64,000 bases of DNA, taken from contig NC_012587.1 in the NCBI RefSeq assembly GCF_000018545.1, positions 3,811,001 to 3,875,000 of the forward strand, read 5' to 3'. Source of the stretch: Sinorhizobium fredii NGR234. Its GTDB lineage: Bacteria; Pseudomonadota; Alphaproteobacteria; Rhizobiales; Rhizobiaceae. The notes beneath the pieces were generated by a model. That model made no database searches, had not been told where the DNA came from, and saw only the letters and a program-made list of their open reading frames with translations. Made by a program: the position numbers and the translations under genes. Numbering within the stretch: position 1 is the stretch's first letter; the number at the start of each line of letters is the position of its first letter. Positions 1 through 64,000 of this stretch are shown piece after piece.

Positions 1-940
1 CGCCGACGTCGACGAAGCTCGCCTTGCCGGGTGCCGGCGGGTCGCGCCGAATGCTGTCGACGAGCGGGTCGGCCTCGGGCACGGCCACCGGCGCGGTGCT
101 GTCCTTGGTCGCGAGGATGCGCCTCATCGCCGTCGGATCGGAATGCATGATCGGCCTTCCGACTGCATCGAGAATCAGGGAGACGGAGTCGCGCGTCAGC
201 CGTTCGCGGGACAGGAAGTCGGTGATCGTGTCCAGGACAACATCGGCGCCGATGACGATCTTCGGGTTGCCGCGATGGGCCTGCGAGATGGTCATGCCGA
301 GCTTGGCGGTCGTTGCCGTCTCGTAGGGGCCGGTCGCCATTGGCGCCTTGCCGTTGACGGCCGCACGATACCAGGGCCGGATCCGCGGGTCATAACCGGC
401 CGGAGCCACCCGGCGTTCGGCGAACTGCAGGCCGCTCGCGTCGAGGAAGAGGACGCGGTCAAACGGCTTTCCCTGGTCGTCCCGTTCCATCGAGCGCACC
501 GCAAGCGTCGCCCCTCGCGGCGCGTCGAGCGCCATCCGCCAGGCGGACGACCTCAAATCGACCACATGGAAGAAGGCGCCGCTCGGATAGGCGACGTAGA
601 CGCCGTCGATATGCGGCGAGCGGATGATCCCTTCGCGCAGCAGTGCCACCTTGTCGTTCATGCGCTCCGGCGGCGGCACCAGAAAGGCGTTGGCGACCGA
701 TGCGACGAGGCCGACCAGCGCCGATGTATCGCCGGAAAGCACGCCGAGCCGACCGACGAGGCGGTCGACGAAGGCCCCCATATTCGCCTCGGCATCCTCG
801 ATCGCCGCATTGCGGGCACGGCGGTAGTCGAGCCCCACCAGAGTGGCGGACACCACGATCAGCACGGCGACCATGACGAGGCTCAGCAGCGACCGGAGCG
901 TCCAGGTCTCAAGACGCTTGTTCTCGTCAGAGCCGCGCAT
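1..940 (-). CDS. Membrane-bound sensor protein with periplasmic dCache-like domain (3' end outside window)
   Basis: The complement strand is open from an ATG at 938-940 to base 1 (313 codons), so the C-terminal part lies outside the window. The protein has a short basic cytoplasmic start, one membrane segment at about residues 17-37 and then a long periplasmic region. The motif DPRIRPWY at residues 184-191 is characteristic of double-Cache ligand-binding domains. A weak AGGGG stands upstream of the ATG. In this family the missing output domain could be a HAMP plus class III nucleotide cyclase, GGDEF or histidine kinase module. The sequence here does not decide which. I am confident it is a sensor and unsure of the output. 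Confidence 0.8.
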   Translation of the reverse strand, partial: MRGSDENKRLETWTLRSLLSLVMVAVLIVVSATLVGLDYRRARNAAIEDAEANMGAFVDRLVGRLGVLSGDTSALVGLVASVANAFLVPPPERMNDKVALLREGIIRSPHIDGVYVAYPSGAFFHVVDLRSSAWRMALDAPRGATLAVRSMERDDQGKPFDRVLFLDASGLQFAERRVAPAGYDPRIRPWYRAAVNGKAPMATGPYETATTAKLGMTISQAHRGNPKIVIGADVVLDTITDFLSRERLTRDSVSLILDAVGRPIMHSDPTAMRRILATKDSTAPVAVPEADPLVDSIRRDPPAPGKASFVDVG

Positions 941-1032
941 GTCCGTGCCCCTATGCGGATTGGCTGAAAGATTCTTGCAGTATCGGGTGGGTTTGCATAG
1001 GGCTGTTTATTGCCGTTGTCAGCAGGCCGCCC

Positions 1033-2064
1033 TCAATTGACGCTGACCGGCCGCGATCGCATCCGCGCCACCGTCTCGCGTTCGGCCCGCTTGCAGCGCA
1101 TCGGCGGCAGGTCGCGGTCCATCAACTCCATGTCGTCGAGCACCATCTCGCCCATCTTCTTGAACGCCGAATCGAGCGCGCCGGCGCGGTGCGCCGACCG
1201 CAGGAAGCCGGGAAGCAGCCGGACCGGATGGTCGAGCGGCAGCGGCTCCTCGGGGAAGACATCGCTCGCCGCCACGATCCGGCCCGCTTCGACCGCGGCG
1301 ATCAGCGCGTCGAAATCGACGACGCCGGCGCGGCTCAAAAGGATGAAGGCCGCTCCTGGCCGCATCCTGGCGAAGGCGTCGGCACCGAGAAAGCCCTCGT
1401 TCTCGCTGGTGACCGCAGCGACGACGAAGACGAAGTCGCTGCTTGTCAGCACCGTCTCGAGCGAGGCCGGCTCGACCCCGGCGTCGGTGAGAATGGAGCC
1501 GGGCAGCCAGGGATCGTAGACGCGGACCCTGGCGCGGAAGCCGGAAAGCACGCGGTTCAACGCCTTGCCAAGTTCGCCGAAGCCGATGATGCCGATCTCG
1601 GAACCGGAGAGGAGCCGCGCCGAACGGTTGCCTTCGCCGCCCCAGAGCTCGCGTCCGTCGCGGAAGGCAACGTCGGCATCGACGATGCCGCGGGCGAGAT
1701 TGAGCGCCATGGCGAGACCCATCTCCGCGACCGGCTCGGCAAAGACCTGCCCGGTCGTCACCACGTGGATGCCGCGGTGGAAAAGCACCTCGTAGGGCAT
1801 GTTGTTGAGGAGGTTGCTTTCGACATTGAGGATGGCGCGCAGCCGCGGCATGCGAGCGAGCGTCCGCTCATCGAGCGGCGGCTGGCCGATGATGTAGCGG
1901 ACCTCGGCGAGCGTCGCGTCGTCGAGCCCGGCGATGTTTTCCGGGTCAGCTTCGACGACGCGATACCGCCTGTTGAGGGCGTCCAGCGCTTGCCGGCTGA
2001 AGATCAGCTCGAGGGTGCGGGGCGCCGGCGCGCTGATGACAAGCGGTCGGTTCGTCTCGGACAT
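1033..2064 (-). CDS. D-isomer-specific 2-hydroxyacid dehydrogenase family protein
   Basis: A 343-residue NAD(P)-dependent dehydrogenase of the D-2-hydroxyacid family. The Rossmann motif reads GIIGFGELG near the middle. The catalytic Arg (LSRAGVV), Glu (FPEEPLP) and His (RSAHRAG) triad is present in the usual order near the C-terminus. I start at the ATG at 2062-2064 (MSETNRP), which follows GGAG. An in-frame ATG nine codons upstream lacks a site. The substrate cannot be read from the sequence. Glyoxylate/hydroxypyruvate reductase or phosphoglycerate-dehydrogenase-like activity is possible. It stands alone, with a divergent gap to the sensor upstream of 940. Confidence 0.85.
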   Translation of the reverse strand: MSETNRPLVISAPAPRTLELIFSRQALDALNRRYRVVEADPENIAGLDDATLAEVRYIIGQPPLDERTLARMPRLRAILNVESNLLNNMPYEVLFHRGIHVVTTGQVFAEPVAEMGLAMALNLARGIVDADVAFRDGRELWGGEGNRSARLLSGSEIGIIGFGELGKALNRVLSGFRARVRVYDPWLPGSILTDAGVEPASLETVLTSSDFVFVVAAVTSENEGFLGADAFARMRPGAAFILLSRAGVVDFDALIAAVEAGRIVAASDVFPEEPLPLDHPVRLLPGFLRSAHRAGALDSAFKKMGEMVLDDMELMDRDLPPMRCKRAERETVARMRSRPVSVN

Positions 2065-2104
2065 GTTTTTCTCCGTTCTTTTAGCCGGCAAAGCCTCGCT
2101 GCAC

Positions 2105-2434
2105 TCAGTAGTTCAAACCCCGCTTCTGCCGTTCGAGCGACGGCGGCAGCTGGCCGCTCTGGAAGACCGGGCCGTCGCCCTTGCGGCATCGGTAGATGGT
2201 GTCATAGCGGGGCCGGCCATGGGAGGGCTCGAAGGGTCCATAGCGGTCGATGAAGACCTGTTCGCAGACCGTGCTCTCGCCATCCTGCAGCGGGTTCAGC
2301 GGCCGCACGCCGGGAAGGTCGCGGAAGCTCTGCGCGAAATTGAGGGGCACCTCGTCGGCAAGCCCGGCTTTGGCCGAGAGGCTCAGCATGAAGGCGGTCA
2401 GGGAAAACGACAGCGCGGAACGGAACGAGGTCAT
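2105..2434 (-). CDS. Small exported protein of unknown function
   Basis: A 109-residue protein whose first ~26 residues look like a Sec signal peptide (MTSFRSALSFSLTAFMLSLS, then AKAGLADEV). The mature part has two Cys (VCEQVF and YRCRKG) that could form a disulfide, and many Pro/Arg/Gly. No family is recognised. I prefer the ATG at 2432-2434 over an upstream in-frame ATG because it places the signal peptide at the N-terminus. No strong ribosome site is visible. It lies just upstream of the dehydrogenase in the same direction (41 nt gap) and could be cotranscribed with it. Confidence 0.6.
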   Translation of the reverse strand: MTSFRSALSFSLTAFMLSLSAKAGLADEVPLNFAQSFRDLPGVRPLNPLQDGESTVCEQVFIDRYGPFEPSHGRPRYDTIYRCRKGDGPVFQSGQLPPSLERQKRGLNY

Positions 2435-2525
2435 GCCAGTGAAACTTTCGGGAGGACGGCGGAAAGCGCCGGCGTTGTGACACGGTATCGCGGCCGACAA
2501 ACTTGCGCTATAGGCCTGCTACGCT

Positions 2526-2625
2526 CTACAGCGCCGCGCGTCCGGTCAGGCACGCTGAGGCCGCTGTAGCACTTTGAAACGCTGCATGATCTTGCCTTGA
2601 ATCCGATCCAGGGAATCATGCAGCA
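2526..2625. repeat. Double-hairpin intergenic repeat, copy 1
   Basis: Two successive imperfect hairpins. The first is bounded by CTACAGCG and CGCTGTAG (2526-2569). A spacer ACTTTGAA follows, and the second hairpin is bounded by GCTGCATGAT and ATCATGCAGC. The same layout recurs at 23464-23568, 49966-50059 and, inverted, at 39129-39233. This copy sits just upstream of rnd and could affect its leader. Confidence 0.8.
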
Positions 2626-2643
2626 ACGATCTGGGGATTCTCG

Positions 2644-3270
<627 letters not shown>

Positions 3271-3356
3271 GGGTAGCGTTCTCGCTTCCGGGGACGGCGA
3301 CCTCGCGCACTGTTGTCCTTGGCTTACTCCGATCCTCGATTCAACCCCACTCCGGC

Positions 3357-3485
3357 GTCATCCTCGGGCTTGACCCGAGGATCCATGCGCAATCCAAAAA
3401 CGCTTGAAAATAGATCACGCCGGCTCGGATAAATGCCAACACCGATGCTTGTGATTGGATCCTCGGGTCAAGCCCGAGGATGACT
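3357..3485. repeat. Inward-facing pair of 19-bp palindromes (short element a-b)
   Basis: Palindrome cctcgggcttgacccgagg at 3362-3380 and its opposite orientation cctcgggtcaagcccgagg at 3461-3479. Both have GTCATC on the outside and GGATCC on the inside. The ~80 nt between them hold no ORF. The right inner flank (atgccaacaccgatgcttg and on) resembles the 5' flank of the GIY-YIG gene at 6963. The rest of 3271-3571 shows nothing else. Confidence 0.85.
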
Positions 3486-3571
3486 CGTTGAGAGGGCATC
3501 AGGGCGGCCAGAGACATAAGTCCCACGCACGAACCTCTGGAATGGCCCCAAGAGAACTCCCACTCATCTCT

Positions 3572-3997
3572 TCACGGCATGAGCCACAGCAGCGCGGCAT
3601 AACGCGCCGCCTTGCCGATCGTCACATACACAAGGAACGCGCCAAGCGGCGTGCGGAGCAGTCCGGCGGCTAGCGTCAGCGGGTCGCCGACGATCGGCAG
3701 CCAGGAGAACAGCAGCACCGGCCGGCCGTAGCGCGCGAAGATCGTCTCGGCCTTTTGCCGCGCCTGGCGCGAGACCGGAAACCAGCGCCGGTCTTCGAAG
3801 CGGATGGCGAAGCGGCCGAGCGCGAAATTGACGAGTGCGCCGAGCACATTGCCGGCAGTGGCTGCGAGAAACAGCGCCGTCCGACTCGTTTCGGCCGAAA
3901 GGGCAGCGGCAACCACCGCCGCCTCCGACAGGCCGAAGAGCAGGGTCGCGGAGAGAAAGGCGGCGCCGAAGACGCCGGCGAGGAGAGGGAAATCCAG
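3572..3997 (-). CDS. YqaA/VTT-like small membrane protein, uncertain non-ATG start
   Basis: A membrane protein of the YqaA (SNARE-associated/VTT) type. Signatures include ALVNFALGRF, RYGRPVLLFSWLPIVGDPLT and GKAARYAALL, with a hydrophobic segment at each end. The frame is open back to a TGA just upstream of 4025 but holds no ATG, GTG or TTG before a GTG at 3914-3916. Starting there would cut into the first membrane segment (LLAGVFGAAFLSATLLFGL), which is clearly conserved-looking. I therefore place the start provisionally at the CTG at 3995-3997, five bases after the stop of the SelW-like gene and preceded by AGGACT. Translational coupling is likely. The function of the family is not settled, though membrane lipid or ion handling has been proposed. 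Confidence 0.7.
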   Translation of the reverse strand: MDFPLLAGVFGAAFLSATLLFGLSEAAVVAAALSAETSRTALFLAATAGNVLGALVNFALGRFAIRFEDRRWFPVSRQARQKAETIFARYGRPVLLFSWLPIVGDPLTLAAGLLRTPLGAFLVYVTIGKAARYAALLWLMP

Positions 3998-4001
3998 GGC
4001 T

Positions 4002-4283
4002 TCAAGTCCTGTCGACGTGGCCGAGATCGCGCTCCGGCGCGATCACGTCGCGGATCCGCTGCTTCAATTCCTTCGGTCCCGGGAAGCCGCCGTCGCGCTT
4101 GCGCTCCCAAATGAGCTCGTCATCGACGCGGATCTCGAAATTGCCGCCGGTGCCGGGAATCAGCGCCACCTCGCCGAGCGAATCGGCGAAGGTCGAGAGC
4201 AGCTCCTGCGCCATCCAGCCGGCGCGCAGCAGCCAGTTGCACTGGGTGCAGTAGAGGATCGTGACGCGCGGCTTCTCGCTCAT
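4002..4283 (-). CDS. SelW/Rdx family thioredoxin-like protein
   Basis: A 93-residue protein of the SelT/SelW/SelH (Rdx) family with the redox motif CTQC at about residues 12-15 near the N-terminus, and GTGGNFEIRVD and GGFPGPKELKQRIRD typical of bacterial members. Cys replaces selenocysteine. The ATG at 4281-4283 (MSEKPR) follows AGGA. A longer in-frame start 21 codons upstream lacks support. It is likely a cytoplasmic thiol oxidoreductase of unknown partner. It is upstream of, and probably coupled to, the VTT-like gene. Confidence 0.88.
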   Translation of the reverse strand: MSEKPRVTILYCTQCNWLLRAGWMAQELLSTFADSLGEVALIPGTGGNFEIRVDDELIWERKRDGGFPGPKELKQRIRDVIAPERDLGHVDRT

Positions 4284-4462
4284 TTGACATGTCCTGTTTT
4301 CGGCAAACATAGCCTTCCGGCGTCGGTGGAACAACCGGCCCTTCACCGGCTCTTCACATAAATGTCAACTTGAACAATCATGTTTTTATCGCGCGGTCCT
4401 TGTTTTCAAACGGATGTCCGGCAAGAGACTTTTGCATTGCAACACTCTGCGAGAGGGAATCC

Positions 4463-4903
4463 ATGACCACTGCCACCCCGCGCGCCATCCTGCCGGCGCT
4501 CGAGAAGATCTACCTGCCGCTCGACACCTTCGCCGAGACACTGCTGCGCGTGCTCGCCGGCGCGCTGCTCGTCACCCATGGTTACGGCAAGATCCTCGAT
4601 CCCTTCGGTGCCGTCGGCATGGTGGAAGGGCTCGGTTTCTATCCGGGCGTCTTCTGGTCGCCGCTGCTTTCGGCCACCGAATTCTTCGGCGGCATCTTCA
4701 TCGCCATCGGCTTCCTGACCCGGCCCGCCGCGTTCGCGGCCACCATCGTGCTGCTCGTCACCGTCTATTTCCACGGCATCGTCCAGGGCCAGGGCCTCGG
4801 CGGCGCCGAGAAGTCGATCCTCTGGGCGGCAATCACCTTGTTCTTCGCCATCCGCGGCGCCAACGGCCAGTCGGTCGACGCCAAGCTCGGCAAGCAGTTC
4901 TGA
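4463..4903 (+). CDS. DoxX family membrane protein
   Basis: A 146-residue protein with four predicted membrane segments and the DoxX hallmarks LLRVLAGALLVTHGYGKI near residue 25 and FFGGIFIAIGFLTRPAA in the middle, ending in a soluble tail. The start at 4463 is preceded by GAGAGGGAATCC. An upstream in-frame ATG at 4370 would add 31 residues without a ribosome site. DoxX/SURF4-like proteins sit in the inner membrane and are linked to quinol or thiol redox stress. The role here is not defined. Monocistronic by spacing. Confidence 0.88.
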   Translation: MTTATPRAILPALEKIYLPLDTFAETLLRVLAGALLVTHGYGKILDPFGAVGMVEGLGFYPGVFWSPLLSATEFFGGIFIAIGFLTRPAAFAATIVLLVTVYFHGIVQGQGLGGAEKSILWAAITLFFAIRGANGQSVDAKLGKQF

Positions 4904-5031
4904 TAGTCTCGCCGGAGGTGCGGCCCCGCCGTGCCTCCGGCCCCCGGCTGCGGCCCCGCCACCATTCTTCTGCACTTGCGCAACAGTTCCACCCATGGTC
5001 ATCTCCGGCAAGAAGAGTCCGAGGAGGAGCC

Positions 5032-5523
5032 ATGCGTGAAGCGATCGAAGGCGGCTGTTTCTGCGGCCGCATCCGCTATCGGCTGAAGCGCCCGCCGATG
5101 TTCGTCCATTGCTGCCATTGCCGCGACTGCCAGCGTCAGGTCGGCAGCGCCTTCGCGATCAACGGCCTCGTCGAGGCGGAAAACCTCGAAATTTTGACGG
5201 GAGAGCCGGTCATGGTCGCGCTGTCGACCGACAGCGGCCGCCCGCACGACGTCTATCGCTGCGCCGATTGCCAGTCGTCTCTCTGGAGCGACTATGGCCG
5301 GCGCAAGTGGCTTGCCTTTCTGCGTCTGGCGACCCTCGACCGGCCGTCGGAGTTCACGCCGGACGTGCATATCTACACGCGCTCGAAACTCGATTGGGTG
5401 TTGCTGCCGGAGGGCGCCAGGGCCTTCGAGGCCTATTACGACGTTCAGGCGGAATGGCCCCAGGAGAGCCGCGATCGCCTCATCGAGGCCCGCGCCAAGG
5501 CAAAGGGGCAGGCGCGACCGTGA
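5032..5523 (+). CDS. GFA (CENP-V/GFA) domain zinc protein
   Basis: A 163-residue protein of the glutathione-dependent formaldehyde-activating fold. The N-terminal GGCFCGRIRY, the zinc-binding CCHCRDCQ and a second pair, YRCADCQSSLWSDYG, give the usual Cys set. GAGGAGG lies just before the ATG at 5032. Despite the family name most members are not proven formaldehyde enzymes, so the substrate is unknown. Its TGA overlaps the GTG start of the acetyltransferase downstream (5520-5523), so the two are translationally coupled. Confidence 0.88.
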   Translation: MREAIEGGCFCGRIRYRLKRPPMFVHCCHCRDCQRQVGSAFAINGLVEAENLEILTGEPVMVALSTDSGRPHDVYRCADCQSSLWSDYGRRKWLAFLRLATLDRPSEFTPDVHIYTRSKLDWVLLPEGARAFEAYYDVQAEWPQESRDRLIEARAKAKGQARP

Positions 5524-6071
5524 CCAAAAGCGAGCGCGACAAGATGGCGGCCGGCGAATGGTACCGGTGCCTCGATCCGGAACTAGACGCCCTGCGCGAT
5601 CGTGCGCGCAAGGCGGTGCATCAGCACAACACCTTGCCGCCGGATGAGCGCGGCGCCATCGCCCCGGCGCTTAAGGCGCTGTTCGCCGCCGTCGCAGCGG
5701 ATTGTTTCGTCGAGGCACCGTTCCATTGCGCCTACGGCATGAACATCACGCTCGGCGCCGGCGTCTACCTGAATGCCGGCTGCACCATTCTCGACTGCGC
5801 CCCGGTCGTCATCGGCGATGGCTCGATGCTGGGCCCCGGCGTGCACATTTACTGCGCCGAACACCACAAGGATGTGGCGCTCCGCCGCGCCGGCTTGGAG
5901 ATCGACCGACCGGTGACGATCGGCAAGGACGTCTGGATCGGCGGCGGGGCGATCATCTTGCCCGGTGTGACGATCGGCGACGGGGCGATCGTCGGGGCAG
6001 GGGCGGTGGTGACGAAGGACGTGGCGGCGGGTGTGACAGTGGTGGGGAACCCGGCGCGAGTTGTTCGTTGA
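5520..6071 (+). CDS. maa: Sugar O-acetyltransferase (maltose acetyltransferase type)
   Basis: A 183-residue left-handed beta-helix acetyltransferase. It starts with the Maa N-domain (SERDKMAAGEWYRCLDPEL) and continues into hexapeptide repeats (ITLGAGVYLNAGCTILD, IGDGSMLGPGVHIYCAEHH with the catalytic His, IGKDVWIGGGAIILPGVTIG, VVTKDVAAG, GNPARVVR). Start is GTG at 5520, overlapping the TGA of the GFA gene. The ATG eight codons later would truncate the N-domain. It transfers acetyl from acetyl-CoA to a sugar hydroxyl, and the physiological sugar is unknown. Confidence 0.9.
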   Translation: MTKSERDKMAAGEWYRCLDPELDALRDRARKAVHQHNTLPPDERGAIAPALKALFAAVAADCFVEAPFHCAYGMNITLGAGVYLNAGCTILDCAPVVIGDGSMLGPGVHIYCAEHHKDVALRRAGLEIDRPVTIGKDVWIGGGAIILPGVTIGDGAIVGAGAVVTKDVAAGVTVVGNPARVVR

Positions 6072-6096
6072 ACCGGAAGAGGATGGAAGAGAGTCG

Positions 6097-6603
6097 ATGA
6101 CCGCAGCAATGATCAGGGTCCGCCCGGCACGGGCCGAGGACGTGCCGGCGCTCTGCGCCTTCCTGAACGAGATCATACGGATCGGCGGCACCACCGCCCA
6201 TGAAACCCCGTTTACCGACGAGAGCTTCGTCAGCCATTTTCTGGCCGGGCCGGGCTTCGTCAGTTGCTTCGTCGCGGAGGATGGCTCGGGTCAGCCCTGC
6301 GCCTTCCAGGGCCTGGAGCGCTCGGGCGGCCTGCCTGAAGATTGGGCGGACATCGGCACCTTCGCCCGGCCGCATGCAAAACGACCGGGTTCCGGCACGG
6401 CGCTGTTCGCCGCCACCAAAGCGCATGCCCGCGACGCCGGCCTCACGGCGATCAACGCCACGATCCGCGCCGACAACATCGCCGGCCTCGCCTATTACAG
6501 CAAGATGGGCTTTACCGACTACAAGGTCGACAAGGCGGTGCCGCTGAAGGATGGGCTTTCGGTCGATCGGATTTCGAAGCGGTATTGGCTCGGGGAAGCT
6601 TGA
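6097..6603 (+). CDS. GNAT family N-acetyltransferase, phosphinothricin-acetyltransferase-like
   Basis: A 168-residue GNAT protein with IRVRPARAEDVPAL at the N-terminus, an acetyl-CoA-binding region GTFARPHAKRPGSGTALF, and NATIRADNIAGLAYYSKMGF near the C-terminus, as in bar/pat-like members. GGAAGAGAG precedes the ATG at 6097. The acceptor substrate is unknown. It is 25 nt downstream of the acetyltransferase and may belong to the same transcription unit. Confidence 0.87.
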   Translation: MTAAMIRVRPARAEDVPALCAFLNEIIRIGGTTAHETPFTDESFVSHFLAGPGFVSCFVAEDGSGQPCAFQGLERSGGLPEDWADIGTFARPHAKRPGSGTALFAATKAHARDAGLTAINATIRADNIAGLAYYSKMGFTDYKVDKAVPLKDGLSVDRISKRYWLGEA

Positions 6604-6640
6604 GGCCAGCACGCCCTCCAGCACCTCCCTCTCCCGGTTG

Positions 6641-6669
6641 TCATCCTCGGGCTTGACCCGAGGATCCAC
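6641..6669. repeat. Palindrome copy c, left boundary of GIY-YIG element
   Basis: Core cctcgggcttgacccgagg at 6645-6663, preceded by GTCAT and followed by ATCCA. It ends about 10 bases after the stop codon side of the GIY-YIG gene at 6679 and is the mirror image of copy d at 6990-7008. Confidence 0.9.
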
Positions 6670-6678
6670 GTGCAAGCC

Positions 6679-6963
6679 TCACCAGAGTTCGAAATACAGG
6701 TCGCGCCAGTCCGGATTCATTGTCTCTATCAATTCGACCTTCCACAGTCGGTACCATCGTTTGAGCGACTTCTCGCGCTGTATGGCGGTGCCGATCTGCA
6801 GATGCTCCTCGTACCAGACGAGTCGGTTGCAGCCGTATTTCGATGCAAAACCCAGTGTCAGGCCCTCCCTGTGTTCGAAGATGCGGCTCTCGAGGTTTGA
6901 CGTCACGCCAATGTAGAGCGTTCCGCGCTTCTGATTCGTGACGATATAGACGTATCCGGCCAT
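6679..6963 (-). CDS. GIY-YIG endonuclease-domain protein bracketed by palindromes
   Basis: A 94-residue single-domain GIY-YIG protein. YVYIVTNQKRGTLYIGVTS holds the YIV/YIG motif, and LESRIFEHREG carries the catalytic Arg. LVWYEEHLQIGTAIQREKSL is typical of the stand-alone UPF0213/YhbQ-like group, with Glu in the metal-site region. It is the usual length. The only candidate start is the ATG at 6961-6963. No good ribosome site is seen, so expression may be low. The gene lies between two inverted 19-bp palindromes (6645-6663 and 6990-7008), and a decayed second N-terminus lies at 7092-7184. The enzyme presumably nicks or cuts DNA. I infer, without proof, that it relates to the spread of the flanking repeats. 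Confidence 0.88.
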   Translation of the reverse strand: MAGYVYIVTNQKRGTLYIGVTSNLESRIFEHREGLTLGFASKYGCNRLVWYEEHLQIGTAIQREKSLKRWYRLWKVELIETMNPDWRDLYFELW

Positions 6964-6985
6964 GCCGACGATGGTGATCGTGTAT

Positions 6986-7013
6986 GGATCCTCGGGTCAA
7001 GCCCGAGGATGAC
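6986..7013. repeat. Palindrome copy d, right boundary of GIY-YIG element
   Basis: Core cctcgggtcaagcccgagg at 6990-7008, about 26 bases upstream of the GIY-YIG start codon. Its outer flank (ATGACGGGGGAGGGGCG) is nearly the same as the outer flank of copy e at 7212-7230. Confidence 0.9.
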
Positions 7014-7091
7014 GGGGGAGGGGGCGTCTTTGATCTGCGGCGCTATTTAAATTATGCCGCAAACGCCTTTTGGCCAACGCCGTGCCGGCCA

Positions 7092-7184
7092 CTACTCGAG
7101 GTTGCGGCGATCGAAGTTTGAGGTCACCTCAATGTAGAGCGTTCCGCGCTTCTGATTTGTGACGATGTAGACGCATCCGGCCAT
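7092..7184 (-). pseudogene. Truncated second copy of the GIY-YIG gene (N-terminal 30 codons)
   Basis: The complement reads MAGCVYIVTNQKRGTLYIEV and on to DRRNLE before a TAG at 7092-7094. It matches the first 30 residues of the intact protein at 6963 with about seven differences, including loss of the conserved YIG Gly (to Glu). The remaining two thirds are missing. Upstream sequence, including the palindrome at 7212-7230, is also conserved with the intact copy. It is a broken remnant, not a functional gene. The interval 7014-7091 shows nothing else. Confidence 0.85.
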
Positions 7185-7204
7185 GCCGACGCATGGTGCT
7201 TGCG

Positions 7205-7233
7205 CATGGATCCTCGGGTCAAGCCCGAGGATG
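7205..7233. repeat. Palindrome copy e (right end of truncated GIY-YIG copy)
   Basis: Core cctcgggtcaagcccgagg at 7212-7230 with inner flank GCGCATGGATCC. It occupies the same position relative to the truncated GIY-YIG start as copy d does to the intact gene. No left partner is found, so the element has lost its left end. Confidence 0.9.
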
Positions 7234-7343
7234 ACGGAGGAGGGGCGAACTTGGCCGCTCATCGTGGATGAGCGATTCGCCGCAACGAAGGGGTACTTCG
7301 CGAATGCGTCCGTGTCGCAACGGGAAGCGGCGCCTCCCCACTC

Positions 7344-7376
7344 GTCATCCTCGGGCTTGACCCGAGGATCCATGCG
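7344..7376. repeat. Palindrome copy f (solitary left end, next to ccdB)
   Basis: Core cctcgggcttgacccgagg at 7349-7367, with CGTCAT before it and ATCCATGCGC after it. It lies about 16 bases beyond the stop of ccdB. Its right partner is not present. Between 7234 and 7343 I see no gene. Confidence 0.9.
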
Positions 7377-7391
7377 CAGGCACCTTTGCGC

Positions 7392-7691
7392 TCAAAAGCC
7401 CCGGAATGCGAAACCCGTGGCGGCGACTATTTTATCGTGCTGGTTTGACAGATCACCGATCAACGCGCCGAGGTCGCTGACCGAAATGGCAGCCATGAGA
7501 TGGATAGCCACGACGTACGCTTCGCCGTTGATCATTACCCGCGGGTTGAGGCCGGCCATGACGTGGGCAATGTCCGGCGCCGGGATGAGAGGCGCGACGA
7601 TCCTGGTCTTCAGGGCATCGAACAGGTCGGCCTGAATATCGACCACCAATGTTTCGCTTTGCTTCAGGCGGTAGACGTGAAAGCGCGCCAT
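7392..7691 (-). CDS. ccdB: CcdB family toxin
   Basis: A 99-residue protein matching CcdB-type gyrase poisons. The N-terminus MARFHVYRLKQSETLVVDIQ is the characteristic first strand region. LIPAPDIAHVMAGLNPRVMI and AYVVAIHLMAAIS follow, with a short GFAFRGF end. CcdB binds DNA gyrase GyrA and traps cleaved DNA unless bound by CcdA. Its ATG overlaps the TGA of ccdA (ATGA at 7691), so the antitoxin is translated first and couples toxin synthesis. This is a chromosomal copy, intact over its full length. Confidence 0.88.
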   Translation of the reverse strand: MARFHVYRLKQSETLVVDIQADLFDALKTRIVAPLIPAPDIAHVMAGLNPRVMINGEAYVVAIHLMAAISVSDLGALIGDLSNQHDKIVAATGFAFRGF

Positions 7692-7924
7692 CAGAACTGC
7701 CGCAGCTTGGCCAGCGGCAGTCCACGTTTTTCGACAAAGTCATTGGCGTCGACGATCGACTTGGCATTCTCGACGCGCCAAAGCCGTTCCTGTTCTGCCC
7801 TGACAGCCTGAGCGATGCCCTCTTCTGCCGCCCGCGAAACATTGATCTTCAGGTCGCGCGCCTGCGAAAGCAGATCGCCATCAAGCGAGAGATTGGTCGG
7901 GCGCCTTGCAATCGATCGTTTCAT
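7691..7924 (-). CDS. ccdA: CcdA family antitoxin
   Basis: A 77-residue antitoxin. The N-terminal half (RRPTNLSLDGDLLSQARDLK) fits the ribbon-helix-helix DNA-binding fold, and the C-terminal half (LWRVENAKSIVDANDFVEKR) is the CcdB-binding tail. The ATG at 7922-7924 follows GGAAAGCGAAC. It overlaps ccdB by four bases. An 8-bp inverted repeat at 7941-7963, 17 bases upstream of the start, is a plausible operator for CcdA/CcdB autoregulation. The pair is wedged between a solitary repeat end and lepA. Confidence 0.88.
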   Translation of the reverse strand: MKRSIARRPTNLSLDGDLLSQARDLKINVSRAAEEGIAQAVRAEQERLWRVENAKSIVDANDFVEKRGLPLAKLRQF

Positions 7925-7940
7925 GTTCGCTTTCCACGAA

Positions 7941-7963
7941 GATGCGCACAGTATATGCGCATC
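7941..7963 (-). promoter_or_regulatory. Inverted repeat, probable ccdAB operator
   Basis: Perfect arms GATGCGCA (7941-7948) and TGCGCATC (7956-7963) around a 7-nt spacer CAGTATA. The site sits between the ccdA start at 7924 and the end of lepA at 7982, where the ccdAB promoter must lie. Operator function is inferred. Confidence 0.55.
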
Positions 7964-7981
7964 CTCACAGGAAGAAAACAA

Positions 7982-9808
<1,827 letters not shown>

Positions 9809-9890
9809 GGGGCGCATATAGCAGTGCGATCAGGCGGCGCAAAGCGGGAAATGAAGGCTTCGTTCACTATAAATCGGGCGGGGCGCGCGG

Positions 9891-11132
9891 CTATTCCGCT
9901 CTCGCTTTCGCCTCGGCGAGCGCGCCCGCGTTCGGCACCTGCGCGCTTTTGATTTCGAAGGTCTCGCAGAGCTGCGGGGGCACCCGTTCGCGCATGCGCA
10001 GGCGGATGAGCACGAAGGCCGCATAAAGGACCGCCACCGCCATCGTTGCGTAAATGAACAGCTCTGCGCCGAAGGCCGGCGTCAGCACCGTCACCAGCAT
10101 CGGCACCAGCGTCGCCGCCGCCGACCAGGCGACGAGCATGGTGCTGGCGAGCGGCACGAAATCGGCCGGATCGGTGCGGTCGTTGGCATGCGCATTGGCG
10201 ATCGAATAGACCGTTTCGACGGCGCCGGCGAAAAGCGCGAAGACGAGCATCAGCAGGAGAAGGCTGTCGAAGGAGACGACGAGGGCCGCGAGCCCCGCCG
10301 CCACGATCAGCGCGCAGGTGGCGACGAGAACGATGCGCCGGTCGATACGGTCCGAAAGCGATCCCATCGGAAACTGGATGACGAGCAGCCCGAACTGCAT
10401 GACGAACATCAGCGTTGCCACGTCCTGCTGGCTGACTGCATTGGCAGCGGCATAGATCGGCGTGAAGCCCTGCACCAGCATCGACAGCCCGCCGGAGGCA
10501 AGCACGCCGACAAGGGCGACCGGGGAGCTGCGCCAGGCCATGGCAATATCGATGCTGACCTTGGCGGGCGCCGGCGGCGTCGGCAGGCGCGTCATCCCGA
10601 TCGGCAGGATGGCGACCGCCGTGAAGAAGATCGTGATGATCGGCGCGAGATTGCCGTCGACGGGGATGCGGCCGAAAAGCCAGGCGCCGGCCCCGAGCCC
10701 GATCACATAGGCCATGTAGAAGAGTGCCATCGCCTTGCCGCGCCAATGGTTGTCGCTGGCGTGGTTCAGCCAGCTCTGGCTGATGATGAAGTTGGTGTTG
10801 GCGGCTGCCCCGTAGAGGGCGCGGGCGAAGATCCAGAGGGTGGGGTGGACACCGAGGCTGATCAGCACGGCAGCGAGGATGACCAGCGCCATCGAGCAGG
10901 AGAAGGCGCGCGCATGGCCGACGCGGCGGATCAGCGGACCGGCCAGCACACAGCCGATCAGGCCGCCGAAGGCGATCGCCGTGACCGCCGCGCCCGGAAC
11001 CCAGTCCGGCGCCGCCGAGCGTGTCAGCACGAACGGGACATAGGCAAGCATCATGCCGTTGCCGATCGCAACAGCCGTCATCGAGGTGACGATGCTGGCA
11101 ATCGACAAGAGCGACGAACGGCCGCCTTCCAT
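9891..11132 (-). CDS. MFS transporter (YcaD-like)
   Basis: A 413-residue protein with about twelve membrane segments. GALVGCVLAGPLIRRVGHAR-type loop motifs between segments 2 and 3 (here GGLIGCVLAGPLIRRVGHAR) and the matching MGSLSDRIDRRIVL in the second half identify the major facilitator superfamily. The ATG at 11130-11132 follows GGAGGAGAGG. Longer in-frame starts would add an unstructured, non-hydrophobic extension. The substrate is unknown. It is divergent from the XRE-cupin regulator at 11263, which may control it. Confidence 0.88.
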   Translation of the reverse strand: MEGGRSSLLSIASIVTSMTAVAIGNGMMLAYVPFVLTRSAAPDWVPGAAVTAIAFGGLIGCVLAGPLIRRVGHARAFSCSMALVILAAVLISLGVHPTLWIFARALYGAAANTNFIISQSWLNHASDNHWRGKAMALFYMAYVIGLGAGAWLFGRIPVDGNLAPIITIFFTAVAILPIGMTRLPTPPAPAKVSIDIAMAWRSSPVALVGVLASGGLSMLVQGFTPIYAAANAVSQQDVATLMFVMQFGLLVIQFPMGSLSDRIDRRIVLVATCALIVAAGLAALVVSFDSLLLLMLVFALFAGAVETVYSIANAHANDRTDPADFVPLASTMLVAWSAAATLVPMLVTVLTPAFGAELFIYATMAVAVLYAAFVLIRLRMRERVPPQLCETFEIKSAQVPNAGALAEAKARAE

Positions 11133-11256
11133 GTGCCTCTCCTCCGCTGCTGTTTCTCCCGATGCAAAACCTACCGTGCCGCCGCGCGTCGCATTGTCGC
11201 CGGAGCGGCATGCGGCAAATTTATTTTGAGGTCGGGCGCCGCTTGACTCCACTATA

Positions 11257-11273
11257 TGAGAAATGCAATCTCA
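11257..11273. promoter_or_regulatory. Inverted repeat in XRE regulator/MFS intergenic region
   Basis: TGAGA at 11257-11261 and TCTCA at 11269-11273 around 7 nt, close to a TTGACT at 11243-11248. It overlaps the more upstream possible start of the regulator, which fits an autoregulatory operator. Functional role is inferred. Confidence 0.35.
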
Positions 11274-11856
11274 AATAATGGAGCAAGCGGTCCCCTCTTT
11301 GGAACAGACGATCGGCGAACGGGTGCGCGAGATGCGCACGGTACAGGCCCTGACGCTCGACGAACTCGCAATCCGCTCCGGCGTCAGCCGCGCCATGATC
11401 TCGCGCATCGAGCGCGGCGAGGCGAGCCCGACGGCGCAATTGCTGGCGAAACTCTGCAGCGCGCTCGGCACGACGCTCTCGGCGCTGTTTGCCTCGGCGG
11501 CGGAAAATGCCTCGCCGGTCGCACGGCGGGCCGAACAGCGGCTGTGGCGCGATCCGGAGAGCGGCTATCTGCGCCGCTCGGTGTCGCCGGACGGGCTTGG
11601 CGCGCCGGTCGACATCGTCGAGGTCGAGTTTCCGCCGGGCGCCCGCGTCGTCTTCGAACGCCAGCCGGCCGACCGCGGCATCACCCAGCACCTCTGGCTT
11701 TTCTCCGGACGGCTCGAACTGACGATGGAGAGCGGGCCGCAAATCCTCGAGGCGGGCGACTGCCTGTTCATGGGGCTCGAAGAGGCCCATGTCTTTCACA
11801 ATCCCTATGACGAGCCGGCGCATTACGCCGTCATTCTCTGCCGCACCAAGGTGTAA
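11263..11856 (+). CDS. XRE family transcriptional regulator with C-terminal cupin domain
   Basis: A 197-residue regulator. The helix-turn-helix (LTLDELAIRSGVSRAMISRI, then ERGEASPT) occupies about residues 30-65, and a cupin sensor domain follows at about 110-190 (PPGARVVFERQP, HLWLFSGRLELT, LEAGDCLFMG). Such proteins bind a small molecule in the cupin and control nearby catabolic or transport genes. The start is uncertain: ATG 11263 gives the full frame, while ATG 11278 (MEQAV) would leave the inverted repeat 11257-11273 outside the coding region. Neither has a clear ribosome site. The gene is followed after 2 nt by a GNAT gene, so they form an operon. Confidence 0.88.
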   Translation: MQSQIMEQAVPSLEQTIGERVREMRTVQALTLDELAIRSGVSRAMISRIERGEASPTAQLLAKLCSALGTTLSALFASAAENASPVARRAEQRLWRDPESGYLRRSVSPDGLGAPVDIVEVEFPPGARVVFERQPADRGITQHLWLFSGRLELTMESGPQILEAGDCLFMGLEEAHVFHNPYDEPAHYAVILCRTKV

Positions 11857-11858
11857 CT

Positions 11859-12386
11859 ATGCCTGACGTCACGATCCGCGTGCTTACCGAAGAACAAGCC
11901 CGCGCCGCCCTGCCGGCGCTGGCCGACGTCCTCTCCGACTGCGTCGAAGGCGGCGCCTCGGTGGGGTTTATGCAGCCTTACCCACCGCAGGCCGCCGTCC
12001 CCTTCTGGGAGGGTGTGGCCGCCGCCATCGGTCGCGACGAAACCGTCCTCCTGGTCGCCGAGGTAGATGGTCGGGCTGTAGGCACGGTGCAGCTCGGCCT
12101 CGCGACGATGCCGAACCAGCCGCACCGCGCCGATATCAAGAAGCTGCTCGTGCACCGCGACGCGCGCGGCCTGGGTCTTGCCCGCGGCCTGATGGAGCAC
12201 GCGGAAGCCGAGGCGCGCAAGCGTGGAAGGAGAGTGCTGGTGCTCGACACTGCGACCGGCGAGCCGGCGGAGGCGATCTACGAGCGTTTCGGCTGGCTGC
12301 GGGCCGGCGTCGTTCCCGACTACGCGCTGATGCCGGACGGCCGCTATTGCGCGACCACGTTCTTCTACAAGCATCTCGCTGCCTAG
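11859..12386 (+). CDS. GNAT family N-acetyltransferase
   Basis: A 175-residue single GNAT domain. The acetyl-CoA-binding stretch is KKLLVHRDARGLGLARGLME around residue 90, and VLVLDTATGEPAEAIYERFG and AGVVPDYALMPDG close the fold. Its ATG is 2 nt after the stop of the XRE-cupin gene, so it is probably regulated by that protein. The acceptor is unknown. Confidence 0.88.
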   Translation: MPDVTIRVLTEEQARAALPALADVLSDCVEGGASVGFMQPYPPQAAVPFWEGVAAAIGRDETVLLVAEVDGRAVGTVQLGLATMPNQPHRADIKKLLVHRDARGLGLARGLMEHAEAEARKRGRRVLVLDTATGEPAEAIYERFGWLRAGVVPDYALMPDGRYCATTFFYKHLAA

Positions 12387-12456
12387 CGAGAATATTGGCC
12401 GATCGCCGCCGCTCGCGACCGTTGGCCTATGAACCTCCCCAATCAGGACATCCAAA

Positions 12457-13482
12457 ATGCGCGTTTTCTATTCCGAAGATCATAAGCTCCGAGATGCCAG
12501 GACCGAACTCCATGGCGGCGAGCTCGTGCCGCCCTTCGAGGCGCCGTTCCGGGCCGAATGGATCCTCGCCGCCGTCAAGGAAGCCGGGTTCTCCGATGTC
12601 GTCGCGCCCGAACGGCACGGCATGGAGACGGCGCTGAAACTCCATTCGGCGGATTATCTCGAATTTCTTGAGACCGCCTGGGAGCGCTGGGTCGCAGACG
12701 GCTATCGCGGCGAAGCGATCCCGGCCTGCTTTCCGGCGCGGCGCATGCGCCAGCATCCGCCGAAGGATATCGACGGCGCACTCGGCTACTATTCCTTCGC
12801 CGCCGAAACGGCGATCACCGAAGGCACCTTTGCCGCAGCCCGCGCCGCGATGGATTGCGCTATTTCGGCGGCCGATCATGTCGCTGCCGGCAAACCCGCC
12901 GCCTTCGCGCTCTGCCGCCCGCCCGGCCATCATGCGGCGATCGATCTCTTCGGCGGCTATTCCTTCATCAACAATGCCGCCTGCGCCGCCCAGCGCCTGC
13001 GCGATCGCGGCGCCGCGAAAGTCGCCGTGCTCGACGTCGACTTCCACCACGGCAACGGCACCCAGGATATCTTCTACGAACGCGGCGACGTCTTCTTCGC
13101 CTCGCTGCACGGCGATCCGGTCGACGCCTTCCCGCATTTCCTCGGCTTCGCCGACGAGGAGGGGTCTGGAGAGGGGCTCGGCACGACGAAGAACTATCCG
13201 CTGGCGCGCGGCACCACCTTCGAGACCTGGGTCGCGGCGATGGAGGACGCCCTGTCGCGCATCGCCGGTTTCGGCGCCGAAGCGCTCGTCCTGTCGCTCG
13301 GTGTCGATACCTTCGAGCGCGACCCGATCAGCTTCTTCAAGCTGAAATCGGAGGATTTCCTGCGGATGGGCGCGCGCTTGAAGGAGACCGGCCTGCCGGT
13401 GGTCGTCTGCATGGAAGGCGGCTACGGCGTGCCGGAGATTGGCCTCAACGTCGCCAACGTGCTGAAGGGCATCGCCGGGTGA
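12457..13482 (+). CDS. Histone deacetylase family hydrolase (acetylpolyamine amidohydrolase-like)
   Basis: A 341-residue arginase/deacetylase-fold enzyme. It carries RPPGHHA (catalytic His pair), GGYSFINNAACAAQ, the zinc ligand region DVDFHHGNGTQDIFY, and a C-terminal MEGGYGV. The N-terminal MRVFYSEDHKL and length match bacterial acetylpolyamine amidohydrolases (AphA type) that deacetylate polyamines or small amides using zinc. The ATG at 12457 follows a short leader. The gene stands alone between the GNAT gene and convergent exoD-like gene. Confidence 0.9.
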   Translation: MRVFYSEDHKLRDARTELHGGELVPPFEAPFRAEWILAAVKEAGFSDVVAPERHGMETALKLHSADYLEFLETAWERWVADGYRGEAIPACFPARRMRQHPPKDIDGALGYYSFAAETAITEGTFAAARAAMDCAISAADHVAAGKPAAFALCRPPGHHAAIDLFGGYSFINNAACAAQRLRDRGAAKVAVLDVDFHHGNGTQDIFYERGDVFFASLHGDPVDAFPHFLGFADEEGSGEGLGTTKNYPLARGTTFETWVAAMEDALSRIAGFGAEALVLSLGVDTFERDPISFFKLKSEDFLRMGARLKETGLPVVVCMEGGYGVPEIGLNVANVLKGIAG

Positions 13483-13517
13483 TTTTCGCGGTGCCGGGCA
13501 GTGCGGCAAAGCCCAGC

Positions 13518-14156
13518 TCAGGACACGAAGAACTGCGACAACCCCTGGCCGGCGGCGAAGGCCGCATAGGCGAGCACTGCGAAATAGATCGTCGTTGCGA
13601 CGAGGAAGAGATAGCCGCCGGCCACCATTAGCCCGTCGCGCTGGATGATGCCGAGCGACAAGAGCAGGATGGCGATGCCTGGCAGCGTGTTCGACAGCGG
13701 GATCAGGCCGAGCGGGAACATCAGGAGCACGCCGCCGGCCATGATCATCAGGCCGTTGAAGCGGCTCATCACGGCGCCCTGGGTCAGGAAATGGAGCCTG
13801 GGGCGCACGTAGCGGTCGAGCTTCGAGACCAGCGCTGCCCCCTTCTGCAAGGTCGGAACGAGCTTTTCCGTCTCGATCTGCCGGTCGAGAATGCGCTGCG
13901 GCAGCCAGGGCAGGCGATTGAGGGTGATCGCCAGCGAGATCAAAATGATCGCCGCGCCGAAGACGGTGCTGACGCCGGGGATCGAGACCGGGATCAGGAA
14001 GGGCAGCGTCAGCAGCGCGCAGAGAAGCAGGAAGCCGTGCTCGCCGATCTCGATCATCAGCTCGCGCAGCGTGATCGTATTGCCCCTGATCGAGGCGATC
14101 ATGCCGGCCAGCGTATCGCTGAGACTGCGCTCCGTGTCGTCGAACTCGATCGCCAT
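13518..14156 (-). CDS. exoD: ExoD family exopolysaccharide-related membrane protein
   Basis: A 212-residue protein with several membrane segments. The ExoD family signature runs through GNTITLRELMIEIGEHGFLL, ALLTLPFLIPVSIPGVST and FNGLMIMAGGVLLMFPLGLI. In rhizobia ExoD mutants are affected in exopolysaccharide production, alkaline tolerance and nodule invasion. The biochemical role is unknown, and there are ExoD paralogues, so the symbol denotes family. The ATG at 14154-14156 follows GAGAGGGA. It is convergent with the HDAC-like gene. Confidence 0.82.
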   Translation of the reverse strand: MAIEFDDTERSLSDTLAGMIASIRGNTITLRELMIEIGEHGFLLLCALLTLPFLIPVSIPGVSTVFGAAIILISLAITLNRLPWLPQRILDRQIETEKLVPTLQKGAALVSKLDRYVRPRLHFLTQGAVMSRFNGLMIMAGGVLLMFPLGLIPLSNTLPGIAILLLSLGIIQRDGLMVAGGYLFLVATTIYFAVLAYAAFAAGQGLSQFFVS

Positions 14157-14390
14157 GTGTACTGTCCCTCTCGTCTGGCTCCTGCGCCGGGAATGCCATC
14201 CTGGCGCGAGCATGTGAAGCTTCGGTTAGCGGGCGCTGTGGACAGCAATGTGGCGGAGCCAGCTCGCAATTGCTGCACTGCCGAAATGTTACGGTCTGCC
14301 TGTCCATGTGGAAAGCGCCGCACCCCTTCATCTTCCTGCCGCAATCGCTAGTATGAAGCACCTTTAGCACCAATGGGGACCATTGATTCG

Positions 14391-15056
14391 ATGATCAAGA
14401 AATGCGCCATCCTGGCTGTCGCGGCCGTCTATCTTTCCGGATGCACGACTACCGATCCCTACACGGGAGAACAGAAGATGTCGAACACGGCCGGCGGCGC
14501 ATTGATCGGTGCGGGCCTCGGCGCCGCAACCGGCCTGCTTGTCGGCGGCAGCTCGGCCGGACGCCGTGACGCCGCGCTCGTCGGCGCCGGCATCGGTGCG
14601 CTCGGCGGCGGCCTGATCGGCAACTACATGGACCAGCAGGAATCGGAATTGCGCGCCCAGTTGCAGGGCACCGGCATCTCGGTGACGCGTCAAGGCGACC
14701 GCATCATCCTCAACATGCCGTCTAACATCACCTTCGCGACCGACCGCGACCAGGTGATCCCGCCCTTCTATCCGACGCTCGACTCGGTCGCGATCGTACT
14801 GCGCAAGTACAACAAGACGCTGATCGACGTCGACGGCCACACGGACTCGACCGGCAGCGCCGCCCACAACCAGGATCTCTCCGAGCGCCGCGCCGCTTCG
14901 GTCGCCAACTATCTCGGCAGCCGCGGCATCGACCAGCGGCGCATCTCGACCATGGGCTACGGCATGGAGCGCCCCGTCGCGTCGAACTCCAGCGAGGCCG
15001 GCCGCGCCCAGAACCGCCGCGTCGAAATCTCGATCGCGCCGATCAAGCAGGGCTGA
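14391..15056 (+). CDS. OmpA family outer-membrane lipoprotein (YiaD-like)
   Basis: A 221-residue lipoprotein. Its signal peptide ends in the lipobox LSGC at about residues 14-17. A glycine-zipper region follows (GGALIGAGLGAATGLLVGG, ALVGAGIGALGGGLIGNYMD) that may insert in the membrane, then a C-terminal OmpA domain that binds peptidoglycan (IDVDGHTDSTGS, LSERRAASVANYL, NRRVEISI). I start at ATG 14391 so that the Lys-Lys signal peptide is at the N-terminus. The 14373 alternative adds six polar residues. A strong terminator follows at 15083. It probably tethers outer membrane to the wall. Confidence 0.92.
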   Translation: MIKKCAILAVAAVYLSGCTTTDPYTGEQKMSNTAGGALIGAGLGAATGLLVGGSSAGRRDAALVGAGIGALGGGLIGNYMDQQESELRAQLQGTGISVTRQGDRIILNMPSNITFATDRDQVIPPFYPTLDSVAIVLRKYNKTLIDVDGHTDSTGSAAHNQDLSERRAASVANYLGSRGIDQRRISTMGYGMERPVASNSSEAGRAQNRRVEISIAPIKQG

Positions 15057-15082
15057 TCTGCCCGCCAATACCATTGATCCAG

Positions 15083-15114
15083 GGCCGCGCGGTTTTCCGT
15101 CGCGGCCTTTTTTT
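15083..15114 (+). terminator. Rho-independent terminator of the OmpA lipoprotein gene
   Basis: Stem ggccgcg (15083-15089) with cgcggcc (15101-15107) and an 11-nt loop, followed by seven T. Confidence 0.85.
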
Positions 15115-15187
15115 GAGGCGGCCACCACATAGGGTCCAGTTCGCCACCACGCAGCTCTCCAGCGACGCATCCACGCCTCCTACGGTC

Positions 15188-15296
15188 GTCATCCTCGGGC
15201 TTGACCCGAGGATCCATTTACCAGCACTCAAGCTCAAAAAAGTCGGCTTGCCGGAACGCCTTGCGTGTGGATCCTCGGGTCAAGCCGAGGATGACG
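15188..15296. repeat. Inward-facing pair of palindromes (short element g-h)
   Basis: Core at 15193-15211 (cctcgggcttgacccgagg) and its mirror at 15273-15290, which has lost one C. About 60 nt lie between, without an ORF. Outer flanks read GTCAT, inner flanks GATCC. The right inner flank (ttgccggaacgccttgcg and on) again resembles the region upstream of the GIY-YIG start. Confidence 0.85.
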
Positions 15297-15351
15297 GGTG
15301 GAGAGAGGCGCGATCCTTGTTATCAAAAACGTAGAGCCAACCGGGGCGACA

Positions 15352-16404
15352 TCAGCTCTTCGGCGGATAGGCGTGCTCGTTTCCGTGGAAGTCGGTGACG
15401 GTGTAACAGCCGCCGCCTTCCGCCTCGATCGCACTGGCGCTGATGACCGCCTTGCCGTGGCCGCCGGGAATGTCGAGGATATAGGTCGGCTGGCAGAGGC
15501 CCGAGACTCGGCCGCGCAGCGAGGCGACGAGCGCCTGGCCCTTTTCGATCGTCAGCCGGAAATGGCTGGTGCCGGGCGCAAGATCCGGATGGTGCAGGTA
15601 ATAGGGCTTGATCCGCGTCTCGACGAAGGCGCGCATCAGTTCGGCAAGCACTTCCGGGTCGTCATTGACGCCCTTGAGCAGCACCGATTGGCTGACCATG
15701 ACGATCCCCGCATCGATCAACCGGGCGGCGGCGGCCCGCGCTTCGGCCGTCAGTTCGCGCGGATGATTGGCGTGGAGCGCCACATAGGTCGCCTTGCCGC
15801 TGCTTTTAAGCGCCGCAATGAGATCCGCGTCGATGCGGTGCGGCTCGACGACCGGCACGCGCGTATGAAAGCGGACCACCTTGACGTGCGCGATCGCGTC
15901 GAGCCGCTCTAGGATTTCTTGAAGCCGCCGCGGCGACAGCACCAGCGGATCGCCGCCGGTGAGGATCACTTCCCAGATCTCCGGATGCTCGGAAATATAG
16001 GCGATTGCCGCGTCGAGCTCGGAGGGCGTCAGCGTGCCGAGCCCTTGTGGGCCGACCATCTCGCGCCGGAAGCAGAAGCGGCAATAGACCGGGCAGACAT
16101 GCACGGCCTTCAGCAGTACCCGGTCCGGATAGCGGTGGACGATGCCCGAAACGGGGCTGTGAGCGCCGTCGCCGATCGGGTCGGCTCGTTCCTCCGGCGT
16201 CAGCGTCAGCTCGGCCGCGTCCGGCACGAACTGCCTGGAAATCGGATCCTGCGGATCGGTGCGGTCGATGAGGTTTGCGACAACCGGGCTGATGGCGATC
16301 GCGTATCGGGAGGCGACGCGGGCGATCGCTTCCTCGGCCGAGGCGTCGATCAGGCCGGCTTCGACCAGATCGCCCGCCGTACGAAGGGGACGGTGCGCGG
16401 TCAT
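15352..16404 (-). CDS. epmB: EF-P beta-lysylation protein EpmB (lysine 2,3-aminomutase family)
   Basis: A 350-residue radical SAM, PLP-dependent aminomutase. The cluster motif is CPVYCRFC near residue 105, followed by FRRE. GGDPLVLSP, HTRVPVVEPHRI and SQSVLLKGVNDD are typical of the lysine aminomutase family. EpmB turns alpha-lysine into beta-lysine for attachment to EF-P. It overlaps epmA by four bases (ATGA at 16401-16404) and is translated after it. With epmA and the divergent efp nearby, the assignment to EF-P modification is strong. Confidence 0.94.
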   Translation of the reverse strand: MTAHRPLRTAGDLVEAGLIDASAEEAIARVASRYAIAISPVVANLIDRTDPQDPISRQFVPDAAELTLTPEERADPIGDGAHSPVSGIVHRYPDRVLLKAVHVCPVYCRFCFRREMVGPQGLGTLTPSELDAAIAYISEHPEIWEVILTGGDPLVLSPRRLQEILERLDAIAHVKVVRFHTRVPVVEPHRIDADLIAALKSSGKATYVALHANHPRELTAEARAAAARLIDAGIVMVSQSVLLKGVNDDPEVLAELMRAFVETRIKPYYLHHPDLAPGTSHFRLTIEKGQALVASLRGRVSGLCQPTYILDIPGGHGKAVISASAIEAEGGGCYTVTDFHGNEHAYPPKS

Positions 16405-17453
16405 GCCCTCACCTCCGCCACCGGCGCCCAGAGCACCTGGTCGATGCGCGCCGCGCCGGTCGCCAGCATCACCAGCCGGTCGAAGCCGAGCGCGATGCCG
16501 CTTGCCTCGGGCATCAGGGCAAGCGCCGCCAGAAAATCCTCGTCGAGCGGGTAGGTTTCGCCATAGACCCGCGCCTTTTCCGCCATTTCCAGCTCAAAGC
16601 GGCGGCGCTGTTCCGTGGCATCCGTCAGCTCGCCGAAGGCATTGGCAAGCTCCACCCCGCAGGCATAGAGCTCGAAGCGCTCGGCGACGCGGCGGTCGCG
16701 CGGCGTCGGGCGGGCGAGCGCCGCCTCGGCGGCCGGATATTCATCGAGGATCGTGGCGCGGCCCATGCCGAGATTGGGCTCGACCTTTTCGACGAGCACG
16801 CGGCTGAAGAGGTCGGCCCAGGTATCGTCCTCGGCAACGCGGAGGCCCGCCTCCCGCATCGCCGCCGCCAGGCTTTCGCGATCGGTATCGCCGTCCTTTC
16901 CGATCGAAGCGAGAAGATCGATACCGGCAAAGCGCGCAAAGGCGTCGGCCACCGAAAGTCGCTCCGGTTCGAGGAAGGGGTCGCAGCTTCGGCCCTGATA
17001 GGCGAGCGACCGCGTGCCGGTGGTCTCGGCGGCAAGCGCCAGGATCCCGGCGCAATCGCGCATCAGCGTCTCGTAGGTCTCCTCGGCGCGGTACCATTCG
17101 AGCATGGTGAATTCGGGATGGTGCAGCGGGCCGCGTTCGCGGTTGCGGTAGACATGGGCAAAGCAGGCGATGCGTCTTTCGCCGGCAGCAACGAGCTTCT
17201 TGCAGGCGAATTCGGGCGAGGTGTGCAGATAGAGCGGCTGCACCGATCCGTCCGGCCCAAGCGCCTGCGTGGCGAAGGCGTGCAGATGCGCCTCGTTGCC
17301 CGGTGAGACCTGCAGCGTCGCGGTGTCGACTTCGATGAAGTCCCGCTCGCCGAAAAAGCGGCGCAGCGCCGACTGGATGCGGTTGCGGCCGATCAGGAAG
17401 GGGCGCCGGTCGGCATGGACATCCGGGGTCCACCAGGGAGAAGCATGCGGCAT
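16401..17453 (-). CDS. epmA: EF-P lysine aminoacylase EpmA (GenX/PoxA)
   Basis: A 350-residue class II lysyl-tRNA-synthetase-like enzyme lacking the anticodon-binding domain. Motif 1 region is RNRIQSALRRFFGERDFIEV, motif 2 is FAHVYRNRERGPLHHPEFTM, and motif 3 is SGIALGFDRLVML. It ligates (R)-beta-lysine onto the conserved lysine of EF-P. It is first in the epmA-epmB operon and divergent from efp, 162 bases apart, so the three genes form one functional set. Confidence 0.95.
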   Translation of the reverse strand: MPHASPWWTPDVHADRRPFLIGRNRIQSALRRFFGERDFIEVDTATLQVSPGNEAHLHAFATQALGPDGSVQPLYLHTSPEFACKKLVAAGERRIACFAHVYRNRERGPLHHPEFTMLEWYRAEETYETLMRDCAGILALAAETTGTRSLAYQGRSCDPFLEPERLSVADAFARFAGIDLLASIGKDGDTDRESLAAAMREAGLRVAEDDTWADLFSRVLVEKVEPNLGMGRATILDEYPAAEAALARPTPRDRRVAERFELYACGVELANAFGELTDATEQRRRFELEMAEKARVYGETYPLDEDFLAALALMPEASGIALGFDRLVMLATGAARIDQVLWAPVAEVRA

Positions 17454-17615
17454 GGTCGGTTCGATCCAAGCTTTCTTCGGCGCGCAGGCCGGCTCAGGCT
17501 GGCTATTTGCGCGGAATTAGGGTAGTGGCGGCGCGAAATCTAAAATTTTCGCGTCCTTTCCGGGCCGATCTCCGGCCCGCACGTGTCGCTGATACCTCTG
17601 TTACAAGGAAGACTA

Positions 17616-18185
17616 ATGGTCAAGGTCATCGCCTCTTCGGTCCGCAAGGGCAACGTTCTCGACGTCGACGGCAAGCTCTATGTCGTGCTCACCGCCCAGA
17701 ACTTCCACCCGGGCAAGGGCACGCCGGTCACGCAGGTCGACATGCGCCGCATCTCGGATGGCGTGAAGGTCTCGGAGCGCTACCGCACCACCGAGCAGGT
17801 CGAGCGCGCCTTCGTCGAGGACCGCGAGCACACCTTCCTCTATGAAGACGCCGAAGGCTTCCACTTCATGAACCCGGAGAGCTACGACCAGCTCGTCATG
17901 TCGGCTGACGATATCGGCGACCTGAAGGCGTATCTCCAGGAAGGCATGGCTGTGATGCTGTCGATCCACGAAGGCATTGCGATCGCCATCGACCTGCCGC
18001 GTCACGTCACCCTCGAGATCACCGAGACCGAACCGGTCGTCAAGGGCCAGACGGCGTCTTCCTCCTACAAGCCGGCCCTTCTTTCGAACGGCGTCCGCAC
18101 CTCGGTGCCGCCGCATATCCAGGCCGGCACCCGCGTCGTCATCGCGACGGAAGACGGTTCCTACGTCGAACGCGCCAAGGACTGA
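17616..18185 (+). CDS. efp: Elongation factor P
   Basis: A 189-residue EF-P of usual length. It relieves ribosome stalling at polyproline stretches. The modification loop reads NFHPGKGTP with Lys34 (counting Met as 1), the residue that EpmA/EpmB beta-lysylate. The later domains carry [15 protein letters not shown] and [23 protein letters not shown] precedes the ATG at 17616. It is divergent from epmA. No EpmC-like hydroxylase is seen in the window. Confidence 0.97.
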
Positions 18186-18232
18186 GGTAGATCCGGGCAG
18201 AGCCCCGTTGAGATATCTCAACTCGGTGTTTG

Positions 18233-18341
18233 CCCCTCACCCTAGCCCTCTCCCCGCAGGCGGGGAGAGGGGACGAGGTTGGCGCCACGAGTCCCCTTCT
18301 CCCCGCTTGCGGGGAGAAGGTGGCGGCAGCGGGATGAGGGG
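18233..18341. repeat. RIME-like intergenic element with two palindromes
   Basis: The element starts CCCCTCACCCTAGCCC and ends GGATGAGGGG. It contains CTCTCCCCGCAGGCGGGGAGAG and CTTCTCCCCGCTTGCGGGGAGAAG-type stems. Its size (about 109 bp) and two-palindrome layout fit rhizobial RIME1. It separates efp from cfa. Confidence 0.8.
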
Positions 18342-18408
18342 CAGAGGCTGCTCACACGCCAGCTCCGTATGCGCCGGTTTTTTGCACGTCACGAGATCGA
18401 GGCACAGC

Positions 18409-19650
18409 ATGTTTCCACTGTCGCATATGATGAAGGCCTTCATCCGCAAGGGCACGCTGACCGTGATCGATGCGGACGGCAAACGGCACGTCTTTTCAGG
18501 CGAGCCCGGTCCGAGCGTCACGATGCGGCTGACGGACAAGCGGCTCTATCGCAGTCTCGTCCTCAACGCCGAGCTCGCCGCCGGCGAGGCCTACATGGAC
18601 GGGACGATGCGCTTCGAGGAGGGGTCGACGCTTCGGGATTTCCTGACGCTCTTCTCGATCAACCGGCTGTCGCTCGGCTCCTACCCGATCCAGAAGCTGT
18701 TGCGGGCGATCAAGATGCGCTTCCGCAAGCGCCAGCAGGCCAATCCCAAGGGCAAGGCGCAGCAGAACGTCGCGCATCACTATGATCTCGGCAACGCGTT
18801 CTACAAACTCTTCCTCGACGAGAACATGCTCTATTCCTGCGCCTATTTCCGCGAGCCGGATGAGACGCTGGAGGCAGCGCAGCGCAACAAGCTGCGGCTG
18901 CTCGCCGCGAAGCTTTGTCTGAAGCCCGGCATGAAAGTGCTCGATATCGGCTGCGGCTGGGGCGATCTGGCGCTCTATCTGGCGGCGCTCGAGAATGTCG
19001 AGGTCCTCGGCGTCACCCTGTCGAAGGAGCAGCAGGCGCTCGCCTCCGAGCGGGCACGCGCCGCGGGCATGGCCGACCGGGTGCGTTTCGAGCTGAAGGA
19101 CTATCGCGATGTCGAGGGACCCTTCGACCGCATCGTCTCGGTCGGCATGTTCGAGCATGTCGGTGTCCATCACTATGACGAGTTCTTCAACAAGCTGAAT
19201 GCGCTGATGCGGGATGACGGCCTCGCCGTGCTGCATTCGATCGGTCATATGAGCCCGCCCGGTATGGCGAGCCCCTGGCTCAGGAAGTACATTTTTCCCG
19301 GAGCCTATTCGCCGGCCTTGTCGGAGGTCTTCGAGGTGGTCGAGCGCAACAGCCTCTGGGTGAGCGACCTCGAATTCCTGCGCGTCCATTATGCGACGAC
19401 GCTCGCCCATTGGGCCGCGCGCTTCGAGGAAAACCGCGACAAGGTGATCGCGATGTACGACGAGCGCTTCGCCAGGATGTGGGAGTTCTACCTGATCAGC
19501 GCCGAGATGATGTTCCGCACCGGCAGCCAACTCGTCTTCCATATGCAGCTGTCACGCTCGCGCGACGCGGCGCCGATCGTCCGTGACTACATCACCGACC
19601 AGCAGCGCGCCTATATCGATCGGGAAAAGGCACTCGATCTGGCGATCTGA
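18409..19650 (+). CDS. cfa: Cyclopropane-fatty-acyl-phospholipid synthase
   Basis: A 413-residue SAM-dependent methyltransferase that cyclopropanates unsaturated phospholipid acyl chains. The catalytic-domain start AQQNVAHHYDLGNAFYKLFL is followed by MLYSCAYF, the SAM site VLDIGCGWGDLALYLA, GVTLSKEQ and SVGMFEHVG. The frame is open far upstream. I start at the ATG at 18409, preceded by GAGGCACAGC, because homologous sequence begins there (the preceding frame runs through a RIME-like repeat and efp). The ATG at 18427 is an alternative. Confidence 0.93.
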   Translation: MFPLSHMMKAFIRKGTLTVIDADGKRHVFSGEPGPSVTMRLTDKRLYRSLVLNAELAAGEAYMDGTMRFEEGSTLRDFLTLFSINRLSLGSYPIQKLLRAIKMRFRKRQQANPKGKAQQNVAHHYDLGNAFYKLFLDENMLYSCAYFREPDETLEAAQRNKLRLLAAKLCLKPGMKVLDIGCGWGDLALYLAALENVEVLGVTLSKEQQALASERARAAGMADRVRFELKDYRDVEGPFDRIVSVGMFEHVGVHHYDEFFNKLNALMRDDGLAVLHSIGHMSPPGMASPWLRKYIFPGAYSPALSEVFEVVERNSLWVSDLEFLRVHYATTLAHWAARFEENRDKVIAMYDERFARMWEFYLISAEMMFRTGSQLVFHMQLSRSRDAAPIVRDYITDQQRAYIDREKALDLAI

Positions 19651-19655
19651 ATTTG

Positions 19656-19780
19656 CCCCTCTCCTCGGGTTTAACCCGAGGACTAGCCATCTCCCCGCGC
19701 GCGGGAGAGGGGACTCAAGCGGCCGCCGCGAGTCCCTTCGCCGCGCCTGCGGGAGAAGGTCGCGGCAGGCGGATGAGGGG
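19656..19780. repeat. Mosaic repeat: RIME-like element carrying a palindrome
   Basis: A RIME-like frame (CCCCTCTC at the start, GGATGAGGGG at the end, with two CCCCGC/GCGGGG-type stems) has the 19-nt palindrome cctcgggtttaacccgagg embedded at 19663-19681, where the plain element has CACCCTAGCC. The loop differs from the other eight copies. It lies between cfa and the mbfA promoter. Confidence 0.7.
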
Positions 19781-19837
19781 CGTCCCGCCTCCTTGTCGGA
19801 CCTGCCCGGAGCTTGACGCCCAATAAGTCGCGGACTA

Positions 19838-19860
19838 TTCTTTAGAATTATTCTAAAGAA
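19838..19860 (+). promoter_or_regulatory. Irr box (iron control element) of mbfA
   Basis: A perfect 23-bp palindrome centred on base 19849, with arms ttctttagaat and attctaaagaa. This matches the TTTAGAA-N3-TTCTAAA iron control element bound by the heme-responsive regulator Irr. It lies ten bases before the mbfA start and overlaps the ribosome-site region, so Irr binding should repress mbfA in low iron. Confidence 0.85.
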
Positions 19861-19870
19861 GGTCTTGCCA

Positions 19871-20854
19871 ATGTTTTCCCGCCTCTTTGCCCGTTCGAAG
19901 CGACCTTTTCTCTCGCTGAACGAACAGGAAATCCTGGCACTCGCCATCTCCTGCGAAGAGGACGACGGTCGCATCTATCTCGCCTATGCGGATGCGCTGC
20001 GCGACAAATATCCGCACTCCGCCAAGGTCTTCGAGGAAATGGCCGAGGAGGAGAGCCACCATCGGCAGGCTCTGATCGACCTGCATGTGGCGCGCTACGG
20101 CAGCCGCATTCCGCTCATCCGGCGCGAGCATGTGCGTGACTTTCCGGAGCGCAAGCCCGACTGGCTGATTGCCGAAATGCCGATCGAAACGGCCCGTGCC
20201 GAGGCGGAGGCCATGGAGGCGGCGGCCCACCGCTTCTATCTCGAGGCAGCGGCCCGCACGCGCGACGCGGCGACGCGCAAGCTGTTGGGCGATCTGGCGA
20301 TCGCCGAGAAGACGCATGAATCTCTCGCCCGCCGGCTCGGCGAGAGGCTGACACCTGCCGACGTGCGCGCCGAAGAGGATGAGACGTCGCATCGCCAGTT
20401 CATCCTCACCTATGTGCAGCCGGGACTGGCAGGCCTGATGGATGGCTCGGTTTCGACGCTGGCGCCGATTTTCGCCGCCGCTTTCGCAACCCAGGATACC
20501 TGGCAGACCTTCCTGGTCGGGCTTTCGGCCTCGGTCGGTGCAGGCATTTCCATGGGTTTCACCGAAGCCGCCCATGACGATGGCAAGCTTTCCGGCCGGG
20601 GCTCACCGGTCAAGCGCGGCCTCGCCTCCGGGATCATGACGGCGCTCGGCGGCCTCGGCCATGCGCTTCCTTATTTGATCCCGCATTTCTGGACGGCGAC
20701 AGTGACCGCGGCGGCGATCGTCTTCTTCGAACTCTGGGCCATCGCCTTCATCCAGAACCGTTTCATGGAGACGCCGTTCCTCAGAGCAGCCTTTCAGGTC
20801 GTGCTCGGTGGTGGCCTTGTGCTGGCGGCGGGCATCGTTATCGGCAATGCCTGA
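19871..20854 (+). CDS. mbfA: Membrane-bound ferritin MbfA (rubrerythrin-VIT1 fusion)
   Basis: A 327-residue fusion. The N-terminal ferritin-like di-iron domain (about 1-160) has SCEEDDGRIYLAYADALRD, EMAEEESHHRQAL and a third helix with Glu ligands, EKTHESLARR. The C-terminal VIT1/CCC1 domain (about 175-327) has LAGLMDGSVSTLAPIFAAAF and several membrane segments. In Bradyrhizobium and Agrobacterium MbfA exports iron and protects against iron and peroxide stress under Irr control. A perfect Irr box ends ten bases before the ATG. AAGAAGG serves as the ribosome site. Confidence 0.93.
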   Translation: MFSRLFARSKRPFLSLNEQEILALAISCEEDDGRIYLAYADALRDKYPHSAKVFEEMAEEESHHRQALIDLHVARYGSRIPLIRREHVRDFPERKPDWLIAEMPIETARAEAEAMEAAAHRFYLEAAARTRDAATRKLLGDLAIAEKTHESLARRLGERLTPADVRAEEDETSHRQFILTYVQPGLAGLMDGSVSTLAPIFAAAFATQDTWQTFLVGLSASVGAGISMGFTEAAHDDGKLSGRGSPVKRGLASGIMTALGGLGHALPYLIPHFWTATVTAAAIVFFELWAIAFIQNRFMETPFLRAAFQVVLGGGLVLAAGIVIGNA

Positions 20855-20885
20855 CGGATGCTGGAAAAAATGAGCCAACGACATG

Positions 20886-20911
20886 AAAAAAAGGGCCGCG
20901 AACCGGCCCTT
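20886..20911 (-). terminator. Terminator, mainly for the BTLCP gene
   Basis: Stem aagggccg (20891-20898) with cggccctt (20904-20911). On the complement strand it is followed by a run of T (the A run at 20886-20892), so it terminates the minus-strand gene at 20949 and may also serve convergent mbfA. Confidence 0.75.
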
Positions 20912-20948
20912 CTTGAAGATTGACTTGTCTTGGTAATTCTCCGGCCGC

Positions 20949-21569
20949 TCACTTGCCGACGGAGCCGACCAGCACCTCGGCGCTGTTGTCGATCGTCACC
21001 CAGCGGCCGCTATTGTTCGCGGCCTGGCGCTTCAGGAAGCGGTAGGGCGTGTTGGTCCAGAGCCTGACGCTGTTTTCGAGATTGTCGAGGATGAAGTCGC
21101 CCTGGGCAGTGCGCACCGTCAGCACTGCATGGCCCTCTCCGTCGGGCTTGCGCACGACGGTCATCAGCAGGTTGCCGGCGGCAAAGCCGCGCTGCATCAG
21201 GCGCCGGCGCTTCTCGAGTGCGAAATCCTCGCAGTCGCCCCGGCCTTTCGGATAGGACCAGACCTCGTCCCTGCCGAGAAGCTCCTGGTCGGTGACCGGC
21301 GAGATTTCGCGGTTGACCGCGGCGTTCACCTGCCGGATGACGGCCCAGCCGCTCGCCGTGACACGCGGCGCTGCGCCCGCCCGAGACCGGACGCCGCATT
21401 CGCCCCTGTTCTTCTGACAGAACTCGAAATGCCCGATCGGCTGCGAGGTTGCCGAGCCGGTCTGCATCCAGGGAGTCGATCCCGACTGGGCGGGAATTGC
21501 CATGCTTGCCGAAGCGAAAACTGCGCAAAACGCAGCGACGCCTGCCTTTACCCCGGTCCAAAATGCCAT
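20949..21569 (-). CDS. Transglutaminase-like cysteine proteinase (BTLCP family), exported
   Basis: A 206-residue protein with an N-terminal signal peptide ending near ASASMA. The papain/transglutaminase-like Cys-His-Asp set is visible: Cys in GRGDCEDFALEKRRRL, His in GEGHAVLTVRT and Asp in GDFILDNLENSV. This is the BTLCP (DUF920) family, periplasmic in Rhizobiales; the best known relative is LapG, which cleaves adhesins, though this branch lacks a LapD partner nearby. The ATG at 21567-21569 follows AGGGGATTT. An upstream in-frame ATG would bury the signal peptide. Confidence 0.88.
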   Translation of the reverse strand: MAFWTGVKAGVAAFCAVFASASMAIPAQSGSTPWMQTGSATSQPIGHFEFCQKNRGECGVRSRAGAAPRVTASGWAVIRQVNAAVNREISPVTDQELLGRDEVWSYPKGRGDCEDFALEKRRRLMQRGFAAGNLLMTVVRKPDGEGHAVLTVRTAQGDFILDNLENSVRLWTNTPYRFLKRQAANNSGRWVTIDNSAEVLVGSVGK

Positions 21570-21823
21570 ACAAATCCCCTGCAAGCACGTGCGTGCACGC
21601 GCAATCTCAAGTTGATGACAGCTTTTGTAGGCTTCCCCTAGCGCTGCTCTAATCGTTAACAAAGAGTTAATATGGTCGGACCGTATGAGTCAATCTACCG
21701 ATTCGTCGGATGACCTTTATGGTTAAGATCAGCCACGAAAAGGCAGCGGAAGTCCTGCATCCCGGGGTGTCCGGGAGACGGTCCAAAAAACCGGCGGTGA
21801 GTTAACGGATGCCGGCCGGGGAC

Positions 21824-22630
21824 TCAGGCCTTGGCCAGTATGGCACTGATGGCCTGTTTCAGTTTGACGATGTCTTCCTCGCGCGACAACCGGTGGTCGC
21901 CGTCGCGAATGAGGGTCATCACGATGTCGTCCGCCGGCATGTGCTCCATCAGCTTCAGCGCGTGCGTATAGGGCACGTCCGGATCGCGCATCCCCTGCAG
22001 AATATGCACAGGGCAGCCCGTCTCGATCGGTCCCTTGAAGACCCGGTTCTTCCGCCCGTCCTCGATCAGGGCGCGGGTGAACACATTGGGCTCGGGGCTA
22101 TATTCCGAAGGCTCCTCGAAATAGCCGCGTTCGGCAAGCGAGGTCCGTTCGGCCTCCGTCAGATTGGGTTCGATCAGCTCGGCGGTGAAGTCCGGGGCGG
22201 GAGCGATCAGCACCAGACCGGCGACGCGGTTCCCCTGGCCGCGCGCCCTCAATTCTTCGATGAGGCGCAAAGCGACCCAGGCTCCCATCGAGGAGCCGAC
22301 CAGGATCATGCGGCCGGCAACCACATGATCGACGACGGCGAGGCTTTCCTCGACCCAGCGCGAGATCGTACCGTCCCGGAAATCGCCGCCGGAAGCGCCA
22401 TGACCGGAATAGTCGAAGCGGATGCAGTCCGTTGCCAGCGCATGGGCGTGGCGTTCGACCTCAAGCGCCTTCGTCCCGGTCATGTCGGACCGGTAGCCGC
22501 CGAGCCAGACGAGGGCGGGGCGGCTGGCCGGGAGTTCGGCACGGAAAATCCGCATGGCGATGTTGCGCGCCGCGGCGTCCGCACCCACCTTTAGATGTGT
22601 GACTTCGGTTTCGGCCGGCATTGCTGACAT
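21824..22630 (-). CDS. Alpha/beta hydrolase
   Basis: A 268-residue hydrolase, similar in layout to ABHD10/BAAT-type esterases. The oxyanion segment is VWLGGYRSDMTGTKA, the nucleophile elbow GSSMGA (Ser near residue 115), the acid DPDVPYTHA and the catalytic His DGDHRLSREED. The ATG at 22628-22630 is preceded by AAGGGATGAAG. Two other nearby ATG codons are possible. The substrate is not known, and acyl-thioester or acyl-glucuronide hydrolysis would fit. The stretch 21570-21823 upstream of its stop holds no gene. Confidence 0.86.
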   Translation of the reverse strand: MSAMPAETEVTHLKVGADAAARNIAMRIFRAELPASRPALVWLGGYRSDMTGTKALEVERHAHALATDCIRFDYSGHGASGGDFRDGTISRWVEESLAVVDHVVAGRMILVGSSMGAWVALRLIEELRARGQGNRVAGLVLIAPAPDFTAELIEPNLTEAERTSLAERGYFEEPSEYSPEPNVFTRALIEDGRKNRVFKGPIETGCPVHILQGMRDPDVPYTHALKLMEHMPADDIVMTLIRDGDHRLSREEDIVKLKQAISAILAKA

Positions 22631-22850
22631 CGCTTCATCCCTTGCAATCACCCGTTTCGATCAGATATCCCGCCAAAAAACAGATTCGCCAAGGCCACGA
22701 AGAGGTGATTTTCGTTGCGGGCCATGCTATTGACTCCGGAGCCGCAATTCACACATTGCCGTCAGTGACTGTTTCAAGCGCACCGTTTGAGATGACGCTG
22801 ATTGTTTCTTTAGACCACTATCACGTAAACAGCTCGAGGAGAGTACGACC

Positions 22851-23387
22851 ATTCGCAGACCGTTCAAAGCGGACGCCCCAGTCAAGGAAGGGCCGCGCGC
22901 AAACAAGGAAATCCGGGTTCCCCGGGTTCAGCTCATCGACGCCGAAGGCCAGAATTTGGGCAGCGTCCCGATCGACCAGGCGCTCCGCATGGCGGAAGAG
23001 TCCGGTCTCGATCTGGTGGAGATCGCGCCGAATTCCGAGCCGCCGGTGTGCAAGATTCTCGATCTGGGCAAGCTGAAATACGCCAACCAGAAGAAGGCGG
23101 CCGAGGCGCGCAAGAAGCAGAAGATCGTCGAGATCAAGGAAATCAAGATGCGCCCGAACATCGACACCCATGACTATGAGGTGAAGATGAAGGCGATGAA
23201 CCGCTTCTTCGAGGACGGCGACAAGGTCAAGGTGACGCTGAAGTTCCGCGGCCGCGAAATGGCCCACCAGGAGCTCGGCATGAAGCTTCTGCTGCAGGTC
23301 AAGGACGATACGCAGGCGATCGCCAAGGTCGAAGCCGAACCGAAGCTCGAAGGCCGCCAGATGATGATGGTGCTTGCGCCGAAGTAA
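22851..23387 (+). CDS. infC: Translation initiation factor IF-3 (AUU start codon)
   Basis: A 178-residue IF-3. The N-domain is [20 protein letters not shown], the linker [16 protein letters not shown], and the C-domain [17 protein letters not shown] ends in MMMVLAP. The protein only reaches full length if it starts at ATT (22851-22853), followed by CGCAGACCG and preceded by GAGGAG at 22837-22842. The first in-frame ATG-like start, at 22956, would remove half the N-domain. AUU starts are known in enterobacterial infC, where IF-3 itself rejects them to limit its own synthesis. Unlike E. coli, rpmI and rplT do not follow directly: a terminator and four genes intervene. Confidence 0.95.
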
Positions 23388-23432
23388 GGCCTGCAAGTAG
23401 CGTGGTCGGCACGCGAAAAATAAATTCCATGT

Positions 23433-23458
23433 AAAAAGCCGCCCTCGGGCGGCTTTTT
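23433..23458. terminator. Rho-independent terminator after infC
   Basis: Stem aagccgcc with ggcggctt around a TCG-type loop, five A before and five T after, so it can work in both directions. It separates infC from the Gly-rich gene. Confidence 0.9.
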
Positions 23459-23463
23459 GCGTT

Positions 23464-23568
23464 CTCCAGCGCCGTACGCCTTTCAGACCCGCCAAGGTCG
23501 CTGCAGCACTTTGAATTGCTGCATGTTTTCATCCTCAAATCGGCTCCGATTTCAGAAAGCATGCAGTA
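23464..23568. repeat. Double-hairpin intergenic repeat, copy 2 (degenerate)
   Basis: A weaker first hairpin (ctccagcgccg to ggtcgctgcag), the spacer ACTTTGAATT and a second hairpin with GCTGCATG/CATGCAGT arms enclosing AAATCGG/CCGATTT. It has the same layout as copies at 2526, 39129 and 49966. Confidence 0.75.
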
Positions 23569-23675
23569 GCGCATTGTAAGCGCTGCCTGACAGAATGCTG
23601 ACAGCCGCGCTCAGCCGCCTGTCAGTTGCCGGGTGCCAGTCTCTGCCCGTTCCGAAACAAGGAAGGGTAAAGATT

Positions 23676-24146
23676 ATGCATAGCGCATTCAAAAAAGTGC
23701 TGCTCGTTTCAGCAATGAGCTTGTACGGCCTCGCCGGAGGACCGGTGACGATGGCTCTTGCGGATACGGGCGCGGCCAGCAGCTTCGAAGCCGGACCTAA
23801 CGGCGGCTTCGACACGAGCAGCCCCACCAGCGTCGGCGAAGGCGGAACCGGTGGTGGACAGGACACCGGCACGGGTGGCGGACAGGACACCGGCACGGGC
23901 GGCGGCGAAGGCGGCGGCAGCGGCGGTGAAGGCGGCGGCAGCGGCGGCGAAGGCGGCGGCAGCGGCGGTGAAGGTGGCGGCACCGGCGGCGAAGGCGGCG
24001 GCACCGGCGGTGAAGGCGGCGGCACTGGCGGTGAAGGCGGCGGCAGCGGCGGCGAAGGCGGCGGCACCGGCGGCGAAGGCGGTGGCACCGGCGGCGAAGG
24101 CGGTGGCGGCGGGCAAGACGCTGGCGGAACGCCGACGGGGAACTGA
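23676..24146 (+). CDS. Exported glycine-rich protein with tandem GGEGGG[S/T] heptads
   Basis: A 156-residue protein with a signal peptide (MHSAFKKVLLVSAMSLYGLA and on to TMALA, cleavage near residue 29). A short unique region and two GGGQDTGT units come next. Ten heptads of the form GGEGGG followed by S or T come after (codons 23901-24110), and the C-terminus is GQDAGGTPTGN. AAGGGTAAAG precedes the ATG at 23676. It looks unfolded, acidic and surface- or periplasm-located, and no family is recognised. It lies upstream of, and in the same direction as, the PepSY-like gene and the two-component system. Both this protein and the PepSY-like one have low-complexity Gly/Ser segments. Confidence 0.75.
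   Translation: MHSAFKKVLLVSAMSLYGLAGGPVTMALADTGAASSFEAGPNGGFDTSSPTSVGEGGTGGGQDTGTGGGQDTGTGGGEGGGSGGEGGGSGGEGGGSGGEGGGTGGEGGGTGGEGGGTGGEGGGSGGEGGGTGGEGGGTGGEGGGGGQDAGGTPTGN
23901..24110 (+). repeat. Ten tandem 21-bp units coding GGEGGG[S/T]
   Basis: Units of the form GGCGGCGAAGGCGGCGGC plus AGC, ACC or ACT, with mostly third-position differences. The array is in frame in the Gly-rich gene and should be prone to length change. Confidence 0.85.
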
Positions 24147-24331
24147 TCCGATTCCGAGCTGAGCTCCTCACTGCGGCGGTGGCTGTCGCCATCGCCGCAG
24201 ACTCATCGAATTCGTGCCTCTCGCATCATTCCTGCTGCGAGGGGCACGTTCGTTTCAGCAGGAAATGAAGGTCCACCCCTGTTTCCGTCACTTTTCTGTC
24301 GGATGCTGTGGCGACTTGTGTTGAGGGGATA

Positions 24332-24808
24332 ATGAGAGACCGTATCTGCCCGGAGCGCGCAGCACCGTATCGTCCCGCCTCGCTCATGCGCCGGAGTCTG
24401 GCCGCATTTCTTTGCTGGTCGTTCGCCTCGTGTGCCGTGCCGTTGTCGGCCAGCGGTGCCGCCTTGGCCGCGGACGGCAAGAGCAGCCGCGGCAAATCGG
24501 ATGCCGGCGGCAGCACCGGCGATACCGGCACAAGCGGGGGCCATCGCAGCCAGCCGGCCGCCGAAGGCAGCAGGAGCCGGGAAACCAGGAGCCAGGAGGA
24601 TGCGCGCGAGGCGGTCGCCAAGGGAGAGATCCTGCCGCTCAGCAGGCTGCTCGCTCTGGTCGATCGCGATCTCTACGGCATGGTCATCGCGGTCGATCTG
24701 GTGCTGTACATGGGGAGCGACGTCTACCAGCTGAAGACGCGTGATGGCGAAGGCGTCATCCGCGACCTCAGGATCGATGCGCGCACCGGCAGATTCATGA
24801 AATTCTGA
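24332..24808 (+). CDS. Exported PepSY-like protein upstream of a two-component system
   Basis: A 158-residue protein. An N-terminal signal sequence is present though the start is unclear: ATG 24332 follows GAGGGGATA, while ATG 24386 (MRRSLAAFLCW) gives the more standard signal peptide. A Ser/Gly/Arg-rich linker follows. The C-terminal ~75 residues (AREAVAKGEILPLSRLLALV to LRIDARTGRFMKF) resemble a PepSY domain, found in periplasmic inhibitors and sensors. The stop is 7 nt before the response regulator, so the three genes form an operon. I infer that it modulates the sensor kinase, as small periplasmic proteins do in comparable systems (FeuN with FeuPQ). Confidence 0.75.
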   Translation: MRDRICPERAAPYRPASLMRRSLAAFLCWSFASCAVPLSASGAALAADGKSSRGKSDAGGSTGDTGTSGGHRSQPAAEGSRSRETRSQEDAREAVAKGEILPLSRLLALVDRDLYGMVIAVDLVLYMGSDVYQLKTRDGEGVIRDLRIDARTGRFMKF

Positions 24809-24815
24809 GGCAGAC

Positions 24816-25481
24816 ATGCGCATACTACTGGCAGAGGACGACGTTAACATCGCTGGCCACGTTCGCGGGAAGCTCGAGGCCGAAGGCTACGCCGTCGATA
24901 CGCTGGCGCATGGCCCGGATATCTGGGAGCGCGGCGAAGACAGCGGCTATGCGGCCATCATTCTCGACCTCGGTCTGCCTGGCCTCGATGGATTGTCGAT
25001 CCTCAAGCGCTGGCGGCACGACGGCGTGGAAACGCCCGTGGTCGTCCTGACCGCCCGCGGATCCTGGATGGAACGCGTCGACGGTTTCGAGGCCGGCGCC
25101 GACGACTATATTCCCAAGCCGTTTCGAGCCGAGGAACTGCTGGCGCGGCTGAGAGCGCTGTTGCGGCGGGCCGGCCCGCGTTTCCAGATCGTCAAATCGG
25201 CGGGCCGCTTCACGCTCGACGAGGCGACCCGCCGGGTCACCTTCGACGGCGAGGCGCTCGACCTCAGCCCGCTCGAATATCGGATGGTCGCCTATTTCAT
25301 CGAACGCAAGGGCGAGGTGCTGACCCCGCTCGAACTGGCAGGCCACGTCCAGGGACGTGACGACGATTCGGCCAAGAACGCCGTCGAGGCGATGATCGCC
25401 CGGTTGCGCCGCAAGACCGAGAGCGGCGCCATCGAGACGCGTCGCGGCTTCGGCTATCTCCTGCCGGGCGACCCTTCATGA
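24816..25481 (+). CDS. OmpR/PhoB-family response regulator
   Basis: A 221-residue regulator. The receiver domain has the acidic pair EDD near residues 7-9, the phospho-acceptor Asp in IILDLGLPGLDG (about residue 51), Thr in VVLTARG and Lys in YIPKPF. The C-terminal winged helix (about 125-218) has LSPLEYRMVAYFIERKGEVL and ETRRGFGYLL. It is of the PhoP/QseB type. Its last codons overlap the kinase start (ATGA at 25478-25481). The genes it controls are not evident here. Confidence 0.93.
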   Translation: MRILLAEDDVNIAGHVRGKLEAEGYAVDTLAHGPDIWERGEDSGYAAIILDLGLPGLDGLSILKRWRHDGVETPVVVLTARGSWMERVDGFEAGADDYIPKPFRAEELLARLRALLRRAGPRFQIVKSAGRFTLDEATRRVTFDGEALDLSPLEYRMVAYFIERKGEVLTPLELAGHVQGRDDDSAKNAVEAMIARLRRKTESGAIETRRGFGYLLPGDPS

Positions 25482-26845
25482 TGCGGTCGCTGCGGCTGCG
25501 GCTGGCGGTCGGAGCGGTGATCGCGATCGGCCTCGTTCTGCTCGTGGCGTGGCTTTCGCTGACGCGGCTGTTCACCGATTACGTGGTCGAGCGGTACCGC
25601 AGCGAGATGATGACGATCGTCGACACGCTCGCCGCCGAACTCGCCCTGGGAGACGGCAAGCTGATGCTGGCGCGCGAGCCGGCAGATCCGCGTTTCGACC
25701 TGCCGAACGGCGGTCGCTACTGGCAGATCTCACCCGTCGGCGGCGATAATCTGCGGTCGCGCTCGCTCTGGGACGTGGCGATCGATGCCGACGCGCCGGT
25801 CGGCTCGCGCTACGAGGGCTTTTCCGTCACCGAGGGTCCGGACGGACATCCGATGCTGGTGCACAGCCAGACCCTGTCGCTTGGCGAGAATGCCCCGGTG
25901 ATCGCATTTGTTGCGTCAGCGGCGTTTCCGCAACGGGAACTCGAGGAAGCCCTGAACGATTTCCAGGCGCCGCTGCGGCTGATGTTGCTTGCGACGGCCG
26001 GGGTGCTGGCCGCGGCCGCCTTTTTCCAGAATGCCATCGGGCTCGTGCCGCTCCGCCGCCTCGGCGAGCGGGCGGCTTCGGTGCGCGCCGGCCGCGACCA
26101 GGATTTCGGCACCGCCGGCCCAAGCGAGGTGCAGCCGCTGGTCAATGAGATCAACCTGCTCCTCAAGGAGCGCGAAATGGCCGTCGAGCGGGCCCGCGCC
26201 CGCGCCAGCGATCTCGCCCACGGCCTCAAGACGCCGCTGACGGTGCTGGCGCAGCTTGCCGAGCGGCTGCCGCCGGAGGATCGGTCCCTGGCGCTCCGGC
26301 AGGTGGAACTCGCCCGCCAGCGGGCAGACCGGCAGCTGCAGGCCGCACGCATGGGCGTCGAGCGCATGGCGACGACGTCGGTCATGGGCCTCGGCGGCAA
26401 GCTCGTCAGCGTCCTTCGTCCCGTCACCGCCGAGCGGAATGTCGCCTGGAAGGTCTCGATCGACAGCTCGCTCTCTCTTGATGTCGATCCGGCCGACCTT
26501 GCCGAATGCCTCGGCAACCTGCTCGACAACGCCGCCAAGTGGGCACGCTCGTTGATCCGCTTCTCGGCACGCCGGGCCGGCGGCGCAATCACCATCCTGA
26601 TCGAGGACGACGGGCCGGGCATCGCCGAACAGGACCGCGTGCCGATCCTCAAACGCGGCGCGCGGCTCGACAGTACCGACGCCCGGGAGCCTGAAGGCAC
26701 GGGGCTGGGTCTCGCGATCAGCGCCGACATCGCCGACGCCTACGGCGCCTCATTGACCCTCGAGCAGTCGGATCTCGGGGGCTTGAGAGCGCGGCTGACC
26801 TTTCCGGTCAGGGTCGTGCGGCGTCCGCTGCGCGATCCCGCCTGA
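25478..26845 (+). CDS. Sensor histidine kinase
   Basis: A 455-residue PhoQ-like kinase. Membrane segment 1 is at about 10-32, and a periplasmic region of about 140 residues has no recognised domain. Segment 2 is near 170-190, followed by a HAMP-like linker. The H-box is ASDLAHGLKTPLTVL. The ATPase domain has N-box NLLDNAAKWA, G1 EDDGPGIAEQD and G2 GTGLGLAI. It is translated in overlap with the response regulator. The signal is unknown. The upstream PepSY-like periplasmic protein is the best candidate for an input partner. Confidence 0.93.
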   Translation: MMRSLRLRLAVGAVIAIGLVLLVAWLSLTRLFTDYVVERYRSEMMTIVDTLAAELALGDGKLMLAREPADPRFDLPNGGRYWQISPVGGDNLRSRSLWDVAIDADAPVGSRYEGFSVTEGPDGHPMLVHSQTLSLGENAPVIAFVASAAFPQRELEEALNDFQAPLRLMLLATAGVLAAAAFFQNAIGLVPLRRLGERAASVRAGRDQDFGTAGPSEVQPLVNEINLLLKEREMAVERARARASDLAHGLKTPLTVLAQLAERLPPEDRSLALRQVELARQRADRQLQAARMGVERMATTSVMGLGGKLVSVLRPVTAERNVAWKVSIDSSLSLDVDPADLAECLGNLLDNAAKWARSLIRFSARRAGGAITILIEDDGPGIAEQDRVPILKRGARLDSTDAREPEGTGLGLAISADIADAYGASLTLEQSDLGGLRARLTFPVRVVRRPLRDPA

Positions 26846-27011
26846 CGCCGCGGTTCGTTCGCGATGATCAAGGGGCGGCTTGCGCTTTTGCAGGACTTCG
26901 GCTAAAAGCCCCCCGTCCGAACGGTCCGGCAGGGCATGCCGTGGCCGTTCTTAACGCTGGAAACCCGCCTCGTCAGCCGGTTTCGCCTATCAAGAACAAT
27001 GGAGTAGCAAA

Positions 27012-27215
27012 ATGCCCAAGATGAAGACGAAGTCGTCTGCCAAGAAGCGGTTCAAGGTCACCGCTACCGGCAAGGTGAGAGCTGCCGCTGCCGGCAAGCG
27101 CCACGGCATGATCAAGCGTACCAACAAGTTCATTCGCGACGCGCGCGGGACCATGGTCCTCGCCGAGCCTGATGGCAAGAAGGTCGTCAAGAACTACCTG
27201 CCGAACGGTCTCTGA
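27012..27215 (+). CDS. rpmI: 50S ribosomal protein L35
   Basis: A 67-residue basic protein starting [20 protein letters not shown], with [15 protein letters not shown] in the middle, standard for L35. It stands 37 nt before rplT, with which it forms an operon. The 166-nt region 26846-27011 between the kinase gene and rpmI may hold the promoter. I see no clear L20-binding leader. Confidence 0.97.
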
Positions 27216-27252
27216 GACGTCGGGCATATTGGATACTTAAGGAGATCATGAC

Positions 27253-27657
27253 ATGGCACGTGTAAAACGCGGCGTAACCGCTCACGCCAAGCACAAGAAG
27301 ACGCTCAAGGCCGCCAAGGGTTTCTACGGCCGCCGCAAGAACACGATCCGCGCCGCCAAGGCAGCGGTCGATCGTTCCAAGCAGTACGCCTACCGCGACC
27401 GCAAGGTCAACAAGCGCAATTTCCGCGCCCTCTGGATCCAGCGCATCAACGCTGCCGTCCGTGAATTCGGCCTGACATACGGCCGCTTCATCGACGGTCT
27501 GAACAAGGCCGGCATCGAAGTCGACCGCAAGGTTCTGTCCGACATGGCGATCCATGAGCCGGCAGCATTCGGCGCCCTCGTCGAGGCTTCCAAGAAGGCG
27601 CTCGCCTATCTCAAGGAAGCCGGCACGGCAAACGAGTTTGAAAGCGCTGTCCGTTAA
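27253..27657 (+). CDS. rplT: 50S ribosomal protein L20
   Basis: A 134-residue L20: [20 protein letters not shown], then [14 protein letters not shown] and [34 protein letters not shown] precedes the ATG. It is needed for early 50S assembly. It follows rpmI, and a strong terminator begins 39 nt after the stop. pheS-pheT come next in the same direction, as in many bacteria. Confidence 0.97.
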
Positions 27658-27696
27658 GCCAGCGTTTTCCCAAGACCGTTTCTGAAATTGTTGGGA

Positions 27697-27729
27697 AACC
27701 CGCGCTGGCAGGGCTGGCGCGGGTTTTTT
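27697..27729 (+). terminator. Rho-independent terminator after rplT
   Basis: Stem cccgcgc (27699-27705) with gcgcggg (27717-27723), then six T. A second, smaller stem (ttcccaa/ttgggaa) lies just upstream at 27667-27697. Confidence 0.88.
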
Positions 27730-27813
27730 CTTATTCGGCGCATCGCCCGCGATCCACATCGCTGAAGTGTTGAACCGATAGACCGAACCATTCCCGCATC
27801 GAGGCAGGACAGA

Positions 27814-28896
27814 ATGAGCGAACTGGAAACTTTGGAACGGACATTGCTGGCGGACATCGATGCCGCGGCCGACGAGGGGGCGATCGAGGCGTTGCGCGTC
27901 GGTGCGCTCGGCAAGAAGGGCTCGATCTCGGAACTCCTGAAGACGCTCGGCACGATGAGCCCGGAAGAGCGCCAGACGCGCGGCGCCCGCATCAATGCGC
28001 TCAAGAATATCGTCACCGAGGCGATCTCGGCCCGCAAGCTCGCCCTCAAGGATGCTGCGATCGCTGAGCGGCTGGCCCGCGAGACGGTGGATATCAGCCT
28101 GCCGGTACGCTCCTCGCCCGCCGAGCGCGGCCGCATCCACCCGATCAGCCAGATCGTCGACGAGATCACCGCGATCTTCGGCGACATGGGTTTCTCGATC
28201 GCCGAGGGCCCGGATATCGAGACGGACTATTACAATTTCACGGCGCTGAATTTCCCCGAAGGCCATCCGGCCCGCGAGATGCACGACACGTTCTTCTTCC
28301 AGCCGGATGAGAACGGCGAGCGCAAGGTGCTGCGCACCCATACCTCGCCGGTGCAGATCCGCACGATGGAGGCCGAGAAGCCGCCGATCCGCATCATCAT
28401 TCCCGGCAAGACCTACCGGCAGGATTCCGACGCCACCCATTCGCCGATGTTCCATCAGGTCGAGGGCCTGGTGATCGACAAAACGGCGAATGTCGCCAAC
28501 ATGCGCTGGGTGCTCGAAGAGTTCTGCAAGGCCTTCTTCGAGGTGGATCAGGTGACGATGCGCTTCCGCCCGTCCTTCTTCCCCTTCACCGAGCCGTCCT
28601 TCGAAGTCGATATCCAGTGCGACCGCTCCGGCCCGATCGTCAAGTTCGGCGAAGGCAAGGATTGGATGGAGATCCTCGGCTGCGGCATGGTGCATCCGAA
28701 CGTGCTGCGCGCCGGCGGCCTCGATCCGGACGAGTACCAGGGCTTTGCCTGGGGCATGGGCCTCGACCGCATCGCCATGCTGAAATACGGCATGCCGGAC
28801 CTGCGCGACTTCTTCAATGCCGATGTCCGCTGGATGACCCATTACGGCTTCCGCCCGCTCGACATGCCGACGCTGTTCGGCGGCCTCTCGGCCTGA
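27814..28896 (+). CDS. pheS: Phenylalanine-tRNA ligase alpha subunit
   Basis: A 360-residue class IIc synthetase subunit. The N-terminal coiled coil (about 1-90) contacts tRNA. The catalytic domain has [51 protein letters not shown] and the motif 3 [14 protein letters not shown]. It forms a heterotetramer with PheT in the cytoplasm and sits 35 nt upstream of pheT. No Phe-rich leader peptide is visible. Confidence 0.97.
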
Positions 28897-28931
28897 TCTT
28901 CGCGCAGAAATAATAGGACACAGGTGAAATC

Positions 28932-31358
28932 ATGAAGTTCACGCTTTCCTGGCTGAAGGACCATCTGGATACCGAGGCCTCGCTCGAGGAGATCTGCGCG
29001 CGCCTGACGATGATCGGGCTCGAGGTCGAGGATGTCGACGACAAGGCCGCCTTCAAGCCCTTCGTCATCGCCAGGGTCATTTCCGCCGAGCAGCACCCGA
29101 ATGCCGACAAGCTGAAGGTTCTGAAGGTCGACACCGGCTCCGGCGAGCCGGTGCAGGTCGTCTGCGGCGCCCCCAATGCACGCAAGGGCCTCGTCGGCGC
29201 CTTCGCGGCCCCCGGCACCTATGTGCCGGGCATCGACGTGACGCTCTCGGTCGGCAACATCCGCGGCGTCGAAAGTCGCGGCATGATGTGCTCGGAAAAG
29301 GAATTGGAGATTTCCGATGACCACACCGGCATCATCGACCTCGCCGAGGACGCCCCGCTCGGCGCGAGCTACGCCGCCTATGCCGGCCTCGACGATCCGG
29401 TCATCGAGATCAACCTGACGCCGAACCGGCCGGATTGCACCAGCGTCCACGGCATTGCCCGCGACCTCGCCGCCTCCGGCCTCGGCACCCTGAAGACGAA
29501 GCCGGCGCCGTCCTTCTCGGTCGAAGGCGAAACGCCGGTCAAGGTCCGGCTCGACCTCGGCGACGACCGGCATCTCTGCCCCGGCTTTGCGCTGCGCCTG
29601 GTGCGCGGCGTCAGGAACGGCCCGAGCCCGGCCTGGATGCGCCAGCGCCTGACGGCGATCGGGCTTCGGCCGATCAACGCGCTGGTCGACATCACCAACT
29701 ACCTGACCTTCGACCAGGGCCGTCCGCTGCACGTCTTCGACGCGGCCAAGGTCAGCGGCAACCTGACGGTTCGCCGTGCCAAGGAGGGCGAGAAGGTGCT
29801 GGCGCTCGATACGCGCGAATACACGCTGTCGCCCGCCAATGTGGTGATTGCCGACGAGGACGGCGTCGAATCGATCGGCGGCGTCATGGGCGGCGAGCAT
29901 TCCGGCTGCGACGAGGCGACCACCGACGTGCTGATCGAGTCGGCGCTCTGGGATCCGATGAACATCGCCAAGACCGGCCGCAGCCTCGGCATCATCACCG
30001 ATGCGCGCTATCGTTTCGAACGCGGCGTCGATCCGGAATACATGGTGCCGGGCCTCGAACGGGCGACGGAACTGGTGCTGCAGCTCTGCGGCGGCACGGC
30101 CGCGAAGCTGGACGTCGTCGGCTATGAGGGCCACACGCCCAAAATCGTCGATTTCCCGGTTTCCGAGGTCAAGCGGCTGACCGGTCTCGACGTCTCGTCG
30201 GAAGAGAGCGTCTCGATCCTCGAAAAGCTCGGCTTCGGCGTGGCGGGGTCCGGCGAACGCTTCCGCGTCACCGTGCCCTCCTGGCGGCCCGACGTCGACG
30301 GCAAGGCGGACCTCGTCGAGGAAGTGATGCGCATCCACGGCGTCGACAACATCGTCGCCGCGGCCTTGCCGAGCCACAAGGCCGTCAACGGCAAGATCCT
30401 GACGACACTGCAGATCCGCACCCGCCAGGCGCGGCGCGCGCTTGCAAGCCGCGGCATGCTCGAAGCGGTCACCTGGTCGTTCATCTCGGAAGACCAGGCA
30501 AGGCTGTTCGGCGGCGGCCAGCCGGCGCTGAAGCTCGCCAATCCGATCGCCGCCGACATGTCCGACATGCGTCCGTCGCTGCTGCCCGGGCTGCTGACCG
30601 CTGCGCAGCGCAACGCCGACAAGGGCTATGGCGATGTGGCGATCTTCGAGGTGTCCGGCACCTATGAGGGCGACACGCCCGACACCCAGCGCCGCGTCGC
30701 CGGCGGTGTGCGCCGCGGCACCGCATCGCTCACCGGCGCCGGCCGGCTGTGGTCGAATGCGGCCAAGGGCGGCGGCAAGCCGGTCGACGTCTTCGACGCG
30801 AAGGCCGATGCGATCGCCGTGCTCGAAGCCTGCAGCGTGCCGATGGGCAATGTCCAGTTCGAAGCCGGCGGTCCGGCCTGGTATCATCCGGGCCGCTCCG
30901 GCACGATCAAGCTCGGCCCGAAGATCGTGCTTGGCGCCTTCGGCGAGTTCCACCCGAAAACCCTCGACGCCCTCGACGTCTCCGGTCCGATTGCCGGCTT
31001 CGAGATCTATGTCGATGCGATGCCGGAGCCGAAGAAGAAGACGACGCGCACCAAGCCGGCGCTGGAACTCTCGCCGTTCCAGGCGGTGAAGCGCGACTTC
31101 GCCTTCGTCGTCGACAAGACGGTGGAAGCGGCGGCGATCGCAAGGGCGGCCTCCGGCGCCGACCGCAAGCTGGTGACCGGTGTCAACGTCTTCGACGTCT
31201 TCGAAGGGTCGTCGCTTGGCGAAGGCAAGAAGTCGATCGCCATCGAGGTGACGATCCAGCCGGTCGAGCGCACGCTGACCGACGAGGATTTCGAGGCGCT
31301 GACCGCTCGCATCGTCGCCAATGTGGCGAAAAGCACCGGCGGCGTGCTGCGCGCCTGA
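28932..31358 (+). CDS. pheT: Phenylalanine-tRNA ligase beta subunit
   Basis: An 808-residue subunit of full length. The N-terminal OB-fold tRNA-binding domain (about 40-150) has [15 protein letters not shown] and [14 protein letters not shown]. The B3/B4 editing domain follows ([40 protein letters not shown]), then B5, the catalytic-like core and a C-terminal ferredoxin-like anticodon domain (FPLV-type segment around [14 protein letters not shown]). It partners PheS and edits Tyr-tRNA. The ATG at 28932 is preceded by a weak AGG. Confidence 0.97.
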
Positions 31359-31393
31359 CGATGAACAAGGCGCTGTAGGCGAGAGAGCCAAAG

Positions 31394-31557
31394 AACCCCT
31401 CCCCAACCCCTCCCCACAAGGGGGAGGGGCTTACGATGCCGCGCCCGCATCCCCTCGCTACCAGCGATTTCGGGAGCGGGGAGGTTGATGGTCGCACCTG
31501 CCCGGGTCGCGGGCGCCGAGCCCCTCCCCCTTGTGGGGAGGGGTTGGGGAGGGGTCT
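31394..31557. repeat. Large inverted repeat, cccctcccc/ggggagggg family
   Basis: Arms at about 31394-31430 and 31520-31556 (aacccctccccaacccctcc matching its complement), each containing a CCCCACAAGGGGGAGGGG stem. About 90 nt lie between. A nearly identical layout is found at 54750-54912. It lies between pheT and the convergent VOC gene. Confidence 0.85.
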
Positions 31558-31577
31558 TCTCACTGCCGACGCGAGCG

Positions 31578-31958
31578 TCAGCCAACAGGTTGCAGTAACT
31601 CGATCCGATTCCCAAACGGATCGCTGAGATAGCGGCGCACAAAGCCCGCGAGCGGCTCGTCTTCACTGACTTCAACCCCGGCCGCCTGAAGCCGTGCAAC
31701 CAGTTCGGAGAGGTTATCGATGATCAAGGCGGGATGCGCCTTGCGAGCGGGCGAGAAATCCTTCTCGACACCGAGATGGATCTTGACGCCAGCCTGCTCG
31801 AACCAGCAACCGCCGCGCACCGCGAGAATGGGCGGCTTGGCCACCTCCGGAATTCCGAGCAGGCCGGCATAGAACCGCCGAGCCTCCGCTTCGCCGCCTT
31901 CCGGCATGGCGAGCTGCACATGGTCGATTGCAATCACCTTTCCGGATCCTGGCGGCAT
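31578..31958 (-). CDS. VOC family (glyoxalase/bleomycin resistance-like) protein
   Basis: A 126-residue protein with a betaalphabetabetabeta fold. IAIDHVQLAMP gives the first metal-ligand His, GIPEVAKPPILAVRGGCWFE and VKIHLGVEKDF the second region, and SDPFGNRIELLQP the terminal Glu. It is a probable metal-dependent dioxygenase, isomerase or binding protein of unknown substrate. It is followed on the same strand, 26 nt apart, by a small SnoaL-like gene upstream. Confidence 0.85.
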   Translation of the reverse strand: MPPGSGKVIAIDHVQLAMPEGGEAEARRFYAGLLGIPEVAKPPILAVRGGCWFEQAGVKIHLGVEKDFSPARKAHPALIIDNLSELVARLQAAGVEVSEDEPLAGFVRRYLSDPFGNRIELLQPVG

Positions 31959-31984
31959 GATCCCTCGTCTTGAACCCGGACGGA

Positions 31985-32344
31985 CTACGCGTGCCGATGC
32001 CAGACCTTGTTGACGATCAGCCAGCGCCCGTCGATCTTCAGCAGAGACAGGTAGTCCGTATAGCGCGAGCCGCCGAACTCATCGATCACCTTGACGCTCG
32101 CCGCGTCGCCGGTGACATGGATCAGGTCAAGCTCCATCAGCGGTTGCGTCTCCGGCGGTGCCGAACCTTCCTCCGAGACGGCGGCGATGAAGGCGTCGCG
32201 CGTGAGCCATTCGACCGAGTCTTTGAAATTGCCAACGATCGAGGCGCTGGGATGAAAGGCCTTCCGCAGCGCCGCCTCATTGGCGAAAGCCATGCCGTCG
32301 ACATAGAGATGGACGACTGCGCTGATGGCCTGCTCGTCGGACAT
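31985..32344 (-). CDS. NTF2-like (putative lumazine-binding/SnoaL-type) protein
   Basis: A 119-residue cone-shaped NTF2-like fold protein. AISAVVHLYVDGMAFANEAA, FHPSASIVGNFKDSVEWLTR and DYLSLLKIDGRWLIVNKVWH fit the putative lumazine-binding/DUF4440 group. It may bind or isomerise a small molecule, but nothing identifies it. It is upstream of and probably cotranscribed with the VOC gene. Confidence 0.82.
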   Translation of the reverse strand: MSDEQAISAVVHLYVDGMAFANEAALRKAFHPSASIVGNFKDSVEWLTRDAFIAAVSEEGSAPPETQPLMELDLIHVTGDAASVKVIDEFGGSRYTDYLSLLKIDGRWLIVNKVWHRHA

Positions 32345-32426
32345 GCTTCATTCCTCCATTCATGGGCGGCGAAGGAAGCACAGCTGCGTTCCGCGCGCTC
32401 GTGCATCCGGGGCACTATCATAGTTA

Positions 32427-32453
32427 GGGTATCGCAGCGGAATTGCGATACCC
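32427..32453. other. Strong hairpin in gene-free stretch
   Basis: Perfect 10-bp arms gggtatcgca (32427-32436) and tgcgataccc (32444-32453) around a 7-nt loop, with no T run. The 321-nt stretch 32345-32665 has no convincing gene. Besides this hairpin it holds a second one at 32629-32660. Confidence 0.5.
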
Positions 32454-32628
32454 GTGGCCGGTAGCCGGCTTTCTACCTTTTCGATTCGCGCGTCGGCCGC
32501 CACGTGGAGGAAGGGGTGCTCGAAGACGGATGCACGCCGATGCCGGCCGGCTATCTCCAATAGCCGAGCTGTCGCCGGATGCGTCCGGCGCTCCGGGCTT
32601 TCATCGATTTCTTCCGCCACCCGGCATG

Positions 32629-32660
32629 ATCGGCGACCGGCCCATTCGCCGGTCGCCGAT
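32629..32660 (-). other. Long hairpin just downstream of the YciF-like gene
   Basis: Perfect 13-bp arms atcggcgaccggc (32629-32641) and gccggtcgccgat (32648-32660), loop 6 nt. It begins six bases past the stop of the minus-strand gene at 32666. It lacks a T run, so it may protect the mRNA 3' end or act as an atypical terminator. Confidence 0.5.
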
Positions 32661-32665
32661 AACGA

Positions 32666-33157
32666 TCAGGCGGCCTTCCTGTTCGATTTGGCCGTTGCAA
32701 GTTTCGTGAGGTCCTGATCGGTGACGACCTCTTCCTTCAGGGTTGCATCGAGAAGCGGCACCGCGTCCTTGAGACCGATGGTCTGCGCCCAGGTCTTCAA
32801 GGTGCCGTAGCGGGCGATCTCGTAGTGCTCGACGGATTGCGCGGCAGAGATCAGGCCAGCGTCGAGGGCGGCCGTGCCCTTGAACTCGTCCATGATTTCC
32901 TCGCCTTCGGCAATAATCCCCTCGATGGCCTCGCAGGTCTTTCCTTGGGCCCGTTTGCCGATCAATTCGAACACTTGCTGCAGCCGCTCGACATGCGTTT
33001 CGGTCTGTTCCCGGTGCTTTTCGAACGCCGCCTTGAGCTCCGGTGCCTGGGCGCCGCGTGCCATCTTCGGAAGAGCCTTCAGGATCTTGCGCTCGGCATA
33101 GTAGATGTCCTTGAGCGCGTCATAGAACAGGTCGTCCATTGTCTTTTCCTTGGGCAT
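32666..33157 (-). CDS. YciE/YciF ferritin-like (DUF892) protein
   Basis: A 163-residue four-helix protein. DDLFYDALKDIYYAERKILK, KAAFEKHREQTETHVERLQQ and SVEHYEIARYGTLKTWA contain the Glu/His residues of a di-iron site. The family is induced by osmotic and other stresses and is often found with DUF-type stress genes. The ATG at 33155-33157 follows GGAAGGAAATC. The frame is open further upstream but without homologous sequence. Its function (ferroxidase or stress protein) is not established. Confidence 0.88.
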   Translation of the reverse strand: MPKEKTMDDLFYDALKDIYYAERKILKALPKMARGAQAPELKAAFEKHREQTETHVERLQQVFELIGKRAQGKTCEAIEGIIAEGEEIMDEFKGTAALDAGLISAAQSVEHYEIARYGTLKTWAQTIGLKDAVPLLDATLKEEVVTDQDLTKLATAKSNRKAA

Positions 33158-33388
33158 TGTCGATTTCCTTCCTTGTCCGGTGGGGAGGTTTGGCAGTGAC
33201 GCCCACTCAACATCAGACAGAGGCATTTGTTCCTGTCCCACGGGGAAAATGCGCAGCTTGTCCGTCCTTTCTTCCCGTCGATCGGCTGCGGCTGCGGCCG
33301 CTAGCGCTCTACCGAAATCGGGTGGCGGCAACAGCCGCCGTCTGGGATTTTGCGGCTCGTCAACGACAACAGGCGTGAGGAACACACT

Positions 33389-34159
33389 ATGGCGAGACTT
33401 GAAGGAAAAGTGGCGATCGTGACGGGTGCAAGTTCGGGAATAGGCCGTGCGGCCGCCTTTCTCTTTGCGAGGCAGGGCGCAAGGGTCGTGGTCGCCGCAA
33501 GGCGCGTCGAGGCCCTCGAGCAGCTCGTCGGCGAGATCACGGAACAGGGCGGCGAAGCGGCAATGCTCGCCGGCGACCTGCGGGACGAAGGCCTGAACGA
33601 GGCGCTGGTCGAGCTGGCGCTCGGCCGCTTCGGCGGCCTGGATATCGCCTTTAACAATGCCGGCGCACTGGGCGCCATGGGCGAGGTCTCGGTGCTCTCG
33701 CTCGAGGGATGGCGCGAGACGCTCGACACCAACCTGACCAGCGCCTTTCTCGCCGCCAAGCATCAGGCACCGGCCATGATTGCGCGCGGCGGCGGTTCGC
33801 TCGTCTTCACCTCGAGCTTCGTCGGGCACACCGCAGGATTCCCGGGCATGGCCGCCTATGCGGCCAGCAAGGCCGGGCTGATCGGCCTGGTGCAGTCCCT
33901 GGCGGTCGAGCTCGGAGCCCGCGGCGTGCGGGTGAACGCGCTGCTGCCGGGCGGCACCGACACGCCGTCCAATGTCGCGAACCTGCCAAGTGCCTCTCCC
34001 GAGACGCGCGGCTTCGTCGAAGGCCTGCACGCGTTGAAACGCATGGCGCAGCCGGCGGAAATCGCCGAGGCGGCGCTTTATCTTGCCTCCGATGCTGCTA
34101 GCTTCGTCACCGGCACCGCATTGCTTGTCGATGGCGGCGTTTCGATCAGCAGGACATGA
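33389..34159 (+). CDS. SDR family oxidoreductase
   Basis: A 256-residue classical short-chain dehydrogenase. It has the cofactor motif TGASSGIG (about residues 12-19), NNAG (about 90), catalytic Ser in FTSSFVGH, catalytic YAASK and a C-terminal GTALLVDGGVS. A basic residue pair (ARR) after the second strand suggests NADP(H). The ATG at 33389 follows GTGAGG. The substrate is not predictable. It is 22 nt upstream of the M15-like gene and may be cotranscribed. Confidence 0.9.
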   Translation: MARLEGKVAIVTGASSGIGRAAAFLFARQGARVVVAARRVEALEQLVGEITEQGGEAAMLAGDLRDEGLNEALVELALGRFGGLDIAFNNAGALGAMGEVSVLSLEGWRETLDTNLTSAFLAAKHQAPAMIARGGGSLVFTSSFVGHTAGFPGMAAYAASKAGLIGLVQSLAVELGARGVRVNALLPGGTDTPSNVANLPSASPETRGFVEGLHALKRMAQPAEIAEAALYLASDAASFVTGTALLVDGGVSISRT

Positions 34160-34181
34160 TGAACGGGAGAGGGAGGAAAGA

Positions 34182-34811
34182 ATGAGGAAACCGGGGTCGA
34201 TGAAGTCGCTGGAAGATCTCGGCCGCGTGCGCCTGTCGAAAAACTTCTTCCTGCGCGATTTCCTGCATTCGGAAATCGCCGATTTCTACCGGATTCCCAA
34301 CATCCCTGATGATCCGGATCTAGCCGTCGAGGCCGGTCGCAGGCTCTGCGAGGAGCTTCTCGAGCCGTTGCAGGCGACCTTCGGCCGGCTGCACATCCGC
34401 TCCGCCTACCGCAACCGCGCGGTGAACGAATTCGGCAACAGGAACAAGCTCAACTGCTCGACCAATGCCGCGACGGCGGCCGACCATATCTGGGACATGC
34501 GCGACGCGGAGGGCTGTATGGGCGCGACCGCCTGCATCGTCATTCCGTGGGCTTGGGACCGGGAACATGCGGCGGGCGGCTGGCAGAGTCTCGCCTGGTG
34601 GATCCACGACCACCTTCCCTATGCCTCGCTCTGTTTCTTCCCAAAACTTTGGGCCTTCAACATCCAGTGGCATGAGCGGCCGCAGCGGAGGATCCGCAGC
34701 TTCGCCGAGCCGCGCGGGCTGCTGACGAAGCCGGGCATGGCCAACCACCAGGGCAGCCATGCGCATCTCTACCCGGGTTATCCGCCGCTCGTGATGGCGG
34801 CGGGATCATAG
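34182..34811 (+). CDS. Uncharacterised protein with D-Ala-D-Ala peptidase (M15)-like features
   Basis: A 209-residue protein. LSKNFFLRDFLHSEIADFYR near the N-terminus, LHIRSAYRNRAVNEFGN, then AADHIWDM and IHDHLPY give a layout like the Hedgehog/M15 peptidase fold (His-x-Asp and a later His as zinc ligands). QWHERPQR and NHQGSHAHLYPGYPP close it. There is no signal peptide, so it is probably cytoplasmic or phage-derived in origin. GGGAGGAAAG precedes the ATG at 34182. The assignment is tentative and a non-enzymatic role is possible. Confidence 0.65.
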   Translation: MRKPGSMKSLEDLGRVRLSKNFFLRDFLHSEIADFYRIPNIPDDPDLAVEAGRRLCEELLEPLQATFGRLHIRSAYRNRAVNEFGNRNKLNCSTNAATAADHIWDMRDAEGCMGATACIVIPWAWDREHAAGGWQSLAWWIHDHLPYASLCFFPKLWAFNIQWHERPQRRIRSFAEPRGLLTKPGMANHQGSHAHLYPGYPPLVMAAGS

Positions 34812-34815
34812 GGGT

Positions 34816-35766
34816 TTACTGGCTCACGTCGTTGAGCCTTTGGATTGCCTCCTCCGAGAGCTTGAGTTCCGCGGATCTCACGAGGCTTTCGACCTGATCG
34901 CGATTGGTGGCGCTGGCGATCGGGGCGGTGACGCCGTCGCGGGCGATGATCCAGGCGAGCGCGATCTCCGCCTGTTTCGCGCCGGTCTCCTCGGCGATCT
35001 CGTCGAGCACGCCGAGAATGCGCATGCCGCGCCCGTCGAGATATTTCTCGACGCCGCCACCGCGGGCCGAGCCTTCGAGATCCGTGTGCGAGCGGTACTT
35101 GCCGGAAAGGAAGCCGCGCGCCAGGCTGAAATAGGTGATGACGCCGATCTCCTCGGCGATGCAGAGATTGCGCAAGGTACCGTCATAGGCGGCGCGGTCG
35201 TAGAGATTGTATTCGGGCTGCAGCACCTCGTAGCGCGGCAGGCCTCTTGCCGCCGCGATATCGAGGGCGTCGCGCAATTGCCCGGCATCGAGGTTCGAGG
35301 CGCCGATCGCCCGCACCTTGCCTTGCGACAGCAGCGTCTCATAGGCGGCAAGCGTTTCCTCGCAGGGCGTCTGCGGATCGGGCCAATGCGACAGATAGAG
35401 GTCGATATGGTCGGTCTGCAGGCGCCTCAGCGAGTCCTCGACCGCTTGCTGGATCCAGCGGCGCGAAAGTCCTTTGCGTTCCGGGCCAAGTTCCGAGCCG
35501 ACCTTGGTGATGATCACTGCCTCGTCCCGCGCGCGCCCGGACTGCTTCAGCCACCCGCCGATGATCGTCTCGGACTCGCCGCCCTGGTTTCCGGGGACCC
35601 AGGAGGAATAGACATCCGCCGTGTCGACGGCGTTGAAACCCGCATCGAAAAAGGCGTCGAGAAGGCCGAATGACGTCTTCTCGTCCGCGGTCCAGCCGAA
35701 CACATTGCCGCCGAAGACGAGCGGGGCGATTGAAAGACCCGTACGGCCAAGTCTGCGCATTTCCAT
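34816..35766 (-). CDS. Aldo/keto reductase
   Basis: A 316-residue TIM-barrel NADPH reductase. The catalytic Asp and Tyr lie in FNAVDTADVYSSWVPGNQGG, Lys in EAVIITKVGSELG and His in DLYLSHWPDP. LAWIIARDGVTAPIASATN is part of the cofactor site. The ATG at 35764-35766 follows GTGGAGCG. A longer frame to 35853 is not supported. It resembles general stress/tas-like aldo/keto reductases. The substrate is unknown. It is divergent from the Gfo/Idh/MocA gene across 266 nt, in which I see no further feature. Confidence 0.9.
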   Translation of the reverse strand: MEMRRLGRTGLSIAPLVFGGNVFGWTADEKTSFGLLDAFFDAGFNAVDTADVYSSWVPGNQGGESETIIGGWLKQSGRARDEAVIITKVGSELGPERKGLSRRWIQQAVEDSLRRLQTDHIDLYLSHWPDPQTPCEETLAAYETLLSQGKVRAIGASNLDAGQLRDALDIAAARGLPRYEVLQPEYNLYDRAAYDGTLRNLCIAEEIGVITYFSLARGFLSGKYRSHTDLEGSARGGGVEKYLDGRGMRILGVLDEIAEETGAKQAEIALAWIIARDGVTAPIASATNRDQVESLVRSAELKLSEEAIQRLNDVSQ

Positions 35767-36032
35767 GGTTTCGCTCCACGTTGGTTGGATGAAAACAAGC
35801 TGCGATCGGGAGGATTGCCGGTGAAACATAGGCCAGTTCCCTGCGGAGGACACCCGCCGGATTGGATTTTCTGGTCAGTTCGAGCCTTGCTCGGCACGTA
35901 CCTCGGCGATAGTCTCGGCCCGCCCTGATCGTGCGATCTGGAAATATCAGGACGCGATCGATCCCCACACAGGTGCGGCCCGAGGGAGCCTCTGCCTTTC
36001 TTCGCGAGTCCGCTCTAACAGGAGACTGCTCC

Positions 36033-37019
36033 ATGTTGCGCTTCGGAATATTGTCGACGGCCAGGATCGGCCGCGAACTGGTCGTGCCGGCCATTCAGGA
36101 CGCCGAGAATTGCGTCGTCACGGCAATCGCCAGCCGCGACGTGGCCAAGGCGAGGGCGATGGCCGATCGCTTCTCGGTGCCGCATGCCTTCGGTTCCTAT
36201 GAGGAGATGCTCGCCTCGGACGTCATCGACGCCGTCTACATCCCGCTCCCGACTTCGCAGCACGTCGAATGGGCGATCAAGGCGGCCGATGCCGGCAAGC
36301 ATGTGCTTTGCGAGAAGCCGCTGGCGCTGAAGGCCGCGGAGATCGACGCGGTGATCGCGGCGCGCGACCGCAACAAGGTGCTGATATCGGAAGCCTATAT
36401 GGTGACCTACAGCCCCGTCTGGCGGAAAGTGCGGTCGCTGTTGTCCGAGGGTGCCATCGGCAAGCTGCGGCACGTCCAGGGCGCCTTCACCTATTACAAT
36501 CGCGACCCCGGCAACATGCGCAATGTACCGTCGCTCGGCGGCGGCGGCCTGCCGGACATCGGCGTCTATCCGGCGATCACCACCCGGTTCACCACCGGCA
36601 GGGAGCCGCTGCGCGTCCAGGCCAATACCGACCGAGATCCGGAATTCGGCACCGACATCTATTCGAGCGTTCGCGCCGACTTCGGAGATTTCGAGCTGAG
36701 CTTCTACATCTCCACCCAGCTCGCCGCCCGCCAGGTCATGGTCTTCCATGGCGACCAGGGTTTTATCGAAGTGAAATCGCCCTTCAATGCGGACCGCTAC
36801 GGCCGCGAGGAAGTGGAGCTTACCAACCAGAATCACGCCCAGTCGCAGCTTTTCCGCTTCCAGGATGCGCGCCAGTACAAGCTCGAGGCGGAAGCTTTCG
36901 CGCGCGCCGCGAAGGGCGAGGCGGAAGAGGTCGTGACACTCGAGAGCTCCCGCCTCAACCAGAAATTCATCGACGCGATCTATCGCGCCAGCGAGCGGGA
37001 TGGCTGGGAACCGGTCTGA
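36033..37019 (+). CDS. Gfo/Idh/MocA family oxidoreductase
   Basis: A 328-residue protein with an N-terminal Rossmann domain ([18 protein letters not shown]) and the family motif [18 protein letters not shown]. The C-terminal domain has [14 protein letters not shown], where Asp and Tyr replace the usual catalytic Asp-x-x-x-His spacing. It probably oxidises or reduces a sugar or inositol derivative with NAD(P). AGGAGACTGCTCC precedes the ATG at 36033. The monocistronic unit is followed by xseA 102 nt downstream. Confidence 0.9.
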
Positions 37020-37121
37020 GGCCGGCAAGGCGGCCCGCCACAACGGCGGGCCTCGCCAGAAAAACCGTAGAAAGGCGCCGCGGACTGCTGATCTTCGGCG
37101 CCCGGTCGGCTACAAAGGCGC

Positions 37122-38705
37122 ATGACCTCTTTCTTCGATTCCGATTCTTCGTCCAATGTCGCCGAATATTCGGTGTCGGAGCTGTCCGGCTCGATCAAGC
37201 GCACGCTCGAACAGGCCTTCGAGCATGTCCGCGTGCGCGGCGAGATTTCCGGCTATCGCGGGCCGCATTCATCAGGCCATGCCTATTTCGCGCTGAAGGA
37301 TGATCGCGCCCGGATGGAAGCGGTGATCTGGAAGGGCACTTTCGCGCGGTTGAAGCTTCGCCCGGAGGAGGGGATGGAGGTCATCGCGACCGGCCGGGTC
37401 ACGACCTTCCCCGGCTCGTCGAAGTACCAGATCGTCATCGATTCGCTGGAACCGGCCGGCGCCGGCGCGCTGATGGCGCTCCTCGAGGAGCGCAAGCGCA
37501 AGCTTGCGGCCGAGGGCCTGTTCGATGCGGCGCGCAAGCGGCCGCTGCCTTTCATGCCGAAGGTGATCGGCGTCGTCACCTCGCCGACCGGCGCGGTCAT
37601 CCGCGACATCCTGCACCGAATCGCCGATCGCTTCCCGGTCCACGTGGTCGTCTGGCCGGTGCGCGTTCAGGGTGACGGGGCGTCCGAAGAGGTCGCGGCG
37701 GCGATCCGGGGCTTCAATGCCCTGGAGGAAGGCGGACCCATTCCGCGCCCGGACGTGCTGATCGTCGCGCGTGGCGGCGGCAGCCTCGAGGATCTCTGGG
37801 GCTTCAACGACGAGGCGGTGGTCCGGGCGGTGGCGGCCTCCGGCATTCCGCTGATCTCCGCCGTCGGGCACGAAACCGACTGGACGCTGATCGATTACGC
37901 CTCGGACCAGCGGGCTCCGACGCCGACCGGAGCGGCCGAGATGGCGGTGCCGGTGAAAGCCGATCTCGAGGCGCAGGTCGCCAATCTGTCCGCCCGGCTG
38001 CAGGCAGCCGCGACGCGGCAGATGGATCACCGGCGCCACGCGCTCCGGGCGCTGGCCCGGGCGTTGCCGTCGCTCGACCAGTTGCTCGCCTTACCGAGAA
38101 GACGCTTCGACGAGGCGGCCGCCGGTCTCGGCCGCGGCCTGCAGATGAATACCGCCAACAAGCGCCGCAGCTTCGAGCGCATCGCGGCGCATCTGCGACC
38201 GGAACTGCTGACGACGAGGATCCGCGAGCAACGGCGGCATCTCCTCGAAGCGATAAACAAGGCCGAGCGCTGTGTGGAGCGCCAGATCGACCGGCGGCAG
38301 GCGCGCGTTTCCGCCGCCGACGCATCACTTCGCACGCTGCCCTCGCGTCTCGCGGGTCAGATCCATCGCTCATCGGATCGGGTCTCGGGTCTGGGCAGGC
38401 GGGCGGACGCGGCGATGGCTGCCGAGATGCGCCGGCTGAAAGGCGCGCTCGCGGCGCAGGACCGCGTGCTGCAATCGCTGTCCTACCGAAATGTCCTGCA
38501 GCGCGGTTTCGCGCTGGTGCGCGATGCCGCGGGCGATCCGGTGAAGCAGGCGGCGGCGGTGACGGCGGGCATGGCGCTGTCGCTCGAGTTTGCCGACGGC
38601 CGCGTTTCGGCGGTTGCGGGCGAGGAGGGCGCCCCCCCGCCGGCTGCGCCGAAGAAACGGGCGAGCCGGCCGGTCGTGCCGACGAAGCAGGGAAGCTTGT
38701 TCTAA
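37122..38705 (+). CDS. xseA: Exodeoxyribonuclease VII large subunit
   Basis: A 527-residue subunit. The N-terminal OB-fold (about 10-110) is [32 protein letters not shown]. The catalytic core (about 130-330) includes [38 protein letters not shown], and [20 protein letters not shown]. Long coiled coils and a C-terminal segment [12 protein letters not shown] follow. With XseB (not in this window) it degrades single-stranded DNA. The C-terminus carries an Ala/Pro/Lys-rich tail. Confidence 0.96.
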
Positions 38706-38719
38706 GAGGAAGGGTGGCG

Positions 38720-39413
38720 ATGCGGATTCTGATGGTCCTCGCCCACCCGCTTGAGGACAGCTTCGCGGCGAGTGTCGCAAAAGCTGCCAAACATGCCCTG
38801 GAGGGCCGCGGCCATACCGTCGATCTGCTCGATCTCTATCGTGAGCGGTTCGATCCGCGGCTCAGCGCCGCGGAGCGCGGCAGCTTTTTTGCGGAGCGAT
38901 ACGACGCCTCCGAGGTCACCGGCTGGATCGAGCGGCTTCGGGCGGCCGAAGGCCTCGTGCTCGTGTTTCCGCAGTGGTGGTTCAATTTCCCGGCGATCCT
39001 CAAGGGCTTCTTCGACCGCGTCTTTGCGCCGGGTGTCGCCTTCGAGCACGATCAGGCGGGCGGACGGATCATTCCGCGTCTCAGCAACATAAAACTCTTC
39101 TGGGCACTGACGACGACTGGGTCGCCCTGCTGCATGATTCCTTAAATCGGAATCGATTTAAGGACAAAATCATGCAGCATTTCAAAGTGCTACAGCGACC
39201 TTAGCGCGTCCGGTTGGACGCGCGGCGCTGTAGTGGGTGGTGCATCTCTATATGGGCAATCCGGTGCGCCGGCTGCTCAAGCGCGGCATCGCCGCCTTCT
39301 GCAGCAAGCGCCTCGACTTCCGGATGATCAATCTCCACGACATGGACCGGGCGACGGCGGCGAAGCGCAAGCGCCACCTCGATCGGGTGCGCGCCTTGGT
39401 GAGCCGCATCTGA
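38720..39413 (+). pseudogene. NAD(P)H oxidoreductase (flavodoxin-like fold) gene interrupted by a repeat
   Basis: The first part (38720-39127) codes a KefF/MdaB-like quinone reductase: RILMVLAHPLEDSFA, RAAEGLVLVFPQWWFNFPAI and IKLFWALTTTGSP. At 39128 the double-hairpin repeat begins and brings TAA at 39143-39145. After the repeat, from 39234, the expected C-terminus resumes in another frame: WVVHLYMGNPVRRLLKRGIA and on to RVRALVSRI, stop at 39411-39413. Removing the roughly 103-106 inserted bases restores one reading frame. GTG/ATG starts at 38714/38720 are preceded by AAGAGGAAGGG. The gene is broken in this strain, though a shortened N-terminal product could still be made. Confidence 0.85.
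39129..39233. repeat. Double-hairpin repeat, copy 3, inserted in a coding gene (inverted orientation)
   Basis: The element reads GCTGCATGATTCC...ATCATGCAGC (first hairpin), AAAGTGCTACAGCG and CGCTGTAG at the end (second hairpin, with GCGCGTCC/GGACGCGC). It is inverted relative to the other copies. Coding homology to one oxidoreductase family on both sides shows that it is an insertion. Confidence 0.88.
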
Positions 39414-39418
39414 TCGGC

Positions 39419-39916
39419 TCATTCGAATGTCGCGAGAAATTTCCTAAGCAGCGCGTCGAGCGCCTCCTGCTCGTCGGGCTCGAGGCCCGCGATGAGGCGC
39501 TGCTGGTTGGCGACGTGGGCGGCCGCGGCGGCATCGATGCGCTTCAAGCCCTCTGGCGTCAACGCGATGATCACGCCGCGCCGGTCTTCGGGATTGTCCA
39601 GGCGCTCGACGAGGCCTGCTTTTTCGAGTTGGTCGATGCGGTTGGTCATGGTGCCGGAGGTAACCATTGTCGCCGCAAGCAACTCGCCGGGCGAAAGCTG
39701 AAAGGGAGCGCCGGAGCGGCGGAGCGTCGCCAAGACGTCGAAGCTTGCCGATGTCAGATCGTATTCGGCGAAGACCGTTTCCTGCTCCCGGGCGATATGG
39801 GCCCTGAGCCGCGCCAGGCGGCCGAGGGGACCCATGGCGGAGATGTCCAGCTCCGGCCGCTCCCTGCGCCACTGTGCCAGGATCTTGTCCACATGGTCCT
39901 TGTCGCTTTGCCTCAT
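39419..39916 (-). CDS. MarR family transcriptional regulator
   Basis: A 165-residue winged-helix regulator. The DNA-binding part is LSPGELLAATMVTSGTMTNRIDQLEKAGLV with wing DNPEDRRGVIIALTPEGL, flanked by the dimerisation helices. The gene is divergent from an EamA transporter (116 nt apart). Two palindromes in between (39982-39993 and 40011-40024) are probable operators. I infer that it represses the transporter and itself until a ligand binds. Confidence 0.9.
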   Translation of the reverse strand: MRQSDKDHVDKILAQWRRERPELDISAMGPLGRLARLRAHIAREQETVFAEYDLTSASFDVLATLRRSGAPFQLSPGELLAATMVTSGTMTNRIDQLEKAGLVERLDNPEDRRGVIIALTPEGLKRIDAAAAAHVANQQRLIAGLEPDEQEALDALLRKFLATFE

Positions 39917-39981
39917 GCGCGCCCATGGTCTGACGGGCGGAGCCGCTCCGCGCCTTCGTCGTGGTTGTAATGCCTTGGTAT

Positions 39982-39993
39982 CTTGACGTCAAG
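39982..39993. promoter_or_regulatory. Probable MarR operator 1
   Basis: Perfect palindrome CTTGACGTCAAG in the flanking sequence TAT...TTA, in the divergent marR/EamA intergenic region. The form is typical of MarR sites, and binding is inferred. Confidence 0.55.
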
Positions 39994-40010
39994 TTAAATT
40001 ATGTTAGTTA

Positions 40011-40024
40011 TCTTTATATCAAGA
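40011..40024. promoter_or_regulatory. Probable MarR operator 2
   Basis: Imperfect palindrome TCTTTATATCAAGA, related to site 1 (TCTTGACGTCAAG) and spaced about three helical turns from it. It lies nine bases before the EamA start codon. Confidence 0.5.
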
Positions 40025-40032
40025 TTATTGAG

Positions 40033-40917
40033 ATGAAGAAAATGGAAGCGCGAAATTTCGACATTGCCTTCACGGCCATAGCCCCGGCGATCTGGGGAAG
40101 TACCTATCTGGTTACCACCGAATTCTTGCCGGCCGGCTACCCGCTGACGGTGGCGATGCTGAGAGCCCTGCCTGCGGGCCTCCTGCTGCTGCTCGTCGTC
40201 CGGCAAATGCCGACGGGCATCTGGTGGGCGCGCAGCTTCCTGCTCGGCGCGCTCAACTTCTCCTTCTTCTGGGCGATGCTGTTCGTCTCCGCCTATCGCC
40301 TTCCGGGCGGCGTCGCCGCGACGGTCGGCGCAGTCCAGCCGCTGATCGTCGTGCTGCTCTCCCGTGTCGTGCTCGGTTCGCCGATCCGGATACTAAGCAT
40401 TGTCGGCGGTCTGGCAGGCATGGCCGGCGTCGCGCTTCTGGTGCTGACGCCCGGCGCGGCGCTCGATCCGCTCGGGGTCGTGGCCGGCCTGGCCGGCGCC
40501 GTCTCCATGGCTTTCGGCACGGTGCTTAGCCGGCATTGGACGCCGCCTGTCTCGCCGCTGACCTTTACCGCCTGGCAATTGGCGGCCGGTGGGCTTCTCC
40601 TTGTGCCGGTTGCTATGTTCTTCGAGCCCCCGCTGCCAGCGCTCACCGCCTCCAATATCATGGGTTTCGCCTATCTCGGCCTGATCGGCGCCGCCTTCAC
40701 CTATCTTCTGTGGTTCCGCGGTCTGTCACGGCTGGAGCCCTCCCAGGTCGCACCGCTCGGCTTCCTGAGCCCCGTCGTGGCAATCTTGCTTGGTTGGGGC
40801 GTGCTTGGCCAGCAGATGACGGCGGTGCAGGTGTTCGGGATCGTCGTTGTGTTCGCAAGTGTCTGGATGAGCCAGCAGGCGCAAATGGTGCGCCGCACGG
40901 TGCCGGGTCGGACTTAA
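40033..40917 (+). CDS. EamA/DMT family transporter
   Basis: A 294-residue inner-membrane protein with about ten segments in two EamA repeats. FTAIAPAIWGSTYLVTTEFL, RLPGGVAATVGAVQPLIVVL and FRGLSRLEPSQVAPLGFLSP are typical. It is a likely exporter of an amino acid, metabolite or drug. The start at 40033 (AGATTATTG upstream, no strong site) could equally be ATG 40042. It is divergent from a marR gene with two operator-like palindromes between them. Confidence 0.88.
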   Translation: MKKMEARNFDIAFTAIAPAIWGSTYLVTTEFLPAGYPLTVAMLRALPAGLLLLLVVRQMPTGIWWARSFLLGALNFSFFWAMLFVSAYRLPGGVAATVGAVQPLIVVLLSRVVLGSPIRILSIVGGLAGMAGVALLVLTPGAALDPLGVVAGLAGAVSMAFGTVLSRHWTPPVSPLTFTAWQLAAGGLLLVPVAMFFEPPLPALTASNIMGFAYLGLIGAAFTYLLWFRGLSRLEPSQVAPLGFLSPVVAILLGWGVLGQQMTAVQVFGIVVVFASVWMSQQAQMVRRTVPGRT

Positions 40918-40946
40918 TGAAATCGTGCATGTTGCGAGGCAACTGC

Positions 40947-41006
40947 CCCCTCACCCTAGCCCTCTCCCCGCACGCGGGGAGAAGGTGCCGGCAGGCGGAT
41001 GAGGGG
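40947..41006. repeat. Short RIME-like element (single palindrome)
   Basis: CCCCTCACCCTAGCCC at the start, one CTCCCCGCACGCGGGGAG stem, and GGCAGGCGGATGAGGGG at the end. It looks like the full element at 18233 with its central portion removed. It lies between the EamA and M29 genes, which converge. Confidence 0.8.
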
Positions 41007-41031
41007 CCGACCCGCCGGCAGTAAAAACCTA

Positions 41032-42288
41032 TCAGGCCCACTCGCCCTGACGCATCACCGGTACGCGGCTGCCGTCGGCACGCACGCCGTCGATGTCGAC
41101 CGCGCCGGAGCCGATCATCCAGTCGATATGGATCAGGCTGGAATTGCCGCCTTGGGCGCGGATCTGCTCCTCTCTGAGGCTGGCACCGTTCAGGAAGCAT
41201 TTCGAGTAGCACTGGCCGAGCGCGATGTGGCAGGAGGCGTTTTCGTCGAAGAGCGTGTTGTAGAAGAGGATGCCGGAGGCCGAGATCGGCGAGGAATGCG
41301 GCACCAGCGCCACTTCGCCGAGCCGGCGGGCGCCGTCGTCGGTGTCGAGGACCTTCTTCAGCACTTCCTCGCCGCGCGAAGCCTTGGCCTCGACGATACG
41401 GCCGCCTTCGAAGCGCACCTCAATATTGTCGATGAGCGTCCCCTGGTGTGACAGCGGCTTGGTGCTCGACACATGACCTTCGACGCGCAGCGCATGCGGC
41501 GTCGTGAACACCTCCTCGGTCGGGATGTTCGGGTTGCAGGTGATGCCGTTCTTTGCGGTCGAGGCGCCGCCGTGCCATTCGTGGCCGTCCGCAAGCCCCA
41601 CCGTCAGATCGGTACCCGGGCCGCTGAAATGCAGCGCGGCGAAGCGCGCCTCGTTCAGCCAGGCCGAACGGCGGCGGAGATTGGCGTTGTGCTCCGCCCA
41701 CGCGGCAATCGGATCGTCGACGTCGACGCGGGAGGCCGCGAAGATCGCGTTCGCCAGTTTCTCGACGGCGATCGCTTCCGGATCATCCGAAAAGACCTGC
41801 TTGGCCCAGGAGGGGTTCGGATAGGAGACGATGTTCCAGTTGATGTCGAAGTTGGAGATCTTTTCGAGCGCCGGCTTGTAGGCGATCGAATTGGCCCGGT
41901 TGGCGCGCGCCACCTTCTGTGGATCCTGAGACGAGAGCAGCATCGGGTTGTCGCCGGCGATCGCCAGACGCGCCGCGCCGCCGGCAAAGGCCTTCGCCAT
42001 GCCCTGGTACAGCCAGTCGCTGGCCCGGTCGAAACTCTCGTCCGGCGCATGGGCGTAGCGGGCGAGCGTCGCCTCTTCGTCGGCATAAAAGGTCGTCACC
42101 AGCCCGGCGCCGCCCTTGTACGCATGCCTGGTGATGAGCCGCACCAGCGGCAGCGCGGCGATCGGCGCGGTCATCACCAAGTCCTGGCCACGCTGCAATT
42201 GCAGGCCGACCTTGACGGCGACCTCGGCGAGTTTTTCGAGCTTGGCGGCGTCGACGGGGTTTCTGGCCGACTGGAGGGGGGCGTTCAT
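41032..42288 (-). CDS. Aminopeptidase, M29 family
   Basis: A 418-residue thermophilic-type aminopeptidase (AmpS/PepS group). Metal ligands of the family appear in VEGHVSSTKPL (Glu-x-His region), RRLGEVALVPHSSPIS and HIALGQCYSKCF. The C-terminal SSLIHIDWMIGSGAVDIDGV is a strong signature. It removes N-terminal residues from peptides in the cytoplasm using two metal ions. AAGGAGTTCCC precedes the ATG at 42286-42288. It is monocistronic. Confidence 0.92.
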   Translation of the reverse strand: MNAPLQSARNPVDAAKLEKLAEVAVKVGLQLQRGQDLVMTAPIAALPLVRLITRHAYKGGAGLVTTFYADEEATLARYAHAPDESFDRASDWLYQGMAKAFAGGAARLAIAGDNPMLLSSQDPQKVARANRANSIAYKPALEKISNFDINWNIVSYPNPSWAKQVFSDDPEAIAVEKLANAIFAASRVDVDDPIAAWAEHNANLRRRSAWLNEARFAALHFSGPGTDLTVGLADGHEWHGGASTAKNGITCNPNIPTEEVFTTPHALRVEGHVSSTKPLSHQGTLIDNIEVRFEGGRIVEAKASRGEEVLKKVLDTDDGARRLGEVALVPHSSPISASGILFYNTLFDENASCHIALGQCYSKCFLNGASLREEQIRAQGGNSSLIHIDWMIGSGAVDIDGVRADGSRVPVMRQGEWA

Positions 42289-42370
42289 GGGAACTCCTTC
42301 TGGCATGTGATGCGGGTGCGCCCGTTTTAGACCGCTTCCCGCAAAAACAGAAGGCTCTGTTGTCTTCCAA

Positions 42371-43057
42371 TCAGGCGGCGATCTTTCCGGTTTTCAGCAG
42401 GACCGCGTCGTGCTTTTCGAGAAACGCCACCAGCCGCGCGGCGTAGTCGTCGGTTACCGCTGCCTTGACGCTTGGCCGAGCCGCCAGTGCCTGACGCCAG
42501 GCGCCGACGCGCGGGCTGCCGTCGAAGATGCCGTGCTCCGCGATCGTGTCGAACACGTCGAAATAGCGGAAGATCGGCGCGAAGACGGCGTCGACGAGAC
42601 TGAAACCGGCGCCGGCAAAATAGGGGCCGTCACCGAGTTCGGCCTCGACGGTCGCGAACTTCGTCTTGAGCGTGTTCCGCTTGGCCTCGAGTGTCTGCAC
42701 GTCCTGTGTCGTCTCGTAGACCCAAAGATCCGAAAGAATGGAGGAGCCGAATTCCAGCCAGCCTCGGTGGCGTGCCCTGATCAGAGGATCGGCCGGGTGA
42801 AGCTTCGCGCCGGATTGCGTTTCTTCGAGATATTCGCAGATCACCGTGCTTTCGAAGAGGATCGCCTCGTCCTCGTCCTGCGGAATGCTGAGCAGCGGCA
42901 CCTTGCCGAGCGGCGAGATCTTCAGGAACCAGTCGGGCTTGTTCGCAAGGTCGATATGGACGCGTTCGAAGGGTACGCCCTTTTCGTGAAGCGCGATCGC
43001 GGCGCGTTGCACATAGGGGCAGAGATGGTGGCTGATCAGGGTGAGGGACGCGGTCAT
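42371..43057 (-). CDS. Glutathione S-transferase family protein
   Basis: A 228-residue GST. The N-terminal thioredoxin fold (1-80) has the Omega-like active Cys in LISHHLCPYVQRAAIAL, the glutathione-binding GKVPLLSI and Glu-Ser in ILFESTVICEYLEE. The C-terminal helical domain has DGPYFAGAGFSLVDAVFAPI. It probably acts as a thioltransferase or dehydroascorbate-type enzyme. It is divergent from a marR gene. Two strong operator-like palindromes lie between them, so induction by a MarR ligand is likely. Confidence 0.9.
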   Translation of the reverse strand: MTASLTLISHHLCPYVQRAAIALHEKGVPFERVHIDLANKPDWFLKISPLGKVPLLSIPQDEDEAILFESTVICEYLEETQSGAKLHPADPLIRARHRGWLEFGSSILSDLWVYETTQDVQTLEAKRNTLKTKFATVEAELGDGPYFAGAGFSLVDAVFAPIFRYFDVFDTIAEHGIFDGSPRVGAWRQALAARPSVKAAVTDDYAARLVAFLEKHDAVLLKTGKIAA

Positions 43058-43080
43058 CGGGGTCTCCGCTGTTCGTCAAA

Positions 43081-43100
43081 GTAGATGCAATTGCATATAT
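43081..43100. promoter_or_regulatory. Probable MarR operator near the GST start
   Basis: GTAGATGCAATTGCATATAT contains the core palindrome ATGCAATTGCAT. It shares the AGATG(C/T)AA.TGCAT pattern with the site at 43124-43143 and lies 24 bases upstream of the GST start codon. Confidence 0.6.
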
Positions 43101-43123
43101 AACGGGTTGCCAAATTCGTCAAG

Positions 43124-43143
43124 ATAGATGTAACTGCATCTAT
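43124..43143. promoter_or_regulatory. Probable MarR operator overlapping the marR start
   Basis: ATAGATGTAACTGCATCTAT is a near-perfect 20-bp palindrome. Its last two bases belong to the ATG of the MarR gene (43142), which suggests autorepression. Confidence 0.65.
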
Positions 43144-43597
43144 GAAGGATGGGGACGGATCAGAGCAAACCGCGCCGACCGCGGCCACCACCGACGCATG
43201 GGTCGGGCTCATGCGGGCGCAGAGCCGCGTGCTTGCGGCAATCGAAAAGGACTTCAAGGCGGCAGGGCTGCCGCCGCTCGGTTGGTACGACGTGCTCTGG
43301 GAACTGGTGAAGGCCGACGCCGGCCGGTTGCGGCCCTTCGAGATCGAGGCCCGGACGCTGCTCGCCCAATACAATCTCTCGCGCCTGATCGATCGGCTCG
43401 AAAAGAAAGGTCTGGTGCGTCGCGAAGCCTATGACGAGGACGCCCGCGGCTGCTGGGTCACCGTCACCGAAGCGGGGCGGGCGATGCGGGCGCTGATGTG
43501 GGAGACCTATTCGCGGTCGATCGATAAGCACGTCGGCGCGAAGTTCAGCGAGAACGAGGCGGATGAGCTTGCCAAACTGCTCTCGCGGCTCAGTTGA
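43142..43597 (+). CDS. MarR family transcriptional regulator
   Basis: A 151-residue regulator. GLPPLGWYDVLWELVKADAG is the family start, and the HTH is LAQYNLSRLIDRLEKKGLVR, followed by the wing YDEDARGCWVTVTEAGRAM. It is divergent from the GST gene, and its start codon lies inside a palindromic operator-like site. I infer repression of both genes. The ligand is unknown. Confidence 0.9.
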   Translation: MKDGDGSEQTAPTAATTDAWVGLMRAQSRVLAAIEKDFKAAGLPPLGWYDVLWELVKADAGRLRPFEIEARTLLAQYNLSRLIDRLEKKGLVRREAYDEDARGCWVTVTEAGRAMRALMWETYSRSIDKHVGAKFSENEADELAKLLSRLS

Positions 43598-43678
43598 TAC
43601 ACGATGCCGGTTAGAGCGACCAAGCGTTAGATCGTGTGGGACGACGACGGGTGGCTCTTTAAGAGGAAGCGGCATCCT

Positions 43679-43717
43679 TACACCCTCTGGCCTGCCGGGG
43701 CAGGGCAGAGGGGGTAA
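43679..43717. repeat. Short palindromic repeat (caccctctgg...gcagagggggta type)
   Basis: Arms taCACCCTCTGgCCTGCC and GGgCAGAGGGGGTAA around GGGG. It shares CCCTCTGCCCTGCC with the arms of the in-gene element at 58686-58884. It lies between the marR and ybaK genes, where no ORF is seen. Confidence 0.65.
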
Positions 43718-43750
43718 GCCAAGCTCCAAGGCGCCGGCAATAGCCACGGC

Positions 43751-44224
43751 CTAAGCGATCAGCGGTGCGCCGATCGCCTTGAGCACGGCCTGCGCATCCT
43801 TCGGGTCGAGCCGCACCTGTAGCCCGCGTTGGCCGCCGTTGATATAGACCAGCGCTTCGCCGAGCGCGGCCTCCTCGATTGCGGTGGGCACGAGCTTCTT
43901 CTGGCCGAAGGGGCTGATGCCGCCGACGTGGTAGCCGGTCAGCCGCTCGGCCTCGGCCGGCTTCATCATGTTCGCCGACTTGCCGCCGAAGGCGGCCGCG
44001 AGCTTCTTCATGCTTACTTCGCGATCCGACGGCACAATGCAGCAGACCGGTTTGCCGTCCACCTCCGCCATCAGCGTCTTCAAGACCCGCGACGGATCCT
44101 CGCCGAGTGCTTCGGCCGCCTGCAGCCCGACGCGCTCGGCGCCCGGATCGTAGTCGTAGCTGTGCACGGTGAAGGCGATGCCGGCCTTCGTAAGCGTTTG
44201 CGTTGCCCGGGTGGTTTTGGACAT
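43751..44224 (-). CDS. ybaK: Cys-tRNA(Pro) deacylase YbaK/EbsC family
   Basis: A 157-residue trans-editing protein. VGLQAAEALGEDPSRVLKTL contains the conserved Lys (LKTLM) of the YbaK fold, CCIVPSDREVSMKKLAAAFG follows, then GYHVGGISPFGQKK. It hydrolyses Cys mischarged on tRNA-Pro. The ATG at 44222-44224 (MSKTTRATQT) is chosen over the long upstream frame, which is not homologous. It lies 5 nt after the stop of the arsC-like gene and is cotranscribed with it. Confidence 0.9.
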   Translation of the reverse strand: MSKTTRATQTLTKAGIAFTVHSYDYDPGAERVGLQAAEALGEDPSRVLKTLMAEVDGKPVCCIVPSDREVSMKKLAAAFGGKSANMMKPAEAERLTGYHVGGISPFGQKKLVPTAIEEAALGEALVYINGGQRGLQVRLDPKDAQAVLKAIGAPLIA

Positions 44225-44229
44225 CGCGC

Positions 44230-44580
44230 TCAAGCGCCGAATTCGGCTTCGTAGAGCTCCGGCTTGAAGCCGACGAGCAGCTTGCCTCCCGCTTCCAGGA
44301 CCGGCCGCTTGATCATCGACGGCTGCTTGAGCATCAGCGCGATCGCCTTTTCGCCGGTCAGGTCCTGCTTCTCCGCGTCGGGCAGGTTGCGGAAGGTCAT
44401 GCCCTGGCGGTTGAGGACCGTTTCCCAACCGAGCTCGGCGCACCAGCGCTCCAGGTGAGCGCGGTCGATGCCCTCGGCCTTGTAGTCGTGAAACCGATAG
44501 GCCGTGCCGCGGCCGTCAAGCCAGCCGCGCGCCTTCTTCATCGTGTCGCAGTTCCTGATGCCGTAGATGGTGACCGTCAT
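44230..44580 (-). CDS. ArsC family reductase (YffB/Spx type)
   Basis: A 116-residue thioredoxin-fold protein: MTVTIYGIRNCDTMKKARGW has the single active-site Cys (YGIRNCDT), with RFHDYKAEGIDRAHL and MIKRPVLEAG further on. This is the YffB-like branch of arsenate-reductase-like proteins. True arsenate reduction is unproven. It is the first gene of a pair with ybaK (5 nt gap). Confidence 0.9.
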   Translation of the reverse strand: MTVTIYGIRNCDTMKKARGWLDGRGTAYRFHDYKAEGIDRAHLERWCAELGWETVLNRQGMTFRNLPDAEKQDLTGEKAIALMLKQPSMIKRPVLEAGGKLLVGFKPELYEAEFGA

Positions 44581-44660
44581 TGCCCGAATCTTCTTTCGCC
44601 AAATTCGCGATCACACATAGCCGCGTGCGGCGCCGGAGAAAAGGCCGGAAGACCTCGATC

Positions 44661-45290
44661 TCAGGTCACGCCGGCATAGCGTCCGGGCTTGTGGTTGATC
44701 GCCAGCGTCATGTTGACGACGACAGCGCCGACGACCGACAGGAAGAGATTGGCCGGCGGCAGCACGAATGCGGAGGCCGCGAGGATCGCGAGATCGACGC
44801 CGAGTTGGAAATAGCCGGCGCGGATCGCCCATCTCTCCTGCAGGTAGATCGCCAGGATATTGATACCGCCGAGGCCGGTGCGGTGACGGAAGAGGATCAG
44901 CAGGCCCATCCCCATCAATGCGCCGCCGATGATGGCGGCATAGAGAGGATCGAGTCGGGCAAAGTCCACCCATTCTGCGGTCAGGCGGGAGAACAGCGAG
45001 ACGAGGCTGACCGCAATGAAGGTGCGCAGCGCGAAGACCCAGCCGAGGCGCTTCACCGCCAGGATGTAAAAGGGCAGGTTGACGAGCGAGAAAGCGAGCC
45101 AGAAGGCGGCGCCGGTCGCATATTGCAGCAGCAAAGCCAGGCCGGCGGTGCTGCCGGTGATGAGCATGGCCTTGCCATAGATGACGACGCCGAGCGCCAT
45201 GATCAGCGTCCCCGTGACGATTGCGAGCGCGTCCTCGTAGAGCCGGTGCCGCTCGGGCGCACCGGCGTTGGTGTTTTCGTCGACCTTCAT
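44661..45290 (-). CDS. YitT family membrane protein
   Basis: A 209-residue protein with five or six membrane segments. DALAIVTGTLIMALGVVIYG, ITGSTAGLALLLQYATG and GGALMGMGLLILFRHRTGLG are typical of the YitT family, of unknown transport function, here lacking the C-terminal soluble domain of the longer members. It starts 14 nt after the end of the aminotransferase gene and may be cotranscribed with it. Confidence 0.85.
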   Translation of the reverse strand: MKVDENTNAGAPERHRLYEDALAIVTGTLIMALGVVIYGKAMLITGSTAGLALLLQYATGAAFWLAFSLVNLPFYILAVKRLGWVFALRTFIAVSLVSLFSRLTAEWVDFARLDPLYAAIIGGALMGMGLLILFRHRTGLGGINILAIYLQERWAIRAGYFQLGVDLAILAASAFVLPPANLFLSVVGAVVVNMTLAINHKPGRYAGVT

Positions 45291-45304
45291 ATTGGCGAGT
45301 CCGT

Positions 45305-46474
45305 TCAGAGGCTGGTGAATTTCTGGATGACGTCGGCGACCTCCGCCGTCTTCAGCCCGGCGATATTGATGCGGCCCGAGCCTGGCATGTAGAGGCCGTG
45401 CTCGGTCCTCAGCCGCATCACTTCCGCCTCGGTCAAGGGCAGCATCGAGAACATGCCCTCCTGGTCGGCGACTGCCCCGAGGCTCTGCCAGCGGCTCCGG
45501 AGCCCTTCGGCGAGCGCCTGGCGTATGCCGGTCATGCGCAGCCGCATGCCTTCCAGTTCCTCGGCCCAGTCGCGGGCGAGATCCGGATCGGCAAGGATGG
45601 TGCGCACCACGGCCGCGCCATGGTCCGGCGGCATCGAATAGCTGGTGCGGGCAAGCCCGGCGAGGTTGGAGCGCACCGTGTCGGCGGAAGAGGTCGACGG
45701 GGTGACGCCGAAGATCGCACCGGTGCGCTCGCGATAGAGGCCGAAGGATTTCGAGCAGGAAACCGCGACGAGCGCTTCCGGAACGACGGTTAGGAGGTGG
45801 CGCAGGCCCGCGACATCCTGCTCGAGACCGCGGCCGAAGCCCTGGTAGGCGAGGTCGACGAGCGGCAGCAGGCCGCGCTCGGCGACCAGCGCCGCGATCT
45901 CCATCCATTGGGCTTCCGTCAGCACGCCGCCGGTCGGGTTGTGGCAGCTCGCATGCAGCAGCACCGCGTCGCCGGGGGCTGCACCTTCGAGCGCGCTGAC
46001 GACATTGTCGAAGATCACGGACTGCGAGGGCATATCGAAGAAGTCGTAGGTGGCGATCTCGAGACCCGCCGCCTTGAAGATCGGTGCGTGGTTCGGCCAG
46101 CTCGGCAGGCCGAGCCAGATTTTCCGGCCGCCCATCCGGTAGATCAGATCGGCCGCCAGACGAAGTGCGCCGGACCCGCCGGGCGTCTGCACCCCGGCCA
46201 CATGGCTGCGCTCGACCGTGTCGCCGCCGACGAGACGCCAGAGATGATCGAGGAACACCAGATCGCCCTCGGGCCCGACATAGGCCTTGGTCTCCTGTGT
46301 TTCGAGCAGCCGCTTCTCTGCCTCTTTCACGGCGCGGAAGATCGGCGTGCGCCCCGTTTCGTCGCGATAGACGCCGACGCCGAGATCCACCTTGCCGGGG
46401 CGTTCGTCCTTTCGGAACAGGCCGATCAGGGCCAGCAACGGATCGTCAGGTTGGCGAGCGAGGGCGTCGAACAT
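45305..46474 (-). CDS. Aromatic/aspartate aminotransferase (class I PLP)
   Basis: A 389-residue PLP enzyme of the aspartate/tyrosine type. The start DPLLALIGLFRKDERPGKVD is characteristic. VQTPGGSGALRLAADLI, ASCHNPTGGVLT and the PLP-Lys segment SCSKSFGLYRERTG are clear, with a C-terminal Arg (SGRINIAG). Sinorhizobium homologues are described as TatA tyrosine aminotransferase, so aromatic amino acids are likely substrates. ATG 46472-46474 is preceded by AGGGATTTCC. It is divergent from an Lrp/AsnC regulator that may control it. Confidence 0.93.
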   Translation of the reverse strand: MFDALARQPDDPLLALIGLFRKDERPGKVDLGVGVYRDETGRTPIFRAVKEAEKRLLETQETKAYVGPEGDLVFLDHLWRLVGGDTVERSHVAGVQTPGGSGALRLAADLIYRMGGRKIWLGLPSWPNHAPIFKAAGLEIATYDFFDMPSQSVIFDNVVSALEGAAPGDAVLLHASCHNPTGGVLTEAQWMEIAALVAERGLLPLVDLAYQGFGRGLEQDVAGLRHLLTVVPEALVAVSCSKSFGLYRERTGAIFGVTPSTSSADTVRSNLAGLARTSYSMPPDHGAAVVRTILADPDLARDWAEELEGMRLRMTGIRQALAEGLRSRWQSLGAVADQEGMFSMLPLTEAEVMRLRTEHGLYMPGSGRINIAGLKTAEVADVIQKFTSL

Positions 46475-46655
46475 GCTGGAAATCCCTATGAAACGGAGAA
46501 ATCGATCGATAGTCGGCTTGAGGCAGCTGAAAGGCAAGCCGCGTCTGCGGCCCGTCCGTTTCTGTGTAGCGCAGGGTCAGCGCAAAATCGCCGATGAATT
46601 TGCGCATATCCAGGAGATAACTTATAGGTTTTTGCTCTGAATTGTACATTTGCAC

Positions 46656-46671
46656 GTTCAGCTTGCTGAAC
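46656..46671. promoter_or_regulatory. Palindrome upstream of the Lrp gene
   Basis: Perfect arms GTTCAGC (46656-46662) and GCTGAAC (46665-46671) around TT, 14 bases before the Lrp start and within the divergent promoter region with the aminotransferase gene. An operator role is inferred. Confidence 0.4.
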
Positions 46672-46685
46672 CGAGGGGAGCCGCG

Positions 46686-47153
46686 ATGGAACAACGGGCC
46701 GAACTGGATGCGACCGATCGCCGGATCATCCGGTTGCTGATCGCCGATGCGTCGCTCAGCAACAACGAACTGGCCGAGCGGGTGGGCCTATCGCCCGCAC
46801 CGCTGTCGCGCCGGCTGGCGCGCCTCTACTTGACCGGCGTCATTCGCCAGACGGTCGTCGTCGACCCGAAGGCGCTGGGGATCGGCTTCCAGGCCTTTGT
46901 CGAGGTGACGCTGGAACGCACCGCCAGCAAGGTCGGGCAACGCTTCATCGAGTTGGTGTCCCGCATGCCGGAAGTTATCGAATGCCACACAGTTGCCGGC
47001 GACTTCGACTTCCTGCTGAAGATCGCGGTGCGCGATGTCGCCGATTACAAGCGCCTGCTCTGGAGCGAGTTCGAGCAGATCGCCGAGATCAAGACGCTGC
47101 GCTCGACCATTCTGCTCGACAGCCCGAAGATGGCTACCGGCGCGGCGCCGTAG
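46686..47153 (+). CDS. Lrp/AsnC family transcriptional regulator
   Basis: A 155-residue regulator. The N-terminal HTH is DATDRRIIRLLIADASLSNN and LAERVGLSPAPLSRRLARLY, followed by the RAM ligand-binding domain (FVEVTLER, VIECHTVAGDFDFLLKIAV). GAGGGGAG precedes the ATG at 46686. Being divergent from the aromatic/aspartate aminotransferase gene, it probably responds to an amino acid and controls that gene. Confidence 0.92.
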   Translation: MEQRAELDATDRRIIRLLIADASLSNNELAERVGLSPAPLSRRLARLYLTGVIRQTVVVDPKALGIGFQAFVEVTLERTASKVGQRFIELVSRMPEVIECHTVAGDFDFLLKIAVRDVADYKRLLWSEFEQIAEIKTLRSTILLDSPKMATGAAP

Positions 47154-47186
47154 GTCGCGGAAGCGCGCCGCTTGCGGTCTCGATGG

Positions 47187-47236
47187 CCCCTCATCCGCCT
47201 GCCGGCACCTTTCTCCCCGCAGGCGGGGCGAAGGGA
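47187..47236. repeat. RIME-like element, partial
   Basis: CCCCTCATCCGCCTGCCGGC at the start and one CTCCCCGCAGGCGGGG stem. The second half of the element has been lost or changed. It lies between the Lrp gene and the convergent gene ending at 47266. Confidence 0.65.
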
Positions 47237-47265
47237 CTCGCGGCGCGCACCTATTAGCAGTTGCG

Positions 47266-47853
47266 TCACTCTTCTTGGACGGCCGGCAGATCGAGCGCGG
47301 AGCGCAGCACTCCGGTTCCCCGTTCGTAAAGCATCGCATAGCGCGCCGGCGCCAGAAGATCGGCCCATGGCGTAAATCTCGGAACGACCTTGTTGAAAGG
47401 GATCGTGCCGCAGCCTGGCGTGAGACAGTCGAACTTGCCTTTGGGACACTGACTGAACTTGCAGAGGCGGCCGAGATAGCGGTCGCTTCCCGGTTCGAAC
47501 AGGAAGCCATCGACTTCATTGCTCGGAACGCTCATGCCGGCTCCCGCCTCGAAGGCCTCGCGCAAGGCCCTGGCGCATGCTTTCCGCAACTCGCCGAGCC
47601 GCTCCTGCGAGTCGATCCAAAGAGCCATGTCGAGATCGCCGCACTCGTGCCAGACCTCGATGCCGCGACGCCGGAACTCCCTGAAGCGGGGTACCTCCTT
47701 CCAGAGCGGTTTTGCGACCGAGCCGATGACGGCGATCGCCTGAACCTCCGGAAACGTCATCCAGGCGCGCGTGACGATGTCCGCCGCCAGGCGAAAGTCG
47801 CGCTGGCGCTTCACGAGATAACGGTTCTGGCTTTCGATTTCGGAGCGCCGCAC
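47266..47853 (-). CDS. Nucleotidyltransferase-like protein with Cys cluster, last gene of a three-gene operon
   Basis: A 195-residue protein. AIAVIGSVAKPLWKEVPRF (Gly-Ser) and HECGDLDMALWI (Asp-Leu-Asp) match the GS...DxD pattern of nucleotidyltransferase-fold proteins. C-x4-C-x6-C-x4-C at RLCKFSQCPKGKFDCLTPGC is a possible zinc site not expected in that fold. The gene starts 4 nt after the stop of the SWIM gene, so it belongs to the same mRNA. I cannot identify the substrate; it could be nucleic acid or protein. Confidence 0.72.
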   Translation of the reverse strand: MRRSEIESQNRYLVKRQRDFRLAADIVTRAWMTFPEVQAIAVIGSVAKPLWKEVPRFREFRRRGIEVWHECGDLDMALWIDSQERLGELRKACARALREAFEAGAGMSVPSNEVDGFLFEPGSDRYLGRLCKFSQCPKGKFDCLTPGCGTIPFNKVVPRFTPWADLLAPARYAMLYERGTGVLRSALDLPAVQEE

Positions 47854-47857
47854 GGAC

Positions 47858-49546
47858 TCACCCCAAAAGCTTCATGAAATTACGCCTGCGGCCGTGTCGC
47901 GTCTTCAGCGACTCGACATAGTCCGCATGTTCGCCGGCGCTGCGCAAGCCGCCGATCCGGTCGATCAATCGGGCCGCTTCCTCGTAATTGTGATTGCCGC
48001 TGAGATTGACGAGTTGTTCGATCTTCTCGGCATAGACGCGGACCGCCTGCTCTGGATGGGTCGCCGCGCTTGCATCGGCAAGCGTCTGCCGCATTCCGGT
48101 CGAGACACCACGCCTCGATGACACTGCCCAGGCGGCGTCGAACCGCTCCTCATGCATCAGGATGCGCATGAGAAGATCGTACGGGGCGTAGAGACCAGCG
48201 TCCTTGCCCCCGGCCAGTTGGGACTCGATCGTCTGCACCGCGCTGTCGCAGACCGCTTCTCCCTCCAGTTCCCGGAGCTTCAGGTAGATCTCGAAATTCG
48301 GAACCTTCCTGAATGCCCGCCACAGGTGCTGCGCCGCATCCGTGGCGCGACCGATCTTCGTCAGGAGCTCGACGGCGATAAAGACGAGCTGCGCGTCGGG
48401 TCGCTCGTCCTCGAAGATCCACAGACCCTCCTCGGCCCAGCGCAGAGCTTGCTCCTCGCGGTCGTTCTTCCGGCAGAACCCTGCCAGTTCCAGGTAGTTC
48501 CAGGGCGACGACAGGTCCTTCGTGCGCAGCGCAATGCGCGCCTCGATATTGCGTTCGTCCGCGCCGACGGTGTCGAGAATCCGCCGCAATTGACTATAAT
48601 CGGCAGTGTATGCGGTTCGGCTCCGCGTTCCACCGCCGCCGCGCAGTGGCGGCAACTTCTCCCAAGCCGCGAGCGCAAGGCGGCGGTATTCTGCGAGCCC
48701 TTCATCTCCCAGGATATCCGCATAGGTGCCGGCGGCGTTGTAGAAGGTGTCGTACTCGCCCTCCATCTCGCGCTTAAAGAGATCGCGGGCGAGTAAGACG
48801 GGGTCGGGTCGGACGGCACGCGCCGCAGCGAGATGGATATCGCGGGTCCGGTCGAGCAGCGTACTGCAATGGCCGTCGGAGTCGTCGATGTTTTCCATGG
48901 CGTCTTGGATTCGGTCGAAGGTGTGCTCCGCAAGCTGCAGGGCAAGTTCGCCATGGCCCTTGCCCGGCAGTTCCGCGACGACGTTAAGCACCCGATGCAC
49001 GTCGGCCGCCCATCCGGCAGCTTCCCTGTACCCAACGTAATCGTCGATCTGCGTGGCGCTGTCGATGGCCCGCCTGAGGTGCTTCTCGATCGTCTTGCTG
49101 TCGCCGTCCGTGGCAAGCGCGGCCATGTCCAATCTATGAAGCAGGTCCGAATCGAACTCGGCGATCTCCATGATCATGTCGACCAGGGCGTCGATGCTCT
49201 TCGCCTGCAGATGAGCGCGAATGCGCGCGAAAGTGCCGGTGCCGTCTTGCCCTGCCTCGCCTCCGCCGGCATTGGCCGCAAGCGCCACTGCGACCATATG
49301 CTTGCAAGATCCGCGGTCGTCGAAGGCGACGCAGGTACAATCCCCACCGAACGCCCGCCCTTGGCCGGTAAGCTCGACGCGGTAGCTCTCCGTGCCTTTC
49401 ACGCGCGCCAGTACGCGCTCCGGCTTGATCGCCAGAAGTTCGACGCGATCCTCGCGAAAATAAGCCTCGCCGCGTGCGAACACCGTCTTGCCCACAAGCT
49501 CCCGCAAGGCGTCGACGTTGAAATATACTTTGTTTTCAGGGCTCAT
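47858..49546 (-). CDS. SWIM zinc finger protein with long helical repeat region (DUF6880-like)
   Basis: A 562-residue protein. An N-terminal SWIM-type zinc finger at about residues 45-90 has CTCVAFDDRGSCKHM (CxC...CxH). A long alpha-helical region of tetratricopeptide-like repeats follows (SIDALVDMIMEIAEFDSDLL, LLDRTRDIHLAAARAVRPD, EQALRWAEEGLWIFEDERPD) and the C-terminus is basic (KTRHGRRRNFMKLLG). SWIM domains bind DNA or proteins. The start ATG 49544-49546 overlaps the stop of the DUF3024 gene (ATGA), so it is translated right after it. A longer frame to 49783 is a shadow of that gene. Confidence 0.82.
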   Translation of the reverse strand: MSPENKVYFNVDALRELVGKTVFARGEAYFREDRVELLAIKPERVLARVKGTESYRVELTGQGRAFGGDCTCVAFDDRGSCKHMVAVALAANAGGGEAGQDGTGTFARIRAHLQAKSIDALVDMIMEIAEFDSDLLHRLDMAALATDGDSKTIEKHLRRAIDSATQIDDYVGYREAAGWAADVHRVLNVVAELPGKGHGELALQLAEHTFDRIQDAMENIDDSDGHCSTLLDRTRDIHLAAARAVRPDPVLLARDLFKREMEGEYDTFYNAAGTYADILGDEGLAEYRRLALAAWEKLPPLRGGGGTRSRTAYTADYSQLRRILDTVGADERNIEARIALRTKDLSSPWNYLELAGFCRKNDREEQALRWAEEGLWIFEDERPDAQLVFIAVELLTKIGRATDAAQHLWRAFRKVPNFEIYLKLRELEGEAVCDSAVQTIESQLAGGKDAGLYAPYDLLMRILMHEERFDAAWAVSSRRGVSTGMRQTLADASAATHPEQAVRVYAEKIEQLVNLSGNHNYEEAARLIDRIGGLRSAGEHADYVESLKTRHGRRRNFMKLLG

Positions 49547-49944
49547 ATGGGCTGAAGCAACTCCTCGGTTTCGATAAGGTGGAGCGCCTCCTCGAGTGTG
49601 ACACCGGAATAGAGGCGCCACCATCGCCCGGTGTGCCTGAACCACATGACGTCGAACCGGGTTTCGGCGACGCATTCCTCCAGATGGTTGAGGCGTGTGA
49701 AGGCCATGTCGAATTCTTGGCCGGCATTGTCGGCAAAGCCGGAACGGTAGCGCGTGATGAAGCTGTATTTGCCCGCTCGCCACTTGCCGAAAATATCGAC
49801 CGGATAATTGAACTGGGTTGGGCGGATATTCGGCAGGAAGCGGGGCTTCAGCTTCTCCGCGATGAATCGCTCGCAGGTCGCGGCGACGGCCGCTTTTTCC
49901 TTGGGGTCAAGTGCCTTGACCCACCGCCACTCTCCCCGTGCCAT
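49543..49944 (-). CDS. DUF3024 domain protein, first gene of the SWIM operon
   Basis: A 133-residue protein. FNYPVDIFGKWRAGKYSFIT, EFDMAFTRLNHLEEC and MWFRHTGRWWRLYSGVTLEE fit the DUF3024 family, of unknown function. The start is ATG 49942-49944. Its stop overlaps the SWIM gene start (49543-49546), and the NTase-like gene follows that after 4 nt. Upstream there are a double-hairpin repeat and, beyond it, guaA on the same strand. Confidence 0.78.
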   Translation of the reverse strand: MARGEWRWVKALDPKEKAAVAATCERFIAEKLKPRFLPNIRPTQFNYPVDIFGKWRAGKYSFITRYRSGFADNAGQEFDMAFTRLNHLEECVAETRFDVMWFRHTGRWWRLYSGVTLEEALHLIETEELLQPI

Positions 49945-49965
49945 GGACCCTCCTCGCTCGGTGAT

Positions 49966-50059
49966 TTACAGCGCCGCGCGTCTTGTAAGACGCGCAAAGG
50001 TCGCTGTAGCACTTTGAGTGCTGCATGTCCTAAATCGCCTGCGATTTAGAACATGCAGC
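49966..50059. repeat. Double-hairpin intergenic repeat, copy 4
   Basis: TTACAGCGCCGCGCG to CGCTGTAG (first hairpin with GCGCGTCTT/AAGACGCGC), spacer ACTTTGAGT, and GCTGCATG to CATGCAGC (second, with AAATCG/CGATTT). It is the cleanest copy, lying between guaA and the DUF3024 operon. Confidence 0.85.
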
Positions 50060-50150
50060 GGGCGGGGAACAGCCTATACGGAAGCTGCGACGGCGCAACA
50101 GCCCGGCCGGGTTATCCTCAGCGAAGGTGCAGGCACTGGAAGCGTCGCCC

Positions 50151-51713
50151 TCACTCCCACTCGATCGTGCCGGGCGGCTTCGAAGTGACGTCGTAGACGA
50201 CGCGGTTGATGCCGCGCACCTCGTTGATGATGCGGGTTGCGGCGCGACCGAGGAATTCCATGTCGTAGTGGTAGAAGTCGGCGGTCATGCCGTCGACCGA
50301 GGTGACGGCGCGCAACGCACAGACGAACTCGTAGGTGCGCCCGTCGCCCATGACGCCCACCGTCTGCACCGGCAGCAGCACGGCGAAGGCCTGCCAGATG
50401 GCGTCGTAGAGGCCCGCCTTGCGGATCTCGTCGAGATAGATCGCATCGGCCTCGCGCAGTATTTCGAGCTTCTCGCGGCTGATGCCGCCGGGGCAGCGGA
50501 TGGCAAGGCCCGGGCCGGGGAAGGGATGGCGGCCGATGAAGCTCTCGGGCAGGCCGAGCTCGCGGCCGAGCACGCGCACCTCGTCCTTGAAGAGTTCGCG
50601 CAGCGGCTCGACGAGCTGCATGTTCATCCGCTCCGGCAGGCCGCCGACATTGTGGTGCGACTTGATCGTCACCGACGGGCCGCCGGTGAAGGAAACGCTT
50701 TCGATCACGTCCGGATAGAGCGTCCCCTGGGCGAGGAAATCGGCGCCACCGAGCTTCTTCGCCTCTTCCTCGAAGACCTCGATGAAGAGACGGCCGATGA
50801 TCTTGCGCTTGGTCTCCGGATCGCTGACGCCCTCGAGCTCGCCGATGAAGCGGTCGGACGCGTCGATGTGGAGGAGGTGGAGGTTGTAGTGCTCCTGGAA
50901 CATGGCGACGACATTCGCCGCCTCGTCCTTGCGCATCAGGCCGTGGTCGACGAGGATGCAGGTGAGCTGGTCGCCGACGGCCTCATGGATGAGCAGCGCC
51001 GCCACGGAAGAATCGACGCCGCCCGAAAGCGCGCAGATCACCTTCTTGCCGCCGACTTGTTTGCGGATCGCCTCGACCGCCTTGGCGCGGTAGGCCGACA
51101 TCGTCCAGTCGCCCTTGATGCCGGCGATCTTGTGGACGAAGTTGGAGATCAGCTTGGCGCCGTCCGGCGTATGCACCACTTCCGGATGGAACTGCACGGC
51201 GTAATATTTGCGCGTCTCGTCGGCGATGAAAGCAAAGGGCGCATTCGAAGAGGTCGCCACCACCTCGAAGCCTTCCGGCAGCGCTGTCACCCGGTCGCCG
51301 TGCGACATCCAGACCTGATGGCGGGAGCCGAGCGACCAGAGCCCGTCGAAGAGGGCACAGTCCTTCTCGACCTCCAGGAAGGCGCGGCCGAATTCGCGGT
51401 GATGGCCGCTCTCGACCTTGCCGCCGAGCTGGGCGCACATGGTCTGCTGGCCGTAGCAGATGCCGAAGACCGGCAGGCCGCTTTCGAAGATCACCGATGG
51501 CGCGCGAGGCGACCCGATGTCGAGCGTCGAGGCCGGGCTTCCGGACAGGATCACCGCCTTCGGTTTCAGGCGCTTGAAGCCCTCTTCGGCCGACTGGAAT
51601 GGTACGATCTCGCAATAGACACCGGCTTCGCGCACGCGCCGGGCGATGAGTTGCGTCACCTGGCTGCCGAAATCGACGATGAGCACGGTGTCGGGATGGG
51701 CTGTCTGGGTCAT
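50151..51713 (-). CDS. guaA: GMP synthase (glutamine-hydrolysing)
   Basis: A 520-residue enzyme converting XMP to GMP. The N-terminal class I glutamine amidotransferase has Cys in [16 protein letters not shown] and His/Glu in QFHPEVVHT. The ATP-pyrophosphatase P-loop is [20 protein letters not shown], and the C-terminal dimerisation domain ends PPGTIEWE, as usual for GuaA. It is monocistronic on this strand, and the region 51714-51819 upstream holds no gene. Confidence 0.97.
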
Positions 51714-51819
51714 GGCGGGCCTTCAAGCGAGCTTGATCATGGCGAGCCTTTAATGAAAGCCCGCCGCCGGCGCAACGTTTACATTGCACCCGGACAATTT
51801 AGGAGCTGCTGCGGGACTG

Positions 51820-52458
51820 TCAGAGCCGGATTTCGCCGCCGTCGAGCGCGCCTTCAAGCCGGTCGATTGCATCTGCCAGCTTCTCGTCGATGACGTGCAG
51901 ATATTCCGTCCAGTCGCCGACATGCTGCAGTTCCGCCTTGCCGTCGGATATGCCGCGCAGCCCGATGAGCGGGACGCCGAAGCTCTGGCAGGCGCGCAGG
52001 ATCGCATAGGTCTCCATCTCGACCATGTCGGCGTCGATATCGTCATAGGCCTTGCCGGAGACGATGTTGGCGCCGGTCGAAAGCCGTGCCTCCTTCACGC
52101 CTGGAATGCGCAACGGCAGTTCGACGACGGCGGGAAGGTCGAGGAAAGGTGTTCTGCCCTTCTCGAAACCGAGCGGCGAGGCGTCCATGTCGCGATAGGC
52201 GACCGACGTCGCCTGGTAGATTTCCGTCTGCTCGAGCCTTGCCGAGCCCGCCGAGCCGAGCGAGACGACGAGATCCGGCAGGTTGCCAGCCGCCTGGAGC
52301 TCGCAAAGCGCCCTGGTCAGGCCGACGGCCGCCTCGACCGGGCCGACGCCCGTCATCAGCGGTGCGATCCGCTGCTTGAGGCAGGGACCATACTCCGGTT
52401 CGACGGCCATCACGTAGAGGACCTTCTTGCCGGCCACCGGCTTCAGCTCGAAACTCAT
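51820..52458 (-). CDS. mtnN: 5'-methylthioadenosine/S-adenosylhomocysteine nucleosidase family protein
   Basis: A 212-residue nucleoside phosphorylase-fold enzyme. MTGVGPVEAAVGLTRAL near the start, SLGSAGSARLEQTEIY, and the purine-binding VEMETYAILRACQSFGVPLI and GISDG (Asp) near the C-terminus are as in MTAN. It cleaves MTA and SAH to adenine and a thioribose derivative. It overlaps the thioesterase gene by 4 nt (52455-52458). A different nucleosidase specificity is possible. Confidence 0.85.
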   Translation of the reverse strand: MSFELKPVAGKKVLYVMAVEPEYGPCLKQRIAPLMTGVGPVEAAVGLTRALCELQAAGNLPDLVVSLGSAGSARLEQTEIYQATSVAYRDMDASPLGFEKGRTPFLDLPAVVELPLRIPGVKEARLSTGANIVSGKAYDDIDADMVEMETYAILRACQSFGVPLIGLRGISDGKAELQHVGDWTEYLHVIDEKLADAIDRLEGALDGGEIRL

Positions 52459-52910
52459 CCCTCGATCCCTTCACGGCCGCGCACCACCATCATCGTCCCG
52501 GTCATCGAGGCGATCAGCTTCGCCGGTCCGTCGGACCTGACCGCATAGGCCTTGCCATCCGAAACGATGATCGTCGTGCCTGGCTTCGTCACCTCACCAC
52601 GGAACAGGAAGCGCTCGCCGCGGCCGGGCGACAGGAGATTGACCTTGAACTCGATCGTCAGCAGCGATGCGTCGGGGTCGATGAGCGAATAGCCCGCATA
52701 GGTCCCGGCGGCATCGAGCGCCGCCGAGATCACCCCGGCATGCAGGAGACCGTGCTGTTGCGTCAGCTTGGGATCGAACGGCAGCTCGATCTCCACGGTG
52801 CCCTGCTCGACACGGGTGAGTTCAGCACCGATCGTGCGCATGGCGGCCTGACGGTCGAAGCTCTCCCGGATGCGGGCACGAAAATCGTGTGGTTCGCTGT
52901 CGTCCCTCAA
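52455..52910 (-). CDS. PaaI family hotdog thioesterase
   Basis: A 151-residue single hotdog domain. QQHGLLHAGVISAALDAAGT carries the conserved Gly-x-x-His-x-Gly element and catalytic acidic residue. LLTIEFKVNLLSPGRGERFL and IIVSDGKAYA follow. It hydrolyses an acyl-CoA thioester of unknown type. It is upstream of and coupled to the MTAN gene by a 4-nt overlap. Confidence 0.88.
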   Translation of the reverse strand: MRDDSEPHDFRARIRESFDRQAAMRTIGAELTRVEQGTVEIELPFDPKLTQQHGLLHAGVISAALDAAGTYAGYSLIDPDASLLTIEFKVNLLSPGRGERFLFRGEVTKPGTTIIVSDGKAYAVRSDGPAKLIASMTGTMMVVRGREGIEG

Positions 52911-53065
52911 TGCAAAAGCCCCTTGTCAAAACAGTCCTGGCTGCCCCGCCGCGCAGACAGTTGCATGCGTCGCGCGCGAGAACAAGCGCAATCGTCCGTA
53001 CGCCGCAGGCCGCGAATCGAGGCCCCGGACTTTCGGCAGGCGGGCTGCGTCCATATATCATCTCG

Positions 53066-53620
53066 ATGAGAAACGTCAGACGCATCGAGATCCGCTCGGC
53101 CGTGCCGGATGACGTGATGATGATCGCGTCGGTCCTTGTCAGCACCTGGCGCGCGACCTTTCGCGGCATCATTTCCGATGCCTATCTCGACGCGATGAAG
53201 GTCGAAGACCAGGCGATCGGCCATGCCCGACGGATGCGGATTCCGGGTGCTTTCCTCGTGGTCGCCGTCGACCTCTCGGACGAGCGGGTAATCGGCTTCG
53301 CGAATTACGGTCGGGCGAGGTCGATGCCGCCCCCCTTCGACAAAGAACTCTACGAGCTTTATCTGCTACCGGAATTTCATGGCGTGGGCATCGGCTCGGC
53401 GCTGGTGCGCACCGTGGCGGGCCATTGCCGTGAGATGCAGGCCTCATCGCTCTTCGCCTGGGTGCTGGCCGGCAATCCGAACCGGGCCTTCTATGAGCGG
53501 CTCGGCGCGCGGGCCGTCGGGCAGGGACGCGTCAGCGTCGGCCGCGAGAGCCTGGAGCAGATCGCCTATCGCTGGGACGATCTGGCGAAGCTTTCCGGCG
53601 CGGGAAGTCGATCGACCTAA
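53066..53620 (+). CDS. GNAT family N-acetyltransferase
   Basis: A 184-residue GNAT. IEIRSAVPDDVMMIASVLVS, YELYLLPEFHGVGIGSALVR (CoA-binding) and NPNRAFYERLGARAVGQGRV are standard. The ATG at 53066 is preceded by only a weak site. The long frame upstream is not homologous. It converges with the DUF1513 gene, overlapping it by 4 nt at the 3' ends (53617-53620). Confidence 0.87.
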   Translation: MRNVRRIEIRSAVPDDVMMIASVLVSTWRATFRGIISDAYLDAMKVEDQAIGHARRMRIPGAFLVVAVDLSDERVIGFANYGRARSMPPPFDKELYELYLLPEFHGVGIGSALVRTVAGHCREMQASSLFAWVLAGNPNRAFYERLGARAVGQGRVSVGRESLEQIAYRWDDLAKLSGAGSRST

Positions 53621-54705
53621 TCCTTGTCCAGCCGAATGATATGCTGGTCCCAGGCGACCGGGCTTCGGCGGCTCATGAACAGGCCGTCATAGGACGAGAC
53701 GGCGAAGCCGGGCTTTGCGGCGGCAACGCCTGCCGCGTCTGCGACCCGCTCCTCCTTCACGACCGAACCCGTTTTCGCATCGAGCGTGACGGCGACGTTG
53801 CCCTTCGGCGACGTAAGGCCGACAAGGCCCTCGCGGCGGTTGACGGCGATGGCGCCGACATAGTTGGCGAGTGCTGCCGTCGTGCTTTCCGGCAGGGGAA
53901 CGAAGGTCAGCTTCTCCCCCTTGGCGCAATGCCCGACCAGCGGCGGCAGGTCGTCGCGCGCCCCCTCGTACTGGCAGGCGAACCAGATCCTGCCGTCGGC
54001 GCCGATGTCGACATGCCGGGTGGAAAGCTGCCTGAGTTCAGCCGGCAGGCCATGTTTCTCGATGAGCGCTCCGGTCGCCGTGTCGACGAGGGTGAGGCTC
54101 GGTTCCATGCGGTCGAGATTGAGCTTGGTGCGGCCGAAATCCGGATGCGTCTCGATGCCGCCATTGGCGATGACGAGCGTCCCGCCCTCGGGGGCGAGCG
54201 TCATGTCGTGCGGGCCGATGCCATAGGTCGGGAACTCGCCGATGCGGGCAAAGCCACGTGTCCCGTCATAGACGCCGATCATGCCGCGATTGGCGGAAAA
54301 GTCGTTCTCGGTCGCGTAGAGCAGCCGCCCGTCGGCCGAAAAGCAGCCGTGGCCGAAGAAGTGGCGGCCTTCGGCGGCGGTGATCACGATCGGCTCGGCA
54401 GTGCCGTCGGTCGCCAGGATCATCGCATAGGTTCCGGGCCGGCGCGCAAAGGCGACGGCTCGGCGCGTCGCCGGCGAGAAGGCCATGCCGTGTGCCCGCG
54501 CCGGCAGCACCGTACGCTCGACGATCTCTCCCGCTTCCGTCAGCGTCGCGATGCCGTAGCCGCCGTCCGGGGCCATGAAGGCCGAGGCGAAGACGGCGTC
54601 GGTCCGTTCGAGCGCGAAGGCGCCGCGCGAGCCAAGCGTTGCCATCCAGACGGCCCCGGCCATTTTGACGAAGCTGCGTCGGTCGATGAGGGTCTTGGCG
54701 CTCAT
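53617..54705 (-). CDS. DUF1513 protein with Tat signal, iron-locus member
   Basis: A 362-residue protein with a twin-arginine signal (LIDRRSFVKMAGAVW), so it is probably exported folded. The body is a beta-propeller-like fold (HFFGHGCFSADGRLLYATEN, GIGPHDMTLAPEGGTLVIAN). DUF1513 genes habitually accompany imelysin and di-heme genes in iron uptake loci, and here two imelysins and a di-heme gene lie just upstream on the same strand. The ATG at 54703-54705 is taken because the frame upstream translates the 54750-54912 repeat. CorA lies between it and the imelysin. Confidence 0.85.
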   Translation of the reverse strand: MSAKTLIDRRSFVKMAGAVWMATLGSRGAFALERTDAVFASAFMAPDGGYGIATLTEAGEIVERTVLPARAHGMAFSPATRRAVAFARRPGTYAMILATDGTAEPIVITAAEGRHFFGHGCFSADGRLLYATENDFSANRGMIGVYDGTRGFARIGEFPTYGIGPHDMTLAPEGGTLVIANGGIETHPDFGRTKLNLDRMEPSLTLVDTATGALIEKHGLPAELRQLSTRHVDIGADGRIWFACQYEGARDDLPPLVGHCAKGEKLTFVPLPESTTAALANYVGAIAVNRREGLVGLTSPKGNVAVTLDAKTGSVVKEERVADAAGVAAAKPGFAVSSYDGLFMSRRSPVAWDQHIIRLDKD

Positions 54706-54749
54706 GCGATTTGCCCTGATGGGCCTGGGCGGAATCCGACCGGTTGGTA

Positions 54750-54912
54750 AGACCCCTCCCCAACCCCTCCCCACAAGGGGGAGGGGCTTTCCCCCGCTGC
54801 AGCCCGAGGTGCCATCTGCGACATTCGAGCCTGCTGAACCGTTGAGGTTGAGCGGGCCCGGCGCGGCATCGTAAGCCCCTCCCCCCTGTGGGGAGGGGCT
54901 GGGGAGGGGTTT
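54750..54912. repeat. Large inverted repeat, same family as 31394-31557
   Basis: Arms from 54751 and ending at 54911 (acccctccccaacccctccc and its complement) with CCCCACAAGGGG-type stems, about 90 nt between. It separates the DUF1513 and CorA genes. Confidence 0.85.
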
Positions 54913-54921
54913 CTTCCACAT

Positions 54922-55935
54922 CTACAGCCAACCCCGGCGTTTGAAATAAAGATACGGCAACAGCGCGGAAATCGCCATCGCCGCCAGCGCATAGGGATAG
55001 CCCAGCTGCCAGTGCAGTTCCGGGATGATCTCGAAGTTCATGCCGTAGATCGAGGCGACGAGCGTCGGTGGCAGGAACACGACCGCCGCGACCGAGAAGA
55101 TCTTGATGATCTGGTTCTGCTCGAGATTGATCAGGCCGAGCGTCGCGTCGAGCAGGAAGTTGATCTTGTTCGACAGGAACAGCGCGTGGTCGCCGAGTGA
55201 GGCGGCGTCGCGCTGGATCAGCTTAACCCGCTGCCGGCTCTCCTTGGCGGCCTTGCGCGCCGTGCTGCCTTCCAGGGCCACATGGTAGGCGACGAGCCTG
55301 CCGATGCTGACCAGGCTTTCGCGGATGGTCGTCAGCAGGTCGCCCTTCTGGCCGATCTGCTCGATCAGCGACTGCAGGTCGCGCGTCTTCTTGGTGGCGC
55401 TGGCAGTCGACTTGCGGAACACCTCGCGCGAGATCCCGTCGACCTCGTTGCCGGCCCGTTCCAGGGCGTCAGCGATCCGGTCGATCATAGCCTCGAGCAG
55501 ACCCAGCATGACCAGTTCGCCCGTTTCGCAGACGGCGCCGTTCGGTTTCTGGATGCGGGTTGCATAGGTCTGGAACGGCTTCGGATCGGCGTGGCGCACC
55601 GTGACGAGAGTCGCCCCCTTGAGGACGAAGGTCACCGGCACCTTGACCGGATAGTCGCTGTCGAGCTTGGCGGTCGCGGTCATCGTCATGAACTCCGCGC
55701 CGTCCTCCTGGTAGAGGCGGTCGGAGAGCTCGATTTCCTGCATCTCGTCGCGGGTCGGGATGGCGATGCCGAGGTGCTCCTCGACGAACCGGGTCTCATC
55801 GGCGGAGGGATTGAAAAGGTCGAACCATGTGACCGGCTCCTGGAAGGCAAGGCCGGTGGCGTGATCGGCGAGCGCGAGATGGCCGTTCTGGCTTAGGTAG
55901 ATGCGCAGCATTTTGGGCTCCATGGGCGAGGTCAT
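54922..55935 (-). CDS. CorA family magnesium/cobalt transporter
   Basis: A 337-residue channel protein. The N-terminal cytoplasmic domain includes TWFDLFNPSADETRFVEEHL. A long helix (DLQSLIEQIGQKGDLLTTIR) follows, and the two C-terminal membrane segments are preceded by the signature YGMNFE (GMN) in ASIYGMNFEIIPELHWQLG. It lets Mg2+ (or Co2+/Ni2+) in along the membrane potential. I start at ATG 55933-55935, after AGGCGG; three other ATGs are close. It interrupts the iron locus. A hairpin at 56037-56059 lies in its leader. Confidence 0.88.
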   Translation of the reverse strand: MTSPMEPKMLRIYLSQNGHLALADHATGLAFQEPVTWFDLFNPSADETRFVEEHLGIAIPTRDEMQEIELSDRLYQEDGAEFMTMTATAKLDSDYPVKVPVTFVLKGATLVTVRHADPKPFQTYATRIQKPNGAVCETGELVMLGLLEAMIDRIADALERAGNEVDGISREVFRKSTASATKKTRDLQSLIEQIGQKGDLLTTIRESLVSIGRLVAYHVALEGSTARKAAKESRQRVKLIQRDAASLGDHALFLSNKINFLLDATLGLINLEQNQIIKIFSVAAVVFLPPTLVASIYGMNFEIIPELHWQLGYPYALAAMAISALLPYLYFKRRGWL

Positions 55936-56036
55936 CGGACCGCCTGGAGCCCTGATCAATCAGGTCCGAGCGGCCGCGATGAAAGCTCGACTTCGACTGT
56001 CGGGGTTCATCTTGGGTTGGTCCTTCGTGGGTGACG

Positions 56037-56059
56037 CATGCCCGTGAAAAACGGGCATG
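56037..56059 (-). other. Hairpin in the corA leader / imelysin 3' region
   Basis: Perfect arms catgcccgt (56037-56045) and acgggcatg (56051-56059) with a GAAAA loop. It is not followed by T. It could be a 3'-end structure of the imelysin mRNA or a leader element of corA. 55936-56119 holds no gene. Confidence 0.4.
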
Positions 56060-56119
56060 GAATGCGCTTTGCTCCCAAACTTACGGCTTGTCAACCTGAG
56101 GCTTTTTCACGTTGGCGTG

Positions 56120-57244
56120 TCAATCGCCGTCGGCGAAGGAAAACCCGGCGCCGAGCCCGATCGCGCCGCCGAAGTCGCGGTTCAGCCGGTCGAGGAGGTC
56201 GGCGGTGTTGAGTGCGATGAAGTCGAGCCTTGCGCGTTGTTTCTCATCCGCCAGAACCGCATCGATCGGCCCCTCGACGCGGTCGGTCGCGCTGATCAGC
56301 GCCTTGAACAGAAAATTCAACGAGCCGGCGATCGAGCGGCTGTCGGCGGGAAGCAGCTTCTCCATGCCTGCGCTGTTGAAGAGCGCCTGCAGACCGCCGA
56401 GGTTCGCGGCAATGGACGCCATCGTGTTACCCGAGCGCCAGTAGATCGCGAGCTTCGGGCGGCCCTTGTCCGGCTTGCCATCGAGCGCCCCATCATAGAA
56501 TGGGCGCAGCCGCTGGTCCTTGATCATCTCGACGCTGTGCACGAGAACCCCGAGCAGTTCCGTCGCCGCCTCCTTGCTGTCGCGGAAGAACGGGTTGCCG
56601 GGGCCGGGCGACTTCCAGGCAGACTGGACGCCATCGGGCTTCTCCCAGGCGGCGAGCAGCTCGTCGGCGATCGCCGTCAGGTTCTGGGAGATCGCCACTC
56701 CGTAACGGCAGCGAAAGCTGCCTCCCTTGCCGGCGAGCGTCTCCGCTCCGGTGCCGTAGAGAACATACTCGAAAGCGCCGAGCCCCTGCACGGCGACGCT
56801 CTTCCCCTTGAGACTGTCCGCCCTTGTCGCACTCTCGTCGTGCTTGGCAAGAATGGCCTGCACCTGCTTGAGACCAGTGCTCTTGCGATCGGGATAGAAA
56901 AGGAAGCGCTCGAACCGGTTCTGTTCGAGAGCCGGTCCAAGCCGGACGATTTCGATCGTCGACCATTTTCGTACGACATTCGAGAAGGCCGATCGGGTTT
57001 CCTCGAGCGCTGCGGCGGACGGTGTCGCGCAGAGCGCGGCGCTTTTCTCGGCAAGATCGGCCGTTGCCCGCGACAGGTCGCGGTATCCGGGAACGATGAA
57101 ACTATCCACCGCCTCTGCCATCACCCCCGGCAAGGCCGCTTCGTCGAGGACCCGCGGCGAAAGGGCAGTGCCCTCCTGTGCCGCTGCGGGCGCGGCGGCT
57201 GCAAGAAGCAGCAGGCCGAGGGTCAGAGGAAGCTTAAAGCGCAT
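56120..57244 (-). CDS. Imelysin family protein (second copy), iron uptake locus
   Basis: A 374-residue exported protein (signal peptide ending in AAAAPAAAQ). KWSTIEIVRLGPALEQNRFE and GLGAFEYVLYGTGAETLAG mark the imelysin fold, with the GxHxxE site altered to GLGAFEYVLYG: His is replaced by Ala here. IAADELLAAWEKPDG follows. Imelysins bind iron or another ligand in the periplasm or outer membrane. It overlaps the di-heme gene by one base triplet (57244), so it is translated with it. Confidence 0.88.
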   Translation of the reverse strand: MRFKLPLTLGLLLLAAAAPAAAQEGTALSPRVLDEAALPGVMAEAVDSFIVPGYRDLSRATADLAEKSAALCATPSAAALEETRSAFSNVVRKWSTIEIVRLGPALEQNRFERFLFYPDRKSTGLKQVQAILAKHDESATRADSLKGKSVAVQGLGAFEYVLYGTGAETLAGKGGSFRCRYGVAISQNLTAIADELLAAWEKPDGVQSAWKSPGPGNPFFRDSKEAATELLGVLVHSVEMIKDQRLRPFYDGALDGKPDKGRPKLAIYWRSGNTMASIAANLGGLQALFNSAGMEKLLPADSRSIAGSLNFLFKALISATDRVEGPIDAVLADEKQRARLDFIALNTADLLDRLNRDFGGAIGLGAGFSFADGD

Positions 57245-58995
57245 CAGAGCGACTCCAGAAAGGAAAGCAGGGCGTTTCGGTCGTCCTTCGCCATGGTGGC
57301 GAAGGCATTGCGGGCCTTTTCCGCTTCTCCGCCGTGCCACAGGATGGCCTCGGTGGAATTGCGAGCCCGCCCGTCGTGGAGCAGGAATGTGTGACCGCTG
57401 ACCGTTTTGGTCAGGCCGATCCCCCAGAGCGGCGGCGTGCGCCATTCGCGCCCGCTGGCGACACCGACCTGCTGGCTGTCCGCCAGTTCCTCGCCCATGT
57501 CGTGCAGCAGGAAATCGGAATAGGGCCAGATCAGCTGGAACGCCAGTTCCTTGTGCGGTGCGTCGCGCCGGGTGACATATTTTGGCGTGTGACAGGCCGG
57601 ACAACCCGCTTCGTAGAAAAGCTGCTTGCCTTTCAGCGTTTGCGGAAAGCTCGCCTGGCGGCGGGCCGGGACTGCCAGGTTGGCGGAATAGAAGGTGACG
57701 AGGCCGAGCACCGGGTCGGGCGCCTCGACCGGCCCGAGCCGCGCCTGCACGCCGCTCGGCAGCTTCAGGCAGGCGTCCTGCGCCTCGGTGCAATCGCCGT
57801 GGCTGCGGCCCGAGGCAGGCGTGGAAATGCCGATGTCGGTGGCGAAGGCGTCGGCCGCCTGCTGGCGAATGGTCGCGTTCTGGGCCTTCCATCCGAAACG
57901 GCCGAGCGCGGTCGCGTTCCTGTCTCGGTCGCGGACGAGCGCCGCCCGTCCGCTGATGCCGTCGCCGTCCCGGTCGTCCGGATCGGCCCGCGCAAGAATG
58001 TTGGCCTCGTGGATCATTTCTATGAGGCCGAGGCCGATCATCGGCGGGGCGACGCGCGGCGACAGCGTCGTCGCCGGATGCAACGGGCCATAGCCGAGAT
58101 CGGCAACCGCGTATTCGGGCTTGCGCAGCGAGACCGTCTCGCCTTCGGAAAGCGGCACCGTTGCTTCCGTATAGGTGACCGTGAGACGCCCTTCGGCGGC
58201 AAGCCCCGGCACGGCGCTGTCCTGCAATTGCGCGCCATAGACGGGATCAGGAAAGTTGAGCACCTGGTAATCGGCGACCATGCGGCGTTCGGCTTCGTCG
58301 CGCGGCGCACGGGCAAGACGGTAAACCGTCGACGTCGCGTCGCCTGCCTCGGGCGGGCGGCCGCGGCCGTCGCGCAGGTGGCAGCTCTCGCAGGCGCGGG
58401 CGTTGTAAAGCGGGCCGAGCCCGTCGGAGGCCTGCGTCGAGGAAGGGGCGGAGACCCAGAGCTTTTCGAACAGCGCCTTGCCGAGCTTGAAATTCTGCTC
58501 GTCCTCGAAGGGTAGATTGGCGGAGAATTGCTGGAAGACCTTCTGGTCGACCGGCGCGATCGTCGTCGTCGCGCCCGCCGACATCGCCTCGAAGGGTTCG
58601 GCCCTGGAGAAGTCGGTCGCCGGTCGAGTGACGGCCTCGACGCGCTGGAGGTCCTGTTCGGAAAGGTCGTCGCGTTGAGGGAGGCACCCCCCTCTGCCCT
58701 GCCGGGCATCTCCCCCACAAGGGGGGCGATCGGCAAACGGCGATGTCCCGCTCAGCGAATGGGGCTGGGCGAGTACCCTTGCAGTCGATGAAGGCGGCGC
58801 TTGCGACGTGTCCGTCGGGCAGGGCTCTGCTTCTGGCCAATCTCCCCCCTTGTGGGGGAGATGCCCGGCAGGGCAGAGGGGGGTATTGGCGCCGGCGCCG
58901 CGACCGATACCCCCGCCAATCGCCGATGCCGTGGCGGCAAGGCCGACGAGCGCGGCGAGCGGCAGCGCGAGGAAGCGGGCGGTCGGGACCTTCAT
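57244..58995 (-). CDS. Di-heme oxidoreductase (DUF1111 / thiol oxidoreductase-like) with in-frame repeat insertion
   Basis: A 583-residue exported cytochrome. The signal peptide is at about 1-26. Two heme-binding CxxCH motifs are CESCH (in ARACESCHLRDG) and CPACH (in EAGCPACHTPKYV). DLSEQDLQRVEAVTRPATDF starts the conserved domain at about residue 109. Residues ~37-103 are encoded by an inverted repeat (58686-58884) that does not belong to the family. It lies between two imelysin genes in the classic iron locus, probably transferring electrons in the periplasm. The start ATG at 58995 is kept because it makes a normal signal peptide. Confidence 0.88.
   Translation of the reverse strand: MKVPTARFLALPLAALVGLAATASAIGGGIGRGAGANTPLCPAGHLPHKGGDWPEAEPCPTDTSQAPPSSTARVLAQPHSLSGTSPFADRPPCGGDARQGRGGCLPQRDDLSEQDLQRVEAVTRPATDFSRAEPFEAMSAGATTTIAPVDQKVFQQFSANLPFEDEQNFKLGKALFEKLWVSAPSSTQASDGLGPLYNARACESCHLRDGRGRPPEAGDATSTVYRLARAPRDEAERRMVADYQVLNFPDPVYGAQLQDSAVPGLAAEGRLTVTYTEATVPLSEGETVSLRKPEYAVADLGYGPLHPATTLSPRVAPPMIGLGLIEMIHEANILARADPDDRDGDGISGRAALVRDRDRNATALGRFGWKAQNATIRQQAADAFATDIGISTPASGRSHGDCTEAQDACLKLPSGVQARLGPVEAPDPVLGLVTFYSANLAVPARRQASFPQTLKGKQLFYEAGCPACHTPKYVTRRDAPHKELAFQLIWPYSDFLLHDMGEELADSQQVGVASGREWRTPPLWGIGLTKTVSGHTFLLHDGRARNSTEAILWHGGEAEKARNAFATMAKDDRNALLSFLESL
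58686..58884. repeat. Inverted-repeat element in frame within the di-heme gene
   Basis: Arms at 58686-58727 (acccccctctgccctgccgg and on, with CCCACAAGGGGG) and 58841-58884 (its complement). The unit is about 199 bp. It belongs to the same broad family as 31394 and 54750 but ends in CCCTCTGCCCTGCC. On the minus strand it has no stop codon in the gene's frame. Confidence 0.85.
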
Positions 58996-59043
58996 CGGGC
59001 AAGGGCCGGGCCGCGCCTTGTCGGAGCGACCCGCCTTTTCGGC

Positions 59044-60324
59044 TTATTGGAAAACCGCGTTAGGATTATCCAGGCTGTCGGAACCTTCAAGCTCGATTGT
59101 GCCGAGTTCGAGCGCCGCGATGACGCGCTCGACGGTCTTGGCCTGGGCGATCAGCCCGTCGATGGCGGCCTGAACGGTCGCATTGCCGTCCTTGTTGCCT
59201 TCGGCGATCATCTGGTCATAGGCCTCGCCAGCTTCGGCGCGCTTGGCCATCGCCTGCATCTTCTCGACGGTGGTTGCGAGATTGGTCGCCATCTCCTTGT
59301 CGAGCGCGGCGTCCTTGGCGGCGACGAGTTCGGACAGCGAGGGGCCGGCAAGCTTCGTGCCGTCGACCCGGGTATATTCGCCGGTATAGGCCGACTGGAT
59401 GCCGATCGCATCGTGCAGATGCGAATTATGGGTGTTGTCCGAGGAGCAGTCGTGTTCTTCTTCCGGATCGTGCAGCAGCAGGCCGAGCTTCATGCGCTCG
59501 CCGGCCAGTTCCCCATAGGAGAGCGAGCCCATGCCGGTGAGAATCGCCGCGAGACCGGCCTTGGGGTCCGCTTCCACTGCCTTGGCCGCGGCACCTTCCG
59601 GCGCCCAATTGGCGACCATTTCCTTGAGGTCGGCGACGAGCAGGTCGGTCGCCGCCTTCAGGTAGGCAGCGCGGCGGTCGCAATTGCCGTTCGTGCAGGC
59701 TTTGGTGTCGAAATCGGTATAGGTGCGCTTGCCGGCGCCCGGGCCGGTGCCGTTCAGATCCTGGCCCCACAGCAGGAACTCGATGGCGTGGTAGCCGGTC
59801 GCGACATTCGCTTCGATGCCGCCGGCTTCCTGCAGCGTGCCGGCCAGGAATTCCGGCGTGATGTTCGTCGCGTCGACGTCCTTGCCGTCGATCTTGATCG
59901 TCTTGTTGGCGATGACGTTGGCGGTGAAGAGCGCGTTCTCGTCGCTCTCCGTGCCGTAGCTCGGATCGACATAGTCGATCAGGCCCTCATCGAGCGGCCA
60001 GGCGTTCACCTTGCCTTCCCATTCGTCCACGATCGCATTGCCGAAGCGGTAGACCTCGGTCTCCTGGTAAGGGTTGCGGGCCTTGAGCCAGGCGTCGCGC
60101 GCCGCCTTCAGCGTCTCTTCGCTTGGGCCTGCGATCAGTGCATCGACCGCCTTGTCGAGCGCCTCGGCCGTTGTCAGTGCGTCCTCGTATTTGGCGTGCG
60201 CGACGGCGGCATAGTGTTTGACGACCGCAGCGGCATCCGTCGCGGCGCTGGCCGGCTGCAGAGCAAGCACGGACGTGGCCGTCATGAGTGCCAGCGCAGC
60301 GGCGCGGATGAAATTCTTGGTCAT
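59044..60324 (-). CDS. Imelysin family iron-regulated protein (IrpA-like)
   Basis: A 426-residue exported protein. The signal peptide ends at LQPASAA. GYHAIEFLLWGQDLNGTGPG contains the intact GxHxxE motif (His/Glu). EWEGKVNAWPLDEGLIDYVD and DDNTHNSHLHDAIG-type segment further on are typical of the longer imelysins. AGGAGAGGGTC precedes the ATG at 60322-60324. It is the first gene of the iron operon (imelysin, di-heme, imelysin). A candidate Irr box lies at 60420-60436. Confidence 0.92.
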   Translation of the reverse strand: MTKNFIRAAALALMTATSVLALQPASAATDAAAVVKHYAAVAHAKYEDALTTAEALDKAVDALIAGPSEETLKAARDAWLKARNPYQETEVYRFGNAIVDEWEGKVNAWPLDEGLIDYVDPSYGTESDENALFTANVIANKTIKIDGKDVDATNITPEFLAGTLQEAGGIEANVATGYHAIEFLLWGQDLNGTGPGAGKRTYTDFDTKACTNGNCDRRAAYLKAATDLLVADLKEMVANWAPEGAAAKAVEADPKAGLAAILTGMGSLSYGELAGERMKLGLLLHDPEEEHDCSSDNTHNSHLHDAIGIQSAYTGEYTRVDGTKLAGPSLSELVAAKDAALDKEMATNLATTVEKMQAMAKRAEAGEAYDQMIAEGNKDGNATVQAAIDGLIAQAKTVERVIAALELGTIELEGSDSLDNPNAVFQ

Positions 60325-60419
60325 GACCCTCTCCTTGGCATGTCGGCCGAGCAACGGCTCGAGGCCGGGTAAAGCGCCATTGTCATGAACCAAAAGTAAA
60401 CTGGTGTCAAAGCGTATAG

Positions 60420-60436
60420 TTTAGAACATTTTCAAA
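60420..60436 (-). promoter_or_regulatory. Candidate Irr box upstream of the imelysin operon
   Basis: TTTAGAA CAT TTTCAAA resembles the iron control element TTTAGAA-N3-TTCTAAA, with the second half-site differing at two positions. It lies about 95 bases before the imelysin start. Weaker than the mbfA box; iron control would fit the operon. Confidence 0.4.
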
Positions 60437-60468
60437 TTACGACCTCCCCTTGCGGGGTGCAGGGAATG

Positions 60469-61758
60469 CTATCCTTTTCTGCCCATCAGGCAGAAGAAGA
60501 ACCCGTCGGTTCCGGTCGAGGCGGGCGTCAGGGTGACGGTCTTCATGTCGGCGGACCAGGGTTGCGGCTTGTCGGTGCCGAACAGCGCCGCCCAGGTGTC
60601 TGCGGCCGAGAGGATCTCGAACTCCGGATTGTCCTCGCAGAAGCCGTAGACCTGTGCCTCGTTTTCTTCCGGCAGCACCGAACAGGTCACGTAGATCAGA
60701 TGGCCGCCGGGACGGACGAACTGGGCGGCGCCGGCAAGCGCCTCTTCCTGCTGCGCCAAGCGCTCCTCGAGGTTCTTCTGGGTCAGGCGCCATTTCGTGT
60801 CCGGCCGGCGCCGCCACGTTCCGGTGCCGGTGCAGGGGGCATCGACGAGCACCCGGTCGCAGCGGCCGGCGAGCGATGCCAGCGCTTCGGCCGACTCGTG
60901 CACCTGCACATTGCGGGTGCCGGCCCGTTTCAGCCGTTCGATGATCGGCGCAAGACGCTTGCGGTCGGTGTCATAGGCATGCACCTGGCCCTTGTTGTTC
61001 ATGGCAGCGGACATGGCGAGCGTCTTGCCGCCGCCGCCGGCGCAATAGTCGAGCACCTGCTCGCCTTCACGCGGGAAGACCAGGTCCGCAACGATCTGCG
61101 AGCCTTCGTCCTGAACCTCGAACCAGCCCTTCTGGAACGAGATTTCGGCGGTCACGTTCGGCAGCCGCGAGGCGCCTTCGCCAGCGGGGATGCGCACGCC
61201 GTGGCGGGCGATCGCCGCCGGCTCGGCGCCGCTGCGCTCCAGGGACTTCAGCACCTTGTCGCGGCTGGCCTTCAGCGTGTTGACCCGAAGGTCGAGGGTC
61301 GGTCGGCCGGCGAGCGCCCTGGCTTCGTCGAGCCAATCGTCGGAAAAATTTTCCTCGAAGGAGGCCTGCGTCCATTCGGGGATGTCGCCTTGCACGTTGA
61401 GCGGCGCGTCGTCGATGCGCCGCGCGCCGAACGCCGTCATCATCTCCGCCGAAGGTGCCTGCGGGGCAAACTTGTCATCGGCAAGTTCCTCCGCGAGCTT
61501 GTCGGGCGTAAAGCCCCATTGGCGGTACATGACCGCGTGGCCAAGCGCGGCCGCGCTGTCGCTGTCCATCAGATAGGCATGGGAAAGCTTCATCCTAAGT
61601 GCGTCATAGACGATGTTGCCGATGGCGGCGCGATCGCCCGATCCGGCGAAGCGGTGCGAGAGGCCCCAGTCCTTGAGCGCGTCGGCGACCGGGCGCTTGC
61701 GCTTCTCGATATCGTCAAGAACGTCAATGGCTCCCGAGAGCCGTCCGCCCAATCGCAT
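60469..61758 (-). CDS. RsmB/NOP family SAM-dependent RNA cytosine methyltransferase
   Basis: A 429-residue NSUN-type m5C methyltransferase. The SAM-binding motif is VLDYCAGGGGKTLAMSA, the catalytic Cys motifs are DAPCTGTGTWRRRPD (IV) and YVTCSVLPEENEAQV (VI), and the N-terminal half has a RsmB-like helical segment (RAAIGNIVYDALRMKLSHA). The target is probably 16S rRNA or tRNA cytosine. The ATG at 61756-61758 is the natural start. It is adjacent to, but divergent in function from, the iron genes. Confidence 0.9.
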   Translation of the reverse strand: MRLGGRLSGAIDVLDDIEKRKRPVADALKDWGLSHRFAGSGDRAAIGNIVYDALRMKLSHAYLMDSDSAAALGHAVMYRQWGFTPDKLAEELADDKFAPQAPSAEMMTAFGARRIDDAPLNVQGDIPEWTQASFEENFSDDWLDEARALAGRPTLDLRVNTLKASRDKVLKSLERSGAEPAAIARHGVRIPAGEGASRLPNVTAEISFQKGWFEVQDEGSQIVADLVFPREGEQVLDYCAGGGGKTLAMSAAMNNKGQVHAYDTDRKRLAPIIERLKRAGTRNVQVHESAEALASLAGRCDRVLVDAPCTGTGTWRRRPDTKWRLTQKNLEERLAQQEEALAGAAQFVRPGGHLIYVTCSVLPEENEAQVYGFCEDNPEFEILSAADTWAALFGTDKPQPWSADMKTVTLTPASTGTDGFFFCLMGRKG

Positions 61759-61888
61759 CTTCGATCAACTCCTTTTTCGCCGTGGTAGCGGCGATGGCCT
61801 CGAAGAGCAAGTGAGCGGTCGCATTATCCGCCAGAGCAGCAGCCCCGCAGAATAATCCGTCCAGCCGACCCGGTGGACGGATGGATGA

Positions 61889-62263
61889 TCAGGAATTGAC
61901 GACTTGGTAGCAGATGCTGGCCGTGCCCGAGCGGATCATGCCGATCTGCGAGGCGGCCGCCTTGGACAGATCGATCACGCGGCCGCGAATGAAGGGGCCG
62001 CGGTCGTTGATCCGGACTACGACGGACTTGCCGTTCCGCTTGTTGGTAACCTGCACCTTAGTACCGAATTTCAGGCTGCGGTGGGCTGCCGTCAGGCGCG
62101 CGGCGTTCATGCGCTCACCGGAGGCGGTTTTCGAGGTGAGGGCGTACCAGGAGGCGCCACCGCAACCCGTTCCCTTTGCCTGGATGTCGGATGCCGAGAC
62201 CAAACCCATCCCGACGGCGAATAGCGCTGCGGCGGCAGCAGTCTTGATTTTCGCGGGCTTCAA
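61889..62263 (-). CDS. RlpA-like septal/peptidoglycan protein (double-psi beta-barrel)
   Basis: A 124-residue exported protein with a signal peptide ending around VSASDIQA. The RlpA-like barrel begins [12 protein letters not shown] (Cys) and [20 protein letters not shown]; the conserved [20 protein letters not shown] is complete with Asp and Arg. RlpA proteins cut or bind peptidoglycan denuded glycan strands. No C-terminal SPOR domain is present, so this is a short form. It is followed upstream by an AT-rich gene-poor stretch. Confidence 0.9.
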
Positions 62264-62723
62264 GCGATGACCTCTTCGGATTGAATGTTCGACTAGTTCC
62301 CTTGCAGTTCGAGCTAATTAGGGCAAAAAATGGCAAAACCGTGCTTCAACCGTTAACCTTCGATTAGGATTTATTGAAAAACATGGTGATTTTAAAAATG
62401 GAGTGCCGTTTTAATTGCTTTAGAAAGGACAAAGAAGTTCTATGAAATCAGCGGTTAAACGATTTGAGCGCCCATTCGTTCCGCGCAGCTGCCAGCCGAA
62501 CGTAAAAAATCATTTAAAATTTCGATTCACTGGATTTTTCACGAATTTCCCTCGTCAAAAATGCGAACTATCGCTTAGGTTGTAGTGAATGGACAAGTAT
62601 AGGGCAAAATATGGCAGTATGAGGCAGGAGCGCTGAATCTTCCGAATCTATTACTTTCGGATGATCTCACGACATGCTTTTGGAGGGGGGCGATATTCTG
62701 AAAGAAGTATCGCAGAAGTAAAT
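62264..62723. other. AT-rich gene-poor stretch
   Basis: This 460-nt interval is clearly richer in A and T than the rest, with A/T runs around 62330-62420 and 62490-62570. A possible 47-codon ORF at 62442-62585 on the plus strand (MKSAVKRFERPFVPR and on) follows AAAGAAG, but I cannot support it further. Two similar strings, gggcaaaaaatggc near 62322 and gggcaaaatatggc near 62602, flank it. No promoter or RNA gene was identified with confidence. It may be transferred DNA or a regulatory region for both flanking genes. Confidence 0.45.
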
Positions 62724-63599
62724 CTATTCGCCGCGCCAGGTGCCGCTGGCCCATAGCTGTGCAAGCGAAACGCGATAGTTCGGGAAGGCGAATTCGAAGC
62801 CAGCCCGGCGAAGCCGCGTGTTGGAGACGCGCTTGTTCTCGCCATAGAAGGATCGCGCCATCGACGACATCTCTGCGCTCTCGAAGGGAATCTCCGGTGG
62901 TGGCTCGACACCCATCAGCCGGGCGGCCTCGGCCACCACGTCCTGCGGCGGCCCTGGCTCATCATCGGTCACGTTGAAGATTCCGCCCATGCCGCGGCCG
63001 GCGAGGAATGCGGCCGCCGCCCCGATATCCTCGACACGGATGCGATTGAAGACCTGGTTCGGCTTCACGACGCGCCGCGCCGTGCCTTCCGTGAGGTTGC
63101 GGAAGGCGTTGCGGCCCGGCCCGTAGATGCCGGCGAGCCGCAGTACGGCGACGGGAATGCCCAGACTCGCGCCATGATCCAGCCAGGCATTTTCCGCCTC
63201 GACCCGCTCGACGGATCGCTGCGAGACAGGCTTGAGCGGTGTCTCCTCCGATACCCAGCCGCCGCCATGATCGCCGTAAACGCCGACGGTGGAGAGATAA
63301 CCGACCCAGCGAAGGTTCGGCAGAAGCCTCTCGAGCGGTGGCGTGCCGGCCCGGAACATCGGGTCGCCTTCGCGACCGGGGGCGATCGACTGGACGAGGT
63401 GAGTCGTCTTGCGCATCGCCTCGGCGAGATCAGCGGAAATCGCGTTGCCGTCGAACAGCAGAGGCTCGATGCCTGCGGCCTTGAGCGTTGCCAGCTTCTC
63501 CGGTGACCGGGTGGTTCCCGTTACCGATTGCGCCGCGGGGGCGAACGCCTTCGCGATGGCCGTGCCGGAATAGCCGGCGCCAAGTATCAGGACATGCAT
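62724..63599 (-). CDS. NAD(P)-dependent epimerase/dehydratase-like protein (YeeZ type)
   Basis: A 291-residue extended SDR. The cofactor motif is LILGAGYSGTAIAKAF at the N-terminus (GAGYSG in place of the usual GxxGxxG), with YLSTVGVYGDHGG (Ser/Tyr region) and RLAGIYGPGRNAF. It resembles YeeZ/NAD(P)-binding sugar epimerases, but the substrate is unknown and it may be catalytically altered. The start is ATG 63597-63599. It overlaps the end of queG by 13 nt and is read on the same strand, so the two are coupled. Confidence 0.88.
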   Translation of the reverse strand: MHVLILGAGYSGTAIAKAFAPAAQSVTGTTRSPEKLATLKAAGIEPLLFDGNAISADLAEAMRKTTHLVQSIAPGREGDPMFRAGTPPLERLLPNLRWVGYLSTVGVYGDHGGGWVSEETPLKPVSQRSVERVEAENAWLDHGASLGIPVAVLRLAGIYGPGRNAFRNLTEGTARRVVKPNQVFNRIRVEDIGAAAAFLAGRGMGGIFNVTDDEPGPPQDVVAEAARLMGVEPPPEIPFESAEMSSMARSFYGENKRVSNTRLRRAGFEFAFPNYRVSLAQLWASGTWRGE

Positions 63600-64000
63600 C
63601 GGCTCACTCCTGCCATTTCCCATTCCGAAAGCACCTCGTCGTCGGTTTCCTGTCCGCATTCCGCGGCGAAAGCTGCCAGGTCGCCCGCCGGCATCAGGCG
63701 CGACAGCGCCCAGACGGCCATCCCTCTGACGGTTGGCGAGCCATCGCGCGCGCATGCCTTGCAGGCGGGTATCAGGTCCTTCTGACCGGAATTGCCGGCG
63801 GCGATCAAGACATTTCTGACGAAGCGGTCGCGTCCGATACGTTTCACCGGGGAGCCGGAGAACAGGCTGCGGAATGCGGCGTCGTCGAGCGTCAGCAGGG
63901 CGGCGAGCTCCGGCTCCTGGAGGTCCTCCCGTGCCCTGAGCTTCATCTCCGAGGCCGAGCGTGCAAACTTGTTCCAGGGACAAACGGCGAGACAGTCGTC
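63587..64000 (-). CDS. queG: Epoxyqueuosine reductase QueG, C-terminal part (5' end outside window)
   Basis: The last 137 codons of QueG, read on the complement from the window end to a stop at 63587-63589. DDCLAVCPWNKFARSASEM at the window edge contains the cluster-binding CxxxCP element, and ELAALLTLDDAAFRSLFSGS and KRIGRDRFVRNVLIAAGNSG (HEAT-like C-terminal repeats) follow. QueG reduces epoxyqueuosine to queuosine in tRNA using cobalamin and [4Fe-4S] clusters. Its end overlaps the epimerase-like gene by 13 nt, suggesting an operon. Confidence 0.92.
   Translation of the reverse strand, partial: DDCLAVCPWNKFARSASEMKLRAREDLQEPELAALLTLDDAAFRSLFSGSPVKRIGRDRFVRNVLIAAGNSGQKDLIPACKACARDGSPTVRGMAVWALSRLMPAGDLAAFAAECGQETDDEVLSEWEMAGVSRCMS

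What the first reader, a model, noticed from the sequence alone, without database searches (positions are those of the whole stretch)
6641..7233. GIY-YIG nuclease gene packaged between inverted palindromes, with a decayed sibling
An intact 94-residue GIY-YIG gene (6679-6963) lies between two mirror copies of a 19-bp palindrome, 16 and 26 bases from its ends. Right beside it (7092-7184) is the first 30 codons of a second copy with the same upstream flank and palindrome. This looks like a transposable or homing unit in which the palindromes are the ends and the nuclease the active gene, analogous to REP elements with RAYT transposases but with a different enzyme family. The mobility is inference.
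Basis: partly seen in the sequence, partly recalled or inferred. Interest (0 to 1): 0.82.

Follow-up and report, generated by a model that had tools for sequence, protein, structure and literature searches.

The report
GIY-YIG nuclease paired with REP palindromes
A small DNA-cutting enzyme gene sits between two mirror-image copies of a short hairpin repeat that is scattered along the bacterium's chromosome, and the same pairing recurs in many other bacteria, which makes the enzyme a good candidate for the missing partner of a widespread class of bacterial repeats.

Summary
The palindrome (TGTC/CGTC tag, 9-bp stem, 5-nt loop, CCA tail) is a CGTC-type REP with 39 places in the own genome; 28 of them form 14 inverted pairs: 12 without a gene (REPIN-like, 48-121 bp inside) and two that hold a GIY-YIG gene. 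In ten further full-length copies from the genus and near kin, the REPs are 99% identical to the window, third codon positions 60%, flanks 29%. A model-free test finds matching inverted repeats around GIY-YIG genes of this type in 82 of 110 loci (about 1% of 1500 shifted windows), and in 10 of 20 loci from other classes of the phylum (0 of 117). Stems differ between loci while the two flanks of one gene match, also among paralogues of one genome. Di Nocera et al. [quoted passage not shown] I propose that this nuclease is that partner (an analogue of RAYT, not a member). Partnership is well supported by comparison. Mobility is supported by presence at different sites in different species. Binding, cutting, movement and target duplications were not shown.

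The parts
6640..7013 (-). 374-bp REP-gene-REP unit (GTC to GAC); proposed autonomous element
   Evidence: With flanks in the query, 8 of 11 unit copies of the genus start aligning within 2 bp of 6640 (rows); 18 of 59 relatives start and 22 of 59 end within 3 bp of the tags; 11 of 19 distinct loci match over the whole 374 bp
6640..6668 (+). left CGTC-type REP (tag here TGTC; stem 6643-6651/6657-6665, CCA tail facing the gene)
   Evidence: 99% identical in ten full-length copies; ssDNA hairpin -10.1 kcal/mol, z -4.2
6673..6677 (+). subterminal CAAGC box, 4 nt inside the CCA tail
   Evidence: present with at most 1 mismatch in 31 of 37 REPs of the own genome; control 20 of 259 windows
6679..6963 (-). 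GIY-YIG nuclease gene, 94 aa, intact
   Evidence: PF01541; Y6, Y17, R27, H31, E64, N83 and others invariant in 53 sequences; dN/dS median 0.059; AlphaFold2 mean pLDDT 96.6
6985..7013 (-). right REP, mirror copy
7092..7191 (-). truncated second GIY-YIG copy (first 30 codons plus upstream flank)
7207..7235 (-). REP of the truncated copy
7344..7372 (+). fourth REP; sister genome G302 keeps a degraded REP at this place and lacks the rest
   Evidence: reading of the printed gap sequence
3357..3484 (.). REPIN-like inverted REP pair without gene (cores 3360-3382 + and 3459-3481 -)
15191..15213 (+). single REP core

Best explanation
Window 6640-7013 is the gene-bearing (autonomous) member of a CGTC-REP family. 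Its ends are two inverted REPs, each normally with a CAAGC box just inside, and its gene encodes the dedicated partner nuclease. The short inverted REP pairs elsewhere in the genome are the non-autonomous (REPIN-like) members with the same end signal. Most likely step (inferred): the GIY-YIG protein recognises its own REP as a folded hairpin in single-stranded or cruciform DNA and nicks or cuts at the tag or tail; repair or replication then copies the REP-bounded DNA to other intergenic sites. Shown here by comparison: linkage, matched ends, borders near the tags, purifying selection, co-occurrence, and presence or absence at different sites. Not shown: binding, cutting, movement.
Against: 28 of 110 loci have no detectable pair, nor 30 of 90 in the further sets. 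Seven REP-rich genomes of the order have no hit; in the genus G325, G305, G300 and G308 carry 22, 18, 13 and 13 REPs without an intact close copy of the gene, and G314 has the gene with 1 REP, so REPs can outlive the gene or spread otherwise. Many loci also carry REPs in the other orientation (33 upstream, 30 downstream of 113). Only 18 of 59 relatives start at the tag; 36 start further in, often at the gene end. No target duplication and no nearly identical empty site was found. The state of G302 could be a deletion between direct REPs, and the one strain-level difference aligned (S. medicae, 162 bp) is best read as a deletion with AGCC microhomology. Counts are not corrected for phylogeny. 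GIY-YIG enzymes are not known to me to join DNA ends, so a host or replication step is needed.
Confidence: 0.66

Rival explanations
1. Homing-type hitch-hiker: the GIY-YIG gene is a free-standing homing nuclease that recognises REPs and inserts itself into existing REPINs; the REPs themselves are multiplied by something else.
For: Weak hits to homing endonuclease models. GIY-YIG genes lie inside inverted pairs like those without genes. REP-rich genomes without a close copy of the gene exist.
Against: REPs, end box and gene travel as one unit, and paralogues of one genome tend to have their own REP type.
Confidence: 0.2
2. Domesticated structure-specific nuclease (Slx1-like) that trims REP hairpins or cruciforms for the host; linkage to REPs is for co-inheritance, not for spread.
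For: Strong purifying selection, fold near Slx1, stable hairpins.
Against: Patchy presence (20 of 33 genomes of the genus), decayed copies, and different sites in different species fit a selfish element better than a core function.
Confidence: 0.1
3. No functional link: REPs and GIY-YIG genes simply share intergenic or repeat-rich neighbourhoods.
For: REPs cluster on the chromosome and lie between genes; REPs in both orientations surround many loci.
Against: Shifted windows in the same loci rarely show the pair, and the two flanks match each other in a locus-specific way.
Confidence: 0.03

Closest known systems
CGTC-tagged REPs (Di Nocera et al. 2013, PMC3733652)
   Same: CGTC/TGTC tag, 8-9 bp stem beginning AT, 4-5 nt loop, CCA tail, mostly HH dimers, mainly Alphaproteobacteria (abstract, sections 6 and 14 and passages seen)
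   Different: That paper found no dedicated transposase for them and holds no occurrence of 'GIY-YIG'; here a GIY-YIG gene is the recurrent partner
REP/REPIN with RAYT (REPtron)
   Same: Gene between inverted REPs, further gene-less inverted pairs with the same ends, REP type tending to be specific to each enzyme
   Different: Enzyme is GIY-YIG, not a Y1/HUH tyrosine transposase; tag is CGTC, not GTAG
Free-standing GIY-YIG homing endonucleases (I-TevI type)
   Same: GIY-YIG catalytic fold and weak homing-nuclease family hits
   Different: 94 aa that is nearly all catalytic domain, no room for an intron in the 374-bp unit, bounded by REPs
Slx1 and UPF0213 GIY-YIG nucleases
   Different: About 20% identity in the structural alignment; REP-bounded forms of them are unknown to me (recalled)

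Membership tests
CGTC-REP | CGTC/TGTC tag, 8-9 bp stem starting AT, 4-5 nt loop, CCA tail | tested here: met
   features from PMC3733652 section 6
CGTC-REP | Many copies, mostly inverted dimers | tested here: met
   39 places, 28 of them in 14 inverted pairs
RAYT / REPtron | Y1 HUH tyrosine transposase domain | tested here: not met
   Only PF01541 found in the protein; the four Y1_Tnp genes of the genome have no such REP within 1.5 kb at up to 5 mismatches
RAYT / REPtron | GTAG-tagged REPs | tested here: not met
   Tag is CGTC/TGTC
RAYT / REPtron | Gene flanked by inverted cognate REPs | tested here: met
GIY-YIG nuclease | PF01541 domain and conserved catalytic positions | tested here: met
   (which residues are catalytic is recalled)
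GIY-YIG nuclease | DNA cleavage | not testable with these tools
   no assay
Intron-borne homing endonuclease | Gene inside a self-splicing intron | tested here: not met
   No intron family among the matches in 6000-8000 at E up to 1; only about 10 and 21 bp lie between gene and REPs
Transposable element with terminal inverted repeats | Conserved unit with terminal inverted repeats at different sites | tested here: met
Transposable element with terminal inverted repeats | Target site duplication or exact empty site | tested here: inconclusive
   Sister sites lack the unit, but flanks are only 67-79% identical at the S. kostiense site; no duplication seen

The most novel reading that the evidence does not exclude
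GIY-YIG nucleases of this roughly 94-aa type are the dedicated mobilising enzymes of the whole CGTC-REP superfamily, across several classes and perhaps phyla: a class of bacterial DNA element moved by a GIY-YIG enzyme that reads DNA hairpins, with no transposase, recombinase or reverse transcriptase of its own.
Probability: 0.45. Interest if true: 0.93.

Novelty: new variant of a known kind. Interest (0 to 1): 0.84.

Why it matters
CGTC-REPs were reported in five phyla, most of them in Alphaproteobacteria, and include Neisseria dRS3 and two Rickettsia conorii repeat families (PMC3733652, section 6). How they spread was left open in 2013, and I found no later answer in the library searched. A specific, small, expressible candidate enzyme with a defined cognate site makes the question testable at once. 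If right, REP-type elements evolved at least twice with unrelated nucleases, and a GIY-YIG enzyme would serve mobility outside introns.

Tried and rejected
Clean strain-level empty site: S. medicae pSymB REPs were compared. At L218, 4 records match in full and 8 lack 162 bp; I aligned two of the eight. The break lies in the hairpin loop with AGCC microhomology, beside a stretch that looks like a decayed GIY-YIG end, so I read it as a deletion, not an insertion. L217 comparisons were too diverged. L202 gave no empty site. One of eight records (WSM1115) was left unsearched by the size limit.

One search used the 374-bp unit alone as query, so its alignments cannot run past the tags; it is not a border test. 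Searches, with flanks in the query, are. The ten copies were chosen because they match the whole unit, which favours high REP identity there. One search counted the window's own row; one search leaves it out (third codon positions 60% instead of 64%, flanks 29% instead of 35-36%).

Literature: full-text searches for GIY-YIG with REP, REPIN, RAYT, palindrome, CGTC, dRS3 and COG2827 terms listed no title that links them; passages of eight papers were looked at with 'find' (PMC3733652, also abstract and two sections; PMC12306157, PMC6006769, PMC5082802, PMC9465073, PMC12455944, PMC10928387, PMC3898611). Several listings were capped. The library holds open-licence PMC papers only, no preprints.

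Full report
What is there. The window holds a 94-codon gene (6679-6963, minus strand) with a GIY-YIG domain, between two mirror copies of a stem-loop whose 29-nt GTC...CCA forms are identical. A truncated second copy and two further palindromes follow to 7372. The genome (6.89 Mb, three contigs) has 39 places of the palindrome with up to two mismatches (40 rows, one place on both strands) and none for the reversed control. 28 of the 39 form 14 inverted pairs, CCA tails facing each other: 12 without a gene, with 48-121 bp inside, and two with 319 and 322 bp inside that hold a GIY-YIG gene (one search shows a thirteenth gene-less pair if one partner may have 3 mismatches). The genome's four matches of this protein make three loci: the intact gene, the truncated copy beside it with a REP on one side, and a decayed copy at C3:3694256-3694496.

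What the palindrome is. Tag, stem, loop, tail and inverted pairing match the CGTC-REPs of Di Nocera et al. 2013 (PMC3733652; abstract, sections 6 and 14 and passages seen). That paper says these repeats apparently lack a dedicated transposase, and 'GIY-YIG' does not occur in it.

The unit. In one search, whose query had 640 bp of left flank, 8 of 11 unit copies begin within 2 bp of the left tag; on the right, 10 of 11 end 0-15 bp past the tag and one stops short. In one search, with 600-bp flanks, 59 of 80 named loci aligned: 18 start within 3 bp of the tag, 5 outside, 36 further in (20 of these at 36-43, where the gene ends); 22 end within 3 bp of the tag, 13 up to 13 bp past it, 24 before. 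In ten copies that match the whole unit, the REPs are 99% identical to the window, third codon positions 60%, gene-REP spacers 51-57%, 40-bp stretches outside 29%. Inside the CCA tail lies a CAAGC box: 31 of 37 REPs with at most one mismatch, control 20 of 259 windows. Gene-bearing and gene-less pairs therefore share one extended end signal.

Is the association general? (pattern-based): of 113 loci, 65 have a CGTC-REP in the expected orientation within 200 bp upstream, 53 downstream, 44 both; 33 and 30 also have one in the other orientation; background 0.010 per 200 bp per strand. (no REP model; best inverted match between the 200-bp flanks): 82 of 110 loci exceed the 99th percentile of 1500 shifted windows. 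Three loci (L063, L097, L107) were dropped; the set includes partial own-genome copies and one genome that seems held twice (L005, L085). Further sets: other orders of the class 17 of 20 (control 0 of 120), other classes of the phylum 10 of 20 (0 of 117), lower-ranked loci of the order 14 of 19 (4 of 114; one dropped); best phylum hits 12 of 20 (2 of 120; three dropped), plasmid loci 7 of 11 (3 of 66; two near-duplicate pairs). These loci were taken from the listed matches, not at random. Spirosoma and Planktothrix plasmid loci show REP-like flanks that only equal the threshold score of 14.0, so other phyla remain open. The gene itself was found in 180 of 297 genomes of the order and 134 of 348 of the phylum sample.

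Specificity. Swapping flanks between loci lowers the score from a median of 27.75 to 9.0 (400 swaps). In nine genomes with several paralogues, 22 of 33 genes have their own matching pair (median 24.5) against 18 of 98 swapped pairs (median 9.0); some paralogues of G163, G202 and G627 do share flanks. This is the pattern expected if each enzyme reads its own REP.

Co-occurrence. In 297 genomes of the order the gene goes with more CGTC-REP pattern hits (median 35 vs 15): 60 of 67 REP-rich genomes (60 or more hits) have it, 120 of 230 others. In the genus the ten genomes with a close copy (76% identity or more, my cut) have a median of 17.5 REPs, the other 23 a median of 3 (one-sided p 0.002), with clear exceptions both ways. 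Neither is corrected for phylogeny.

Mobility. Between the acetyltransferase and lepA-side anchors of the window's site, G304 has the unit in the same orientation, G306 and G319 inverted, and in G311 it lies in the acetyltransferase region; nine sisters (G300, G301, G305, G312, G315, G321, G323, G327, G328) have 14-42 bp and no REP. G302 (92.6% identical on the left) keeps one degraded REP, which could also be a deletion product. In S. kostiense (G307) the unit lies elsewhere, where 13 of 13 sister genomes fetched, the window's own included, have 36-136 bp without a unit hit or the string ATCCTCGGG. G307 has only that close copy, and the 1.5-kb stretch fetched at its lepA-side anchor has none, although no left anchor was found there. 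Flank identity at the second site is 67-79%, so borders and duplications cannot be read.

Verdict. A CGTC-REP element with its own GIY-YIG partner gene: it works like a REPtron but is not one, because enzyme family and tag differ. Partnership is well supported; mobilisation by this enzyme is the most likely reading and is untested.

Noticed in passing
G000 contig C3 (window = C3:3811001-3875000): All 39 REP places lie on C3, none on the other two contigs, and 13 of 20 collapsed sites fall in one 0.7-Mb arc (arc size chosen afterwards; 0 of 5000 random draws reach this). C3 begins at dnaA.
   Followed up: partly
window 3341-3526, 3455-3673, 7092-7373: Open frames that run through the REPs give peptides such as VILGLDPRI and MDPRVKPEDD; likely spurious ORFs made by the repeat.
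   Followed up: no
L218 (S. medicae WSM419 pSMED01 1014150-1015400): 162-bp difference between strains with a breakpoint in the REP hairpin loop and AGCC microhomology (4 full, 8 shorter records; two of the eight aligned).
   Followed up: partly
G000:C3:115351, 387885, 1433231, 1858757: Four Y1_Tnp genes of 148 aa, equal scores; two pairs share identical blocks of 623 and 616 bp, the cross-pair comparison failed at the test position. They look like an IS200-type element without these REPs.
   Followed up: partly
L226 (Planktothrix agardhii plasmid p1): The GIY-YIG gene sits between an MmeI-type restriction enzyme gene and drmA of a DISARM system.
   Followed up: no
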